DNA from: an uncultured Eubacteriales bacterium
GTDB lineage: Bacteria; Bacillota; Clostridia; Lachnospirales; Lachnospiraceae
Assembly: GCA_900314525.1 (NCBI GenBank)
Contig: OMVN01000016.1
Coordinates: 1-51,322 of the forward strand
Direction of reading: 5' to 3'
Length of the DNA: 51,322 nucleotides
Shown: piece by piece, positions 1 through 51,322 of the stretch
Numbering within the stretch: the first letter of the stretch is position 1
Layout of the letters: every line of letters begins with the position of its first letter
The notes under the pieces: generated by a model
The model's input: only the letters and a program-made list of their open reading frames with translations
The model's database searches: none
What the model was told of the DNA's origin: nothing
Position numbers and translations under genes: made by a program

Positions 1-254
1 TGGCTTTTTTTAGTTGAACTTTTATGGCTAATTTCTCCCGTCACTATTTTGGTTATTTTAACCTATCTGTATTTGGTTATTTTTGCCTGACTCTAACAGA
101 CCATAGGGGAGTGAGCGTATAACCGGAGGGAGGAGCGATAGCGACGGCGAAAGACATTGCCGTATCCGGCACAAATGTAATTGGAGATTTAGTAGAAACA
201 GAAGAGGATAACTATTCTGAAATCTGCTTTATTACGGAAGGAGAATTGAAAATA
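1..254. other. Non-coding region upstream of mobC, possible oriT
   Basis: I see no gene with a start codon here. Two copies of TTTGGTTATTTT lie in the first 100 bases, and a small hairpin (TGCCG, loop TATC, CGGCA) lies at 158-171. The frame of mobC stays open upstream to a stop near 118 but has no ATG. By position, just upstream of mobC and relaxase, this could hold the element's transfer origin, but no nick site was recognised. Confidence 0.3.
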
Positions 255-662
255 ATGAGACAAGATACAGATAAAAAGAAAGAAGCAATGACACGTATGG
301 AAATGCGTATATCCAAAGAGGATAAGGCACTCATAGAACAAAAGGCAAGAAAGGCAGGGATTACCACATCAGAATTTATTAGGAGAAGTGCACTTGGAAG
401 GCGACTTCCGTGTTATGGAGATACCACACTTTTACAGGAATATTCTATGCAACTTGGTAAGATCGGTTCAAATCTGAACCAGATTGCAAGGTGTTTCAAC
501 CAGGGATTTATATCGGATAGTCTTAAGAATGAAGTTAGAGAGACTTGCGGGGAACTTTTGAATTTGAAGTTTCGGATTTTACCGGCACTTGAGGATGTAG
601 CCTGTGGCAAGAAGTATCAAAAGAAAACAAAAAGTACATCAAGCGGCAAAGAAAGTGGGTGA
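255..662 (+). CDS. mobC: MobC-like mobilization accessory protein
   Basis: Small DNA-binding relaxosome protein that would help the relaxase act at oriT. The N-terminal half reads as a ribbon-helix-helix (MRISKEDKALIEQKARKAG, then TTSEFIRRSALG). The C-terminal part carries LGKIGSNLNQIARCFNQG, typical of the bacterial MobC domain. I start at ATG 255 because AAGGAG at 238-243 sits 11 bases upstream; the TTG at 246 would leave only two. The relaxase starts five bases after the stop, so the two are probably co-transcribed. Confidence 0.8.
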   Translation: MRQDTDKKKEAMTRMEMRISKEDKALIEQKARKAGITTSEFIRRSALGRRLPCYGDTTLLQEYSMQLGKIGSNLNQIARCFNQGFISDSLKNEVRETCGELLNLKFRILPALEDVACGKKYQKKTKSTSSGKESG

Positions 663-666
663 TTAA

Positions 667-2604
667 ATGGCTATATTAAAGCATATTCCGGTGAAGAACC
701 GTTATTATTCATCTGCTGTAGAATATCTAACCTGTCAGTTTGATGAATACATCAACAAACCGATTCTCGATGAAAAGGGAAGGATTATGGAACGGGAAGA
801 GTATCTGATTGAGGGTGTGAACTGTGATGTAGATACTTTTGGAGCAGAATGTATTGAGACGAATCGATTCTATGGTAAAAATAATGCAGTCAAGGATGTA
901 AAAGCACATCATTATATCATATCCTTTGATCCGACAGATAATATAACGATGGAAGAAGCACTTGCATTTGGAAAAGAATGGTTATCCGTCTTTGCACCAG
1001 GGCATCAGGCATTGATTGCAGCACATCCGGATGGTCATCATGGCAGTAAAAATATGCATGTTCACATCGTATTTAATTCAGTAAGGAAATATGCAGGAGT
1101 GCAGGAGAAGTGGCATTACAAGCCCTGTGAATGGAAGCAGGGCTGTAAGCATAGAAGCACAGGAAGGATGATGCATAATGCCAAGAGGTGGGTGATGAGA
1201 AGATGTCTGATTCAAGGATATGAACAGGTGGATCTTCTTACCAAGAAACATCGGGATGATTACTGGGTAGAGAAACGATTGATGCAATCTAATGCGAAGG
1301 ACGGTATTGGGGTAACATCAAATAAAGAGATGATAAGAAATACGATTGATAAGTTGATACCGGCGGTAAAATCATTTGAACAGTTGGTGGACTACCTGAC
1401 CGGTATTTATGGCTGGAACATACGTGTTACAGATAAAACAGTCACATTTACTATGCCGGATATGAAGCGGGGAATCCGTGGTAACAAGCTGGGAGATGGA
1501 TATGGAAAAGCTGAACTAATCGAACGTATTGATGTTGCTGTAAAAGAGAAGGCTGCTGTTGAAGCCAAAAGGATTGCAGAAGAAAATGAAAGAGCAGAAG
1601 CAAAGAGGATTGCAGAGGCAAAAGCTAAGGCGGAAGCAGAGGCAAGAGAAAAAGCAAGGCTGGAAGCAGAAAGAAAAGCGGCTGCTGAAAAAGCGGAGCA
1701 GAGAAGAAAAGAAGAATTGTCTCAGCAAAAGAGAAAATTAGCATTTGAACGCAATAGTATTCAACATAATTATTTTATGGAAAATGCTAATTCGGATGAT
1801 TGGAATTCAGATTATGCGAAGTATCTGATGGCAGAGAAGATTACAGATTATGATTCCAAAACACTGGAAGAGTTATCTGTGCCGATTCTGACGAAGGAAG
1901 AATTTGAGCAGAAGCAGATTGAAAAAATGCAGGAGGCAATCAGTGAGAAAGCACGAGAATTATGGAATGATGCACTCAGTAATATTGATGGCACGGTATA
2001 TTCGAATAAGTGGGAATACCTGGACTATTTAGAAGAGATAAGGTTTCGACGGGTATCTACACTTACCTTGCAACAGGTAAAAGAACCAATTCTATCTTTT
2101 GTGGAATTCAATGAGATGAAGGAACGGGAAAGTGTCATGCATGTAGAATCGGTTGAAAGTGTTCAGAATGTTGTAGTGGACGAGGAAACAGAAGAAACAA
2201 TTGCTGTTCAACCAAAGTCGACAGAAAAGCTTGAGATTCAGGAGATTTCGAGAACAAAACCAATAGTAGAAGCGGTTGCTGACGTTGAACCGGTTATTGA
2301 AAGACCGTTAACTATTGAAGAGAGGGCAAGAGTAATATCGTCAAAAATTCGAGAAAAATATGGAAGATATGACAAAGTGCCAGTGAAGGTAAAGGCAGAG
2401 ATGTTCCAATTTTCTATAGATGATTTGCAAACGGATATGAAGCTGCATTCATTGGTGTTAAAAGAGCTTAATGTGAAAATGTATAGTTCGGAATTGTACG
2501 ATGATTATATGAGTGTTGTGGATGTGACGGATAAGAAAAAGCTAAAGGAGGAGCGGAGTATTAATTATTACAGTAGTGAGAAACGTTGGAATAAGAGTAG
2601 ATAG
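667..2604 (+). CDS. Relaxase/mobilization nuclease (MobA/VirD2-like), element 1
   Basis: Nicks oriT and pilots the strand during conjugative mobilization. The N-terminal nuclease part has conserved tyrosines (NRYYSSAVEYLTCQF) and the metal-binding motif NMHVHIVFNSV, with H131 and H133. Residues about 285-360 form a highly charged Ala/Glu/Lys coiled coil (AEAKAKAEAEAREKARLE). The C-terminal end (ELYDDYMSV, EKRWNKSR) resembles the end of the relaxase in element 2 (QLYEEYQKI, EKQWNKGR), so the two mobilization modules share an architecture. No type IV secretion genes are visible, so transfer would need a helper element. Length (645 aa) is complete. Confidence 0.85.
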   Translation: MAILKHIPVKNRYYSSAVEYLTCQFDEYINKPILDEKGRIMEREEYLIEGVNCDVDTFGAECIETNRFYGKNNAVKDVKAHHYIISFDPTDNITMEEALAFGKEWLSVFAPGHQALIAAHPDGHHGSKNMHVHIVFNSVRKYAGVQEKWHYKPCEWKQGCKHRSTGRMMHNAKRWVMRRCLIQGYEQVDLLTKKHRDDYWVEKRLMQSNAKDGIGVTSNKEMIRNTIDKLIPAVKSFEQLVDYLTGIYGWNIRVTDKTVTFTMPDMKRGIRGNKLGDGYGKAELIERIDVAVKEKAAVEAKRIAEENERAEAKRIAEAKAKAEAEAREKARLEAERKAAAEKAEQRRKEELSQQKRKLAFERNSIQHNYFMENANSDDWNSDYAKYLMAEKITDYDSKTLEELSVPILTKEEFEQKQIEKMQEAISEKARELWNDALSNIDGTVYSNKWEYLDYLEEIRFRRVSTLTLQQVKEPILSFVEFNEMKERESVMHVESVESVQNVVVDEETEETIAVQPKSTEKLEIQEISRTKPIVEAVADVEPVIERPLTIEERARVISSKIREKYGRYDKVPVKVKAEMFQFSIDDLQTDMKLHSLVLKELNVKMYSSELYDDYMSVVDVTDKKKLKEERSINYYSSEKRWNKSR

Positions 2605-2624
2605 ATTGAACTATTGATGATGAG

Positions 2625-2675
2625 AGCAGATATTTATTGACTTAAAATTGGGGTGAATTGGAAAAAATATCTGCT
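2625..2675. repeat. 11-bp inverted repeat downstream of relaxase
   Basis: Arms AGCAGATATTT (2625-2635) and AAATATCTGCT (2665-2675) are exact inverted copies separated by 29 bases. It lies between the relaxase stop and the promoter of the restriction operon, so it may be a weak terminator or an operator for the downstream HTH gene. There is no T-run after it. Confidence 0.4.
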
Positions 2676-2714
2676 TATACATAAATTTCACAGGTTGAAA
2701 AAATCAATTTTAGA

Positions 2715-2743
2715 TTGAAATATATATAATTTGGTGGTATGAT
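2715..2743 (+). promoter_or_regulatory. Promoter of HTH-hsdMSR operon
   Basis: TTGAAA at 2715-2720 and TATGAT at 2738-2743 are separated by 17 bases and lie about 46 bases before the HTH start codon. This is the only good sigma-A-type match in the gap. Confidence 0.45.
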
Positions 2744-2789
2744 AAAGATGTTATAGTAAAAAGTTGTAATGTCGCGAAAGGGATTAATA

Positions 2790-3011
2790 ATGGCAATTAG
2801 GTACAGCAAATTATGGAAACGTTTAATAGATGAAAATATGATGAAGGTTGACCTTAGAGATCAGGCAGGAATTACAACAAATGCGTTGGCAAAACTAGGG
2901 AAGAATGAACATGTGAGTACACAAGTATTGGAAAAAGTATGTAACGTATTGCATTGTGAGATACAAGACATTATGGAATTCGTTCCAGATGAGGAAAGGG
3001 AAGAAAAGTAA
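2790..3011 (+). CDS. Cro/C1-type HTH controller-like protein
   Basis: A 73-residue helix-turn-helix protein (LWKRLIDENMMKVDLRDQAG, ITTNALAKLGKNEHVST) of the small Cro/C1 class. The ATG at 2790 has AAAGGG upstream; an upstream ATG at 2769 has no ribosome site. It ends one base before hsdM, so it heads the type I operon. A homologue sits in the same place before the second type I system (31503), which supports a role like the C proteins that time expression of restriction systems. That role is inference. Confidence 0.75.
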   Translation: MAIRYSKLWKRLIDENMMKVDLRDQAGITTNALAKLGKNEHVSTQVLEKVCNVLHCEIQDIMEFVPDEEREEK

Positions 3012-3012
3012 T

Positions 3013-4620
3013 ATGGCTAAGAAGAAAACAGTTGAAAAAGCATTGAACTTAGATAGTATTTTATTTAATTGTAGGGATTACCTACGTGCGGCACGTAACT
3101 CAGGCTCATTCTTTGAAAAGAGAGATATGATGCTTACACTTGTATTCTTAAGATTTATTGGAGAAAAGTATGAAGACGGAATTGAAAGGTTAAAGCAAAC
3201 GCTGATAGAACAGGGATTAGACCCGGAAGATGAAAATATAAGAGCAGCCTTTTTTGATGATGCTACTTTCGCAGATGGAACATATAATTTACCACCAGAA
3301 GCAAGATGGTCGACAATCATTAATACACCGGCTCCGGGATTAAATGTTGCACTTGATACTGCTTTGCAAAGACTCGAGGAAGAAGATTCACAATTAAAGG
3401 GGTGTTTTGTTAAAGGAACATTTACTGCACGAAATCTAGCTGCCAATGATATAAAGAAAATTGTTGATGAGGTAAACAAAATCAACCATAAGGCATTTGG
3501 CGAAGAGAAGGATCTTATTGGTCGTGTATACGAATATTTTCTTAAAGAATTTGCAGTAAATGCAACAAAAGAAGAAGGAGAATTCTATACACCGCATGAC
3601 GTGGTTCAATTGATTGCAACTATGATTGAGCCTTATGATGGCACTTTATATGACCCTTGCTGTGGTTCGGGAGGAATGTTTATTCAGAGTGCTGAACTTG
3701 TAAAGTCAAAGCAGGGAAACTTAAATGGCATCAATATTTATGGTCAGGAAAAAGAACCAGCAACATATCGTCTTGCAAAAATGAATCTTGCACTTCGAGG
3801 AATTAGCCATAATCTTGGTGATGAAGCTGATTCTTCATTCACTCATGACTTGCATAAGGGATTGTATTTTAATTATATAATGGCAAATCCCCCATTTAAC
3901 CTTAAAGGCTGGTATAACGACAATTTAAAAAATGACGCTCGTTGGGCAGACTATGTAACACCACCGGAAAGTAATGCTAACTATGCCTGGATTCTGCATA
4001 TGCTTTCGCATTTGAAGAAAGCTGACGGAGTTGCCGGTTTTCTTCTTGCAAATGGTGCATTAAACGACAGTGACACTTTAGAAATTCGTAAAAAATTAAT
4101 TCAGAAAGATAAGGTGGAAGCTATTATTGTTCTTCCTAGAGAATTGTTCATTACTACTGATATCAGTGTCACCCTTTGGATACTGAATCAGAATAAAAAA
4201 GGCGGTAAATATCACGGTAGAAATCTTCGTAATCGTGAACATGAAATTCTTTTTATGGATTTACGTCAGTGGAGGGAAAACCCAGTTAAAGGCGAGAACA
4301 AAAAGAAGGTACGTTTGGTAACGGAGCAGATTGAAAGAGCAGCAGACATATACCATACATGGCAGAGCGAAGGTACTGATGGTACGAATTATGAAGTGCC
4401 TGAACTTTATCGTAGTGTGGGTATTGATGAGATTGAAAGCAAGGGATGGACACTTACTCCGAGCAAATATATAGAATTTATTGACCATGATTTGGATATA
4501 GATTATGAAAAGGAAATGGCTCGTATTCAGGCGGAAATGAAAAAAGTTTTGGTGCAGGAAAAGAAATCCCAGCAGATGCTGGAAGATGCATTTAGGGGGA
4601 TTGGCTATGGGATTGACTAA
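3013..4620 (+). CDS. hsdM: Type I restriction-modification DNA methyltransferase HsdM, system 1
   Basis: N6-adenine methyltransferase subunit that, with HsdS, methylates the target and is also part of the restriction complex. An N-terminal HsdM helical domain is followed by the SAM-binding motif DPCCGSGGMF (D214 on) and the catalytic NPPF motif (N292-F295). Full length for the family (about 535 aa). I use ATG 3013 (MAKKKTVEKAL); a longer frame opens at GTG 2956 but runs through the HTH gene. The 3' end overlaps hsdS by 14 bases. Confidence 0.92.
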   Translation: MAKKKTVEKALNLDSILFNCRDYLRAARNSGSFFEKRDMMLTLVFLRFIGEKYEDGIERLKQTLIEQGLDPEDENIRAAFFDDATFADGTYNLPPEARWSTIINTPAPGLNVALDTALQRLEEEDSQLKGCFVKGTFTARNLAANDIKKIVDEVNKINHKAFGEEKDLIGRVYEYFLKEFAVNATKEEGEFYTPHDVVQLIATMIEPYDGTLYDPCCGSGGMFIQSAELVKSKQGNLNGINIYGQEKEPATYRLAKMNLALRGISHNLGDEADSSFTHDLHKGLYFNYIMANPPFNLKGWYNDNLKNDARWADYVTPPESNANYAWILHMLSHLKKADGVAGFLLANGALNDSDTLEIRKKLIQKDKVEAIIVLPRELFITTDISVTLWILNQNKKGGKYHGRNLRNREHEILFMDLRQWRENPVKGENKKKVRLVTEQIERAADIYHTWQSEGTDGTNYEVPELYRSVGIDEIESKGWTLTPSKYIEFIDHDLDIDYEKEMARIQAEMKKVLVQEKKSQQMLEDAFRGIGYGID

Positions 4621-5740
4621 ATATAAGCTTGGAGAATTAATAGAACTTGTATTAAAAACGAATTCAGAATTGCGATATGGTCCAGATGATGTAAGAGGCA
4701 TGACCATTACTAAGGAAATAATACCTACGAAAGCTGATGTAACGGGAACGGATTTGTCAAAATTCTTAGTGGTAAGTCCTGGAGAATTCATTTACAACCC
4801 AAGAACACATGGCAAAAGAATTGGTTTTGGCTACAATAACACAGGCGATACATTTATTATTAGTTGGAATAATATTGCATTCAAAGTAAAAACATCTATG
4901 AAGGATGTTGTCTTAGCTGACTATTTATTTTTACATTTTAAACGTGACGAATGGGATAGGGAAGCTTGTTTTCAGTCATGGGGAAGTTCAACAGAAGTAT
5001 TTTCTTGGGAAACTTTATGTGATATGGAAGTTGACCTCCCACCACTTCCAATTCAGCAAAAGTATGTTGACATCTACAATGCTTTGATTGTAAATCAGCA
5101 AAGTTATGAGCGTGGATTGGAAGATTTGAAGCTTGTTTGTGATGCGTATATTGAGGATTTAAGACGGAAAATGCCTTGTAAACCTATTGGACCATATATA
5201 GAACGACATGATGTAAGAAATGGTCCTAACGGAACTAAGAATGTTATGGGGGTAAGCACTGCTAAAGAATTTCGAGAACCTACTTCAAAAGTAAACCGAA
5301 ATGAACTGGATAATTACAAAGTGGTTAAGCCGCGTCAAATTAGTTTTGTACAGACCACACACAACGAAAAGGTTTTTGCATATGCTTTTAATAATACTGA
5401 TGAAGATATTGTGGTTACATCAGTTAATGAAGTATTTTCTGTAGATGAGGATAAGCTTTTGCCTGAATATCTTTCGATGTTTTTTAATCGAACAGAATTT
5501 GATAGATATGCACGATTTCACTCTTGGGGTTCTGCAAGAGAAACATTTACATGGGATGATTTAATTAAAGTTGAAATACCTATAGCAGATATCACTGTTC
5601 AGAAGTCTATAGCAGACATCTATAAAGTGTATAAAGATCGCAAAGGCATAAATGAAAAACTCAAAGCACAAATAAAAGATATCTGCCCTATTCTTATTAA
5701 GGGCTCTATCGAAGAGGCGAGAAAAACAAAGGAGGCGTAA
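4607..5740 (+). CDS. hsdS: Type I specificity subunit HsdS, system 1
   Basis: Target-recognition subunit that positions HsdM and HsdR on DNA. ATG 4607 follows AGGGGGA; it overlaps hsdM and ends three bases before hsdR. It has two recognition halves that look like copies of each other. The first has FQSWGSSTEVFSW near residue 122 and the second FHSWGSARETFTW near residue 304, each followed by a helical conserved region (QQKYVDIYNAL, VQKSIADIYKVYK). No inverted repeats or extra hsdS pieces are present here, unlike system 2. Confidence 0.9.
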   Translation: MGLTKYKLGELIELVLKTNSELRYGPDDVRGMTITKEIIPTKADVTGTDLSKFLVVSPGEFIYNPRTHGKRIGFGYNNTGDTFIISWNNIAFKVKTSMKDVVLADYLFLHFKRDEWDREACFQSWGSSTEVFSWETLCDMEVDLPPLPIQQKYVDIYNALIVNQQSYERGLEDLKLVCDAYIEDLRRKMPCKPIGPYIERHDVRNGPNGTKNVMGVSTAKEFREPTSKVNRNELDNYKVVKPRQISFVQTTHNEKVFAYAFNNTDEDIVVTSVNEVFSVDEDKLLPEYLSMFFNRTEFDRYARFHSWGSARETFTWDDLIKVEIPIADITVQKSIADIYKVYKDRKGINEKLKAQIKDICPILIKGSIEEARKTKEA

Positions 5741-5743
5741 TCC

Positions 5744-8700
5744 ATGGCAAGATTAAAAGAATACAATGGTCATTATTGTGAATCGGAATATGAGTATGCC
5801 TTCATTGGATTTTTGGAGGCCGAGGGTTGGATTTATTCTTCTGGTAACAATATTTCTCGTGTAACCAAAAGAGATGTGCTGATTGCTGATGATTTCAAGA
5901 AGTTTATATCCGATACCAATTCAGAATTAACAGAAGATGAGGTAACTCAGATTTTTGATAATGTTCGTCTTGTCGGAAGCGAAAGTGACTTTGCTACTTT
6001 ACACAAGGTATATGGTTGGATGGTTGACGGGGTACAGTTTACACCGCAAGACGGACTGGCGAGAATGATACCTCTCATTGATTTTGAAAATTGGGACAAG
6101 AATATATTCCGTGTGGTAAATCAGTTTACAGTAGAATATACAAACAATGGTCAGAAAGAAAATCGTAGACCGGATGTACTCTTATTTGTTAATGGTATGC
6201 CATTGTGCGTTATTGAATTGAAAAATCCTGCTGATGCAAATGCTACGATTTATGATGCATGGGAGCAAATTAATATCCGCTATTGGAGAAATATTCCACA
6301 TCTTTTACATTACTGTCCTCTGGCTTGTATTTCTGACGGTGTTAAAACAAGACTTGGAACAGTTCGTACTCCTTATGAGCATTTTTATGCCTGGAGACGT
6401 GTGAATGAAGGAGATACTGTATCTACTCTGCCTTTTGAAGAAACCGAAACAATGATAAAGGGTGTTTATGCACCTGAGCGATTCTTAGAGATTTTCAGAG
6501 ATTATATTTATTTTCAAGATAGCATTTACGATAGTGACGAAGTTGAAATTGTATGTCGTTATCCACAGTTCTTTGCTGCAAGATTACTCAAGCAAAGTAT
6601 TATTAATTCTGTTGCTACCCAAAGTGGTAAAGGTGGAACATATTTTGGTGCGACAGGATGCGGAAAAACTTATACAATGGCTTTTCTTGCCCGTCAGCTT
6701 GCACTTCGTTGTACAGATATACCTGAAATCGGATCACCGACAATTATCCTGATTGTCGACCGGGATGAACTTCAAAAGCAGGGGGCAAAGCTTTTTACAA
6801 AGAGTACGGAATTTTTGAACCTTGGTGAAGTATCTGTTGTAAAAAACAGAGCACAGTTAAGACAGGAACTTGGGGCAAGGCAAAGTGGTGGTTTTTACAT
6901 TTGCACAATTCAGAAGTTCTGCGACCGGGAAGATGACAAAATCGGTCTTATTAATGACCGACAGAATATTATATGTTTCTCTGATGAGGCACACAGAACT
7001 CAGCTTGAACATTCTAAGAAGATTCAATTCAGCAAGGATGCTGATGAAAATATGAAAGCTATGGTTTCAAAGCCATACGCAAAGGTTTTGAAAGAGGCAT
7101 TTCCACAGGCTACTTTTGTTGGATTTACCGGTACTCCTATTGCAGAGACATATCAGACTTTTGGTGATGAAATTGACCGATATACAATGGACCAGGCCGT
7201 TGCAGACGGATTGACTGTTTCTATCAAATATCACCCTCGTATTGCAAAGGTTTTACTTGATAAGGTAAAAGTAAAAGAGATTGAAGATTACTATAAAAAA
7301 TGTGCTGATGATGGTGCAACTTATGAGGATATCGAAGCAAGTAAAAAAGCAATGAGTTCTATGGAAGTAATTCTTGGGGAACCTTCCCGATTAGAACGTC
7401 TTGCTACAGATATCCATGATCATTATATTTCTTCCTGTGCAGGTGATCCGGACAGAATACAGAAAGCAATGGTTGTTTGTTCAAACAGAAAGATTGCATA
7501 TGCGTTACTTCAGAAATTCAAGGATAAATATCCTGAATGGTTCGAAGAAAAGAAATCACCTGATGGAGTTTCTGTAACCGAAGAAGAATTGAAAGAATTG
7601 AAGCCAATGCCATTTATCGCAATGGTGTCTAGTGTCGGCAGTAACGATGAAGAAGATATGTATAATTATTTGGGCGGAGTTAAAAATGATAAGCGTTCTG
7701 AAGAACTTGACGCTGCTTTTAAACAGGAAAAATCAAACTTCCATATCGTTATTGTCGTAGATATGTGGATTACAGGCTTTGACGTTCCTTGTCTTACATA
7801 CTTATATAACGACAAGCCTCTTAAGAAGCATTTGTTGATACAGACAATTAGCCGTGTAAACAGAAAATATCCTGGAAAAGAATTTGGTATGGTAATCGAC
7901 TATATCGGCATTCGCGACAATATGCGTGAAGCAATGAAGGTTTATGGTGGAGATACTTCTGTTGCCCCTACATCTGATGATGTTGAACAGGCTACATCAG
8001 TGTTCAGGGAAGAATTAGAAATTTTAAAAACACTGTTTAGTGATTATGATTTATCACCTTTCTTAAATCCAGATTGTGATCCTATCGAGCGTTACAGACT
8101 TCTTGCTAAAGCTGCCGAGTATGTGTTTGCATCAACGCAGGAATTACAAACAGAAGGAAACAAGGGCTCTCAGAAGGTTTCATTTAAAACCTACTTCTTA
8201 AAAACAGTAAAACGAATGAGAAGTGCTTTTGATATTTGCCAGCCTTCCGGTAATCTTGGTGAAGAAGAATCTGCACTTGCACAATGCTTTATGGCTATAG
8301 CTGGTTTTGTTCGTAAAATGAGTGGAACAAGTGAAGTGGATACAGATACCATGAATCGTGCAGTTTCCAAAATGGTTGAAGAAGCATTGAAATACAATCA
8401 GGTGGAAAGTGTTCTTGAAAGTGGCGAGGAAGAAGATATCTTTTCACCAGAATACTTTGAAAAATTATCTGATGTCAAAATGCCTGCGACCAAGTTAGAA
8501 CTTCTTATAAAAATGCTTCGTAAGCAGATTAAGGAATACGGAAAAGTCAATCAGTTAGCTGCAAAATCGTTCCAAGAAATGTTGGAAAAGACTATTGCGG
8601 AGTATCATGAAAGACGTAAACATCTTACAGCGGAAGAAGCTGGAGAAACACAGGAAAAGGCATCAGAGGATATTATTAGGATTGCAACAGAACAGGCTTT

Positions 8701-9178
8701 AGCTATTCTTCGTCAAATGAATGAAAACAGAGAAAGCTTTCGTAAAATCGGTTTAACCTTTGAAGAAAAAGCATTCTATGACATTTTGATTTCACTGCGT
8801 GACCAATATAACTTTGAGTACGGTACAGATAAAGAAGTAGATGGTGTTGTAGTCAATGATAAATGTAAAGCATTAGCTAAGAAGATAAAAGATATTATTG
8901 ATACAAAATCCTCATTTGCTGATTGGCTCAATAATCAGAATGTTCGTAACCAATTAAAACTTGATATAAAAATCTGCTTGGTGAAGAATGGTTATCCACC
9001 ACAGTATAGTCCGGAAGTATTCAATAAAGTTATGGAACAGGTGGAGAATTTTGAGGAGTATTCAGAATCTAATGTTTCACATAATGTAACTCCATTTGTT
9101 TCGAAGGATTATAAGTACGAACAGACAACCGATAGTACGTTAATGGTTGCAGAACCACCAGCTCCATATGGCAAATAA
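5744..9178 (+). CDS. hsdR: Type I restriction endonuclease/translocase HsdR, system 1
   Basis: Cuts unmethylated DNA after ATP-driven translocation. An N-terminal PD-(D/E)xK nuclease is seen in RRPDVLLFVNGMPLCVIELK. The SF2 motor has Walker A GATGCGKT at residues 302-309, the DEAD-like box SDEAHR, GFTGTP, and a motif VI-like segment (LIQTISRVNRKYPG). The C-terminal part is a long helical domain that would bind the methylase core. The 1144-aa length is complete. The reverse transcriptase-nitrilase gene starts 50 bases downstream in the same direction. Confidence 0.92.
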   Translation: MARLKEYNGHYCESEYEYAFIGFLEAEGWIYSSGNNISRVTKRDVLIADDFKKFISDTNSELTEDEVTQIFDNVRLVGSESDFATLHKVYGWMVDGVQFTPQDGLARMIPLIDFENWDKNIFRVVNQFTVEYTNNGQKENRRPDVLLFVNGMPLCVIELKNPADANATIYDAWEQINIRYWRNIPHLLHYCPLACISDGVKTRLGTVRTPYEHFYAWRRVNEGDTVSTLPFEETETMIKGVYAPERFLEIFRDYIYFQDSIYDSDEVEIVCRYPQFFAARLLKQSIINSVATQSGKGGTYFGATGCGKTYTMAFLARQLALRCTDIPEIGSPTIILIVDRDELQKQGAKLFTKSTEFLNLGEVSVVKNRAQLRQELGARQSGGFYICTIQKFCDREDDKIGLINDRQNIICFSDEAHRTQLEHSKKIQFSKDADENMKAMVSKPYAKVLKEAFPQATFVGFTGTPIAETYQTFGDEIDRYTMDQAVADGLTVSIKYHPRIAKVLLDKVKVKEIEDYYKKCADDGATYEDIEASKKAMSSMEVILGEPSRLERLATDIHDHYISSCAGDPDRIQKAMVVCSNRKIAYALLQKFKDKYPEWFEEKKSPDGVSVTEEELKELKPMPFIAMVSSVGSNDEEDMYNYLGGVKNDKRSEELDAAFKQEKSNFHIVIVVDMWITGFDVPCLTYLYNDKPLKKHLLIQTISRVNRKYPGKEFGMVIDYIGIRDNMREAMKVYGGDTSVAPTSDDVEQATSVFREELEILKTLFSDYDLSPFLNPDCDPIERYRLLAKAAEYVFASTQELQTEGNKGSQKVSFKTYFLKTVKRMRSAFDICQPSGNLGEEESALAQCFMAIAGFVRKMSGTSEVDTDTMNRAVSKMVEEALKYNQVESVLESGEEEDIFSPEYFEKLSDVKMPATKLELLIKMLRKQIKEYGKVNQLAAKSFQEMLEKTIAEYHERRKHLTAEEAGETQEKASEDIIRIATEQALAILRQMNENRESFRKIGLTFEEKAFYDILISLRDQYNFEYGTDKEVDGVVVNDKCKALAKKIKDIIDTKSSFADWLNNQNVRNQLKLDIKICLVKNGYPPQYSPEVFNKVMEQVENFEEYSESNVSHNVTPFVSKDYKYEQTTDSTLMVAEPPAPYGK

Positions 9179-9228
9179 ACGTAGCGGTTATAGATTTATT
9201 ATTTGAACAAAAAGAAAGTGAGATAGTT

Positions 9229-12200
9229 GTGTTTACAGATTTAGATAAGAATAAAGAGATGTTACTTGGCTCTTACAAAAAACTTAAGAGTTACTACCAT
9301 TACAACAAAAATTTTGTTTTTATGAAAAAGAAAATTGCAGAACTGGAAGCGGATGAGAAACATATGTTGAAGGTTTTAGAAAATCTGGCACAACTATTAG
9401 CTGATCCGGATGCAGAAGTAAACACCCAGCAAATTGATGACTGGTTAGATAAGATTGATTTTTATGTTATGCCTAAGTCATTTACAAGTAATTCTGTCAA
9501 AAATGAATTGTTTATATCTGCTGAATGCAATGAAGAAAAAGAAGTTAATAAAGTAAATTTCTTTATTGATATGCCAATAGAACTTCATTTATTGGAAACT
9601 TTGTGGACGGTATTGATAGGGAAACTTGTTTTTGAGAAGAAATTGGTTTCTGCAAAAAGTTATGGAAATGCTATTGATGACTATGTCTTATACAATAAGC
9701 AAGAGGGATTTTTAGACTCAATCAATTTTAGTAAAAATAAGTTGTTTAAAATATATTTTCCACAGTATTGTAATTGGAAGAATGATGCAATTGAGACAGT
9801 TGCAACATTAAATCGTTTTAACAGAAGCCAAATGCTTTTTTCTATTGATGTAAAGTCTTTTTATTATTCTGTAGTTTGGAAATTTGACTTACTAGATGAT
9901 AAGATGGTCGATGATGAAAGATACAAAGCCCTTAAATTTTTAAATGAAATAATTAAAAGAATATTTGAAAGATATACAAGGATTATTAATGAGTACCGTA
10001 TTTTGGGACAAAGTATTGAAAATGAAGAGTATATCTTACCAATAGGATTGTTTAGTTCAATGTTATTGGCAAATGTTTATATGTATGAACTTGATAATGA
10101 TATAAGTCAAAATCCAAATGTATTGCATTATGGGCGATATGTTGATGATATTATTCTTGTTGTTGACGTTACCGGTGATGAAAAAAATATATCGGAAGAT
10201 AATGCATTTGATAGATATTTGGTAGAAAAGAATAACATTTTGAACAATGTAGAATCAGGAAAATATACAATAAATAAGTATCCTAACCTATATATTCAAA
10301 AAGAAAAAGTCAAGATTATGTATTTTAATAAAACAGGGTCGAAGACGTTAATAAATCAACTTTTGAAGACTATAACATACCCAAGTCAGATGAATGTAAT
10401 ACCGGATACAGAATTAAGTTTGGTTGATTTTGAAGAAGCTGCGTATGCCAAAAATGGGATTGGCGTGGAAACAAAAATAAGAGATATTGGACAATTGGAA
10501 ATTGATCGTTTTCAATTGGGGTGGCATATGTCTCAAATTGTAATGAATAATAGAGTTAGAAAAAAATATGTAACAAGAGAGGAAAAGGTTCGTAGACAAA
10601 ATGAGAGCGACAGCATACTACGTTTCTTTCAAGGGGCCAAAGCATTAGAATATTCGAGTAATTGGATAAATGCAATGTATTATTTCATGTTGACTTCGGA
10701 TACAAATCGGTATGCGTGGAAGCAGTTTCAAGGAAATATTATAGATGCAATTAAGCAGATAAAGGTTAGTGATATTGAAGATGTAAAAAAGAATAAAAAA
10801 AGAAGAATTTCATCAAAACTAAAGAAAGATCTTGCTTTGCACTTTGATATATGCATTTCAACAGTCTTGGCATTGAACATTCAGTATTGCAGAAAGGAAA
10901 AAAAGACGGTTTTGGCACTTGCAAAAAAGATGCGTAAAGCCAATCTTTTTAATCATCATTTGGTATCATACCCATTGGTTAATTATTCAGATGATATAGA
11001 TGAAAATTGTGATTTAACCAATATATTACCAGAGCAAATTCATAGTATGAATCTTTTGATACGTGATAGTAAAAAGTCTAAATTATCGCCAAGATTTATA
11101 AATTTGGATGAAATCTATCAATATGTCTTTTTAAGAAAATTTTGCAATGGTGGTAATTATTATGGAGATGAAGATAATACAGTTGTAAAGAAGAAACTGG
11201 AATTTATTGAAAATTATTTCTATGAAGTAAATCAGATTAATAGAGGTACAACATCGCATTTAGCGATTACAATTAAAAATGAAATGCATAACGAATATAT
11301 TTTGCAAAAAATTGAATTAGGAAATAAATGTGCTGTTAAAGAGAAAATTAAGATTGCTATTGCCAATATCAAATTAGATACTAAAAGATGTTGTATGGGT
11401 CTTGCGTGTGGAGACGATGTTGAGATAGACAGATTACGACTGATTGATTTTATGTATAGAGCATATGCGAATGGAAAAAATGACAAAGTAGATTTTTTAG
11501 TATTTCCAGAGTTCTATATGCCTTTACAGTGGATTTCGGATGTTTTGGCTTTTGTAAGAAAAAGTGGTATAACTGTTGTTTCGGGACTGCAATATGTGAC
11601 TAGTGGTCATCGGGCTTATAATAATGTTGCAATATTTGCACCAGTGAATACAGGGAGATATACAAGTTCCGTGTTGTTTGCGCGTGAAAAAAATGATTAT
11701 GCTCCTATGGAACGTCAAATATTAGCTTTAGAAAAATATATATGTGTAGATCAAGAAAAACCGGTCTATCAAATGATAAATAATAGAGGGATAGATTATG
11801 GGCTGTTTTTGTGTTATGAATTTACAGATATAATTGCAAGAGCCTTGTATAAAGATAAAGTGGATATCATCTTTACTCCGGAACATAATAGGGATACTTC
11901 TTATTTCTCTAATATAATTGAAACTACGGCGAGGGATTTGCATGTATTTATTGTTCAGGCAAATACCTCAATATACGGAGATTCAAGAATAACTGGTCCA
12001 TTTGGCAGAAATGATAGAAATGTACTGCAAATTAAAGGTGGTGACAAGGATGATATAATTATAGGTACTATTGAACTGGGAAAAGTAAAAAAGTATCAGC
12101 AAGATGAAAAAGTAGACTTCGATAATAAGATCCAAGAGTATCTGAAATATAATAGAAAACAAAAATATGAAGAGGAACAAAAGCTCTTTAAGGAGCAGAA

Positions 12201-12246
12201 AATTAAGATTGCAAAGACATCAGCAAGATTTGGTGGTAATAAATAA
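9229..12246 (+). CDS. Reverse transcriptase-nitrilase fusion, DRT type 1 (UG1)-like antiphage protein
   Basis: A 1005-aa fusion. The RT part covers about residues 170-400, with motif A-like SIDVKSFYYSV, motif B-like PIGLFSSMLLANVYMYELD and the catalytic YVDD at 304-307. A helical middle follows. From about residue 710 it is a carbon-nitrogen hydrolase (nitrilase) domain with all three catalytic residues visible: E761 in FPEFYMP, K821 in AREKNDYAP and C862 in FLCYEF. The RT-nitrilase architecture is that of the UG1 group, described as defence system DRT1. Start GTG 9229 follows GAAAGTGAG. It lies in line with the hsd operon and may be co-expressed with it. The nitrilase substrate is not known to me. 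Confidence 0.88.
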   Translation: MFTDLDKNKEMLLGSYKKLKSYYHYNKNFVFMKKKIAELEADEKHMLKVLENLAQLLADPDAEVNTQQIDDWLDKIDFYVMPKSFTSNSVKNELFISAECNEEKEVNKVNFFIDMPIELHLLETLWTVLIGKLVFEKKLVSAKSYGNAIDDYVLYNKQEGFLDSINFSKNKLFKIYFPQYCNWKNDAIETVATLNRFNRSQMLFSIDVKSFYYSVVWKFDLLDDKMVDDERYKALKFLNEIIKRIFERYTRIINEYRILGQSIENEEYILPIGLFSSMLLANVYMYELDNDISQNPNVLHYGRYVDDIILVVDVTGDEKNISEDNAFDRYLVEKNNILNNVESGKYTINKYPNLYIQKEKVKIMYFNKTGSKTLINQLLKTITYPSQMNVIPDTELSLVDFEEAAYAKNGIGVETKIRDIGQLEIDRFQLGWHMSQIVMNNRVRKKYVTREEKVRRQNESDSILRFFQGAKALEYSSNWINAMYYFMLTSDTNRYAWKQFQGNIIDAIKQIKVSDIEDVKKNKKRRISSKLKKDLALHFDICISTVLALNIQYCRKEKKTVLALAKKMRKANLFNHHLVSYPLVNYSDDIDENCDLTNILPEQIHSMNLLIRDSKKSKLSPRFINLDEIYQYVFLRKFCNGGNYYGDEDNTVVKKKLEFIENYFYEVNQINRGTTSHLAITIKNEMHNEYILQKIELGNKCAVKEKIKIAIANIKLDTKRCCMGLACGDDVEIDRLRLIDFMYRAYANGKNDKVDFLVFPEFYMPLQWISDVLAFVRKSGITVVSGLQYVTSGHRAYNNVAIFAPVNTGRYTSSVLFAREKNDYAPMERQILALEKYICVDQEKPVYQMINNRGIDYGLFLCYEFTDIIARALYKDKVDIIFTPEHNRDTSYFSNIIETTARDLHVFIVQANTSIYGDSRITGPFGRNDRNVLQIKGGDKDDIIIGTIELGKVKKYQQDEKVDFDNKIQEYLKYNRKQKYEEEQKLFKEQKIKIAKTSARFGGNK

Positions 12247-12290
12247 AACATATAGGTGCATTATATTATATACAGGTATATTGGCGGATA

Positions 12291-13327
12291 ACCGGAAGAA
12301 CCACAAATATTTGTTAAAGAACTACGGTCATTTTTAGAAGATAGGATTATTAAAAATCAAGCGAATACTACTTTGAAAGAACATGAGAATCAAGCATTTG
12401 AGGAAATACTTATACTGCTTGAGAACACAGAGGTACCCGAAACATTAGATTGGTCCTATTTTGCACCTTTTGATGGATTTAAGAAGTTGTTGACAGAGAT
12501 GAATGTTAATGAAAATCGGTTGTGATTGACTGAGAAGGGAAAGAATCGCATACATTGAATTCTGCAATGGATGTAGGGCTTGAAAATGTCACCGAAGAAG
12601 ATTCTAAGGATTATGTTGGAATAAGAATGGCTGATTTGCTTGTTGGATTAATATCTCGATTGATGCAATCATTGAAGATATCATTAATTGGAAATTATAA
12701 AGAAGGGGAAATTAAGAAGACTTTTTTGGATTCTGATTGGTTTGCATTGAATCAAAGACAGCTTGATTTGTATTAAAATTATATCGGGTAATTTGTGAGA
12801 ATAATGACTATTGGTACAAATCTTTTTCTGGAATTTATTCGGATGATTTGGTGGCTTTTGTAGCACTTCTTCAATTTATGAATCATTTTTTAGATGCAGA
12901 TGAGATTCATAATAGTAAGATAGAAATGCAACCAGAATATTATAATGCTTTTGTCTGCGAGAGCTTGAACGAACGTTATAAAATAATGGGAAATAAATTA
13001 CCGATTGATCCTATATTAGAAGATGACAAAAACTATTTTTACAATCAAAGAGGTGCAAAGGTTTATAAGGATATTAATAAGCAACCTATGTTGCCATTAC
13101 ATAGTGGACAGAATGAGTATTATATTCTTTCAGTTGGATTTTCGTAGAATGAGACTCCATTGGTGACCATTTTTGAAAATGAAAAGTCTATATGTTTTAG
13201 GTTACCGAATGAGTACAGTGATTGGAATATGACTGTCGTAGGGGCTTCCAACATGGGTGAAAGATTATTTCCATCAAAAGTGTTATTTTCATTAATTGGT
13301 GGAAGGTATTTGGTTGATATTTTATAG
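12291..13327 (+). pseudogene. Decayed DUF3800-like gene
   Basis: Three open pieces read as one protein broken by stops and frameshifts. The first (12290-12524, from PEEPQIFVKELRSF) ends at a TGA. The second continues in another frame through a TGA at about 12531 into YVGIRMADLLVGLISR, the part that recalls DUF3800 proteins, and ends at a TAA near 12774. The third shifts again (YRVICENNDYWYKSFSG on) and meets an in-frame TAG at 13145-13147 before ending at 13325. No start codon or ribosome site is evident. The family name rests on the ADLLVG segment only. Confidence 0.65.
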
Positions 13328-13380
13328 ATTTTAGGCACTTCAGAAATTTAAATATATTGTTTTGAAAAGTAGGTGAATGA

Positions 13381-14022
13381 ATGGAAAAGATTTTTTCGTA
13401 TAATGTAGATATAGATAAAACAGCATATATGAATTGGAGAACCAGACAGCATCAACCCATTCATGATATGATGATTATTGCTGATGGATATATGAAGGCA
13501 GCGATAATGCTTGCGCAAGATTGTTTGCAGGATAATGGAGATCAAAAGGCGGATATTGTAGTTTTCCCAATGCTGTTTTCGGCAAACCATGCAATAGAGT
13601 TGTATCTAAAATCTATAAACTGGTCTTTGAATATGTTGCTGAACATGAAAGAGTCATTTTGTGGAGGTCACGATATCAGGCAGATATGGAACACAGTAAA
13701 GAAACGTATGATAGGTTTTGAAACCGATAAAGAACAACGAAAACAATTTAAGGAAATGACCAAAGAGTTGGACGATTATATTTCAGAATTATATGATAAA
13801 ATCGATAAAGATCATAATGCTAATGCAAAGATGAAAAATATGGATTTTTCACGTTACCCGTTTAATACCGATGACGAATATCATTTTTATATCGAAAATT
13901 ATGGAAATGAAGTTGTTGATTTAGAGATGTTTGTGGAGGTATTCAAAAAGATAGACTATATTTTAAATTGTATTGCTGGATATTATGAAGAAATGGCAAC
14001 ATTTGTTCCAGATTATGATTGA
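13381..14022 (+). CDS. HEPN-like helical protein of unknown function
   Basis: I do not recognise the exact family. The segment VVFPMLFSANHAIELYLKSI, followed by GGHDIRQIWNTVKK, has the pattern of HEPN-type proteins (hydrophobic helix, xxHAxELxLK, then HD...W). A clear RNase RxxxxH motif is not visible, so it may be a binding or scaffolding version. ATG 13381 follows AGGTGA. It starts the run of plus-strand genes that continues through the SIR2-PIWI gene 80 bases downstream, so it may be the pAgo system's partner or an independent defence gene. Confidence 0.6.
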   Translation: MEKIFSYNVDIDKTAYMNWRTRQHQPIHDMMIIADGYMKAAIMLAQDCLQDNGDQKADIVVFPMLFSANHAIELYLKSINWSLNMLLNMKESFCGGHDIRQIWNTVKKRMIGFETDKEQRKQFKEMTKELDDYISELYDKIDKDHNANAKMKNMDFSRYPFNTDDEYHFYIENYGNEVVDLEMFVEVFKKIDYILNCIAGYYEEMATFVPDYD

Positions 14023-14101
14023 GAGAAAGCATCGTAATAAGTTATGGTACATATCTGTATAAAAGAGTGTTCACTATGTGAAGTAAGGATAGGAGGAAAG
14101 C

Positions 14102-17100
14102 ATGAAAGTAATAGATGCTAACACATTTGTAAATAGTTTTAAAATTAAGCCGGATAAAAGTATGTCTTTCCTCTTGGGAGCGGGAGCATCTGTATCATCT
14201 AATATTCCATCAGGTGGGCAAATGGTATGGGATTTTAAAAGAACGTTGTATTGTACAGACAATAACATTCGGACAAGTTTGTATGGTGATTTGTCTAAGG
14301 AGAATGTACAGAAGGAGATACAATCATACTTTGACGGTCGTGGGGGATACCCGGAATTATGGTCGCCAGAAGAATATTCATTTTATTTTGAAAAGTGTTA
14401 TCCGTCAAGAAGTGATCGAGAGTATTATATTCGAAATAAAGTACGAGATATAAAACCGTCATTGGGATATTTATGTATGGGGGAATTGATAGTCAATGGA
14501 AAAATAGATTTAGTTTCAACGACTAATTTTGATGATTTAGTACAAGCTGGTGTTCACTCAATTAATCCAGGGTTTTCAATTAAAACAATATCATCTGCGG
14601 TTAGCAATAGTGTCGGATTTGCGTTGAATGAGGGATTTCCTAATATAATAAAGTTACATGGAGATTATTTATTTGATAAATTAAAAAACACAGAGTCAGA
14701 ATTGCAAAAGCTAGAGGATAAAATTGCAGATATCTGGAAGACCTCTATAGAACAAAATGGATTAATAGTTATAGGATATGCTGGCAATGATAATTCTGTT
14801 ATGTCTGTATTGGAAGAATTAATCAATGAAGGCGGTATAAAGAAAGGGGTATATTGGTGTAAACCAAGAGGCAGTAAACTTAGTATAAAAGCATGCAAGT
14901 TTATGGAGAACGCATGTAATGTTAATGAACAGTCAGTTGTGGTTGAAATTGATGGTTTTGATGACCTCATGTATAGTCTATATTTGGCTATGAATTTGGA
15001 AAATTCCAATATTGATGAATTATGGAAGGGGCATGATAAAAAACAAGAGATTTTATATGATGCGATAGGAAGGCATACAGCATCAGCAATTACTAATGCA
15101 TTACCAGCAATACAGTTTCCAAGAAAATGTTATGTATTTAGTTCAAACATTACCACTTGGAAAGAATTACGGGCAATAACAAATAATTCTTGTGTTGCTA
15201 TTTTACATAAAGGAAAAGTATGGGCATTGGGTAGCAAAAACGGAATTTTAGAGGCTTTTGCAGATAAAAACATTAGTGATATTGAGGAAATGGATATTCC
15301 AATATATATGATGAAATTGGAACATTCGGATGTTATTGGTATGTTTTATGAGATTATAGAAAATAATTTGTTAAGCAAAGGCTTGTCTTCATTTGGAAAA
15401 AATAAGTACTTTGATAGAAATAGCAGGCGAATAAGAAACGGTTATTTTGTTTATGATGCAATTAAAATAGCGCTATCATTTGTTGAAGATAATATAGTTA
15501 TGAATTTATTGCCTACAGTACATGTATTAAAAAGTGATGGTTCTCAATTAGATAGATTTGCTTATCAGAATATTGTAAACAATGAAATGTCAACGCTATA
15601 TAATAAGCAGATGAATGAAAAGGTAGAAATATGGGTACAGAAATTATCAAAGAACAGGAAACTAATCTTTGAATTAGGAAATGCTATATTGGAGTTTAGT
15701 ACACAACGAATTCGATTTGCAGGAACAGGCAGCATTGATAAATGTTATCAAGCAAAGGAAACTGAACTTGCTTTTGACTATGAAAATGAAAGTTGCATTG
15801 CAGTCAATCAATTAAAAGGATTAATTAATTATGGACCATTAGAATCATATGCTAATCGAAGTGTACGATTAGCAGTGCTGTCGCCTAGAGAATGCGCAGC
15901 AGATATATGGAGGCACTTAAATGAACTAAATAAGCACCATGCAACAACTTTAAAGCAGGATAAGGCATTTTTACCAGAATATATAGGATTTCAAGATGTT
16001 TTTAGATGTGGATTGAATATTCCAAATGGAAATGATACCAAAAGATTTAAGGGTTATTCTTTAAGCGGTGCTTTAAAGGCATCTGCTGAAGAGTTCTTTA
16101 ATGGGATTTGTCGATATATTGATGTGATGGAAAGGGAAAAGCATGAATTTGATGTTTTGGTAATCTATATTCCGAATCAGTTAAGTAAAATGCGAGAACT
16201 GAAAAATGAAAATGTTTATTTTGATTTACATGACTCACTAAAAATATATTGTGCGGGTAAAGGTATTGTTACACAGATAATAGAAGAAAGATCAGTTCAT
16301 ACCAATAGTGATATGGCAAAGATTATGTGGGGGCTTTCCACGGCTATATATGCAAAAACTATTGGAAAATTATGGAAACCAAAGATGACAAGATATGACA
16401 CGGCGTATATTGGATTAAGTTATGTACAATCAATAAAGAATAATGAAAAAATATCAATTGGTTGTAGTCAGTTGTTTGACTCAGAAGGAAATGGCATGGA
16501 ATTGTACTTACGTCCGTTAAAAGATCCACAGATTATACAGAAAAATCCGTATATGAGAAGTGGAGATGCTTGCCGCCTTATGAACAATTTGAAAAGAATT
16601 TATGACGAATCGGTTCCTTTGCATAAACTAAATCGAATTGTAATACATAAGACAACACATTTCACAAAGGAAGAAATGGAAGGAATAACAAAAGGACTTG
16701 CAGGTGTGGATAATATCGAGCTGCTGCAAATTCAAGAATTTTCTGCGTGGAGGGCTATAAGATTTCAAAATGATGTTGCAACACCATTTCCGATTCAAAG
16801 AGGAACGGTTATTCCACTTGATAAAGATACATTTTTAATCTGGACACATGGAAGTGTTCAGCATGATGAATTGGCTGGAAAAAACTTGAATTATTACAAA
16901 AATGGTAGAGGAATACCAGCACCATTATTGGTAAAAAGATTTATGGGAAAATCATCGGCTCTGGAATTGGTCAATGAAATTCTAATGCTTACTAAAATGA
17001 ATTGGAATAGTGGGGACGGATTATACAAAATATTGCCTGTAACGCTGGATTTTGCTAAGGCATTGTCCCGTGTTGCTAAGCAAGACTTAGTGGTCTATGA

Positions 17101-17131
17101 TAGACCGTATAATTTTAGATATTTTATGTAG
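14102..17131 (+). CDS. Single-chain SIR2-APAZ-MID-PIWI protein (short Argonaute, SPARSA-like)
   Basis: Residues about 1-290 are a SIR2 domain: GAGAS at 26-30, TTNFDD with N142, KLHGD with H186, then IVIGYAGND. The middle (about 300-560) fits an APAZ-like region. The C-terminal part is PIWI-like, with LNRIVIHKTTHFTKEEMEG and a terminal PAPLLVKRFMG...LPVTLDFAKALSRV pattern. The first RNase H aspartate is replaced (IGLSYV, S773), so slicing is unlikely. In the described short-pAgo/SIR2 systems, guide-directed recognition of invader nucleic acid activates NAD+ depletion. Those are usually two proteins; this one is fused. ATG 14102 follows AGGAGG. Confidence 0.82.
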   Translation: MKVIDANTFVNSFKIKPDKSMSFLLGAGASVSSNIPSGGQMVWDFKRTLYCTDNNIRTSLYGDLSKENVQKEIQSYFDGRGGYPELWSPEEYSFYFEKCYPSRSDREYYIRNKVRDIKPSLGYLCMGELIVNGKIDLVSTTNFDDLVQAGVHSINPGFSIKTISSAVSNSVGFALNEGFPNIIKLHGDYLFDKLKNTESELQKLEDKIADIWKTSIEQNGLIVIGYAGNDNSVMSVLEELINEGGIKKGVYWCKPRGSKLSIKACKFMENACNVNEQSVVVEIDGFDDLMYSLYLAMNLENSNIDELWKGHDKKQEILYDAIGRHTASAITNALPAIQFPRKCYVFSSNITTWKELRAITNNSCVAILHKGKVWALGSKNGILEAFADKNISDIEEMDIPIYMMKLEHSDVIGMFYEIIENNLLSKGLSSFGKNKYFDRNSRRIRNGYFVYDAIKIALSFVEDNIVMNLLPTVHVLKSDGSQLDRFAYQNIVNNEMSTLYNKQMNEKVEIWVQKLSKNRKLIFELGNAILEFSTQRIRFAGTGSIDKCYQAKETELAFDYENESCIAVNQLKGLINYGPLESYANRSVRLAVLSPRECAADIWRHLNELNKHHATTLKQDKAFLPEYIGFQDVFRCGLNIPNGNDTKRFKGYSLSGALKASAEEFFNGICRYIDVMEREKHEFDVLVIYIPNQLSKMRELKNENVYFDLHDSLKIYCAGKGIVTQIIEERSVHTNSDMAKIMWGLSTAIYAKTIGKLWKPKMTRYDTAYIGLSYVQSIKNNEKISIGCSQLFDSEGNGMELYLRPLKDPQIIQKNPYMRSGDACRLMNNLKRIYDESVPLHKLNRIVIHKTTHFTKEEMEGITKGLAGVDNIELLQIQEFSAWRAIRFQNDVATPFPIQRGTVIPLDKDTFLIWTHGSVQHDELAGKNLNYYKNGRGIPAPLLVKRFMGKSSALELVNEILMLTKMNWNSGDGLYKILPVTLDFAKALSRVAKQDLVVYDRPYNFRYFM

Positions 17132-17179
17132 GGATTATCAATAATCAAGAATGAAATCTGTTTAAAGGAGTGACACCGA

Positions 17180-17632
17180 ATGATTGATATATACACAGAA
17201 AAAAAGGATTCAAAAGATTGGATTATCAAGAATGATTTATTCTTTAACTTAAATACAAGTAATGAAGAAATGTCTGATAATGAAGTTGCATTAATTAAGC
17301 AAGTCGATGGTGCAAAATTGACACCAGACAAGCATATAGAAACCAAGTATGGATTGGGAACTATCCGCAATCTTTCTTCTGGATGTAAGACATTGCTCAA
17401 TATAGTAAAGCATCCCGAAAAAGTGGTGTGCGTAGAGGAATGTGGACCGAATGTGCTTAAGGTGATATTTGCCATGGATAATATAAAGATTTATATGTCA
17501 CGCCCATCTCTTGCAGATATTCCGGATGATGCAATTATTAGATTCAATGATACGGATGTTGTGACAGGAAGTGCTGGGTACAATGCGTGGTGGAGTAAGG
17601 AATATGAAAGGAGAGAGGCGAATGATTTATAA
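17180..17632 (+). CDS. DUF4869-like protein
   Basis: 150 residues. The order (short beta N-terminus, LGTIRNLSSGCKTLLNIVK, VVCVEECGPNVLKVIF, DAIIRFNDTDVVT) resembles what I recall of the DUF4869 family of Clostridia, which has no assigned function. The cysteines in SGCKT, VCVEECG and the GPN loop are the most notable residues. ATG 17180 follows GGAG. The 3' end overlaps the next gene by 11 bases, so the three genes 17180-18702 are translationally linked. Confidence 0.6.
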   Translation: MIDIYTEKKDSKDWIIKNDLFFNLNTSNEEMSDNEVALIKQVDGAKLTPDKHIETKYGLGTIRNLSSGCKTLLNIVKHPEKVVCVEECGPNVLKVIFAMDNIKIYMSRPSLADIPDDAIIRFNDTDVVTGSAGYNAWWSKEYERREANDL

Positions 17633-18023
17633 TAAAATAGCATTTCAAGCAGATCCTTTTTCATATGATTTGGTGTTCGATGATCGTATTACTCTTGTTG
17701 GCGGAGATAGTGGTACTGGAAAGACAGTACTTTATGACATATTGGAGGATTTGAAGCAAACCGAAGAATACTGTGCAATTAAACTATTCAATTATAAATC
17801 TGAGGATATATTAGAGAAATTGAAGCAGTGCAGAAACAATTTTGTTGTTATTGATAATGCTGATATTTTGATGGATGACGAGGTAAGGCAATTCATTAAT
17901 TTTGAATTTTCGAATCAGTATATGTTATTCCTAAGAAATTGCGATGGACTGAACGTCTCAGATAAGAGTTTTAAGGTAATGAAGTTTGAGAGTAATATGA
18001 TTACTTTAGAAGAGGAATTGTGA
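17622..18023 (+). CDS. Mini P-loop ATPase of unknown function
   Basis: A 133-aa protein with Walker A GDSGTGKT (residues 28-35) and Walker B-like NFVVIDNADILM. No ABC signature or sensor region is visible, so it is a minimal NTPase core that may need its neighbours. I use ATG 17622, which has a strong GAAAGGAGAGAGG just upstream inside the previous gene; the longer frame from 17571 lacks one. The next gene begins one base after the stop. Function unknown. Confidence 0.65.
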   Translation: MIYNKIAFQADPFSYDLVFDDRITLVGGDSGTGKTVLYDILEDLKQTEEYCAIKLFNYKSEDILEKLKQCRNNFVVIDNADILMDDEVRQFINFEFSNQYMLFLRNCDGLNVSDKSFKVMKFESNMITLEEEL

Positions 18024-18024
18024 T

Positions 18025-18702
18025 ATGAAGTATTTATGGACAGAGGACACAGGTGCTGGACTCCACTTCTGGAAGTTAGTCAATCAGCTTTTCTTTGATA
18101 ATGCACTTGTAGTTGAAAGTAAAGAGAGTAACCAAGGCATCTTGTATTCCTTGATATCATTGAATGCAAAGGAAGAAGATGAATATTACATAGCATTTGA
18201 CTATGTGCCGGATAATCAGGATATTCGAAATAAGTATCGCCAGTTGAAACAATTAGTGGAAAAGTCAGAAGCAAAGGTTATTATTCTTGATATGATTTGC
18301 TTTGAATACTTTATATTGGCATTCGATAAGTTGGTGTCTTGGACTGGAACCGGTAAGAAGGATAAGATAAAAATGCGCGAAGAAATTCTTGCAGCAATAG
18401 AAGATCACAGAATAGATTTGTCAAAGATCAAGAATCAGACGACAATGCAGTATTTGTCTGGATTCAAGAGATATTCTACAGAGCGAGTGATGAAATCGTT
18501 AGTAGGTGAATTTACACAAAATGAGAAGTGGTCTGTTAAGGGTTTGCTTATGGGTGAATGCTGGTGTAAGGATTGTTGTGTATCTGAACATCTGGATAGT
18601 CTTAGGTGTGGAAAGCCAGAAGTTGAAGGTGGAAGTGAGAAGATGCGGATGCTGATACAGTCAGATGAAGTACAGAGAGTGATTGGAGAAGTCATTATTT
18701 AA
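18025..18702 (+). CDS. Unknown protein, possibly Toprim-like
   Basis: 225 residues, family not recognised. The N-terminal half alternates strand and helix: NALVVESKESNQGILYSL, then YYIAFDYVPDNQD, then AKVIILDMICFEYFIL. The spacing of the glutamate (VVES) and the aspartates (FDYVPDN) recalls a divergent Toprim or DUF3226-like fold, but this is weak. The C-terminal third has a cluster of cysteines (GECWCKDCCVSEHLDSLRC) that could bind zinc. It is the last gene of the three-gene cassette. Confidence 0.5.
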   Translation: MKYLWTEDTGAGLHFWKLVNQLFFDNALVVESKESNQGILYSLISLNAKEEDEYYIAFDYVPDNQDIRNKYRQLKQLVEKSEAKVIILDMICFEYFILAFDKLVSWTGTGKKDKIKMREEILAAIEDHRIDLSKIKNQTTMQYLSGFKRYSTERVMKSLVGEFTQNEKWSVKGLLMGECWCKDCCVSEHLDSLRCGKPEVEGGSEKMRMLIQSDEVQRVIGEVII

Positions 18703-18755
18703 AAATATATCTACTTAACAATTGATGGCTGTATTATGTAAAAGGAAGTGAAGAG

Positions 18756-20522
18756 TTGAAGATTACACATGTTAAAATATGCAATTATAGGAATTTAAGG
18801 AATATAGACATAGGCTTAGCAGAAACAGTTGCAGTTATAGGAGAAAACAATAGTGGTAAGAGTAATTTCTTAAAAGCAATTACGCTTCCCTTTTTAACCG
18901 ATGATAATACACATATCAGTAAGAAAATATCATGGTCTGATATAAATAATGAAACTAAAAAGTGTTATTACAATAAAATTATTGAAAGCCAGAATAAAAT
19001 TAAGAATGACGAGATTACTATTGAGCAATTTGTAGAATTATTGCCAATAGTGAGTGTTGAAGTTAGTATTCAGGCAAGTGGTGCAGAGGAATATTATGTC
19101 AAGGATTTATCATATGCAATTGAAGATGGGAAAATTCAATATGGTATAAAATATGAGTTTGCACCTAAGAGTTGTGAAGATATATTCAGAATGGTAAAGG
19201 AAATTGTATCTGTGAATGAAATCAACGATACGAATTTGAATGAGGTTAAAATGAATCTCTTACCAGTAGAATATTATAATTACTCAATAAAGGTTTCTGA
19301 TGGCAGTAATATATCATATGACACATTAAAGAAGTTTAAATATGAGGCTCTTGAGGCAGAAAGAGACGATTTTTCAAGAACTAAAAATCAATTAGGTTCA
19401 AAATTTTTGGTTGATTTATTGAAGGATGGACTTTCAGATCAGGATAAATTAAAAATAGAAAAAGAATATAGCCATTTCTTTGAGGCGTTAAAAGAAATTA
19501 GTGATATAAATGACATAATAAACTGGCAAGATACATCGGAGCTAAAAGCGGCAAAGAAGTTTTTTTCGCATATTAATATTCTTCCTAATATGCCACCAAT
19601 GCAATCCATTTTAAACAGTGTAAGATTAGGGTATTCAGAAGAAGAGCTGTCAATGCAGGGGTTGGGACATCGTAACTTAGTATTGTTGTTTGTTCTGATT
19701 AATTCGTTGATTGGCAAAAATTCGGATACTGCTCTGAATGTTTTGACGATTGAAGAACCAGAAGCACATTTATGCATTAACAATACTAGATTGATGGTCA
19801 GTTTTCTAAAAGCATTTACAGATAAGAATAAAACTGTTCAGTTATTCTACTCCACGCATAGTACTGAATTTATTAATAAAATGAATTTAAAAAATGTGGT
19901 GGTTTTACATAAGGGAAAAGCATTTTCGTTTGTTGACGAATTAGAAGATGAAGATATAGCATATTTAGCAAAGAATCCAAATTTGGATCTTTTTAAGCTT
20001 TTTTTCTCTAAGAAATGTGTTTTGTTTGAGGGAATATCAGAAGAATTACTAATTCGATCTTATATTGACTCGCAAGTATCTTTGAGTGAGATTGAATTGC
20101 TATCATTCCATAAGGGATTTGAGAAAATAATGAATATTTGGAAAAAAATCAATGAAGGATCAGGGAATAAATTGGGCATTATACGAGATTATGATGACCA
20201 ACCTGATGCAAAGAAACGACATGATAAGTATAATGATGATAAAGAAATATGTGTTAGGACGACAGAGTATTATACCTTAGAACCGGAAATTGTAAATACT
20301 GGTGACAACTTTAATATTTTGAAGGAAAAATATGGAGAAGTTTTCGGTTGGAGTAATATGACAGCTGAGCAGCTTACAGAAGCATGGAAAAATGCAAAAG
20401 CATCAGATATGTTTACTATTTGTAAGGATCTAGCTAGTGGTGGATTAGAAGGATTTCAAATGCCCAAACATATTCAAGATGTATTAGATTTTCTTTCTCA
20501 AGAGCAGGAAGAGGTGTTATAA
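18756..20522 (+). CDS. gajA: Gabija protein GajA (OLD-family ATPase/Toprim nuclease)
   Basis: An ABC-type ATPase domain with Walker A GENNSGKS (29-36) and Walker B LTIEEPEAHL followed by STHS. After it comes a Toprim nuclease domain with the metal-binding glutamate in VLFEGISEELLI and the aspartates in IIRDYDD. In Gabija, GajA is a nucleotide-sensing nicking endonuclease; the 588-aa length matches. Start is TTG 18756 after GGAAGTG. The UvrD-like partner starts one base after its stop. Confidence 0.85.
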   Translation: MKITHVKICNYRNLRNIDIGLAETVAVIGENNSGKSNFLKAITLPFLTDDNTHISKKISWSDINNETKKCYYNKIIESQNKIKNDEITIEQFVELLPIVSVEVSIQASGAEEYYVKDLSYAIEDGKIQYGIKYEFAPKSCEDIFRMVKEIVSVNEINDTNLNEVKMNLLPVEYYNYSIKVSDGSNISYDTLKKFKYEALEAERDDFSRTKNQLGSKFLVDLLKDGLSDQDKLKIEKEYSHFFEALKEISDINDIINWQDTSELKAAKKFFSHINILPNMPPMQSILNSVRLGYSEEELSMQGLGHRNLVLLFVLINSLIGKNSDTALNVLTIEEPEAHLCINNTRLMVSFLKAFTDKNKTVQLFYSTHSTEFINKMNLKNVVVLHKGKAFSFVDELEDEDIAYLAKNPNLDLFKLFFSKKCVLFEGISEELLIRSYIDSQVSLSEIELLSFHKGFEKIMNIWKKINEGSGNKLGIIRDYDDQPDAKKRHDKYNDDKEICVRTTEYYTLEPEIVNTGDNFNILKEKYGEVFGWSNMTAEQLTEAWKNAKASDMFTICKDLASGGLEGFQMPKHIQDVLDFLSQEQEEVL

Positions 20523-20523
20523 A

Positions 20524-21867
20524 GTGGAAATAAATATAGCTGGGGCCGGAGCAGGAAAGACTACAAAGATGTCAGATAAAATAATACTTCTTCGTAATCA
20601 AATTGATGAGGATAAGAAAATATTTTGCGTTGCGTTTACTAATAGTGCTGTAGATTGCATTCGTAGAAAATTATGTGAACATTATGTACAAATCCCGCAA
20701 AATATAATAGTGAGTACGATTCATTCATTTCTGTATAGAGAAATAATAAAACCGTATTATCATTTACTTTATGGAAAGAAATATGAAAAAATATCTGTTG
20801 CAGATTTACCTCAAGATGCAAAGTATAAAAATGCAAAGATTAAAAGACTTGATGAGTTGAATGTACTTCACCAAACAGTAATTCCTGAACATGCTAAATG
20901 GGTGTTATGTAAAAAATCAAAGGACACAAAAAGTATAAAGGATGGCAGAGTAATCATTAAAAATGCAATTGCAAAATATTGCGGCGCAATCTGTATAGAT
21001 GAAGTACAGGATATAGATAAGCATATGCAAGAAATTATAGAAGAATTAAGTAGAATGGGAATCTCCATGTTGCTGATGGGAGATCCAAAACAGGATTTAA
21101 AAGGTTTTAAATGCTTAAGGAATCTTATGTCTATATACAAGCAAAATGTTAGATATATATCGGAATGTCATAGATGTCCGCAATTACATTTAGAACTGTC
21201 AAATCGTTTAGTAGATGAAAATGAAAAACAGAAATCTGAAAAAGATTCCGGACAATTGTCAATATATTATGAAAGTGAAATTGATTGTCGCACGTTAATT
21301 GAAAGTCAAAAATATGATTTGATGTATATATCTCAGAAGCAAGGGGTATATGAAACGCATGACTACAAGAAAAATAATATAAGAGAGAATTTAGCGGAAG
21401 AACTTGAACCATTGTTGTCTGAGAATCATCCAACCAAAGATACTCTGACAGTAAAAAAAGTAGCGTATTATTATGCTGGGAAGATGATTGAAAAGTACAG
21501 GAATACGGGAAAGAAAAAAGATGCAATGGCATTACTGAGTAAGTGCGAAAAAATAGATTCAAGAAGATATGGCATTATCATAAATATTTTTGAAGACGAA
21601 AGTCCAATAAAACAAGAAGATAAGATTTTTGTAAAATCAATAGACTACATAAAGGGAATGGAGGGGGAGAAGTGTTTATTCATTCTCACAAATGACTTGG
21701 CAGCATATTTATTTAACGATAATAATACCGAGGCGAATAAGACGAAGAATAAGCTTTATGTAGCACTTACTCGTTCGTTAAATGAATTGTCGATATACAT
21801 ATTAAAAGAGGTTGAGAATAAATACACAAAGAAGAGAATACAGGATTTTTTTGAAAGATTTCTTTGA
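20524..21867 (+). CDS. gajB: Gabija protein GajB (UvrD/Rep-like helicase)
   Basis: SF1 helicase-like protein: Walker A GAGAGKT (7-13), FTNSAVDCIRR, VSTIHSF, Walker B CIDEVQDID, and the C-terminal motifs YIKGMEGEKCLFIL and LYVALTRSLNEL. It partners GajA in Gabija and is activated by DNA ends in described systems. At 447 aa it is somewhat short for GajB. The start is GTG 20524, spaced one base from the gajA stop. Confidence 0.83.
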   Translation: MEINIAGAGAGKTTKMSDKIILLRNQIDEDKKIFCVAFTNSAVDCIRRKLCEHYVQIPQNIIVSTIHSFLYREIIKPYYHLLYGKKYEKISVADLPQDAKYKNAKIKRLDELNVLHQTVIPEHAKWVLCKKSKDTKSIKDGRVIIKNAIAKYCGAICIDEVQDIDKHMQEIIEELSRMGISMLLMGDPKQDLKGFKCLRNLMSIYKQNVRYISECHRCPQLHLELSNRLVDENEKQKSEKDSGQLSIYYESEIDCRTLIESQKYDLMYISQKQGVYETHDYKKNNIRENLAEELEPLLSENHPTKDTLTVKKVAYYYAGKMIEKYRNTGKKKDAMALLSKCEKIDSRRYGIIINIFEDESPIKQEDKIFVKSIDYIKGMEGEKCLFILTNDLAAYLFNDNNTEANKTKNKLYVALTRSLNELSIYILKEVENKYTKKRIQDFFERFL

Positions 21868-21897
21868 ATATAAGATGATAATAAAGGTGGTGATGAG

Positions 21898-22905
21898 ATG
21901 TTGGTAGATGAAATATGGGATTTCAAAAGTATTAACATGGGGCGCGAGTTAGAGATTTCTGGAGAATTTATATATGAATCAGCAAAGAAAACAATGTCGA
22001 TAACTGGATTAAATAATCAATATGAGATTAATATCATATTGTATACCGGAGCAGTTGGCATAGAACGATTACAAAAAATTTATTTGTGTCTTGTTCTACA
22101 AAATCCAACTGATAAGGAATCTGTTCCAAAGTGCCTAATAGAACATAACCATCAGGAATTAGAAAAAGAAATTGAGAAATATACTACAGAACAACTTTCA
22201 AAAAATGGAAGAAGTCTTTTGGGAGTTTTTTCTAATTATTATAATAATTACCGATATGCGAATTATATACCGGGAAAAAATAGCAGTGAGTTGAGAAAGT
22301 TATTTATTAGTTTTCTGAAAAAACAAAATGGAAAATTCAATTTTGATGAGCCATGTGCTTTGATCCAGTTTGAAGTATTCAAACGTTTTTACATAAATGA
22401 ATTGGGAAAATTGGCTAGTTATTATTTTGAATTAATAGAACATAAGGCAAGAGAAATTGGTACGTATACATATGAGATTGATTCGTATTCAAATGCTGCT
22501 AGGGTCTTTTTTTCAACTCAGAGAAGATCTCTTTATGAGCAGATGGTTATTGAACAAAATTCAATAAAAGAGCTACTGCTCTATATGTATAAGAATAAGC
22601 GAGAGTCAGGTGTTTTTAGATTACTGAATGATATGGAATCTTTGGAAATGGATGATGCACTAGTAAATGATTATTTAGCTGATTTATGTGAGGGAAAAGT
22701 CAATAATTGGTTGATAGATTATGTAGACGAGCTGTATGAAGAAATGGAAGACATAAAGAAAAGAAAAGAGCGTAAGGAATTATTGGCATTGATTGGAAAT
22801 AGATCGGTTTTGTTTGATTTTGATGATTTTGAAGATGATGAAAATGAATCATACCACAAGAATATGTTTGAAAGCGACGATATTGAGGGGGGAGAGAATT
22901 TGTAG
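21898..22905 (+). CDS. Unknown protein downstream of Gabija, weakly HEPN-like
   Basis: 335 residues, family not recognised. It is mostly helical. The stretch NIILYTGAVGIERLQKIYL followed by HNHQELEKEIEKY recalls HEPN proteins (GIERL...H). Further on are YYNNYRYANYIPG and a very acidic C-terminus (FDFDDFEDDENE). Its ATG follows AAAGGTGGTGATG 30 bases after gajB, so it is probably co-transcribed with Gabija. It could be a third component, a separate defence gene, or the last cargo gene before the element end. Confidence 0.55.
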   Translation: MLVDEIWDFKSINMGRELEISGEFIYESAKKTMSITGLNNQYEINIILYTGAVGIERLQKIYLCLVLQNPTDKESVPKCLIEHNHQELEKEIEKYTTEQLSKNGRSLLGVFSNYYNNYRYANYIPGKNSSELRKLFISFLKKQNGKFNFDEPCALIQFEVFKRFYINELGKLASYYFELIEHKAREIGTYTYEIDSYSNAARVFFSTQRRSLYEQMVIEQNSIKELLLYMYKNKRESGVFRLLNDMESLEMDDALVNDYLADLCEGKVNNWLIDYVDELYEEMEDIKKRKERKELLALIGNRSVLFDFDDFEDDENESYHKNMFESDDIEGGENL

Positions 22906-22969
22906 TTTGTAGTTGCAAAAAATGAAAATTAACTTGTCATTCAGGTATCATCAAGTTATAATATTTCCA

Positions 22970-22991
22970 TGGCAACAGTTTGGCAACAACC
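22970..22991 (+). repeat. Paired 11-bp integrase arm-type repeats, right end of element 1
   Basis: TGGCAACAGTT and TGGCAACAACC are adjacent 11-base units. Three other junction-proximal places in the window carry the same layout with a different word (TGGTACT or TGCTACT), which suggests element-specific integrase arm-binding sites. Confidence 0.5.
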
Positions 22992-23091
22992 ATTCAGTAG
23001 GTCAAAATAAATATTGTAATTGATATAGAAATATGCCCCATATTCGATCGAAACTTAAACAAAATAAGTTAAGCGATGTTTGGAACATAAT

Positions 23092-23102
23092 GAGTTTGAA
23101 TA
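23092..23102 (+). other. Candidate attachment core at element 1/2 junction
   Basis: GAGTTTGAATA occurs here and again in direct orientation at 48322-48332. Both copies lie between the arm-type repeats of neighbouring elements and just upstream of a terminator. The match is exact over 11 bases and stops at both sides. Confidence 0.5.
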
Positions 23103-23110
23103 ATTTTAAA

Positions 23111-23156
23111 AAGCTCGCAAAAGCCTATAAAATGGGCATTTGCGAGCTTGTTTTTT
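23111..23156 (+). terminator. Intrinsic terminator at the end of element 1
   Basis: Perfect 11-bp stem AAGCTCGCAAA/TTTGCGAGCTT (23111-23121 and 23139-23149) followed by G and six T. It would stop transcription from the element 1 cargo. Confidence 0.85.
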
Positions 23157-23162
23157 GTCTTG

Positions 23163-23184
23163 TGGTACTATTTTGGTACTATAA
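23163..23184 (+). repeat. Paired 11-bp arm-type repeats, left end of element 2
   Basis: TGGTACTATTT and TGGTACTATAA are adjacent 11-base units. The same TGGTACT word in the same spacing occurs at the right end of element 2 (48200-48221), as expected of arm sites for this element's integrase. Confidence 0.55.
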
Positions 23185-23188
23185 GTCT

Positions 23189-24091
23189 TTATTTAAGAAC
23201 AATTGAATAGTATGGAATAGTATCAAAAGAAATAGTTTTATTTGTTGCTTTAATAATATCTGTTCCTCGATTAATAATTATTTCTGATAGTTGATTTAGG
23301 AATGAAACGATAGAGTTATCATCTTTTGTATCAGGTGAAAATAATGACAAACTATAGTCATTGTTAACATATTGATGATAAAAATGGTCGTTTATAAAAT
23401 TTTTCCAGTTCTCTTCACAATTTGAATTATATGATTGCCATAAAAGCGGTGCCCATTTACTTAATGTTGAATTATTTGAAGCACGGGTCTTATATATTTC
23501 TTCTTTTTCGGTGTACGATTTATCAAACCATTGCTGTTTTAAGTATGATAATTTAGTAGTCCATAAATCGTAGCCATTACCACCGGGGTTTGCACCTGTA
23601 GGAGAAAGGTTTCCTATAGTATAAACAAGGTCAAGATACTTCAAAAAAGCATCCCAAACTTCTGTGTTATGACCAAATTTTTTGGATAATTCAGTTGATA
23701 TCTCATAATCAGATATTTTGCAAAAGTCATTGTATAATGGAAGGATGTTGGAGGAGCGATTTGTATTAGTAAGTTTGTTATTTGTCAATCTTTTAAAAAT
23801 ATTCCACCAACCATTCATTAAATCAGCGTTTATTGTTAGTATAGGATTTGAACTATTATTTTGAAGTAAGTAACCACCATTTTGACGCGGCACATGAGAC
23901 CATGTTGAATAGTGAGGATACAATTTAAATATTTCAACTGATAATCTTGAATATTCAATATCGGGACCGCTGATTGTATTTTCAAACCAAAGTGTACGTG
24001 CAAAACGATTTAGTCTATTCCAGTGCTTAATATCGTTTTCGGTGAGATAGGATAATCGTACATCAAATTTATTTATTGCAATTTTATTCAT
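23189..24091 (-). CDS. Unknown protein paired with XRE regulator
   Basis: 300 residues, no function recognised. The best motif is YTIGNLSPTGANPGGNGYD followed by LWTTKLSYLKQQW, a pattern I associate with hypothetical proteins of mobile elements in Firmicutes. The N-terminus is rich in aromatic residues (HWNRLNRFARTLWF). It starts nine bases after the XRE gene stop and has a good AAGGAG site, so the two form a minus-strand operon at the left end of element 2. It could be an effector controlled by the regulator. Confidence 0.6.
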   Translation of the reverse strand: MNKIAINKFDVRLSYLTENDIKHWNRLNRFARTLWFENTISGPDIEYSRLSVEIFKLYPHYSTWSHVPRQNGGYLLQNNSSNPILTINADLMNGWWNIFKRLTNNKLTNTNRSSNILPLYNDFCKISDYEISTELSKKFGHNTEVWDAFLKYLDLVYTIGNLSPTGANPGGNGYDLWTTKLSYLKQQWFDKSYTEKEEIYKTRASNNSTLSKWAPLLWQSYNSNCEENWKNFINDHFYHQYVNNDYSLSLFSPDTKDDNSIVSFLNQLSEIIINRGTDIIKATNKTISFDTIPYYSIVLK

Positions 24092-24100
24092 TAAAACTCC

Positions 24101-24649
24101 TTACGCATGCGGCCATGTGATTTTCCACTCAAAGTATTCGTTTGGAGAAATCTCTCCATTATTTAATTTCGTTTTCATCTCACACCAGTCTGACAAAAAG
24201 TCATTTACCAATCCATATTCAAAAGTTAATGCAATGGGTGCACCTGCACAGTCATAATCATCTTCGTTATAAGTTGGTTTTGCTGCTTCAGAAGGCTTTG
24301 AAGGTGTCATTGCAGTTAAGTGAATCAGATTACCTGGTGCAGTGTACTCAGGAAATCTTGTCCCTTTTCCTCGTGCAGGAAGAGAAGAGGCGCTTTCCTC
24401 GAGCCAGAAGAGTGTTTCGATAATATCTTCCGCAGCACCTAAACTGTAGTCAGAGATTGCTTTGTAATTACAGTGCAATGCGTCGGCAAGCTTTTGAATC
24501 ATATCATCACCGGGAATGCGGGCACCGGTTTCGTATTGAGAGATACGGACAGACATATTTTTTCCCTCAAAACCGAGAGCACCACCCAGGTCATCCATTG
24601 TCATTTTGCGGAATACCCGTATTTTCTTTATTCTTTCACCTATTGTCAT
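24101..24649 (-). CDS. XRE-family regulator of element 2
   Basis: Residues 1-70 form a lambda-repressor-type HTH (MTIGERIKKIRVFRKMTMDD, RISQYETGARIPGDDMIQKL). The C-terminal half resembles that of the element 3 regulator at 49924: both end with a stretch like FLSDWCEMKTKLNNGEISPNEYFEW (there FMENWMNRLSALQNGTISEELFEAW). It is divergent from xis/int. An ATGGTATAGA palindrome between them (24773-24810) is its likely operator. Confidence 0.8.
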   Translation of the reverse strand: MTIGERIKKIRVFRKMTMDDLGGALGFEGKNMSVRISQYETGARIPGDDMIQKLADALHCNYKAISDYSLGAAEDIIETLFWLEESASSLPARGKGTRFPEYTAPGNLIHLTAMTPSKPSEAAKPTYNEDDYDCAGAPIALTFEYGLVNDFLSDWCEMKTKLNNGEISPNEYFEWKITWPHA

Positions 24650-24754
24650 AGTGTAGTTCCCTCCATTTAGATGTGTTATGGACTTTTAAGGAGAGTATAA
24701 CACGAAAAAAATGAAAAGGGAAGTTTTTCTATACAAAAACATTAGAAAAACTTC

Positions 24755-24782
24755 TTGACAATTCAATACGTTATGGTATAGA
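24755..24782 (+). promoter_or_regulatory. Promoter toward xis-int
   Basis: TTGACA at 24755-24760 and TATAGA at 24777-24782 with a 16-base spacer, directed toward the small broken gene, xis and int. The -10 overlaps the left arm of the palindrome at 24773-24810. Confidence 0.6.
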
Positions 24783-24810
24783 ATAATCACAATCTATTTA
24801 TCTATACCAT
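24773..24810. promoter_or_regulatory. Palindromic operator overlapping the xis-int promoter
   Basis: Exact 10-base arms ATGGTATAGA (24773-24782) and TCTATACCAT (24801-24810), 18 bases apart, straddle the -10 box. A repressor bound here would block the promoter; the divergent XRE protein is the obvious candidate. A lone copy of the arm is at 48273-48282. Confidence 0.55.
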
Positions 24811-24827
24811 ACAGTATTGAAAAAAGA

Positions 24828-24996
24828 ATGAGCGATATCGGAAATCTAACAGACATTTGCCAAGACCTTTCAAGAAGCGAGCGAATGAAGACACTCCCCT
24901 AAGTGGACTGAATACCTCGAGCAGGAGCGGGCGGTATTATCTGAAGTAATCTTTCAGGTAATGAGGCAGGTTGGAACACCGGCAGAACCGATATGA
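24828..24996 (+). pseudogene. Small element protein gene with a frameshift in a C4 run
   Basis: ATG 24828 opens MSDIGNLTDICQDLSRSERM and stops at a TAA right after CTCCCC. One C fewer would join it to KWTEYLEQERAVLSEVIFQV and so on, ending at TGA 24994. Together this gives a coherent protein of about 56 aa. The two halves are both codon-like and co-linear, so a frameshift (mutation, sequencing error or slippage) is more likely than two genes. Function unknown; it lies between the regulator and xis. Confidence 0.5.
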
Positions 24997-25158
24997 GAAC
25001 GCCAGCATTTTTGAATGCTAAGGAATGTGAACAGTTGGACGGAAAAATCTGATTACAATTCCTACGGACAAATACATAATACAGAATTTATGAAGCAGTT
25101 ATTGTGACTGTATCATAAATGTCTGTATTTAAACACATGAAGAAGGGAGGCGCAGTGC

Positions 25159-25344
25159 ATGAACGAGAAGTTTTTAAAAGTAGATGATGTGATGCAGATA
25201 CTGGGCATTTCAAAATCGGCAGCTTATAACATTATGCGACAGTTGAATAATGAACTGAAAGAAAAAGGCTATGCAGTTATTCGTGGCAAGATTAGTCGTA
25301 AGTATTTTGAAGAGCGATTTTATGGAATGACAGAAGCTGTGTAA
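25159..25344 (+). CDS. xis: Excisionase-like HTH protein
   Basis: 61-aa winged-HTH protein (FLKVDDVMQILGISKSAAYNI, then GYAVIRGKISRKYFEERFYG), a typical small Firmicutes excisionase. It would bend DNA at the element ends and direct the integrase to excision. A strong GGGAGG lies upstream and the integrase follows 75 bases later. It resembles the protein at 50840 in element 3. Confidence 0.8.
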   Translation: MNEKFLKVDDVMQILGISKSAAYNIMRQLNNELKEKGYAVIRGKISRKYFEERFYGMTEAV

Positions 25345-25419
25345 CAACAAAGGTATTAGAACACAAAGCCGGTAGGACCTAAGATGTCCTATCGGCAATA
25401 GGAAAAGGAGATGATGAGT

Positions 25420-26625
25420 ATGCCAGCATATAAGGATAGTAAGACTGGTACCTGGTTCGTCAAATTCTATTGCAAGGACTGGACTGGGGAAAATAAGCAA
25501 ATAAAGAAAAGAGGATTTGCAACAAAGAGGGAAGCGTTGGATTATGAGCGTAATTATAAGATTCGTCAGGAAAATAATCTGGATATGACATTCGGAGAGT
25601 TCTGGAAGTTATATACAGAAGATGTGAAAAATCGTGTTAAGCTCAATACCTGGCTTACCAAGGAACACATTGTGGAGACAAAAATCTTGCCGTACTTCAA
25701 AAATCTGAAGATGAATGAGATTACAGCAGGAGATGTGAGAAAGTGGCAGAACGAGATGGTAGGATTTCGATATGAAAATGGTGAGAGTTATTCTCAGACT
25801 TATAGAAAAACCATGCATAATACGCTGAGTGCAATTTTTAACCATGCCTGCAGGTTTTATAATCTAAAATCAAACCCGGCGAGACAGGCGGGAAATATGG
25901 GAAAAGAGGAAAATAAAGAAATGCTTTTCTGGACTACCGAGGAGTACAAAAAGTTTTCTGATGCAATCGTGGATAAGCCTATATCATTTTATGCATTTGA
26001 AATGTTGTATTGGACTGGAATGAGACTTGGTGAGTTGCTAGCTCTTACAACGGAGGATTTTGATTTTGATAAGAATACAGTCCGTATCAATAAATCGTAT
26101 CAGAGGTTGCAGGGGCAGGATTTTATTACAACACCCAAGACTCCAAAAAGCAATCGAACGATAAAACTTCCTAAGTTTTTGTCGGAGGAGATGCAGGATT
26201 ATTTTGCAATGCTTTATGATCAGGAACCTACAGAAAGAATCTTTCAGGTGACAAAAAGTTTTCTCCACCACGAGATGGAGAGAGGTTCAAAGCTTGCAGG
26301 AGTAAAGAAGATCCGAATCCATGATCTTCGTCACAGTCACATTTCACATTTGATCGACCTTGGATTTTCTGCTGTGGCAATTGCTGACAGAGTTGGTCAT
26401 GAGAGTATAGATATAACGTATCGCTACTCGCATTTGTTCCCATCAAAGCAGGTGGCTATGGCAGATAAATTGGATGAGGTCAACGCAAGCTATGAAGATG
26501 GTGTGCAAGATGAAGTTGTGGAAGATGTTGCGGTAAATGAGGTTATTGAAGAAAAAGTAACGTCGGAAGAATTAATCGAGAACGATAATAAGATTCTTAA
26601 TATACAAAAGTATCTTGCAGGATAA
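25420..26625 (+). CDS. int: Tyrosine integrase of element 2 (Tn916-like)
   Basis: Site-specific recombinase for integration and excision. It has an N-terminal arm-binding domain (MPAYKDSKTGTWFVKFYCKDW), a SAM-like core-binding domain and a C-terminal catalytic domain. The Arg is in TGMRLGELLAL, HxxR in IHDLRHSH, H in GHESIDITYRYSH, and the Tyr in the same stretch. I start at ATG 25420, ten bases after AAAAGGAG; ATG 25411 touches that site. The C-terminal 60 residues are acidic. It is homologous to the integrase at 48445. Confidence 0.92.
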   Translation: MPAYKDSKTGTWFVKFYCKDWTGENKQIKKRGFATKREALDYERNYKIRQENNLDMTFGEFWKLYTEDVKNRVKLNTWLTKEHIVETKILPYFKNLKMNEITAGDVRKWQNEMVGFRYENGESYSQTYRKTMHNTLSAIFNHACRFYNLKSNPARQAGNMGKEENKEMLFWTTEEYKKFSDAIVDKPISFYAFEMLYWTGMRLGELLALTTEDFDFDKNTVRINKSYQRLQGQDFITTPKTPKSNRTIKLPKFLSEEMQDYFAMLYDQEPTERIFQVTKSFLHHEMERGSKLAGVKKIRIHDLRHSHISHLIDLGFSAVAIADRVGHESIDITYRYSHLFPSKQVAMADKLDEVNASYEDGVQDEVVEDVAVNEVIEEKVTSEELIENDNKILNIQKYLAG

Positions 26626-26631
26626 AAACAA

Positions 26632-26651
26632 GGGGATGTGATGGCATCCCC
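26632..26651 (+). terminator. Hairpin between int and the next gene
   Basis: GGGGATG/CATCCCC with loop TGATGG right after the integrase stop. There is no T-run; it may be an attenuator or mRNA-end stabiliser. The ribosome site of the next gene follows immediately. Confidence 0.4.
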
Positions 26652-26670
26652 TAGGTAGGAGATGAATCAA

Positions 26671-26994
26671 ATGAGCGAAAAGAGATTAGATGCAAAAAAC
26701 AGATGGAGAAATGTAGTGGTGGCGTTTCGTATGTCACCGGAGGAAGCACAGGAGCTTAATGTGAAAGTTGCGTTGAGTGGTCTTTCCAAGCAGGACTATA
26801 TTATACAGTGCTTATTAAATCATGAAGTGAGAGTGGTTGCGGGAAAGAAAGTTGCAAGAAAAATGGAAATATATCTTGAAGCGATGCTGGAAGAATTGCA
26901 GTTTTTGCAGGATGAAAATATGAGCAACATTGATTTTGATGAGATGCTCATGCCATTGAAGCATATTTTAACTATTTTAAAAGAAACGGACTAG
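26671..26994 (+). CDS. Ribbon-helix-helix protein, mobilization- or partition-related
   Basis: 107 residues beginning MSEKRLDAKNRWRNVVVAFR, then MSPEEAQELNVKVALSGLSKQDY, the signature of small RHH DNA-binding proteins seen in mobile elements (MobC-like). No catalytic motif. ATG 26671 lies nine bases after AGGAG, whereas ATG 26662 abuts it. It sits between int and the ParM-like gene, so a role in segregation or in regulating the par genes is as likely as mobilization. Confidence 0.6.
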   Translation: MSEKRLDAKNRWRNVVVAFRMSPEEAQELNVKVALSGLSKQDYIIQCLLNHEVRVVAGKKVARKMEIYLEAMLEELQFLQDENMSNIDFDEMLMPLKHILTILKETD

Positions 26995-27016
26995 AAAGGA
27001 TTGGAGGAAGCGTGAT

Positions 27017-27955
27017 ATGAGAGAACTTAGAATAGACGGAACTTTGATTTTGGCTGTGGATCATGGTTATGGAAATATAAAAACAGCTAATACAGTATTC
27101 AGTAATGGATTCGTGGAGAGAGATACAGAGCCGGTAATGAGTACAGATTATTTGTATTATGGTGGCAAATATTATGTGCTGGACCAGGGGCATAAAAATT
27201 ACACGAAAGACAAAGTGATGGATAATGATTTTTACATCCTCACTGTTGCGGCAATTGCAAAGGAACTGTATTTGAGAAATGTTAGATGTGAGAAAATTCA
27301 TTTGGCAGTGGGAGTGCCGCTTAAATGGATGGATTTACAAAAGGAGTCATTTCAGGCATATATGCTTCAAAATTCCGAAATTAGATTTGTATATAAAGGC
27401 AGAATATTTGAAGTGGAAATTGCAGGTTGTAGTGTTATGCCACAATGTTATGCTGCGGTTGCAGAGCTTCTGCCAGAATTTAAAGGTTTGAACATGATTG
27501 TAGACATTGGGAATGGAACGATGAATGCCATGTTCTTACAAGATGGCAGACCAGTAGAAAATAAAATGTGGACGGAATTGTTTGGAGTACGTCAGTGTGC
27601 TTTAAAAATCCATCAGACGTTATTAGATAAGTTTCAGGAAGATGTGCCGGATTCAATCATCAACACATTTCTGATGAATCGTATGGCAGATATTGATCCT
27701 GAATATGAATATTGGATGGAGGCAACAGCGAAGGAATATGTGAGGGAGTTGACTGCAAAGATTTTTGATTTTGGATACAACGAAAAGACAATGAAAATGT
27801 ATGTCTTGGGCGGAGGAGCAAAGCTTTTGGAACATTTCAGCACATTTAACAGAAGCAGAATCACATTCAACTTTGACATCAATGCAAATGCAAAGGGCTA
27901 TGAGTATTTCTGTTATGTAGCATTGAAAAAGAAGAAGCTTGGAATTGCCGGATAA
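27017..27955 (+). CDS. parM: ParM/StbA-like actin-type ATPase
   Basis: Plasmid-segregation actin fold: phosphate-1 loop LAVDHGYGNIKTA, connecting and phosphate-2 region LNMIVDIGNGTMNAMFL, and adenosine loop MYVLGGGAKLLEHF. In type II partition, ParM filaments push apart DNA held by ParR at a centromere. Here the next gene is ParR-like and is followed by repeated sites, so the module looks complete. ATG 27017 follows GGAGGAAG. It implies a replicating or circular stage for the element. Confidence 0.8.
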   Translation: MRELRIDGTLILAVDHGYGNIKTANTVFSNGFVERDTEPVMSTDYLYYGGKYYVLDQGHKNYTKDKVMDNDFYILTVAAIAKELYLRNVRCEKIHLAVGVPLKWMDLQKESFQAYMLQNSEIRFVYKGRIFEVEIAGCSVMPQCYAAVAELLPEFKGLNMIVDIGNGTMNAMFLQDGRPVENKMWTELFGVRQCALKIHQTLLDKFQEDVPDSIINTFLMNRMADIDPEYEYWMEATAKEYVRELTAKIFDFGYNEKTMKMYVLGGGAKLLEHFSTFNRSRITFNFDINANAKGYEYFCYVALKKKKLGIAG

Positions 27956-27980
27956 CTGAGAAGTGAGGGCAGGTGAGACA

Positions 27981-28439
27981 ATGAAGAAGAAAGAACAGAA
28001 AATCGTCAGATTTTATTCTGATAATCCTGAGCATCGAAAGGCGTTTGACATTCTCCAGAAAATTAATGCTGAAAAAAATTCTTCCATACAGGATTTCATC
28101 ATTTCAGCAATAAATCTCCTTGGAGATATGGAACTAAATGAAGAATGTCCGGCAGAGGACAGGAAGGATTGGGAAGAACCGCTTATTGAAAGAATAGCTG
28201 GAGCGGTCGAAGCAATTATTGATGAAAAGCTTCCTCAGATTATTGCATCGTACCTTCTTGAAATTCAAACAGGTCAAACTTCAAATCCTTTGCCTGCTTC
28301 ACATGCTTCTGATTTACCAACAACAAATGTAATATCTGCTGCTGAAAGAGTAACGAAAGAAGCCAGTGAGAATGAAAATGGCATGGAAAAAGATGTTGAA
28401 GCAAATGACATGCTGGATTTGGACAGCTTTTTCTCGTGA
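27981..28439 (+). CDS. ParR-like centromere-binding adaptor
   Basis: 152 aa. The N-terminal half (VRFYSDNPEHRKAFDILQKI, then SSIQDFIISAINLL) is a plausible RHH domain as in ParR. The C-terminal half is low complexity and acidic, ending LDLDSFFS, which could be the ParM-contacting tail. ATG 27981 follows AGGTGA. The parM stop is 25 bases upstream and the first centromere-like repeat overlaps its stop codon. Confidence 0.6.
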   Translation: MKKKEQKIVRFYSDNPEHRKAFDILQKINAEKNSSIQDFIISAINLLGDMELNEECPAEDRKDWEEPLIERIAGAVEAIIDEKLPQIIASYLLEIQTGQTSNPLPASHASDLPTTNVISAAERVTKEASENENGMEKDVEANDMLDLDSFFS

Positions 28440-28581
28440 TAGCATGACTGCTATCACAATCAGATGAAATGATATCAAAACAGGCACTTGTGATAGCAAA
28501 GAAAACTGAAGTGGTGTAGTGCTATCAAAAAGTGCCGGAAAGATATCTATATTATAATACCTGCTATCAAGTGTGATAGCA
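28437..28581. repeat. Six TGATAGCA/TGCTATCA repeats, candidate parC centromere
   Basis: Exact 8-base words lie at 28437 (+), 28449 (-), 28491 (+), 28520 (-), 28562 (-) and 28574 (+). The first two and last two form close inverted pairs (GTGATAGCA...TGCTATCAC). Position right after the ParR-like gene fits a ParR-binding centromere. Confidence 0.65.
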
Positions 28582-28628
28582 GTAAAATATATCGGGTGCA
28601 GGTGCTCCTACCAAGACGAAAAATGATG

Positions 28629-28656
28629 TAAACGCTGAAGGCGTTTATATATTTTT
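28629..28656 (+). terminator. Terminator of par operon
   Basis: Stem TAAACGC/GCGTTTA with loop TGAAG, followed by TATATATTTTT. It would separate the par module from the mobilization module. Confidence 0.55.
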
Positions 28657-28659
28657 GGG

Positions 28660-28793
28660 GGAAAAGGTCCGACCTTTTCCGCATCTTGCAAAACCAGTGA
28701 ACACTACGAATTTCATGCTTGCATGAGAATGAGTAGTGTGAACGCCAAACACACCGAGCATGAAATGCGAGGTGCAAAACCAGTGAACACTAC
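28660..28793. other. oriT: Candidate transfer origin of element 2
   Basis: Dense repeats just upstream of mobC. There is an inverted repeat GGAAAAGGTC/GACCTTTTCC (28660-28680) and a 21-base direct repeat beginning TGCAAAACCAGTG (28687-28707 and 28773-28793). Between its copies lies a 10-base inverted repeat ATTTCATGCT/AGCATGAAAT. CACTAC and GTAGTG arms occur too. Location and structure fit an oriT; no nick site is proven. Confidence 0.5.
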
Positions 28794-28879
28794 TTTTGGA
28801 AAGGATGAAAGAGCAATGGGACAGATAAAAAGAAATTGGTTTAAGACAACTTTTTTAAGAAACGAAAGGGGATATGATT

Positions 28880-29242
28880 ATGGCAGATGGAAAGAAAAGA
28901 TACAAGTCTGATAGGAAAGATTATAAGATTTCGGTGAAATTGTCGGAGAAGGATATGGATATTCTGGATGCAGCAGTTAGAAAAAGTGGAAAGACTGTAA
29001 GTAAATATGTACGGGAATTGATTCGTTTAGGTGGCAATGTTGACTTCCGATATCCAGAGGACAGGGCAAGAGTTATCAGGATTTTTTCTGGTATCGCAAA
29101 TAATATCAATCAGGCGGTCAGACTTGGAAATACACAAGGAGAACTGTATTTCAGCGATATTGATAAGTTGCAGAGAAGTCTTGATGAAATCAAAATCTTA
29201 TTCAGGGAGGTGCTGGAGACATGGCGATTACAAAGATCCTGA
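28880..29242 (+). CDS. mobC: MobC-like relaxosome protein, element 2
   Basis: 120-aa RHH protein (YKISVKLSEKDMDILDAAVRKSGKTVSKYVREL) with the MobC-domain motif IANNINQAVRLGNTQG. It would bind oriT and recruit the relaxase. ATG 28880 is eight bases after AAAGGGG; ATG 28874 is too close to it. The 3' end overlaps the relaxase by 22 bases. It is only distantly similar to the element 1 MobC. Confidence 0.82.
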   Translation: MADGKKRYKSDRKDYKISVKLSEKDMDILDAAVRKSGKTVSKYVRELIRLGGNVDFRYPEDRARVIRIFSGIANNINQAVRLGNTQGELYFSDIDKLQRSLDEIKILFREVLETWRLQRS

Positions 29243-30306
29243 ATATTAAGGAATCAAAAGGCAGAAATCCGGCATCGCATCTGGAAAATGCTTTGCAGTA
29301 TATCCAAAATCCTGACAAGACGGAAGAATGTGTTTTGGTGGGCAGTATCAACTGCCTGCCGGATACTGCATTTGAGCAAATGGTAGAAACAAAGAATATA
29401 TTTCACAAGACAGGTAACAGACAAGGATATCATGTGATTATTTCGTTTTCTCCGGAGGAGAAAGTTACGGCAGAACAGGCAATGTATGTATTGGAACATT
29501 TTGCGAAGGATGTACTTGGGGATGATTATGAAGCTGTATTTGCGGTTCATACAGACAGGGAACACATGCATGGACATTTGATATGGAACAGTGTGAGTGT
29601 AACAACTGGAAAAAAATATAATTCGCCAAAAGGAAACTGGAAGAATCATTTGCAACCGATTACCAATAAGTATTGCAAAGAGCTTGGGCTTGGTATTATT
29701 CCGGCAGAATACAGTAAGAAACCAAAGAACATCAGCAGGGATAAATGGGAAAAAGAAATGTCAATGAAAGAAATTATCCTGCGTGACGCACAGATGTGTG
29801 CTTATGCCGCCGGAGATGTGGAACACTTCAAATATCTGATGAGAAGACTGGGCTATATATTTAAGTCAGGAGTGTGGATGGAAGTGCAGGCTCCAGGATA
29901 CAGATATTATCACAGTCTTGCAAAAATGGATGAAATGTTTTCAGAGAATAAGATTAGATATTATGTGGATATGCCTTGGATGGTGCATCCACATTTTTAT
30001 TCTAAGAATATTCGGTATTTGAAACACACAAATCTATCAGAATTTCAGAAAAAATACTATGCTAAGATGTACCGACTTCGTATCGTGGAGCAGAACAGGT
30101 TTAAAGTCAATGCAGTAAAGTACGCAGAGGATTTGAAAAGGTTTCATCAGTTGCAGGATGAGTATTTGATGCTGGTGGATAATAATATCAGAGACTTTTC
30201 TGATTTGCTGGATTATAGAAGTGAACAGGAAAAGAAAATGAAGGAGATAGATGATAAGCAGCATGAGATTTACAGGCTTAGTTCCAGTAAAAAAGCGGGC
30301 AATTAA
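29221..30306 (+). CDS. Relaxase, N-terminal nuclease part, element 2
   Basis: MobA/VirD2-type nuclease domain: MAITKILNIKESKGRNPASH, GYHVIISFSPEEKVT, and the three-histidine motif EHMHGHLIWNSV with H115, H117 and H119. It is cut short at 361 aa because an A6 run at 30289-30294 leads into AGN-stop. One A fewer would continue as KKRAIKTDEQYRDY into the next frame, giving about 697 aa, like the intact 645-aa relaxase of element 1. The nuclease domain is complete and may still nick. Confidence 0.85.
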   Translation: MAITKILNIKESKGRNPASHLENALQYIQNPDKTEECVLVGSINCLPDTAFEQMVETKNIFHKTGNRQGYHVIISFSPEEKVTAEQAMYVLEHFAKDVLGDDYEAVFAVHTDREHMHGHLIWNSVSVTTGKKYNSPKGNWKNHLQPITNKYCKELGLGIIPAEYSKKPKNISRDKWEKEMSMKEIILRDAQMCAYAAGDVEHFKYLMRRLGYIFKSGVWMEVQAPGYRYYHSLAKMDEMFSENKIRYYVDMPWMVHPHFYSKNIRYLKHTNLSEFQKKYYAKMYRLRIVEQNRFKVNAVKYAEDLKRFHQLQDEYLMLVDNNIRDFSDLLDYRSEQEKKMKEIDDKQHEIYRLSSSKKAGN

Positions 30307-31315
30307 GACTGACGAACAGTATCGGGATTATCAGTTGTGGCATATGGATATGCAGAAAGAGTTGGATGTATTGAAGCAACAGAAGAAAGATGCAAAAAAG
30401 CAGATTGGTCTGGTGGATATGGCGATAAAGGAAAATCTGTATACTGCGTATCATGATGTACCGGAGATGGGAGAACTGGTTGAGGATAAAGAGATTGTGA
30501 TACCTCAGATGGATGAGGCGGTGGCTTGTAAGGAACTAACAGATGAGGTTGTTGCGCTGGAAGTGGAAAGAGCGGATGTAGGTGTTTCGGTTATAGATGC
30601 AATACACTGGGAGGAAGAACAGGAGAAGGATGCTTCGGAAGATGTGTGTGTTGATGTCTTAGAGTATGTCGAAAAGGCGAGGGATGGTGAAACTACTATT
30701 GATGTGCCTGTACAGAAATATTGTGGAGCTGATTTGAAAGAATCATATGAAAATAATACAGAGGAAGCGCATAGCAGCAAATTAAAATCTACAGTGAGTA
30801 TGGATAAACTGCCAGTAGTGACAATTACGGAAAGTAATTCATTTTATTCGTATCCAGATTATGCAGTCAGTTCTGACGAAGAGAAGCTACGAATGGCAGT
30901 TATTGATGGAAATGATGATGTAATGGCAGTATATGAGAAACTGAATAGCTTCTTTAAGCAAATCGGACACAAAGCTGATTTTGATGAGTTATATGAGGAA
31001 GCGAAGAGGTTAGCAACTGTTGTTAGAAAGAACGTTGTGGCTGATAAGACAGATAAAATAGTAAGGGAGCTTACAGCATGTGGTCCATATAAGTACCTGA
31101 AAACATCAGTGAAAGCAGATGCTTTTAAGTTCGAGGTAAGTGATGCCAGTGGTAATTTGAAGATTTTTATGAGTGTGCTGGATAAATTGGGTGTGAAACT
31201 TGATGGGGAGCAACTGTATGAGGAATATCAGAAAATTTATGATGAGACAGTAAGCAGGAATGAGATGCATGATATGGAACAGGAGAAGCAGTGGAATAAG
31301 GGCAGAGGGAGATAA
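30263..31315 (+). CDS. C-terminal part of element 2 relaxase, separated by frameshift
   Basis: The frame overlaps the relaxase end. From RAIKTDEQYRDYQLWHMDMQ on it reads as the natural continuation: a coiled coil (KELDVLKQQKKDAKKQI), a long acidic linker and a helical C-terminus (GEQLYEEYQKIYDE, EKQWNKGRGR). That C-terminus matches the end of the element 1 relaxase. The first residues (MRFTGLVPV) overlap relaxase codons and are probably not a real N-terminus, though ATG 30263 could allow separate translation. Confidence 0.6.
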   Translation: MRFTGLVPVKKRAIKTDEQYRDYQLWHMDMQKELDVLKQQKKDAKKQIGLVDMAIKENLYTAYHDVPEMGELVEDKEIVIPQMDEAVACKELTDEVVALEVERADVGVSVIDAIHWEEEQEKDASEDVCVDVLEYVEKARDGETTIDVPVQKYCGADLKESYENNTEEAHSSKLKSTVSMDKLPVVTITESNSFYSYPDYAVSSDEEKLRMAVIDGNDDVMAVYEKLNSFFKQIGHKADFDELYEEAKRLATVVRKNVVADKTDKIVRELTACGPYKYLKTSVKADAFKFEVSDASGNLKIFMSVLDKLGVKLDGEQLYEEYQKIYDETVSRNEMHDMEQEKQWNKGRGR

Positions 31316-31393
31316 TTCCTCTGTCTATTTCATGAACTATTATGGTAGTTTTGGATTACATTGTTGAAGAGAAAGAGATAAAAATAAAGCATA

Positions 31394-31416
31394 TTTTGAG
31401 TTTCGAGAACTCAAAA
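31394..31416. repeat. 9-bp inverted repeat upstream of hsd operon 2
   Basis: TTTTGAGTT and AACTCAAAA arms with loop TCGAG, directly before the -35 box at 31424. It may be an operator for the HTH protein encoded at 31503, or a terminator after the relaxase. Confidence 0.45.
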
Positions 31417-31423
31417 GTTATAA

Positions 31424-31452
31424 TTGTAAATATGAAAGATAGATGATATAAT
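31424..31452 (+). promoter_or_regulatory. Promoter of HTH-hsdM operon 2
   Basis: TTGTAA (31424-31429), 17 bases, TATAAT (31447-31452), about 50 bases before the HTH start codon. Confidence 0.6.
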
Positions 31453-31502
31453 TATTTTTGAGAAAAAAGGACTATTTGGCGTGATAAATCGGAGGAAAGA
31501 AC

Positions 31503-31724
31503 ATGTCAGAAAATCAGGTGAAAATATCTTATAAGCCCTTATGGAAACTATTGATTGATAGGGATATGACGAAAACTGAATTAAGAAAAAGAACACAAAT
31601 TGCACCAAGCACATTTACGAAGATGAATAATGATCAGCAGGTATCATTGGATATACTGGCTAGGATATGTTTGGAACTGAAATGTGGATTTGATGACATT
31701 GTGCAGATTGAGTCTGAAGAATAG
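31503..31724 (+). CDS. Cro/C1-type HTH controller-like protein, system 2
   Basis: 73-aa HTH protein (KPLWKLLIDRDMTKTELRKR, PSTFTKMNNDQQVSLDILAR), homologous to the gene before hsdM of system 1 at 2790. A GGAGGAAAG site precedes the ATG. It lies 27 bases before hsdM and probably regulates the operon, with the inverted repeat at 31394 as possible operator. Confidence 0.78.
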   Translation: MSENQVKISYKPLWKLLIDRDMTKTELRKRTQIAPSTFTKMNNDQQVSLDILARICLELKCGFDDIVQIESEE

Positions 31725-31751
31725 AAATAGTATGGAAAGAGAGGATTTATT

Positions 31752-33263
31752 GTGGCGGATAAGAACAATGCAAATATAGGATTTGAAAAAGAAATATGGG
31801 ATGCGGCTTGTGTGCTTTGGGGACATATTCCAGCAGCAGAGTACAGAAAAGTTATTATTGGACTTATTTTCTTAAGATACATATCAGCGGCATTTGATAA
31901 AAGATATAAAGAACTAGTAGAAGAGGGCGATGGTTTCGAGGATGATATAGATGCATATACTATGGAAAATGTTTTCTTTGTACCAGAGGAAGCAAGATGG
32001 TCAACTATAGCATCTGCAGCTCATACTCCGGAAATTGGAATTGTGATTGATAATGCTATGAAGGCTATTGAGGCAGACAATAAAAGTTTGAAAGATGTTC
32101 TTCCAAAGAATTATGCTAGTCCAGATTTGGATAAAAGAATCCTAGGTGATGTTGTTGATATATTTACAAATAGTATTGACATGACTGATACAGAAGCAAA
32201 TGAAGATTTGCTTGGAAGAACATATGAGTATTGTATTGCACAGTTTGCAGAAAAAGAAGGTGCAAGTGGCGGAGAATTTTATACTCCTTCAAGTATAGTA
32301 AAAACATTGGTTGAAATCTTAAAACCATTTGAAAACTGCCGCGTATATGATCCTTGTTGTGGTTCGGGTGGAATGTTTGTACAGAGTGCAAAGTTCATTC
32401 AAGCACATAATGGAAAAAGGGGAGCAATTTCTGTATATGGTCAGGAAGCGAATGCTGATACATGGAAAATGGCAAAAATGAATATGGCAATCAGAGGCAT
32501 AGATGCTAACTTTGGACCATATCAGGCAGATACATTTACGAATGATTGGCATAAGACTTTAAAAGCAGATTTTATACTTGCGAATCCTCCATTCAACTAT
32601 CATCCATGGAATCAAGAAAGGTTGGTTGATGATCCACGTTGGAAATATGGTCTGCCACCAGCTGGGAATGCCAACTATGCATGGATTCAACATATGATTC
32701 ATCACTTGGCACCGAATGGAAAGATAGGATTAGTACTTGCAAATGGGGCATTATCTACACAAACAAGTGGAGAAGGAGAGATTCGTAAGAAGATAATTGA
32801 AGATGATAAAATTGAAGGTATTATTGCGATGCCTACGCAGCTTTTCTATAGTGTAACTATTCCGGTAACTTTGTGGTTTATTACAGATAACAAAAAACAG
32901 AAGGGCAAAACATTATTTATAGATGCTCGTAATATGGGGCATATGGTAGACAGAAAACATAGAGATCTGGATGATGAGAAAGATATTAAATTATTGGCAG
33001 ATACTTTTGAAGCATTTCAGAAAGGAATATTGGAGGAGAAAAAAGGCTTCTGTGCAATAGCGACGATAGAGGATATAGCTAAACAGGATTATATCTTGAC
33101 TCCGGGAAGATATGTTGGGATTGCGGAACAGAAAGATGATGGGGAACCATTTGAGGAAAAGATGGGAAGACTTACATCAGAACTGTCGGATATGTTTGCA
33201 AAATCACATGAACTAGAGGATGAAATAAGAAAAAAATTGGGGGCGATTGGGTATGAGATATAA
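31752..33263 (+). CDS. hsdM: Type I methyltransferase HsdM, system 2
   Basis: 503-aa N6-adenine methyltransferase subunit. It has an N-terminal helical domain (KRYKELVEEGDGFEDDID), the SAM motif DPCCGSGGMF, the catalytic NPPFNYHPW, and a C-terminal helical tail that contacts HsdS. GTG start at 31752 after AGAGAGG. It overlaps the first hsdS fragment by 11 bases. It is clearly diverged from system 1 HsdM, so the two systems are not a recent duplication. Confidence 0.92.
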   Translation: MADKNNANIGFEKEIWDAACVLWGHIPAAEYRKVIIGLIFLRYISAAFDKRYKELVEEGDGFEDDIDAYTMENVFFVPEEARWSTIASAAHTPEIGIVIDNAMKAIEADNKSLKDVLPKNYASPDLDKRILGDVVDIFTNSIDMTDTEANEDLLGRTYEYCIAQFAEKEGASGGEFYTPSSIVKTLVEILKPFENCRVYDPCCGSGGMFVQSAKFIQAHNGKRGAISVYGQEANADTWKMAKMNMAIRGIDANFGPYQADTFTNDWHKTLKADFILANPPFNYHPWNQERLVDDPRWKYGLPPAGNANYAWIQHMIHHLAPNGKIGLVLANGALSTQTSGEGEIRKKIIEDDKIEGIIAMPTQLFYSVTIPVTLWFITDNKKQKGKTLFIDARNMGHMVDRKHRDLDDEKDIKLLADTFEAFQKGILEEKKGFCAIATIEDIAKQDYILTPGRYVGIAEQKDDGEPFEEKMGRLTSELSDMFAKSHELEDEIRKKLGAIGYEI

Positions 33264-33753
33264 ATTGCAAGATATAGTAGATGTTACTATGGGACAATCG
33301 CCAAAATCTGAATTTTATAATAATGATGGAGAGGGTGTTCCATTTTTGCAAGGAAATAGAACATTTGGTTTCAAATATCCGACATTTGATACATTTACAA
33401 CGATGGTTACAAAAGAAGCAAAAGCTGGCGATGTAATAATGAGCGTTAGGGCTCCTGTTGGAGATTTAAATATAACACCTGTTGATATATGTTTGGGAAG
33501 AGGTGTTTGCTCTCTAAGAATGAAAAATGGGAATCAGGAATTTTTGTATTACATGATGAAATACTATATTCCACAGTTAATGAACAAGGAAAGTGGAACA
33601 GTATTTGGTTCTGTGAATCGAAATGATATTATTGGATTAGAAATTGATATACCTAATGATGCAGAAAAACAAGAGAAAATTTCAAGATTTTTGTCAATGC
33701 TTGATGAAAAAATTCAAATTAATAATAAGATAAACAATAATTTAGCGGCTTAG
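33253..33753 (+). CDS. hsdS: Truncated HsdS, single recognition domain (shufflon 5' half A)
   Basis: Only the N-terminal recognition domain and first conserved helix are present: MRYKLQDIVDVTMGQSPKSE to FLSMLDEKIQINNKINNNL. Then the inverted-repeat sequence adds AA and a stop. At the matching point the complete hsdS at 35523 reads INNNLEQQAS and goes on. Inverting 33731-34423 would join this half to the silent half at 33750-34397 and restore a two-domain HsdS. In the present orientation it may make a half-subunit. It overlaps hsdM, so this is the expression position. Confidence 0.85.
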   Translation: MRYKLQDIVDVTMGQSPKSEFYNNDGEGVPFLQGNRTFGFKYPTFDTFTTMVTKEAKAGDVIMSVRAPVGDLNITPVDICLGRGVCSLRMKNGNQEFLYYMMKYYIPQLMNKESGTVFGSVNRNDIIGLEIDIPNDAEKQEKISRFLSMLDEKIQINNKINNNLAA

Positions 33754-33788
33754 AGGTCAAGGTCAGAGACATCAAGCTCGCCGGACAT
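33731..33788 (+). repeat. Shufflon inverted repeat, left copy (site 1)
   Basis: 58 bases identical to the reverse complement of 36684-36741. The outer 15 (TAAACAATAATTTAG) recur at all four sites. The rest encodes the shared HsdS C-terminus (SGELDVSDLDL and stop) on the minus strand. Confidence 0.9.
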
Positions 33789-34397
33789 CAGACGGGGTAA
33801 CAAAGTATCTCTGATTTCTGTTAAACGCTTTGATTCTCTTGTTGTTGATAGAATCATAGAAAATATGGGCTTCATTATTTTATCAAACTCATTCAGTACT
33901 TCATCTGTTGGTAAGTTAGTGGGATAATTCTTTAGAATATCCGTTTTAAGGTTTGTAAATACACTGCCATTTCCAAGTGCAACCAAATTATCTCGGATGT
34001 GCTTGAAATACAGATATAAGTATTCGTTTGAAAACTTGGATGACGGAAAATATAGCCAACCATCGTGTATGCAAGTATCTATGTCAAGAATTTTGGGTAA
34101 ACCGGGTGTGGCACTATTTGATAAAACCAAGCTTCCTGCTTTGAGAAAGACAGTTTTTTTCAATCCTTCTTCAATGATGTATTCTTTGATTTCACTGATG
34201 AATGGTGAGCTAATACCAGTTGCATCGGATATTTTCAACCAATGTAACCCACTATCCGACAAGAAGTTTTGAATAGGACGAGGAGAGCCGCCACGCTTTA
34301 TTTCAACAAAATCGCCAAGTACACCATATTTCCAAGTGCTTGGAACTTGTCCGTCAAATGGTTCATAGTCAATGAACCAAGATTTGAAAAGTGCCAT
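33750..34397 (-). CDS. hsdS: Silent HsdS 3'-half cassette (half C)
   Basis: On the opposite strand to its neighbours, this encodes the second recognition domain and tail conserved region of an HsdS: ALFKSWFIDYEPFDGQVPS to LPRLMSGELDVSDLDL. The frame is open upstream of the nominal ATG through NNNLEQQA, i.e. through site 2, so it lacks its own start and is a storage cassette. Inversion between sites 1 and 2 would fuse it in frame to the 33253 fragment; inversion between sites 2 and 3 would fuse it to the first half of the 35523 gene. Confidence 0.82.
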   Translation of the reverse strand: MALFKSWFIDYEPFDGQVPSTWKYGVLGDFVEIKRGGSPRPIQNFLSDSGLHWLKISDATGISSPFISEIKEYIIEEGLKKTVFLKAGSLVLSNSATPGLPKILDIDTCIHDGWLYFPSSKFSNEYLYLYFKHIRDNLVALGNGSVFTNLKTDILKNYPTNLPTDEVLNEFDKIMKPIFSMILSTTRESKRLTEIRDTLLPRLMSGELDVSDLDL

Positions 34398-34398
34398 T

Positions 34399-34423
34399 GC
34401 TTGCTGCTCTAAATTATTGTTTA
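34399..34423 (-). repeat. Shufflon recombination site 2
   Basis: The reverse complement starts TAAACAATAATTTAGAGCAG and is identical over 25 bases to site 3 at 36046-36070. It encodes the conserved NNNLEQQA linker between the two recognition domains. Confidence 0.85.
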
Positions 34424-34525
34424 GCTTATAACATATCCCATTACTTCCGTGGGTGGCGGGAGTTAATATCGGGGGACTTCCGCCCCATAGTCGTTCTCTA
34501 TTAAATATTCGAAGGAGAATTGACT

Positions 34526-35509
34526 GTGAAACAAGATTTAATCAAAGATGTTATTCAGGGTATGTTACCTTTCCTGAATAACGCGCAAAATGAGAAGCTG
34601 CAAGAAGTGTTGCAATATACCCTTGCAAAGTATGAGGTAACTGAGAAGCAAAACCAAGAGAATAACTCGGAACAGAACTATGTGGAGCTGTTCTTATCGG
34701 CAAAGCGAATTGAGGGCTGTTCCGAGAAATCTCTTAAATACTACAAGGCTACTATTGAAGCAATGCTCGATGAGTTGCACAAAAATGTCAAGCACATTGT
34801 AACGGACGACATTCGAGGATACCTGACCGAATATCAGGAAAAGAAGAAGTCAAGTAAGGTTACGATAGACAATATTCGCCGTATCCTTTCCAGCTTCTTC
34901 TCTTGGCTGGAGGACGAGGATTACATACTGAAAAGCCCGGTCAGACGAATACATAGAGTTAAGACCGGCACAAACATCAAGGAAACCTATTCCGATGAAG
35001 CGTTGGAACTTATGAGGGATAACTGCACGGAGTTGAGAGACTTGGCCATTATTGATATGCTTGCTTCAACGGGTATGCGTGTCGGAGAAATGGTATTGCT
35101 TAACCGAAATGATATTGATTTCAACGAGAGAGAATGTATCGTGTTCGGTAAAGGCAGCAAGGAACGAGTGGTTTATTTTGACGCTCGAACTAAGATACAT
35201 TTGCAGAATTACTTAGAGAGCAGAACGGACGACAATCCGGCACTATTCGTGTCGTTGAAATCGCCACATGAAAGGCTGAAAATCGGTGGAGTTGAGGTTC
35301 GTCTGCGTGAATTTGGAAAGCAATTAGGGTTGCAAAAAGTACACCCGCATAAGTTCAGGCGTACACTTGCAACAATGGCAATAGATAAAGGAATGCCCAT
35401 TGAGCAACTACAACAGCTCTTGGGGCATAGGAAGATAGATACGACCTTGCAATACGCAATGGTCAAACAGAGCAATGTTAAGATTGCTCATCGAAAATAT
35501 ATAGGGTAG
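34526..35509 (+). CDS. Tyrosine recombinase, presumed HsdS invertase
   Basis: 327-aa XerC/D-type recombinase: an N-terminal SAM-like domain (KRIEGCSEKSLKYYKATIEA), then catalytic Arg in STGMRVGEMVLL, HxxR in HPHKFRRTLA, and H...Y in GHRKIDTTLQYAM. It lies inside the hsdS locus, between the silent half and the complete hsdS, like the recombinases of known phase-variable type I loci. It is only distantly related to the element integrases. GTG 34526 lies eight bases after GAAGGAG; the TTG at 34520 is too close. Confidence 0.88.
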   Translation: MKQDLIKDVIQGMLPFLNNAQNEKLQEVLQYTLAKYEVTEKQNQENNSEQNYVELFLSAKRIEGCSEKSLKYYKATIEAMLDELHKNVKHIVTDDIRGYLTEYQEKKKSSKVTIDNIRRILSSFFSWLEDEDYILKSPVRRIHRVKTGTNIKETYSDEALELMRDNCTELRDLAIIDMLASTGMRVGEMVLLNRNDIDFNERECIVFGKGSKERVVYFDARTKIHLQNYLESRTDDNPALFVSLKSPHERLKIGGVEVRLREFGKQLGLQKVHPHKFRRTLATMAIDKGMPIEQLQQLLGHRKIDTTLQYAMVKQSNVKIAHRKYIG

Positions 35510-35522
35510 AGAGGATTATTAT

Positions 35523-36722
35523 ATGGCTGAATGGATTGAATGTAAAATTTCTGATATTGGAACTGTTGTAGGTGGTGCTACTCCTTCAACGAAAAAAACT
35601 GAATATTATGAAGGGGGAAATATCGCTTGGATAACCCCGAAAGATTTAGCTACATTCAGTGGTCGTTATATTCAACGAGGCGAAAGAAATATTACCGAAA
35701 TCGGTTTGAAAAGTTGTTCCACCCAGCTTTTACCTCAAAACACAATTCTGTTTTCTTCAAGGGCGCCAATAGGATATGCAGCTATTGCGGCAAATGAAGT
35801 ATGTACTAATCAGGGATTTAAGAGTGTTATTCCGAATGAAGATACTGACCCACTTTTCCTATTTTATTTACTCAAATACAATAAAGATAGGATTGAAGGT
35901 ATGGGGAGCGGTACGACTTTCAAAGAAGTGTCTGGCAATACTATGAAGAACATAGTAGTAAATGTACCTGCTGATAAAGAGATTCAGACAAAGATTGCTT
36001 CGTTATTGGGGGCTATTGATGACAAAATTGAAGAAAATGAGAGGATAAACAATAATTTAGAGCAGCAAGCGAGCACGCTTTTTAACAGTGCCATTGAACA
36101 ATCTACTTCAGTTGTTTATGCTGAACTGGGTTCGTTGGCAGATGTGAAAGGCGGAAAACGCTTACCTAAGGGCATAAATTTGGTTACTGCTCCAAACAAA
36201 CATCCATATATCCGAGTTCGTGACCTCAACAACACTGTATTTGCTTCACTTTCTAATAATTATGAGTATGTCGATGATGAAACACAACAAAGTATTTCCC
36301 GATATATCGTGTCAACAGGTGATTTACTAATATCTATCGTCGGAACCATCGGCTTAACCGCAATTGTTGACCATACATTGAATAAAGCGAACTTAACTGA
36401 AAACTGTGTCAAACTTACTAACCTTAAAAATGTTACACCCGAGTATCTATTGTTATTTCTGCGTTCTTCTCAAGGAGTAGAAGCAATATCTAAAGGTACT
36501 GTTGGTGCAGTGCAGCTAAAGCTACCCATAAAAAACATTCAGTCCATTGCCGTGCCATTGCTGTGTGACGAAGAGCTTCTACCTCTGAATGAAACACTAT
36601 CGGCTATCTTTTCTCAGATTTCTGCCAATATTGTTGAAATGAAGCAGTTAGCTGATATACGAGACACATTATTACCAGAACTTATGTCCGGCGAGCTTGA
36701 TGTCTCTGACCTTGACCTCTAA
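35523..36722 (+). CDS. hsdS: Complete HsdS, system 2 (halves B and D)
   Basis: 399 aa with two recognition domains. The first is residues about 1-150, starting MAEWIECKISDIGTVVGGAT. A conserved helix follows (KIASLLGAIDDKIEENERINN), then the second domain (about 195-350) and a tail helix ending LPELMSGELDVSDLDL. The linker lies on site 3 and the end on site 4, so the second domain (half D) can be swapped out. Its own ribosome site (GAGAGG) lies just before ATG 35523, 13 bases after the recombinase stop. This is the only intact HsdS in the present arrangement. Confidence 0.9.
   Translation: MAEWIECKISDIGTVVGGATPSTKKTEYYEGGNIAWITPKDLATFSGRYIQRGERNITEIGLKSCSTQLLPQNTILFSSRAPIGYAAIAANEVCTNQGFKSVIPNEDTDPLFLFYLLKYNKDRIEGMGSGTTFKEVSGNTMKNIVVNVPADKEIQTKIASLLGAIDDKIEENERINNNLEQQASTLFNSAIEQSTSVVYAELGSLADVKGGKRLPKGINLVTAPNKHPYIRVRDLNNTVFASLSNNYEYVDDETQQSISRYIVSTGDLLISIVGTIGLTAIVDHTLNKANLTENCVKLTNLKNVTPEYLLLFLRSSQGVEAISKGTVGAVQLKLPIKNIQSIAVPLLCDEELLPLNETLSAIFSQISANIVEMKQLADIRDTLLPELMSGELDVSDLDL
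36046..36070 (+). repeat. Shufflon recombination site 3
   Basis: 25 bases identical to site 2 in opposite orientation, inside the linker codons of the complete hsdS. The first 15 are shared with sites 1 and 4. Confidence 0.85.
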
Positions 36723-36741
36723 GCCGCTAAATTATTGTTTA
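36684..36741 (-). repeat. Shufflon inverted repeat, right copy (site 4)
   Basis: Reverse complement of 33731-33788 over 58 bases. It covers the end of the complete hsdS and 19 bases beyond its stop. Confidence 0.9.
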
Positions 36742-36767
36742 CCATTTTTACAGAAAGGATATAAGAT

Positions 36768-37946
36768 ATGGAGATTAACGAAAAATTAGAACATTTAACA
36801 GAGACGCAAATTGAAGAAGTTGTTACTATGTATATGGATAAATCAATCAAAATATCGGATATACTTAGTAAATATAATATAGATGTAAAACCTGGGGGAT
36901 TATTGAAGATTTTACCACCAGTAAGAACTAATGATGTATGCGTGATTTGTGGAGAGTTCTTGTATAAAAATATAGAAGCAAGAACTGCGTATTCGTATAG
37001 CGGTGAACAGAGTGATAGGTTTTGTTTGAATTGTGGTCACAAAGAGTATGCAAATAATGGGTGGAGAAGAAAAAAGTGCGATTGTAATGGTTGTAAAGCT
37101 ATTGAGATGATGGAGTATGAGCGCAAGAAAAAAGAAATCAGAAAAACATATGAAAAAGAAAATGATAGAATTGATTTTGCAGAATTAATTCTGGCAGATC
37201 AGGTTAAATTAATATATTTGTTGTTCAATAATTCGTTTCATAATACTTCACAGATTGCACCAATGGAAGTGAAAGAAAATTGGATCGAATATATTAATCG
37301 GATGGTTGAAATCAAAGCAATATCCGTTTCACCGGAAAGTGAAGTAGAAGCTTTTTGCGAAGATGACTTTCCGAACAAGTATTATGTTGACAAGGTTCAT
37401 TATGATGTAAATGTTATTATTGATGAAGCAACATTGCACAAAATTAATAAAAATACCTATTTCTTGGAATGCAGTGAGGACGAAGAATTAATCACATTAT
37501 TTAAAGAATATATATACAATGATTTGATTATAAAATTTGAAGAAATGTTGGAAGCTAGAAGACTTCAATTGCATATTTCAGAGAATGCTAATAATAGGTT
37601 TATTGAATTGATAGACAAAATAAGCTATACGCAAATATTAGCTTTGTGCAATCGTGTTGCTGTATTTTTCTCAGATAAAGTTTTGATTGGAGATATGACA
37701 AAGAGTGTTGCGAAAAATGCGGCATTGTTGAATGTTTCAAAGTTTTATGATAGAGCAGTGGAATCGGAATGGACTTTGAATCATGCTGAAATTGATTATG
37801 TAGGTAGAGAATTAAACTTTTTCATTGAGAAGGTATTGAATAAAGATATTACAATATTGAAGGACGTGGCTTCAGTAGAAAATTTGAAAAATTGGAGTAA
37901 ACGAGAAATAGATTATAGTAAAAGAATTGGCTATGCAGAAGATTAG
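36768..37946 (+). CDS. Zinc-ribbon protein inside type I operon, unknown function
   Basis: 392 aa, family not recognised. The N-terminal 50 residues look like a small helical DNA-binding unit (IEEVVTMYMDKSIKISDIL). Cysteine pairs VCVICG, FCLNCG and CDCNGC (residues about 58-115) could bind one or two zinc ions. The rest is helical with an aromatic middle (LIYLLFNNSFHN). It lies between hsdS and hsdR and its end overlaps the open frame before hsdR, so it is co-expressed with system 2. It may modulate restriction or be an independent defence gene carried in the operon. Confidence 0.6.
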   Translation: MEINEKLEHLTETQIEEVVTMYMDKSIKISDILSKYNIDVKPGGLLKILPPVRTNDVCVICGEFLYKNIEARTAYSYSGEQSDRFCLNCGHKEYANNGWRRKKCDCNGCKAIEMMEYERKKKEIRKTYEKENDRIDFAELILADQVKLIYLLFNNSFHNTSQIAPMEVKENWIEYINRMVEIKAISVSPESEVEAFCEDDFPNKYYVDKVHYDVNVIIDEATLHKINKNTYFLECSEDEELITLFKEYIYNDLIIKFEEMLEARRLQLHISENANNRFIELIDKISYTQILALCNRVAVFFSDKVLIGDMTKSVAKNAALLNVSKFYDRAVESEWTLNHAEIDYVGRELNFFIEKVLNKDITILKDVASVENLKNWSKREIDYSKRIGYAED

Positions 37947-37959
37947 TGAGGTGATACAC

Positions 37960-40900
37960 ATGTCCACAACATTTACAGAAGCAGACTACGAAAATTCCAT
38001 AATAGAGTTATTCCAAAATATGGGATACCAATATGTTTACGGACCAGATATCGAACGAGATTTCTACAGTCCATTATACAAGGATGTACTTATAGAATAC
38101 ATACATAGACTAAATCCTTCTCTACCAGAGGAGGCTATTTCTGATGCAATGTACAAGTTACAGAATTATGAAAATGGAGACCTTGTACAGAAAAATGAAG
38201 TGTTTATGGACTATATTCAGCATGGCATTCCTGTCAGATATACGGCCAATGGAGAACAGTGTTCTTCATTGGCATACATTGTGGATTATAAAAATGTGGA
38301 CAATAATTCTTTTATCGTAGCAAATCAGTGGACATTTATTGAAAATAGCAACAAGAGACCTGATATCATCTTGTTTATAAACGGACTTCCAGTTGTTTTA
38401 ATAGAATTGAAATCACCTTCCAGAGAAGAAACAGATGCATCAGAAGGATATTTGCAGATTAGAAATTACATCCATGAGATTCCTTCTATGTTTATCTATA
38501 ATTGTATTAGCGTTATTAGCGATCAGTTGACATCAAAGGCAGGTACAATTACTTCAGGTGAAGACCGTTTTATGGAATGGAAAACGAAAGATGGGAATTA
38601 TGAGAATACGCAGTATGCTCAGTTTGATACATTTTTTGAAGGTATGTTTGACAGAGCAAGATTGCTGGATATTATCAAAAACTTTGTCTGTTTTTCAGAT
38701 GAGGGATTGAAGAAGTACAAGATACTAGCGGGATATCACCAGTATTTTGCGGTAAATAAGGCTGTTCAGATGGCAAAAAAGGCGACAGTTACAGATGGAA
38801 AGGGTGGTGTTTTCTGGCATACACAAGGCTCTGGAAAATCTTTATCAATGGTATTTTATGCTCATTTGTTGCAGGAGGCATTGGACAGCCCGACTATAGT
38901 TGTAATTACGGATAGAAATGATTTGGATGATCAGCTTTTTGGGCAGTTTGCAAAATGTAGTTCATTTTTGAGACAGGTTCCAGTTCATGCAACATGCAGA
39001 AAACTAGGACAAAGTTCAACAAAGGATGATATTGGATTAAAGGATTGGCTGAATGGCAGACAAGCTAATGGAATTATATTTACCACAATGCAAAAGTTTG
39101 AAGAATCAGAAGAACCATTATCTGAAAGACGAAACATTATTGTAATGGCGGATGAGGCTCATCGTGGACAATATGGTTTAAAAGAAAAAATAAAAATGGT
39201 AGAAAATGAAGATGGAGAAAAAGAGGCTAAGATTGTAACTGGGACAGCCAGGATTATTAGAAATTGCCTTCCAAATGCTACATATGTGGGATTTACTGGT
39301 ACGCCTATATCTATGAAGGATAGGAGTACAAGAGAAGTCTTTGGAGATTATATTGATATATATGATATGACGCAGGCGGTTGAAGATGGAGCTACAAGAC
39401 CAGTTTATTACGAAAGCAGAGTTATCAAGTTAAAGCTGGATGAAGCAACACTCAAATTAATTGATGCAGAATATGATTTAATGGCATCAAATGCAGATGC
39501 AGAGGTTGTAGAAAAGAGTAAAAAACAATTAGGACAAATGGAGGCAATACTTGGTAATGACAAGACAATAGACTCATTAGTATGTGATATTTTAGATCAT
39601 TATGACAACAATAGAGCGAATCTGCTTACAGGAAAAGCTATGATTGTTGCATATTCACGCTCTATTGCTATGAAAATATATAAGAGAATTTTGGAACTTC
39701 GACCGACATGGACAGAAAAAGTCGGGGTTGTTATGACTGATAACAACAAAGATCCAGAAGAATGGAAAGAGATTATTGGAAATAAACGTCACAAGGATGA
39801 GATGGCAAAGAAGTTCAAGGACAATGATAGTCCACTTAAAATTGCGATAGTAGTTGATATGTGGCTTACAGGATTTGATGTGCCAGCACTTGCTACAATG
39901 TATGTTTATAAGCCTATGAAGGGTTATAATCTTATGCAGGCAATAGCCAGAGTTAATCGAGTCTTTAAAGATAAGGAAGGTGGACTTGTTGTTGACTATG
40001 TAGGTATTGCATCTGCACTCAAAGAGGCAATGAATGATTATACTTCACGTGATAAGAAAAACTATGGAGATACTGATGTTGCGAAGGTTGCATATCCGAA
40101 ATTCTTAGAAAAACTTTCAATATGTCAGGATTTCTTCCATGGATATGATTATTCTAAGTTTATGACAGGCTCAGATTTGGAAAGATCAAAAGCCATTAGC
40201 GGAGGCGTAAACTTTATAGTTGGTGTTAATAAAGAAAAAGAAAGAACAGAGTTCTTAAAGGAAGCACTACTTTTAAAACAGGCACTGTCATTATGTTCAT
40301 CAATGGTAGAGGAATCACTTCGCGTCGAAGCCGCCTTTTTCGAATCTGTCAGAGTACTTGTAATGCGACTTATGAATCAGGGACAGGGAAAGAAAATATC
40401 CCTTCCAGAAATGAACGCCAGAATAAATGAATTGCTAAAGGCAAGTATAAAGAGTGATGGTGTAATCAATCTGTTCTCTGATGTATCGCAAAATTTCTCA
40501 CTCTTTGATCCGAAGTTTTTAGAAGAAATATCAAAGATGAAAGAGAAAAACCTCGCAGTGGAATTACTAAAAAAACTGATTGCAGAGCAGGTTCAAATAT
40601 ATCGAAGAACTAATGTTGTAAAGTCTGAAAAGTTTAGTGAAATCATCCAGCAAACCATGAATAGATATCTTAATGGTATGCTTACGAATGAACAGGTAAT
40701 AGAAGAACTTCTGAATTTGGCTAAGCAGATTGCAGCAGCAAAGGAGGAAGGAGATAAGCTGGGCCTTACAGCGGATGAATTGGCATTCTATGATGCTCTT
40801 ACAAAACCGCAGGCTATTAAGGACTTTTATGAAAACGAAGAACTTATAGCAATTACTAAGGAGCTAGCTGACACACTTCGTAAAAATCGTACAATCGACT

Positions 40901-41154
40901 GGCAAAAGCGTGATTCAGCACGGGCTAAAATGCGGATGATGATTAAGAAACTACTAAAAAAACATAAATATCCACCAGAAGGCATGGATGACGCAGTACA
41001 GACTGTTATGACTCAATGTGAACTTTGGACGGATAACAATGACATGGGGCGAGAAGAAAATGTAGTGGATTTTCATAGCAGTGTCTCCTATGTGAATGAG
41101 GATAGAAGTACGATGATGGTAGCTGAGTCACAGACGAAATACGGACAAGAATAG
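37960..41154 (+). CDS. hsdR: Type I restriction endonuclease/translocase HsdR, system 2
   Basis: 1064 aa. PD-(D/E)xK nuclease region: NKRPDIILFINGLPVVLIELK. Motor: Walker A HTQGSGKSLSM, DEAH-type box MADEAHRGQYG, GFTGTP, and LMQAIARVNRVFKD. The C-terminal helical region matches other HsdR proteins. ATG 37960 follows GAGGTGAT; a longer frame from 37927 lies in the end of the previous gene. A DUF262 gene follows 12 bases later. Confidence 0.92.
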   Translation: MSTTFTEADYENSIIELFQNMGYQYVYGPDIERDFYSPLYKDVLIEYIHRLNPSLPEEAISDAMYKLQNYENGDLVQKNEVFMDYIQHGIPVRYTANGEQCSSLAYIVDYKNVDNNSFIVANQWTFIENSNKRPDIILFINGLPVVLIELKSPSREETDASEGYLQIRNYIHEIPSMFIYNCISVISDQLTSKAGTITSGEDRFMEWKTKDGNYENTQYAQFDTFFEGMFDRARLLDIIKNFVCFSDEGLKKYKILAGYHQYFAVNKAVQMAKKATVTDGKGGVFWHTQGSGKSLSMVFYAHLLQEALDSPTIVVITDRNDLDDQLFGQFAKCSSFLRQVPVHATCRKLGQSSTKDDIGLKDWLNGRQANGIIFTTMQKFEESEEPLSERRNIIVMADEAHRGQYGLKEKIKMVENEDGEKEAKIVTGTARIIRNCLPNATYVGFTGTPISMKDRSTREVFGDYIDIYDMTQAVEDGATRPVYYESRVIKLKLDEATLKLIDAEYDLMASNADAEVVEKSKKQLGQMEAILGNDKTIDSLVCDILDHYDNNRANLLTGKAMIVAYSRSIAMKIYKRILELRPTWTEKVGVVMTDNNKDPEEWKEIIGNKRHKDEMAKKFKDNDSPLKIAIVVDMWLTGFDVPALATMYVYKPMKGYNLMQAIARVNRVFKDKEGGLVVDYVGIASALKEAMNDYTSRDKKNYGDTDVAKVAYPKFLEKLSICQDFFHGYDYSKFMTGSDLERSKAISGGVNFIVGVNKEKERTEFLKEALLLKQALSLCSSMVEESLRVEAAFFESVRVLVMRLMNQGQGKKISLPEMNARINELLKASIKSDGVINLFSDVSQNFSLFDPKFLEEISKMKEKNLAVELLKKLIAEQVQIYRRTNVVKSEKFSEIIQQTMNRYLNGMLTNEQVIEELLNLAKQIAAAKEEGDKLGLTADELAFYDALTKPQAIKDFYENEELIAITKELADTLRKNRTIDWQKRDSARAKMRMMIKKLLKKHKYPPEGMDDAVQTVMTQCELWTDNNDMGREENVVDFHSSVSYVNEDRSTMMVAESQTKYGQE

Positions 41155-41166
41155 GAGGAATGATCA

Positions 41167-43233
41167 TTGGATGCGACAAAGGGAAATATATATTCAATAC
41201 TAAATGGGAATAAGCAGTTTCTGATTCCGGTATATCAGCGTTATTATAGCTGGGATATTGAACAGTGCAGAAGACTTTGGAATGATATTGTTGACATGCA
41301 GAAAAAGAATAAGAAGGGACATTTTGTAGGTTCCATTGTTAATATCGCAGAACAGGCGATGCCAACAGGAGTTCAGAAATATATGATTATTGATGGACAG
41401 CAGAGAATGACAACATTGACTTTGCTATTGATAGCACTTAGAGATTATGCAATAAATCATCCAGAGGATACCAGCATTAATTCTCGCCGAATAGATAATA
41501 TGTTGTTAAAAAATGAATATGAAAATGGCGATGAAAGATACAAATTGTTATTAACAGAGAATGATAGAGATATTCTTATAAGATTGGTAGAGAAAAAACC
41601 GATACCTGAAAATACTGTGTCACGTTTGTTGACAAATCATAGATTTTTTGTAGAGCAAATAGAGAAGAACGAGTTGATGCCGGCAGAAATTTATGAATCT
41701 ATAGGAAAATTACAGATAGTAAATATAACGTTGGATAGAGCTGTGGATGATGCACAGGCAATTTTTGAAAGCCTGAATTCTACAGGCAAAGAACTGTCAG
41801 AATCGGATTTGATCCGAAATTATATATTGATGGGATTGGAAAACGATGAGCAGAGTTATGTATATGAACATTTTTGGAGACCAATGGAGTTAATGTTTGA
41901 GTATGAAAAACAAGACTCTGTTATGGATAAATTTTTCCGTGACTATCTTACAATGAAGTTAACCAGAATTCCCAAAATAGACAAGGTATATGAAGAGTTT
42001 AAATTGTATCATGTGAACTGCGAATTCTCATCAGTTCGTGATTTGTGTGAAGATTTATTAAAATATGCAAAATATTACACAGATATGGTTTTTGCTAGAA
42101 GTTCAAATCCTGTAATTAAAAATTTGTATGTGGATGTGAATGATCTGCGAATGGAAGTTGCATTCCCGTTTTTACTTAAAGTACATAATGATTGTTCAGA
42201 GGGACTTATTACAGAAGAGAATTTTATTGAAATACTTAAGATGTGCATAAGCTATGTTTTTAGAAGAAATATCTGTGATATTCCAACAAATTCTTTAAAT
42301 AAGACATTTGCTACTTTGCGAAACGAGATAAAGCAAGATGATTATATGAATTCAATTAAAGCGTTCTTTGTTTTACGAGATGATTATAAACTGTTCCCGG
42401 ATGATGATAAATTTGAAGCTGCATTTGTTTCAAGAGATATTTATAATATGCGTTCAAGGAACTATATTTTAAGCCATCTGGAAAATTATAATAATAAGGC
42501 TCCGATTATAATTGAGAATTACACCATTGAGCATATTATGCCACAGAATGCTAATCCTAATGATGAATGGAAGCAAGAATTGGGACCAAATTGGAAGGAT
42601 GTGCAGAAAAAATATCTTCATACAATAGGAAATCTCACGCTTACGGCTTATAATTCTGAAATGAGCGATAAACCATTTATGGTAAAAATGGAGATGGAAG
42701 GTGGATTTAAGGAAAGCGCCTTACGATTAAATTCATATCTCGTGAAATTGTCGGAATGGAATGAAAATCATATTAAAGAGAGAGCAAAATTATTATCGGA
42801 TAAAGCAAAGGAAGTATGGGAGTATCCTAAAATATCAGAAGAAGAACTTGCACCATACTGTGAGGAAGAAAAGCCGACACAGAAGTATTCATTGGATACA
42901 TATGATATTAATGTGTTTACGAAGACATTATTTGAAGTGTTAGATAAGCGAATTATGAATCTTTCCTCAGATGTAAAGAGGGAATATAAGAAATTGTATA
43001 TAGCTTATAAATTGGATACGAACTTTGTGGATGTGGTTGTACAGAAGCAGAGATTAAGAATATCTGTGAATATGAAGTTTTCAGAAATTCATGATCCTAA
43101 AGGCATCTGCAAGGATATTACTGGTCTTGGACGATGGGGTAATGGTGATGTCGAGTTATTTATGGAGCATACATCAGATGTAGATAATGTTATGGAGATA
43201 ATTGAGCAATCGTATAGGATGCAGGCAGAATAG
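41167..43233 (+). CDS. DUF262/DUF1524 GmrSD-type nuclease
   Basis: 688 aa. The N-terminal DUF262 (ParB/Srx-like) domain has YQRYYSWDIEQCRRLWNDI and IIDGQQRMTTLTLL. The HNH-type DUF1524 domain has ENYTIEHIMPQNANPNDEW and LHTIGNLTLTAYNSEMSDK. The last 110 residues look like a DUF5655-type tail. Proteins of this build include GmrSD, which cleaves glucosylated or otherwise modified phage DNA. TTG 41167 lies eight bases after GGAGG; no in-frame ATG is better. Directly behind hsdR, it would add modified-DNA targeting to the type I system. Confidence 0.85.
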   Translation: MDATKGNIYSILNGNKQFLIPVYQRYYSWDIEQCRRLWNDIVDMQKKNKKGHFVGSIVNIAEQAMPTGVQKYMIIDGQQRMTTLTLLLIALRDYAINHPEDTSINSRRIDNMLLKNEYENGDERYKLLLTENDRDILIRLVEKKPIPENTVSRLLTNHRFFVEQIEKNELMPAEIYESIGKLQIVNITLDRAVDDAQAIFESLNSTGKELSESDLIRNYILMGLENDEQSYVYEHFWRPMELMFEYEKQDSVMDKFFRDYLTMKLTRIPKIDKVYEEFKLYHVNCEFSSVRDLCEDLLKYAKYYTDMVFARSSNPVIKNLYVDVNDLRMEVAFPFLLKVHNDCSEGLITEENFIEILKMCISYVFRRNICDIPTNSLNKTFATLRNEIKQDDYMNSIKAFFVLRDDYKLFPDDDKFEAAFVSRDIYNMRSRNYILSHLENYNNKAPIIIENYTIEHIMPQNANPNDEWKQELGPNWKDVQKKYLHTIGNLTLTAYNSEMSDKPFMVKMEMEGGFKESALRLNSYLVKLSEWNENHIKERAKLLSDKAKEVWEYPKISEEELAPYCEEEKPTQKYSLDTYDINVFTKTLFEVLDKRIMNLSSDVKREYKKLYIAYKLDTNFVDVVVQKQRLRISVNMKFSEIHDPKGICKDITGLGRWGNGDVELFMEHTSDVDNVMEIIEQSYRMQAE

Positions 43234-43553
43234 AAATTTTTGCCAAGAGATTATTACAGGTTGCAAAATATATTACTTTGCCTTATAGAAATGGCTATAA
43301 GGGTATTATGTATTCTATGTCAAGAACGTTCTTGACCAGAATTAATAGTATACAGTTGATAATATTAAGAATTATATTGTCCATTGTATGACCTCCTATT
43401 ACCAGTGAATTATAGTAGCTGTTAATATTATTATACAATACATCGTATGTGGAGGATGGTAGAGTTCCTTGTGAAAACAAGGTCCAATTGATTTTAATGC
43501 TTACTGATATTAGATATCTACCGGTCGTTACTCAGTAAGCTTTTAGGAGAAAA
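43234..43553 (+). ncRNA. Structured leader, candidate DRT2 template ncRNA
   Basis: 320 bases without a convincing gene, rich in perfect hairpins. CCTTATAG/CTATAAGG is at 43281-43302, CAAGAACGTTCTTG at 43321-43334, CCTTGT-GAAA-ACAAGG at 43468-43483, and GCTTACTGA/TCAGTAAGC at 43499-43540, just before the RT ribosome site. A possible promoter is TTGCAA-17 bases-TATAGA at 43261-43289. Described DRT2 systems have a structured RNA in this position that is copied by rolling-circle reverse transcription. Both strands have long open stretches (plus 43233-43389, minus 43295-43510). Boundaries are not determined. Confidence 0.6.
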
Positions 43554-44849
43554 ATGAGTAGAAAGATATATAAAGATAAGTATTATACGCACTTAGATGT
43601 GAAGAAACATCATAAGGACTATCAGCAAAGAGTCCAGAGTATTAATTGGGTCAGTAGACATGGCTTTTATCCATTTATTCATTTTAAAATGGATTGCAGT
43701 AAATACACTGTTATTGAAAATGGAAAAAAAGATATTAAGCCAAAGGAAAGAGATATATATTATGCTGCACATATTGACAGATTTATATATGAGTATTATG
43801 GAAACCGTCTTAATAACAGATACAATGAGTATATGAAATCAAATGGGATAAGCCGTGTTTCAACAGCTTATAGAAATTGTACACCAGGAAAATGTAATAT
43901 TGATTTTGCAAAAGAAGTATTTGAATATATTGTAAAATGTGAATCGGCTTACATTTTTGTGGGTGACTTCAGCCAATTTTTTGATAACCTTGACCATAAA
44001 TATTTAAAAGAAAAAATAAAATGTGTAATCAACGAGGAGTCATTAGATGCTGCTGATTATGCTATTTACAAAAATATTACGAAGTTTACATATATTGAAG
44101 CTGATGATATAGAGTTTGAGAAGGGTCTGTTGAGAAGAGATATGCGAGGTATGGATAAGTATTTTGAAACAGATGAATTTCATGAGTTTAAGAAAAATCA
44201 TCTTCGCAAGAACCTTAAAGATTATCAGATTCCACAAGGTTCATCTATAAGTGCTGTATATGCTAATGTTTATATGATAGATTTTGATAAAAAAATAAAT
44301 GACTTTATCACTTCACAGAAAGGGATGTATAGAAGATATTGTGATGATATTATAATTGTTGTTCCTATGACACAAGAAGATGTAAAAGGAAAAAATGAGG
44401 AGATTGCTAAATTTATTTACAGTACCAGAGATGGCATTCCTAATTTAGAATTAAACGAGGATAAAACTGAACATTTTTTCTACGATAATGGAATTATAGA
44501 AAAGATAAAGGGGAAAAGTAATCTTATTAATAATCTTGGCTTTACATTTGATGGAAAAACTGTTCGGATAAGAGATAAGAGTTTGTTTAAGTTTTATTGT
44601 AGAGCATATAGAAAAATAAAAAAAGTAAAAGAGAATACTGATGAAAAGTCTTTTAATGCAGGAAAGAAAGCAATTTATCATTCATATACACATTTAGGTG
44701 CAAGCAAGTATTCTAAAGACCATGGGAATTTTCTTACATATGCTTATAAGGCAGATGAAATATTTAGTCAGAGTAAACTGCTTGTTAGCGATATTAGGAA
44801 TCAAGTGAAAAAACACTGGTATAAGATTGACAGTAAGTTAAAGGAGTAA
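43554..44849 (+). CDS. Reverse transcriptase, DRT type 2 (UG2)-like
   Basis: 431-aa stand-alone RT: motif A region YIFVGDFSQFFDNLDHKYL, motif B IPQGSSISAVYANVYMIDFD, and catalytic YCDD at residues 262-265, then LELNEDKTEHFF and NNLGFTFDG. YCDD, the length, the lack of a fused domain and a 320-base structured leader all fit DRT2. It is not a group II intron RT (no maturase or endonuclease region) nor an obvious retron. Start ATG 43554 follows TAGGAG. Another UG group is possible. Confidence 0.75.
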   Translation: MSRKIYKDKYYTHLDVKKHHKDYQQRVQSINWVSRHGFYPFIHFKMDCSKYTVIENGKKDIKPKERDIYYAAHIDRFIYEYYGNRLNNRYNEYMKSNGISRVSTAYRNCTPGKCNIDFAKEVFEYIVKCESAYIFVGDFSQFFDNLDHKYLKEKIKCVINEESLDAADYAIYKNITKFTYIEADDIEFEKGLLRRDMRGMDKYFETDEFHEFKKNHLRKNLKDYQIPQGSSISAVYANVYMIDFDKKINDFITSQKGMYRRYCDDIIIVVPMTQEDVKGKNEEIAKFIYSTRDGIPNLELNEDKTEHFFYDNGIIEKIKGKSNLINNLGFTFDGKTVRIRDKSLFKFYCRAYRKIKKVKENTDEKSFNAGKKAIYHSYTHLGASKYSKDHGNFLTYAYKADEIFSQSKLLVSDIRNQVKKHWYKIDSKLKE

Positions 44850-44881
44850 ATAGATTAGAACATGGAGGAGTGATTCTACAG

Positions 44882-45130
44882 ATGAGTAATAGATTGGAAT
44901 ATGATATTAAAGAAAAATATGGTTATGAATTAAATGAGATCAGTAATAAATTAAATCAGCTTGAGGCTGGTAGAATATATGAAAATGGTGGATCAAAAAT
45001 GGACGGAAGTCTGGCTACAAATATAAAACAACTTCGTAAAATGATAGGTGAATTATTATTAAAAATACAGAATGGTAAGGATGGAACAGATGATGAAATA
45101 GCAAAGCTGTTTATAAATAAAGATTATTAA
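44882..45130 (+). CDS. Small helical protein downstream of RT
   Basis: 82 aa, no family recognised. Heptad-like pattern (EISNKLNQLEAGRIY, IKQLRKMIGELLLKIQNG) suggests a small coiled-coil protein. ATG 44882 follows GGAGGAG at suitable distance, 32 bases after the RT stop, so it is probably in the RT transcript. Whether it belongs to the defence system is unknown. Confidence 0.5.
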   Translation: MSNRLEYDIKEKYGYELNEISNKLNQLEAGRIYENGGSKMDGSLATNIKQLRKMIGELLLKIQNGKDGTDDEIAKLFINKDY

Positions 45131-45152
45131 TGATGGAGAATTAGAGAAGATT

Positions 45153-45290
45153 ATGAATTGGGTAGATGTTTTAGTTGTAGGATTGCTGTATTTCATAATA
45201 AGTATGATGTTTAGTCTAAGATACTATTGCAATACAACGGTTTTTATCCCGATAATATCTCATTTTAGCTCAAGATTAGTCCAAGATTAG
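45153..45290 (+). CDS. Possible 45-aa membrane peptide
   Basis: MNWVDVLVVGLLYFIISMM opens a 45-residue frame with one likely transmembrane helix (VLVVGLLYFIISMMF) and a polar tail. The ribosome site (AGAGAAG) is weak. Its last codons run into the 11-base tandem repeats. It could be a small toxin or effector or a chance frame. Confidence 0.3.
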   Translation: MNWVDVLVVGLLYFIISMMFSLRYYCNTTVFIPIISHFSSRLVQD

Positions 45291-45308
45291 TCCAAGATTA
45301 GTCCAAGG
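45269..45308 (+). repeat. 11-bp tandem repeats upstream of AlbA_2 gene
   Basis: Three and a half units of TCCAAGATTAG (first unit CTCAAGATTAG) ending 20 bases before the AlbA_2 start codon. The 11-base period puts all copies on one face of the helix, as for a cooperative operator. Confidence 0.7.
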
Positions 45309-45327
45309 CAGAAAGGAAGTGATATTT

Positions 45328-46746
45328 ATGGACATAAAGCAGCTAATTGGTGAAACCACAGATTACGACAAAAAGCTTGCACTTGAAGAGAAGAAACCTA
45401 AAAGCTGGTGCAAGAGTATCAGTGCATTTGCCAATTGTTTTGGTGGCAAGTTGATATTTGGTGTATCGAATGATAATGAGTTGGTGGGGCTTGCAGACGC
45501 TGAAGGTGATGCAGAGAAAATTAGCGAAGCAATAAAAACACATTTGAATCCAATACCGGAGTTTAAGTTGTATTTTGAAAAATATGGCGAAAAGATTTTT
45601 GTTATTGTGGAAGTTATGAAAGGGCAGCAGACACCATACTATTATGAAGGTGATGGACAACTCATTGCATTTAGGCGTATAGGAAATGAAAGCGTTCCGG
45701 CAACTCCTTCACAGCTAAGAGAATTGGTGCTTCGTGGCAGCGGCGAAAGCTACGATAGTCTGAAATCAAGATATGATTTTGATAATATGTCCTTTACAAA
45801 ATTAAAATCAGTATATAAACAGAGAACGGGGAATATATTTGAAGATACAGATTATGAATCTTTCGGACTGATTGATGAAAAAGGAAATCTAACGAATGCT
45901 GGAGCACTTCTGGCAGATGAATCACCGGTACGTCATTCCAGATTGTTTTGTACAAGATGGAATGGACTTACTAAAGCATCAGGAATAGTGGATGCACTTG
46001 ATGATAAGGAATATACTGGCAGTCTTGTCACATTGTTGCAGGCAGGAACTGATTTTGTGAGAAATAATTCCAAGAAAGCATAGCGTAAGGTTGATGACGG
46101 AAGAATTGAAATGCCTGATTATCCGGATAGAGCAGTGCTTGAAGGTATAGTAAATGCATTGATTCATAGAAACTATATGGAGATAGGTAGTGAAGTCCAT
46201 ATAGATATGTTTGATGATAGAATTGAAATATATTCACCTGGCGGAATGGTAAGTGGAATATCTCTGGAAGGAAAAGATTTGTTGAAAATCCCGTCAAACC
46301 GAAGAAATCCGATATTAGCTGATATATTCAGCCGCTTAAAATATATGGAGCGTAGAGGTAGTGGATTTAAGAAGATATTGGCAGATTATGAGGGACAAGT
46401 AGAATTTGATGAAACCAAGATGCCGGTCTTTGAGGCAGATAATGATGATTTTACATTGATTTTGTATAATTTGAATTATGGTTCTAATTATGCAACACAT
46501 GCAAACGAAGAGAAAATTCAAGGTGATACCCAAGATGATACTCAAGGTGATACCCAAGATGATACCCAAGATGATACTGAAGAAAAAATTATCAAAATGA
46601 TAAAGAAAAATCCGAAAGTATCAACGGCAGATATGGCCAAGGAATTAAAAATTGGAATTGCAACAGTAAAACGAAAAATCAAAAAAATGTCTAATGTATC
46701 ATATGTCGGAAGTGGTTACAGTGGACATTGGGAGATTAACGAATAG
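45328..46746 (+). pseudogene. AlbA_2 (Schlafen-type) ATP-binding regulator interrupted by amber codon
   Basis: One reading frame of 473 codons carries a single in-frame TAG at 46081-46083. Before it: the AlbA_2 domain (LALEEKKPKSWCKSISAFAN, CFGGKLIFGVSND). After it: an HATPase-like segment (DYPDRAVLEGIVNALIHRNY, DRIEIYSPGG). Then come a QGDT/QDDT repeat linker and a C-terminal winged helix (VSTADMAKELKIGIATVKRK). Relatives as I recall them have a Trp near the TAG (NNSKKxWRK), so TGG to TAG is likely. It may be inactive, make two pieces, or be read by an amber suppressor. Confidence 0.75.
46519..46578 (+). repeat. Five 12-bp in-frame repeats coding QGDT/QDDT
   Basis: CAAGGTGATACC and CAAGATGATACC/T units in tandem encode the linker between the ATPase-like domain and the winged helix. 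The CAAGAT word also occurs in the upstream TCCAAGATTAG operator-like array. Confidence 0.8.
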
Positions 46747-46972
46747 AAAGTGCATTATATTATTCAAGCTATGAAAAGAGAAAAAATAGTTTTTGAGCTA
46801 GATTAGTTCAAGTAATTATATTTTAGTCCAAGATGAAAGAAGAAAATGCTGATAAACAGAGGTTTTTCTTCTTGAACTAAAGATAAAATTAACTCAAGAG
46901 TGAAACAAATAAGTCGAAGAAAAAATATTAGAAATGTGTGAATTAGGTGGCATCCAAGAGTATTCTGGAGTT

Positions 46973-47124
46973 AGTCTCAAAGAAGTCTCATGAGATTTGA
47001 GAATTGGTGAGACTACATAATATGGCAGAAAAGCGATAAAACCGTCATTGGTGGTTGAATTGTATGAGTACAGTCTCAAGTCAGTCTCATTTTTGACACT
47101 GTTTGTTGAGACTAACATGAGACT
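46973..47124. repeat. Array of seven AGTCTCA/TGAGACT words
   Basis: Exact copies at 46973, 46984, 47072 and 47083 (direct) and 47008, 47107 and 47118 (inverted). Three pairs are spaced exactly 11 bases start to start. The array fills most of the 394-base gap (46747-47140), where I see no gene, and ends 16 bases before the start codon at 47141. It is probably an operator array. Confidence 0.65.
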
Positions 47125-47140
47125 GAGGAGGATTAAAATC

Positions 47141-47464
47141 ATGGACATAAGCAAAAAAGATTGGAAATTATTTCGAGAAAGATTATCAGACTGGCAGGAA
47201 AACTATATGAAAGGTCTTGTCAAAGAGTATGTGGATTTTCTGAATGATGATACAAAGCATGCATCAGAGAAATTCTGGGAACTGGAAAAGCGGATAAAGG
47301 AAGATAAGCATCATCCTGGAGTTATTATGGAGATGAGCAAGTCAGAGGCAATATGGGATATCGTTCGTCTTATAAGACTGAAGGTGATTACATATGATGA
47401 TTTATCAGAATTCAGTGACGAATTGCAACAGGAAGTAAAAAGAATACTTGAGATAAGCAGGTGA
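47141..47464 (+). CDS. Small helical protein paired with DUF6933-like gene
   Basis: 107 aa, mostly helical (MDISKKDWKLFRERLSDWQE, then FWELEKRIKEDKHHPG, then SEFSDELQQEV). I know similar small proteins only as hypothetical genes in Firmicutes accessory DNA. ATG 47141 follows GAGGAGG; the frame upstream to 47048 is open but lacks a ribosome site and runs through the AGTCTCA array. The next gene begins at its stop, so the pair may be a toxin-antitoxin or defence pair. Function unknown. Confidence 0.65.
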   Translation: MDISKKDWKLFRERLSDWQENYMKGLVKEYVDFLNDDTKHASEKFWELEKRIKEDKHHPGVIMEMSKSEAIWDIVRLIRLKVITYDDLSEFSDELQQEVKRILEISR

Positions 47465-47469
47465 TACAC

Positions 47470-48054
47470 GTGGAGATAGGTGCAACAAAATCAGTTCAAG
47501 AGCGATTAAAAACAACAAAGATTGATGAAATAAAGGGTGCTTCACTTGTGTTTTGCTGGGATACACATTTGACGAAAATAAAAGGAAGAAATGTCCTGTT
47601 TATTGTAAATGCCAGCAATCGCTACACAATAGCAATGACCGATATCGAACCAAGAAATTGGAAGTATTATACATTGTATATCGGTCGTGTGATTCATGGT
47701 GTGATGCAGCAGATGGGATATTCTGAAAGCCAGATAGATCAATATTTTAAGATGTCAGGCGATATGATTGTGACAAAGACACATGGGAAGAAATCGGTTG
47801 GCGGAATTAATAGAATGGTAATGGATGCTCAGTATTTTGATAAGAAACTGGAGAAAGATACAAAATACCAGTGGGAACTGAGCGAGTATCTTAACAGAGA
47901 CATTTGTCAGCCGGAGGGATTCGATGCATATGGATATCCAAGTGAGCTTTTTAAATTAGACATGGAACGCATTGGAATTGTGCCTAAGAGAAATCCAGCA
48001 AAGGTGATTGATTTCAGCCAATACATAGAAAATAATCGTGGTACTACTGATTAG
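47470..48054 (+). CDS. DUF6933-like protein
   Basis: 194 aa. The N-terminal half (LVFCWDTHLTKIKGRNVLFI, VNASNRYTIAMTDI) resembles what I recall of DUF6933, function unknown. Basic and aromatic residues follow (GKKSVGGINRMVMDAQYF). GTG 47470 lies six bases after AGGTG; GTG 47461 overlaps the previous stop and is the alternative. It is the last cargo gene of element 2. Confidence 0.6.
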   Translation: MEIGATKSVQERLKTTKIDEIKGASLVFCWDTHLTKIKGRNVLFIVNASNRYTIAMTDIEPRNWKYYTLYIGRVIHGVMQQMGYSESQIDQYFKMSGDMIVTKTHGKKSVGGINRMVMDAQYFDKKLEKDTKYQWELSEYLNRDICQPEGFDAYGYPSELFKLDMERIGIVPKRNPAKVIDFSQYIENNRGTTD

Positions 48055-48060
48055 TACCAC
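48038..48060. repeat. Inverted TGGTACT repeat at the end of the last cargo gene
   Basis: GTGGTACT and AGTACCAC around a 7-base loop, covering the stop codon at 48052-48054. It carries the arm word of element 2 twice in opposite orientation. It may be an arm site, a terminator stem, or both. Confidence 0.5.
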
Positions 48061-48199
48061 AAAACTTTTTGTTGCAGAAACAGCAGTTTGAGATTATAAT
48101 TTCTATAGGTGAACTTGCAAACCAACAGACGATTATTCTTTGAATAGTCAAATGACCTGCAAGCCACCGGAACTACACACAATAATGACAAAAAATAGC

Positions 48200-48221
48200 T
48201 GGTACTGGATTGGTACTAAAA
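48200..48221 (+). repeat. Paired 11-bp arm-type repeats, right end of element 2
   Basis: TGGTACTGGAT and TGGTACTAAAA, matching the word and spacing of 23163-23184 at the left end. Confidence 0.55.
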
Positions 48222-48272
48222 GTGTGTGAAACGAAAAATAATGTGTGGAAAAACCATTGTTTTCAAAACTAT

Positions 48273-48282
48273 ATGGTATAGA
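48273..48282 (+). promoter_or_regulatory. Lone ATGGTATAGA operator half-site
   Basis: Exact copy of the left arm of the XRE operator at 24773, at the other end of element 2. No promoter or gene lies beside it; it could be a chance match or a second regulator/Xis contact near the right end. Confidence 0.35.
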
Positions 48283-48321
48283 AAACTAACTAAAACGAAT
48301 CAAAATCACATCAAACTTTGC

Positions 48322-48332
48322 GAGTTTGAATA
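48322..48332 (+). other. Candidate attachment core at element 2/3 junction
   Basis: GAGTTTGAATA, direct copy of 23092-23102. Here it overlaps a CAAACT/AGTTTG inverted repeat (48313-48329), as expected of core-type sites of tyrosine recombinases. The rest of the gap 48055-48444 holds arm repeats and a terminator but no gene. Confidence 0.5.
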
Positions 48333-48342
48333 GTAGCCACAG

Positions 48343-48388
48343 GTCTGGGAGTGCCCTAAAACAGGTCGTTCCCGGACTTTTCTTTTTG
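48343..48388 (+). terminator. Terminator at element 2/3 junction
   Basis: GTCTGGGA/TCCCGGAC stem (48343-48350 and 48370-48377, one G-U pair) followed by TTTTCTTTTT. It corresponds in position to the terminator at 23111. Confidence 0.65.
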
Positions 48389-48391
48389 CTC

Positions 48392-48413
48392 TGCTACTAT
48401 TTTGCTACTAACC
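48392..48413 (+). repeat. Paired 11-bp arm-type repeats, left end of element 3
   Basis: TGCTACTATTT and TGCTACTAACC, the same layout as at 23163 with TGCTACT replacing TGGTACT. Confidence 0.55.
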
Positions 48414-48444
48414 GCAACTACTCTATTTCACATCTTTTGATTTC

Positions 48445-49707
48445 TTAGATAGCTTTTCTTTTAGGCATCGGGATTACTTTTCCTGATGCTGTTTCTCTTG
48501 GCATAGGGCCATATGGAAGTCCTGTATTGGCATATGCTGTATCCGAAGTAACTGAACCACTTGCCATATTACCATCATAGGAAATTCCCATGGTTTCAAG
48601 CAGTGGATTTCCCATTGGAGGCTCCGGTGTCGGTGTAGCACCAACTGTAGCTGCAAGCTGTTCCAGATTGCTGACAAGCTCCTGTTGTTTATGTGGAAAC
48701 AGATGGGAGTAAGTATTCAGTGTTGTGGATATTTTTTCATGTCCAAGTCTGTCAGCAAGGATAAGTGCATCACACCCCTGATTGATAAGTAAACTGGCGT
48801 GACTGTGGCGGATATCATGGATTCGTATCCGTTTTACACCGGTTTTCTTACAGCCTCTTTCCATCTCGTGAGAGAGAAAAGATTTTGTGATGGGAAAGAG
48901 CCTCTCGTTCGGAGCAAGCATATAGCGGGAATCCATGTACTCTTGCAGTTCCTGACACAGGAAATCCGGAATGGGAACTTTTCTCTTACTTTTCTTTGTC
49001 TTTGGAGTGGTAATGATGTCCTCTCCGTGAAGACGCTGATAGGTTTTGTTGATATCAATCTGTTTTGCGATAAGGTCGATATCAGCGGCAGTAAGTGCCA
49101 AAAGTTCTCCTTCACGCATCCCAGTCCAGTACAGTACCTGAAAGCAGATATAGGATAGAGGTTTGTCTTTGATACCTTCACGAAAAGCAACATACTCATC
49201 GTAAGTCCAGTAATCCATTTCTTCTGCCTTTGCCTGTCCGATGCTTCCAGCCTGACCACAAGGATTCGTGTTTAAATCGTAGAAGCGTTTTGCGTAATTA
49301 ATCATGCAGGTAAGCTGATTATTGATGGTTTTCAGATAAGTTTTTGAATATCCTTTTGGGGAATTCATCAACTGATTCTGCCATCTTCTCACATCGGAAG
49401 CCTTGATTTCATTGATAGGCTTCTTACCAAAGAAAGGCAGAATGTGAGTTTCACAAATATGCTTCTTAGTCAGGATAGTTGACTGCTTCAGACGGGCGGT
49501 CATATCCTCCATATAAAGTTCGTAGAGATTTTGAAAAGTCATATCCGGGTTGGCAGACTGCTTCTCGAGAAAATCCCTTTCATAAGCCAAAGCTTCCTTT
49601 TTAGTGGCGAAGCCTCGTTTCCACTTCTGTCGGTTGTTGCCCTGCCAGTCCGTATAGTAGAACTTGCAGAACCATTTACCAGTCTTGTTATCTTTGTAAG
49701 CTGGCAT
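48445..49707 (-). CDS. int: Tyrosine integrase of element 3 (Tn916-like)
   Basis: 420 aa, homologous along its length to the integrase at 25420. It has an arm-binding domain (MPAYKDNKTGKWFCKFYYTDW), core-binding domain, and catalytic Arg in TGMREGELLAL, HxxR in IHDIRHSH, and GHEKISTTLNTYSH with the Tyr. The tail differs: about 60 residues rich in Pro, Gly and Thr. ATG 49707 is taken as start for homology and for the AGGAG site; seven more codons are open upstream. Its 3' end lies next to the arm repeats and the junction. Confidence 0.9.
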   Translation of the reverse strand: MPAYKDNKTGKWFCKFYYTDWQGNNRQKWKRGFATKKEALAYERDFLEKQSANPDMTFQNLYELYMEDMTARLKQSTILTKKHICETHILPFFGKKPINEIKASDVRRWQNQLMNSPKGYSKTYLKTINNQLTCMINYAKRFYDLNTNPCGQAGSIGQAKAEEMDYWTYDEYVAFREGIKDKPLSYICFQVLYWTGMREGELLALTAADIDLIAKQIDINKTYQRLHGEDIITTPKTKKSKRKVPIPDFLCQELQEYMDSRYMLAPNERLFPITKSFLSHEMERGCKKTGVKRIRIHDIRHSHASLLINQGCDALILADRLGHEKISTTLNTYSHLFPHKQQELVSNLEQLAATVGATPTPEPPMGNPLLETMGISYDGNMASGSVTSDTAYANTGLPYGPMPRETASGKVIPMPKRKAI

Positions 49708-49813
49708 AAATATCATCTCCTTTATCAAAATGTTTGACCATATAAATATGGTATGTGGGCACCTATCATGTTGTAAAACTCAGATTTTTGGTGCATTTAT
49801 CCAAAGGCTATGA

Positions 49814-49918
49814 TATAATCTACTTGTCTAGGGTGATTATATTAGCCGTTTTGGTTAGATCACTTACATATGCTCCGGCAGTTGTTCTTCTGCAAAAGAA
49901 TGGTGTCGGGGTATTTTT
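49814..49918 (+). ncRNA. Possible small RNA between int and regulator of element 3
   Basis: An extended -10 box TGATATAAT ends at 49819. About 55 bases downstream is a long hairpin, CTCCGGCA/TGTCGGGG (49873-49880 and 49904-49911) with an inner TTCTT/AAGAA stem, followed by TATTTTTA. A transcript of about 90 bases would result, on the strand opposite to both neighbours. It could instead be only a terminator protecting against converging transcription. Confidence 0.35.
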
Positions 49919-49923
49919 ATGCA

Positions 49924-50571
49924 TTAAATTATCTCTATGGTAGAAATTTTCTTTTTGTTATTTTGGCATTTTTCAGAGTCATTGACATTCTCATCAGGAG
50001 TGGCATCTGAGAAATAGCTTTCTGAATAATATTCCAGTGTTTCATTCTGCCAAGCTTCAAACAGTTCTTCACTAATTGTTCCATTTTGCAGTGCGGAAAG
50101 CCTATTCATCCAGTTTTCCATAAACAGACAGAAGTCTGCGTTATAAGAGCCATTTCCTTTGCCATCAACCATAAGAGAAGAAGTCCAGTTGGGACTTTCC
50201 GGCGGCTTGCTACAGGCAAGCTGGAATGTAATATCCTTTATCTTTGTCATGGTAAATAATGCTTTGATTACATCCGACAATGTGTGGAAACTGTAATCAG
50301 GAGAATTATCTTCCATGGTGTCCTTAAGCTCAGTCTTTGCCTCTAACAGCTCCTGCCATGGTATATCCAGTTCGTCTGCTATCTGCTTAATAATTCCAGT
50401 CTTTATGATAATCTCACCGGATTCGTATTTTTGAATAGTACGTTCAGATTTATCAAGTCTTTTAGCAAATTCCTTCTGCGTGATTTTTAATTCCCTACGT
50501 CTTTTCTTAATTGCTTTACCGATTTCCTGCGGTGTATGCATAGCAAGACGCTGGTCATCTGATAAACTCAT
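49924..50571 (-). CDS. XRE-family regulator of element 3
   Basis: 215 aa. The HTH lies at about residues 13-70 (AIKKRRRELKITQKEFAKRL, KSERTIQKYESGEI). The C-terminal part (FMENWMNRLSALQNGTISEE) matches that of the element 2 regulator, with an added basic tail. ATG 50571 follows AAGGAAGGTGA. It is divergent from xis; AATACG-type palindromes in the gap are probable operators. Confidence 0.8.
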   Translation of the reverse strand: MSLSDDQRLAMHTPQEIGKAIKKRRRELKITQKEFAKRLDKSERTIQKYESGEIIIKTGIIKQIADELDIPWQELLEAKTELKDTMEDNSPDYSFHTLSDVIKALFTMTKIKDITFQLACSKPPESPNWTSSLMVDGKGNGSYNADFCLFMENWMNRLSALQNGTISEELFEAWQNETLEYYSESYFSDATPDENVNDSEKCQNNKKKISTIEII

Positions 50572-50677
50572 ATGTTCACCTTCCTTATATGTGGTAAATA
50601 CGGATTCGTGAAATGATAGTCATAATCCGTATTTTTAATAGCTGATTTACTACGGTATGAATACTATATCATGAAAC

Positions 50678-50768
50678 AATACGAATTTCAAGTGCGTATT
50701 ATTAGAAAAGTTTATTGACAAATTGTGAGGATGGTATTATGATTGAATACGAATTATAAGTACGGATT
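50678..50768. promoter_or_regulatory. Twin operators flanking the xis promoter of element 3
   Basis: Two 23-base sites have outer half-sites 11 bases apart: AATACG...CGTATT (50678-50700) and AATACG...CGGATT (50746-50768). Between them is a promoter TTGACA (50715-50720), 17 bases, TATGAT (50738-50743), facing xis. The layout fits repression by the divergent XRE protein. Confidence 0.55.
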
Positions 50769-50839
50769 AAATTGCGATAAACTTATCTGTTGCTACAAAT
50801 CCGTACTAATAATGAAGTTTATAGGAAAGGAGTGGTTGT

Positions 50840-51130
50840 ATGATAAAGACAAAGGACGCATTTATTGATGCAAAAGAAGTCAGTGAGATTCTTGGTATTG
50901 GGATGACAAAGGCATATGCGGTTATTAAGGCATACAATGCCGAACTGGCAGCTCAGAATTATTTTACAATGAGGGGAAAATGTCCCAGAAAATATTTTGA
51001 GCAGAAGATATACGGATATGAAGACTGTTATTCCAAGTCGAATAATCTCGCATGGAAAGCAGACAGGGTAGCGGAAGAAAGCAGCTATCAGGCAGAAGAA
51101 AAAAGTCCCGACCAATTAGGTCAGGACTAA
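50840..51130 (+). CDS. xis: Excisionase-like HTH protein of element 3
   Basis: 96 aa with the same core as the element 2 xis (FIDAKEVSEILGIGMTKAYAV, then NYFTMRGKCPRKYFEQKIYG) plus a 35-residue polar tail. AAAGGAG precedes the ATG. An imperfect inverted repeat AGTCCxGACC/GGTCxGGACT covers the stop codon (51104-51128) and may be a weak terminator. Confidence 0.78.
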   Translation: MIKTKDAFIDAKEVSEILGIGMTKAYAVIKAYNAELAAQNYFTMRGKCPRKYFEQKIYGYEDCYSKSNNLAWKADRVAEESSYQAEEKSPDQLGQD

Positions 51131-51322
51131 TTACAGAGCCGAAGCCCTGCATATGTATCTCGCAAGTACAGTATAGCAGAGGCTCCCGGCTGTTGCAACG
51201 AAAACAGAATATTAAGTCGTAACAGATAGTGTCAAGTGATGTATGAAAAAAAGAAACATAAAAACTGATACTTTAAAACGTCGAAAATCTGTAAATAGTT
51301 TATGTTGTGGCAGACTAACGCC
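51131..51322. other. Region after xis, no gene seen
   Basis: 192 bases to the window end. I see no start codon with a ribosome site and no clear hairpin; it continues element 3. Confidence 0.4.

Follow-up and report, generated by a model that had tools for sequence, protein, structure and literature searches.

Type I restriction-modification (R-M) systems whose specificity gene, hsdS, is shuffled by a recombinase are a known kind, and the locus described here, with four sites and exactly one complete hsdS, is a variant of it. The pneumococcal cod/ivr locus (SpnIII) combines a tyrosine recombinase of its own, PsrA, with a short, 15-bp repeat; in the part of the report available, PsrA-driven inversion is demonstrated in vitro, and the locus has one functional hsdS, two others as sequence sources, and three repeat classes (15, 298, and 85 bp; PMC7096588). 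For Listeria monocytogenes CC8 and CC4, the accessible portions of the reports describe an integrase/recombinase between two oppositely oriented hsdS, two different repeat pairs, four specificities, variants among near-identical strains, and an inactive second hsdS in CC4 (PMC4783014, PMC7662400). In the pneumococcal tvr locus (SpnIV), going by a partial text, a tyrosine recombinase moves hsdS fragments in two successive exchanges, with direct repeats, a circular intermediate, and both TvrA and TvrT, and the recombinase is held down by an RNA attenuator (PMC6265443). The four-site layout was not found in the available part of a paper on domain shuffling (PMC4420470). The "type I RM shufflon" of the Lactococcus megaplasmids pMPJM1 and pMPJM2 is probably alike in its four-site layout and in arrangement differences from plasmid to plasmid; its authors gave no mechanism or state rule. 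In R64-type shufflons, as here, one tyrosine recombinase chooses among several invertible segments, but the product is a pilin with one fixed N-terminal and several C-terminal parts rather than a specificity subunit, and there is no two-start layout. A systematic study of gene-altering inversions from 2023 may include the four-site layout.

The window, a stretch of 51,322 nucleotides from an uncultured, gut-type Lachnospiraceae bacterium, carries hsdM, hsdS, and hsdR at a single locus, as identified by Pfam and NCBIfam searches (Table 1). It has a second variable hsdS sequence, inverted repeats, and a recombinase gene, which are among the features by which phase-variable type I R-M systems are recognized. 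The start of half A overlaps the end of hsdM, and its reading frame terminates as INNNLAA-stop just past site 1, whereas half B is fused to D in a protein of 399 aa. Matches to Methylase_S in A, C, and B-D, together with the open reading frames and the Phage_integrase match, bear out the preliminary description of two first halves, two second halves, and a dedicated recombinase, and the reading frames at the sites support its account of the present state, with A cut short, B-D intact, and C silent. The recombinase scored 243 bits against the NCBIfam model XerA_Arch (NF040815), above the curated cut-off of 220, and its solved relatives are 4a8e (XerC-like) and 5hxy (XerA); because of the Shine-Dalgarno spacing we prefer its GTG start at 34526 to the TTG at 34520 of the listed open reading frame. 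The 392-aa open reading frame before hsdR had no match in Pfam, NCBIfam, or PADLOC.

Table 1. Features of the hsd locus, in window coordinates.
Feature	Position	Strand	Basis or remark
hsdM, type I methyltransferase subunit	31752..33263	+	Pfam N6_Mtase E 6e-107, HsdM_N
First hsdS half A	33253..33753	+	ORF; Methylase_S E 1e-20; linker frame, site 1
Recombination site 1	33731..33745	+	Core TAAA-CAATAA-TTTA
Left arm of 58-base perfect inverted repeat	33731..33788		Site, stop, and 3' end common to both second halves
Cassette X, silent second half C	33746..34408	-	ORF 33750-34397; Methylase_S E 3e-10
Recombination site 2	34409..34423	-	Exact 15-mer copy
Recombinase leader RNA	34441..34528	+	Model R1, 70.5 bits; model built with this leader among its rows
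Leader P1	34443-34448/34458-34463
Leader pseudoknot	34451-34456/34480-34485
Leader hairpin	34489-34498/34515-34525		Encloses Shine-Dalgarno GGAG 34514-34517
Tyrosine recombinase	34526..35509	+	Pfam Phage_integrase E 2e-31
First hsdS half B, own ATG	35523..36045	+	ORF list, Pfam
Recombination site 3, within B-D linker	36046..36060	+	Exact 15-mer copy
Cassette Y, second half D, currently fused to B	36061..36722	+	ORF 35523-36722; Methylase_S E 2e-44
Right arm of 58-base perfect inverted repeat	36684..36741
Recombination site 4, four bases past D stop	36727..36741	-	Exact 15-mer copy
392-aa ORF, hsdS-hsdR interval	36768..37946	+	Included by position only
hsdR, type I restriction subunit	37927..41154	+	NCBIfam TIGR00348 E 3e-175

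The window contains four exact copies of the 15-mer TAAACAATAATTTAG and no more, two in each orientation (+, -, +, -) as the preliminary description had it, and a search of the 2.36 Mb genome allowing up to one mismatch returned only the same four. The inverted repeat is identical at 58 of 58 positions and extends no further in either direction, and the identity of sites 2 and 3 spans, as had been claimed, exactly 25 bases. That the sites fall at the linker codons of HsdS is likewise borne out by the frames, which read.NNNLAA followed by a stop at sites 1 and 4 and.NNNLEQQA at sites 2 and 3. Degenerate matches (up to three mismatches) were not enriched, with seven found against a shuffle mean of 8.2, so that the case against chance rests on the exact copies, four in number, and on the frame in which they lie.

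The locus differs from cod/ivr in that its four sites share a single core word and each of its two first halves has a start of its own, from the Listeria loci in that both hsdS are co-directional and one word serves all sites, from tvr in its opposed sites and a leader formed of a pseudoknot and a Shine-Dalgarno hairpin, and from the Lactococcus shufflon in its spacer and its halves. We rejected a PsrA/cod-type assignment, with one expressed hsdS and copies that are sequence sources alone, because, as read from the sequence, A and B each possess a start codon and the recombinase is followed by a complete B-D, and a tvr-type assignment, with direct repeats as the sole exchange sites, because each cassette sits between opposed sites, direct pairs (1 with 3 and 2 with 4) also being present.

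We consider it very likely that this is an hsdS-shuffling locus in which a dedicated recombinase, two first halves, and two cassettes yield one of four HsdS proteins. The first halves would stay put, A behind hsdM and B behind the recombinase, and cassettes C and D would each be bounded by two opposed copies of one site, one in the HsdS linker codons and the other just past the cassette stop. A first half that meets the front of a cassette would be read through into a full HsdS, and one that meets its back would stop after INNNLAA. The tyrosine recombinase, as the presumed catalyst, would act at the 6-base spacers, the likely points of DNA exchange, so that cassettes change slot and direction to give A-C, A-D, B-C, or B-D, proteins expected to read different DNA. 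The locus recombinase is thus probably able to reshuffle the half-genes such that the enzyme recognizes one of four DNA sequences, although for the strain of the window itself we infer the whole of this switching scheme.

In the sequences of relatives the layout, the near-exclusive states with exactly one complete hsdS, and rearrangement between identical compared flanks are all apparent. Among 170 fetched recombinase-bearing loci (copies included), 107 have such sites; removal of copies left 92 loci, 84 with all four sites and eight with fewer. State counts rest on the 76 four-site loci that were cleanly resolved, the other eight having masked letters or broken cassettes (patterns Lsss, three; NNsL, two; NssL, LsLL, and sLLL, one each). 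In 74 of the 76, one hsdS is complete and the other is not, 37 being A-type and 37, including the window, B-type; the exceptions are one locus with both on (L066) and one with both off (L042), and the same both-off condition was found as a further exception in L. salivarius BNS11. On the recombinase tree the A-type and B-type states are scattered at random, with 27 changes per group where shuffles gave 25.6 and 25.5; horizontal transfer between species could contribute to this scatter. A fixed orientation in all relatives carrying the recombinase had been named beforehand as telling against shuffling; the equal A-type and B-type counts, and four Lactococcus plasmids that differ at the locus between identical compared flanks, indicate that orientation is not fixed. 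The sites and built-in stop, in turn, had been thought specific to this locus and are instead general, the same arrangement recurring in relatives.

The site core is TAAA-N6-TTTA, with the arms TAAA/TTTA in 276 of 296 sites. In 73 of 74 loci the four sites share one spacer, an agreement partly built in by accepting sites at up to one mismatch to the locus word, so that the 84 of 92 loci that pass with four sites are the fairer measure; between loci the spacer varies, with identity of 0.45-0.72 at spacer bases 1, 2, and 4. Among multi-locus clusters of second halves, 15 of 21 formed at 80% identity and four of seven formed at 90% have members in both slots. First-half clusters mix A and B in 12 of 25 cases at 60%, nine of 22 at 70%, three of 19 at 80%, and none of 11 at 90%; the mixed clusters at 60-80% refute the strict no-move rule suggested by pure clusters at 85%, and the A and B positions appear fixed only in the short term. 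A boundary of the layout at ~67% recombinase identity was also rejected, as the four-site word is present below it: of 28 long loci under 68%, four have the word (L128, L159, L169, and L179) and 20 have a complete hsdS-like open reading frame in the recombinase direction without it, and plasmid loci at 64-66% have it too. Plasmid hits in Fusobacterium and L. sakei lacked the four-site word, and one in Methanosphaera had no hsd gene annotated nearby.

These counts bear on how exactly one hsdS is kept complete. Independent single inversions without selection are ruled out by them: under independent 50% cassette flips, two or fewer parallel states of 76 have P = 4e-20, a value overstated by the relatedness of the loci. 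The preliminary description had a single inversion between sites 2 and 3 forming B-C, which it would, but the block of recombinase and B would then run opposite to hsdM, as it does in only four of 75 loci (in 71 the block is co-directional with hsdM); inversion of 1-2 or 3-4 alone would alter the complete set as proposed, but would leave two or no complete HsdS, as in only two of 76. One-at-a-time inversion alone therefore does not fit the relatives. At roughly even odds, we lean to a paired exchange of the two cassettes, with selection on single inversions as the main rival. Double exchanges link precisely the four states that are populated. Paired exchange alone would keep one complete HsdS while passing through all four specificities, and it would preserve the opposed direction of the cassettes as well as the forward direction of the recombinase block.

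If instead single inversions at any opposed sites were about equally likely, selection would have to keep both one complete HsdS and a block in the operon direction, a reading to which we give slightly less than an even chance. Single-exchange products are on record, namely the reversed blocks, the two parallel states, BNS11, and a likely deletion product, and, as no sigma-70-like promoter was found at the scan threshold on the + strand from 33742 to 35032, a reversed block may silence the recombinase, B, and perhaps hsdR. However, two separate strong selections are then required; the both-on state retains a working enzyme, so that selection is no obvious reason for its rarity, and A-on loci with a reversed block keep one HsdS, yet the block is forward in 33 and reversed in three.

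The Lactococcus plasmids are also pertinent here. Four of them, with compared flanks 100% identical (hsdM part 1400/1400, A 480/480, recombinase block 1580/1580, downstream 986/986), have three arrangements: A-p in pJM2A and pUC073A, A-q in pUCCL627F, and B-p in pJM1A. Between A-p and A-q the block is still forward, which argues against single inversions under selection. In pJM1A one cassette is present twice (635/635) and hence was not makeable by exchange within one molecule. The recombinase of these plasmids is 64% identical to that of the window and their spacer, TCATCA, is different; the alternative arrangements were seen in these relatives and not at the window's own locus. By strain and neighbouring accession numbers, NZ_CP016746.2 (pJM1A) and NZ_CP016745.2 (pJM2A) are probably pMPJM1 and pMPJM2. 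The name pJM1A denotes another plasmid in the Lactococcus shufflon paper.

Sites might also pair only within type, 5' (LEQQ) with 5' and 3' (LAA-stop) with 3', opposed cassettes then being stable and parallel ones leading to recombinase deletion. Like sites do share longer identity in the window (25 and 58 bases), and the 3' flanks of sites are more similar within loci than between, but we regard this as improbable, because the within-locus spacer agreement spans both types, which thus seem to exchange, free inversion of this sort should reverse the block half the time, and A-type and B-type would not interconvert. Recombinase deletion as the cause of the missing parallel states is likewise not favoured, given one clear recombinase-less product (L173, a complete hsdS with both sites) in a search limited to the spacer CAATAA, whose exact word is present in 13 of 397 family genomes. 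Together with two loci with repeated units (L063 and L080), L173 suggests that direct sites, too, undergo single exchanges.

Homologous recombination across the repeats, with the recombinase as a passenger, we judge highly improbable. The 58-base repeat could support it, and the presence of the recombinase is in itself no evidence, as all loci were found through it, but what the relatives have in common is a core of 14 bases, whose arms hardly vary and whose spacer differs from locus to locus. Such a core is short for homologous exchange. In favour of this reading, part of the hsdS inversion in pneumococcus is, from what is available of the report, PsrA-independent (PMC7096588).

It is feasible, if unlikely, that the cut-short state is an active one, in which half A (~168 aa, including most of the first linker helix) self-associates to give a fifth, palindromic specificity. 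In engineered EcoDXXI, half S subunits function in doubled form, according to the portion of that study available (PMC3874165), and in the listed loci a cut-short gene usually ends in a 7-residue, stop-ended reading past the site. The tail may, however, be kept only as the back side of a cassette.

The recombinase is preceded by a leader RNA, the elements of which were positioned by eye and whose pseudoknot and Shine-Dalgarno hairpin have covariation support in about 80 leaders. By concealing the ribosome site it would probably limit translation of the recombinase. Searches with 4227 Rfam models gave no match at gathering in 12 relatives and none at E≤10 in window positions 34400-34560; the leader stretch of one locus (L107) gave nine sub-threshold hits, the best at E 0.3. 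Among 397 family genomes, model R1 had matches at E≤0.01 in 21, and 14 of these also carry the recombinase. In two others (G339 and G198) the leader precedes recombinase remnants, in G078 it precedes the start of a protein similar by eye at a contig end, and in G176, G370, G270, and G333 no recombinase-like sequence lies behind it. The STAXI motif, described in the accessible part of its report as pseudoknot repeats near XerDC genes (PMC2864571), offers a lead on the nature of this leader. The combined proposal, that the cassettes are swapped as a pair by two crossovers at the four sites and that a new class of leader RNA, its pseudoknot gating the ribosome site of the recombinase, sets the switching rate, is put forward tentatively, as possible rather than probable.

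Random switching of methylation specificity would create epigenetic subpopulations and changeable barriers to phages. Across many genera a small, countable set of states appears to be used strongly non-randomly while the identity of the complete gene changes freely, which raises the question of whether a simple tyrosine recombinase can achieve mutual exclusion by pairing exchanges, with no regulator. The leader RNA raises the further questions of what is sensed and whether the leader sets the switching rate. Finally, natural sets of sites with the same arms and different spacers could provide orthogonal sites for laboratory recombination tools.

The 15-base word TAAACAATAATTTAG occurs in the window in exactly four copies, in the order +, -, +, -, as the preliminary description had reported, and no further copy with one mismatch or fewer was found in the rest of the 2.36 Mb source genome (72 contigs, of which the window is one). 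Other readings made from the sequence alone also held: the arms of the 58-base inverted repeat match perfectly, the identity between sites 2 and 3 spans exactly 25 bases, and the sites fall in the linker frame of HsdS, where they read x-N-N-N-L. Past N-N-N-L the frame continues as AA-stop at sites 1 and 4 and as EQQA at sites 2 and 3; each second half is therefore a cassette whose front site lies in the linker and whose other site, in opposed orientation, directly follows its own stop, and the built-in stop is the back side of the cassette. The region 9229-46083, in which the locus lies, has the appearance of a defence island, with mobilization genes alongside.

Features of the hsd locus and of the surrounding apparent defence-island region
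Feature	Position	Strand	Remark
hsdM	31752-33263
First hsdS half A			between hsdM and silent C
Second half C		minus	silent
Leader RNA	34441-34528		conserved and covarying; hairpin P1, pseudoknot, Shine-Dalgarno hairpin
Tyrosine recombinase gene			between C and complete hsdS B-D
hsdS B-D			complete; 3' of recombinase
ORF, 392 aa	36768-37946		between hsdS and hsdR; no match in Pfam, NCBIfam or PADLOC
hsdR			3' end of locus, after 392-aa ORF
Reverse transcriptase	9229		defence-island region
SIR2 domain protein	14102		defence-island region
AAA/OLD-like ATPase	18756		defence-island region
Integrase	25411		mobilization gene
Actin-like	27017		mobilization gene
NikA-like	28874		mobilization gene
Relaxase	29221		mobilization gene
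GmrSD	41167		defence-island region
Reverse transcriptase, Drt2-like	43554		defence-island region
Schlafen-AlbA_2	45319		defence-island region

Relative loci were collected through recombinase homologues in named genomes (the best 80 of at least 562 relatives), in genomes of the family (62/397), class (19/391) and phylum (6/398) at set thresholds, in viral contigs (25 loci) and in plasmids (13 records). With copies counted and plasmids excluded, 107 of 170 recombinase-bearing loci had a locus-specific core word at least three times, and 100 of these belonged to the 118 loci whose recombinase is 68% identical or more; the 18 loci at this identity without the word were left uncounted (several are short or at a contig edge, and one site is altered in each of L013, L068 and L161). 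Removal of copies left 92 word-bearing loci, 84 of them with four sites when one mismatch was allowed. The state of each site was read from the extent of the open frame upstream and downstream, which resolved 76 of the 84 cleanly, the other eight having masked letters or broken cassettes (Lsss, 3; NNsL, 2; NssL, LsLL and sLLL, 1 each).

The preliminary description had held that a fixed orientation in all recombinase-bearing relatives would speak against inversion; instead, 37 of the 76 resolved loci, including the window, are B-type, with a truncated A and a complete B, and 37 are A-type, with the reverse. Both hsdS genes are complete in one locus (L066) and neither in another (L042). If cassettes flipped independently they would be parallel half the time, and the probability of two or fewer parallel among 76 would be 4e-20, a figure that overstates independence as the loci are related. 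The A/B state is distributed at random over the recombinase tree (27 changes per group versus shuffled means of 25.6 and 25.5; two-state count 26), so it is either short-lived or mixed through horizontal transfer. The block of recombinase and B between sites 2 and 3 runs in the direction of hsdM in 71 of the 75 loci with known orientation and is reversed in four (L057, L071, L101 and L117), as it is in L104, where three sites were found; 69 of the 75 combine a forward block with one complete hsdS. Three loci (L063, L080 and L118) have extra sites, and B or cassette readings recur in them, as though units of block plus cassette had been duplicated between direct sites. L173 (G060:C83, 945-1643) consists of a complete hsdS with both sites in a genome with no recombinase match at 1e-40, and is likely a deletion product.

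Judging from the anatomy, free variation of each cassette, of the block and of the left-right order would give 16 linear arrangements, and only four of them (A-C, A-D, B-C and B-D) would combine a forward block with exactly one complete hsdS. The near-exclusive use of these four states is uncommon. Double exchanges (1-2 with 3-4, 1-4 with 2-3, or 1-3 with 2-4) would connect them, and a single exchange never would. The recombinase may swap entire cassettes with two crossovers at once, an event that would resemble recombinase-mediated cassette exchange. About equally probable is that exchanges are single inversions and that selection purges the both-on, both-off and reversed states, through one or another of which such a pathway must pass.

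Across the 74 loci with one complete hsdS the site core is TAAA, six spacer bases and TTTA, with both arms exact in 276 of 296 sites. Spacer bases 1, 2 and 4 vary between loci (identity 0.45-0.72), and the third residue, encoded over the spacer, is N, D, K, E or another, so the HsdS protein tolerates spacer change. Within loci, all four sites share a single spacer in 73 of 74, an agreement that follows in part from the acceptance rule, which allowed a site no more than one mismatch against the word of its locus. A tyrosine recombinase exchanging strands across the spacer needs it to be equal within a locus and leaves it free between loci; the common spacer suggests that front and back sites form one exchanging set. 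Second-half clusters occupy both slots: among multi-locus clusters of the 76 resolved loci, 29/36 span both at 60% identity, 26/34 at 70%, 15/21 at 80% and 4/7 at 90%, whereas first-half clusters mix A and B in 12/25, 9/22, 3/19 and 0/11, respectively. These counts suggest that cassettes switch slot frequently and first halves only across longer times. L083 (A-type) and L084 (B-type) have A, B and the left cassette in common at 85% identity or more.

The same layout is present in four Lactococcus plasmids; their site core is TAAA-TCATCA-TTTA, and their recombinase has 64% identity to that of the window. The stretches compared among the four, namely part of hsdM (1400 bases), A (480), the site 2-site 3 block (1580) and the sequence after site 4 (986), are 100% identical, and the placement of two second-half cassettes, p (635 bases) and q (650), varies. 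A-p is complete and q silent in pJM2A and pUC073A; A-q is complete and p silent in pUCCL627F, with the block still forward; and pJM1A has a complete B-p and a second, silent p (identical at 635/635) and no q at this locus. Exactly one hsdS is complete in all four. In pJM1A (L188, 3776-6682), where one 635-base cassette occupies both slots, one cassette has apparently replaced the other by copying, and the duplicate would need intermolecular exchange. From strain names and accession numbers, the JM1 and JM2 loci are probably the published 'type I RM shufflon' of pMPJM1/pMPJM2. pJM2A encodes a DUF3800 protein at the position equivalent to the 392-residue ORF of the window. Among five other plasmid loci with sites, those of E. 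faecium pW142 and L. salivarius Ren and ZLS006 are B-type, L. salivarius BNS11 has neither hsdS complete, and strain 2D is irregular, with A complete and two hypothetical genes in the right slot.

The stretch 5' of the recombinase gene shows striking conservation. A pseudoknot forms between the six central bases of the nine-base loop of hairpin P1 and a segment 20-25 bases further downstream, and in a third helix UUCUC is paired to the Shine-Dalgarno region as far as the start codon. A parser that first requires GGAG and UUCUC recovered P1 and the pseudoknot in 82 of 98 distinct leaders at 68% recombinase identity or more (L053 being a doubtful parse) and in 0/45 below it; on shuffles of the 82 upstream stretches, which conserve composition only, it succeeded in 100 of 1640. 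In 36 leaders picked for variety, 92.9% of cells pair versus 83.5% when shuffled (0/500 reached 92.9%), slid controls lowered pairing to 39-63%, and double changes were found at 6/6 pairs of P1, 4/6 of the pseudoknot and 2/10 of the third helix. Rfam gave no family match for the leader. Our model of it, R1, gave matches in 21 of the 397 family genomes; 14 of the 21 belong to the 62 recombinase-positive genomes, a list that includes distant homologues. The distance from site 2 to the start of P1 is at most 20 bases in 51 of 74 loci, and most of the others have hundreds of bases in between; at least about 300 extra bases separate site 2 from the leader in L042, L062, L064, L071, L079 and others, and in some loci the extra sequence contains a start codon preceded by a Shine-Dalgarno-like motif. 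A scan of the + strand at 33742-35032 gave no sigma-70-like promoter at its threshold, and therefore transcription perhaps reaches the leader from the hsdM side. In the pneumococcal tvr locus an RNA hairpin is described as restricting the recombinase and shuffling, a precedent in kind but not in structure (PMC6265443).

Several loci below 68% recombinase identity, among them L124, L148, L149, L153 and L160, have a complete and a half hsdS on one strand around the recombinase. Direct repeats in these loci are 16-17 bases in L148 and L153 and 8-12 bases in the other eight checked, and the layout may be of the direct-repeat, tvr-like kind. Published loci, in the portions of the literature available, have one expressed and one silent hsdS or shuffle by direct repeats. 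In a REBASE survey, species of Ruminococcus and Lactobacillus appear as carriers of inverted-repeat hsdS; its 20-base minimum would catch the 25- and 58-base repeats of the window and may miss loci with the core only (PMC7394358). An inverton survey links restriction S subunits in one group with tyrosine recombinase and mobilization genes, perhaps the same kind of locus (PMC11892184). In the available portions of the literature on pneumococcal, Listeria, S. suis and general shuffling R-M systems we found no statement of a rule of one complete hsdS per locus or of the leader RNA. Recombinase-shuffled type I R-M is a known kind of system; what is uncommon here is the almost exclusive use of four of 16 states together with the conserved leader RNA. 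Judged from sequence comparison, the locus would be a widespread specificity selector that appears active in at least one Lactococcus relative.
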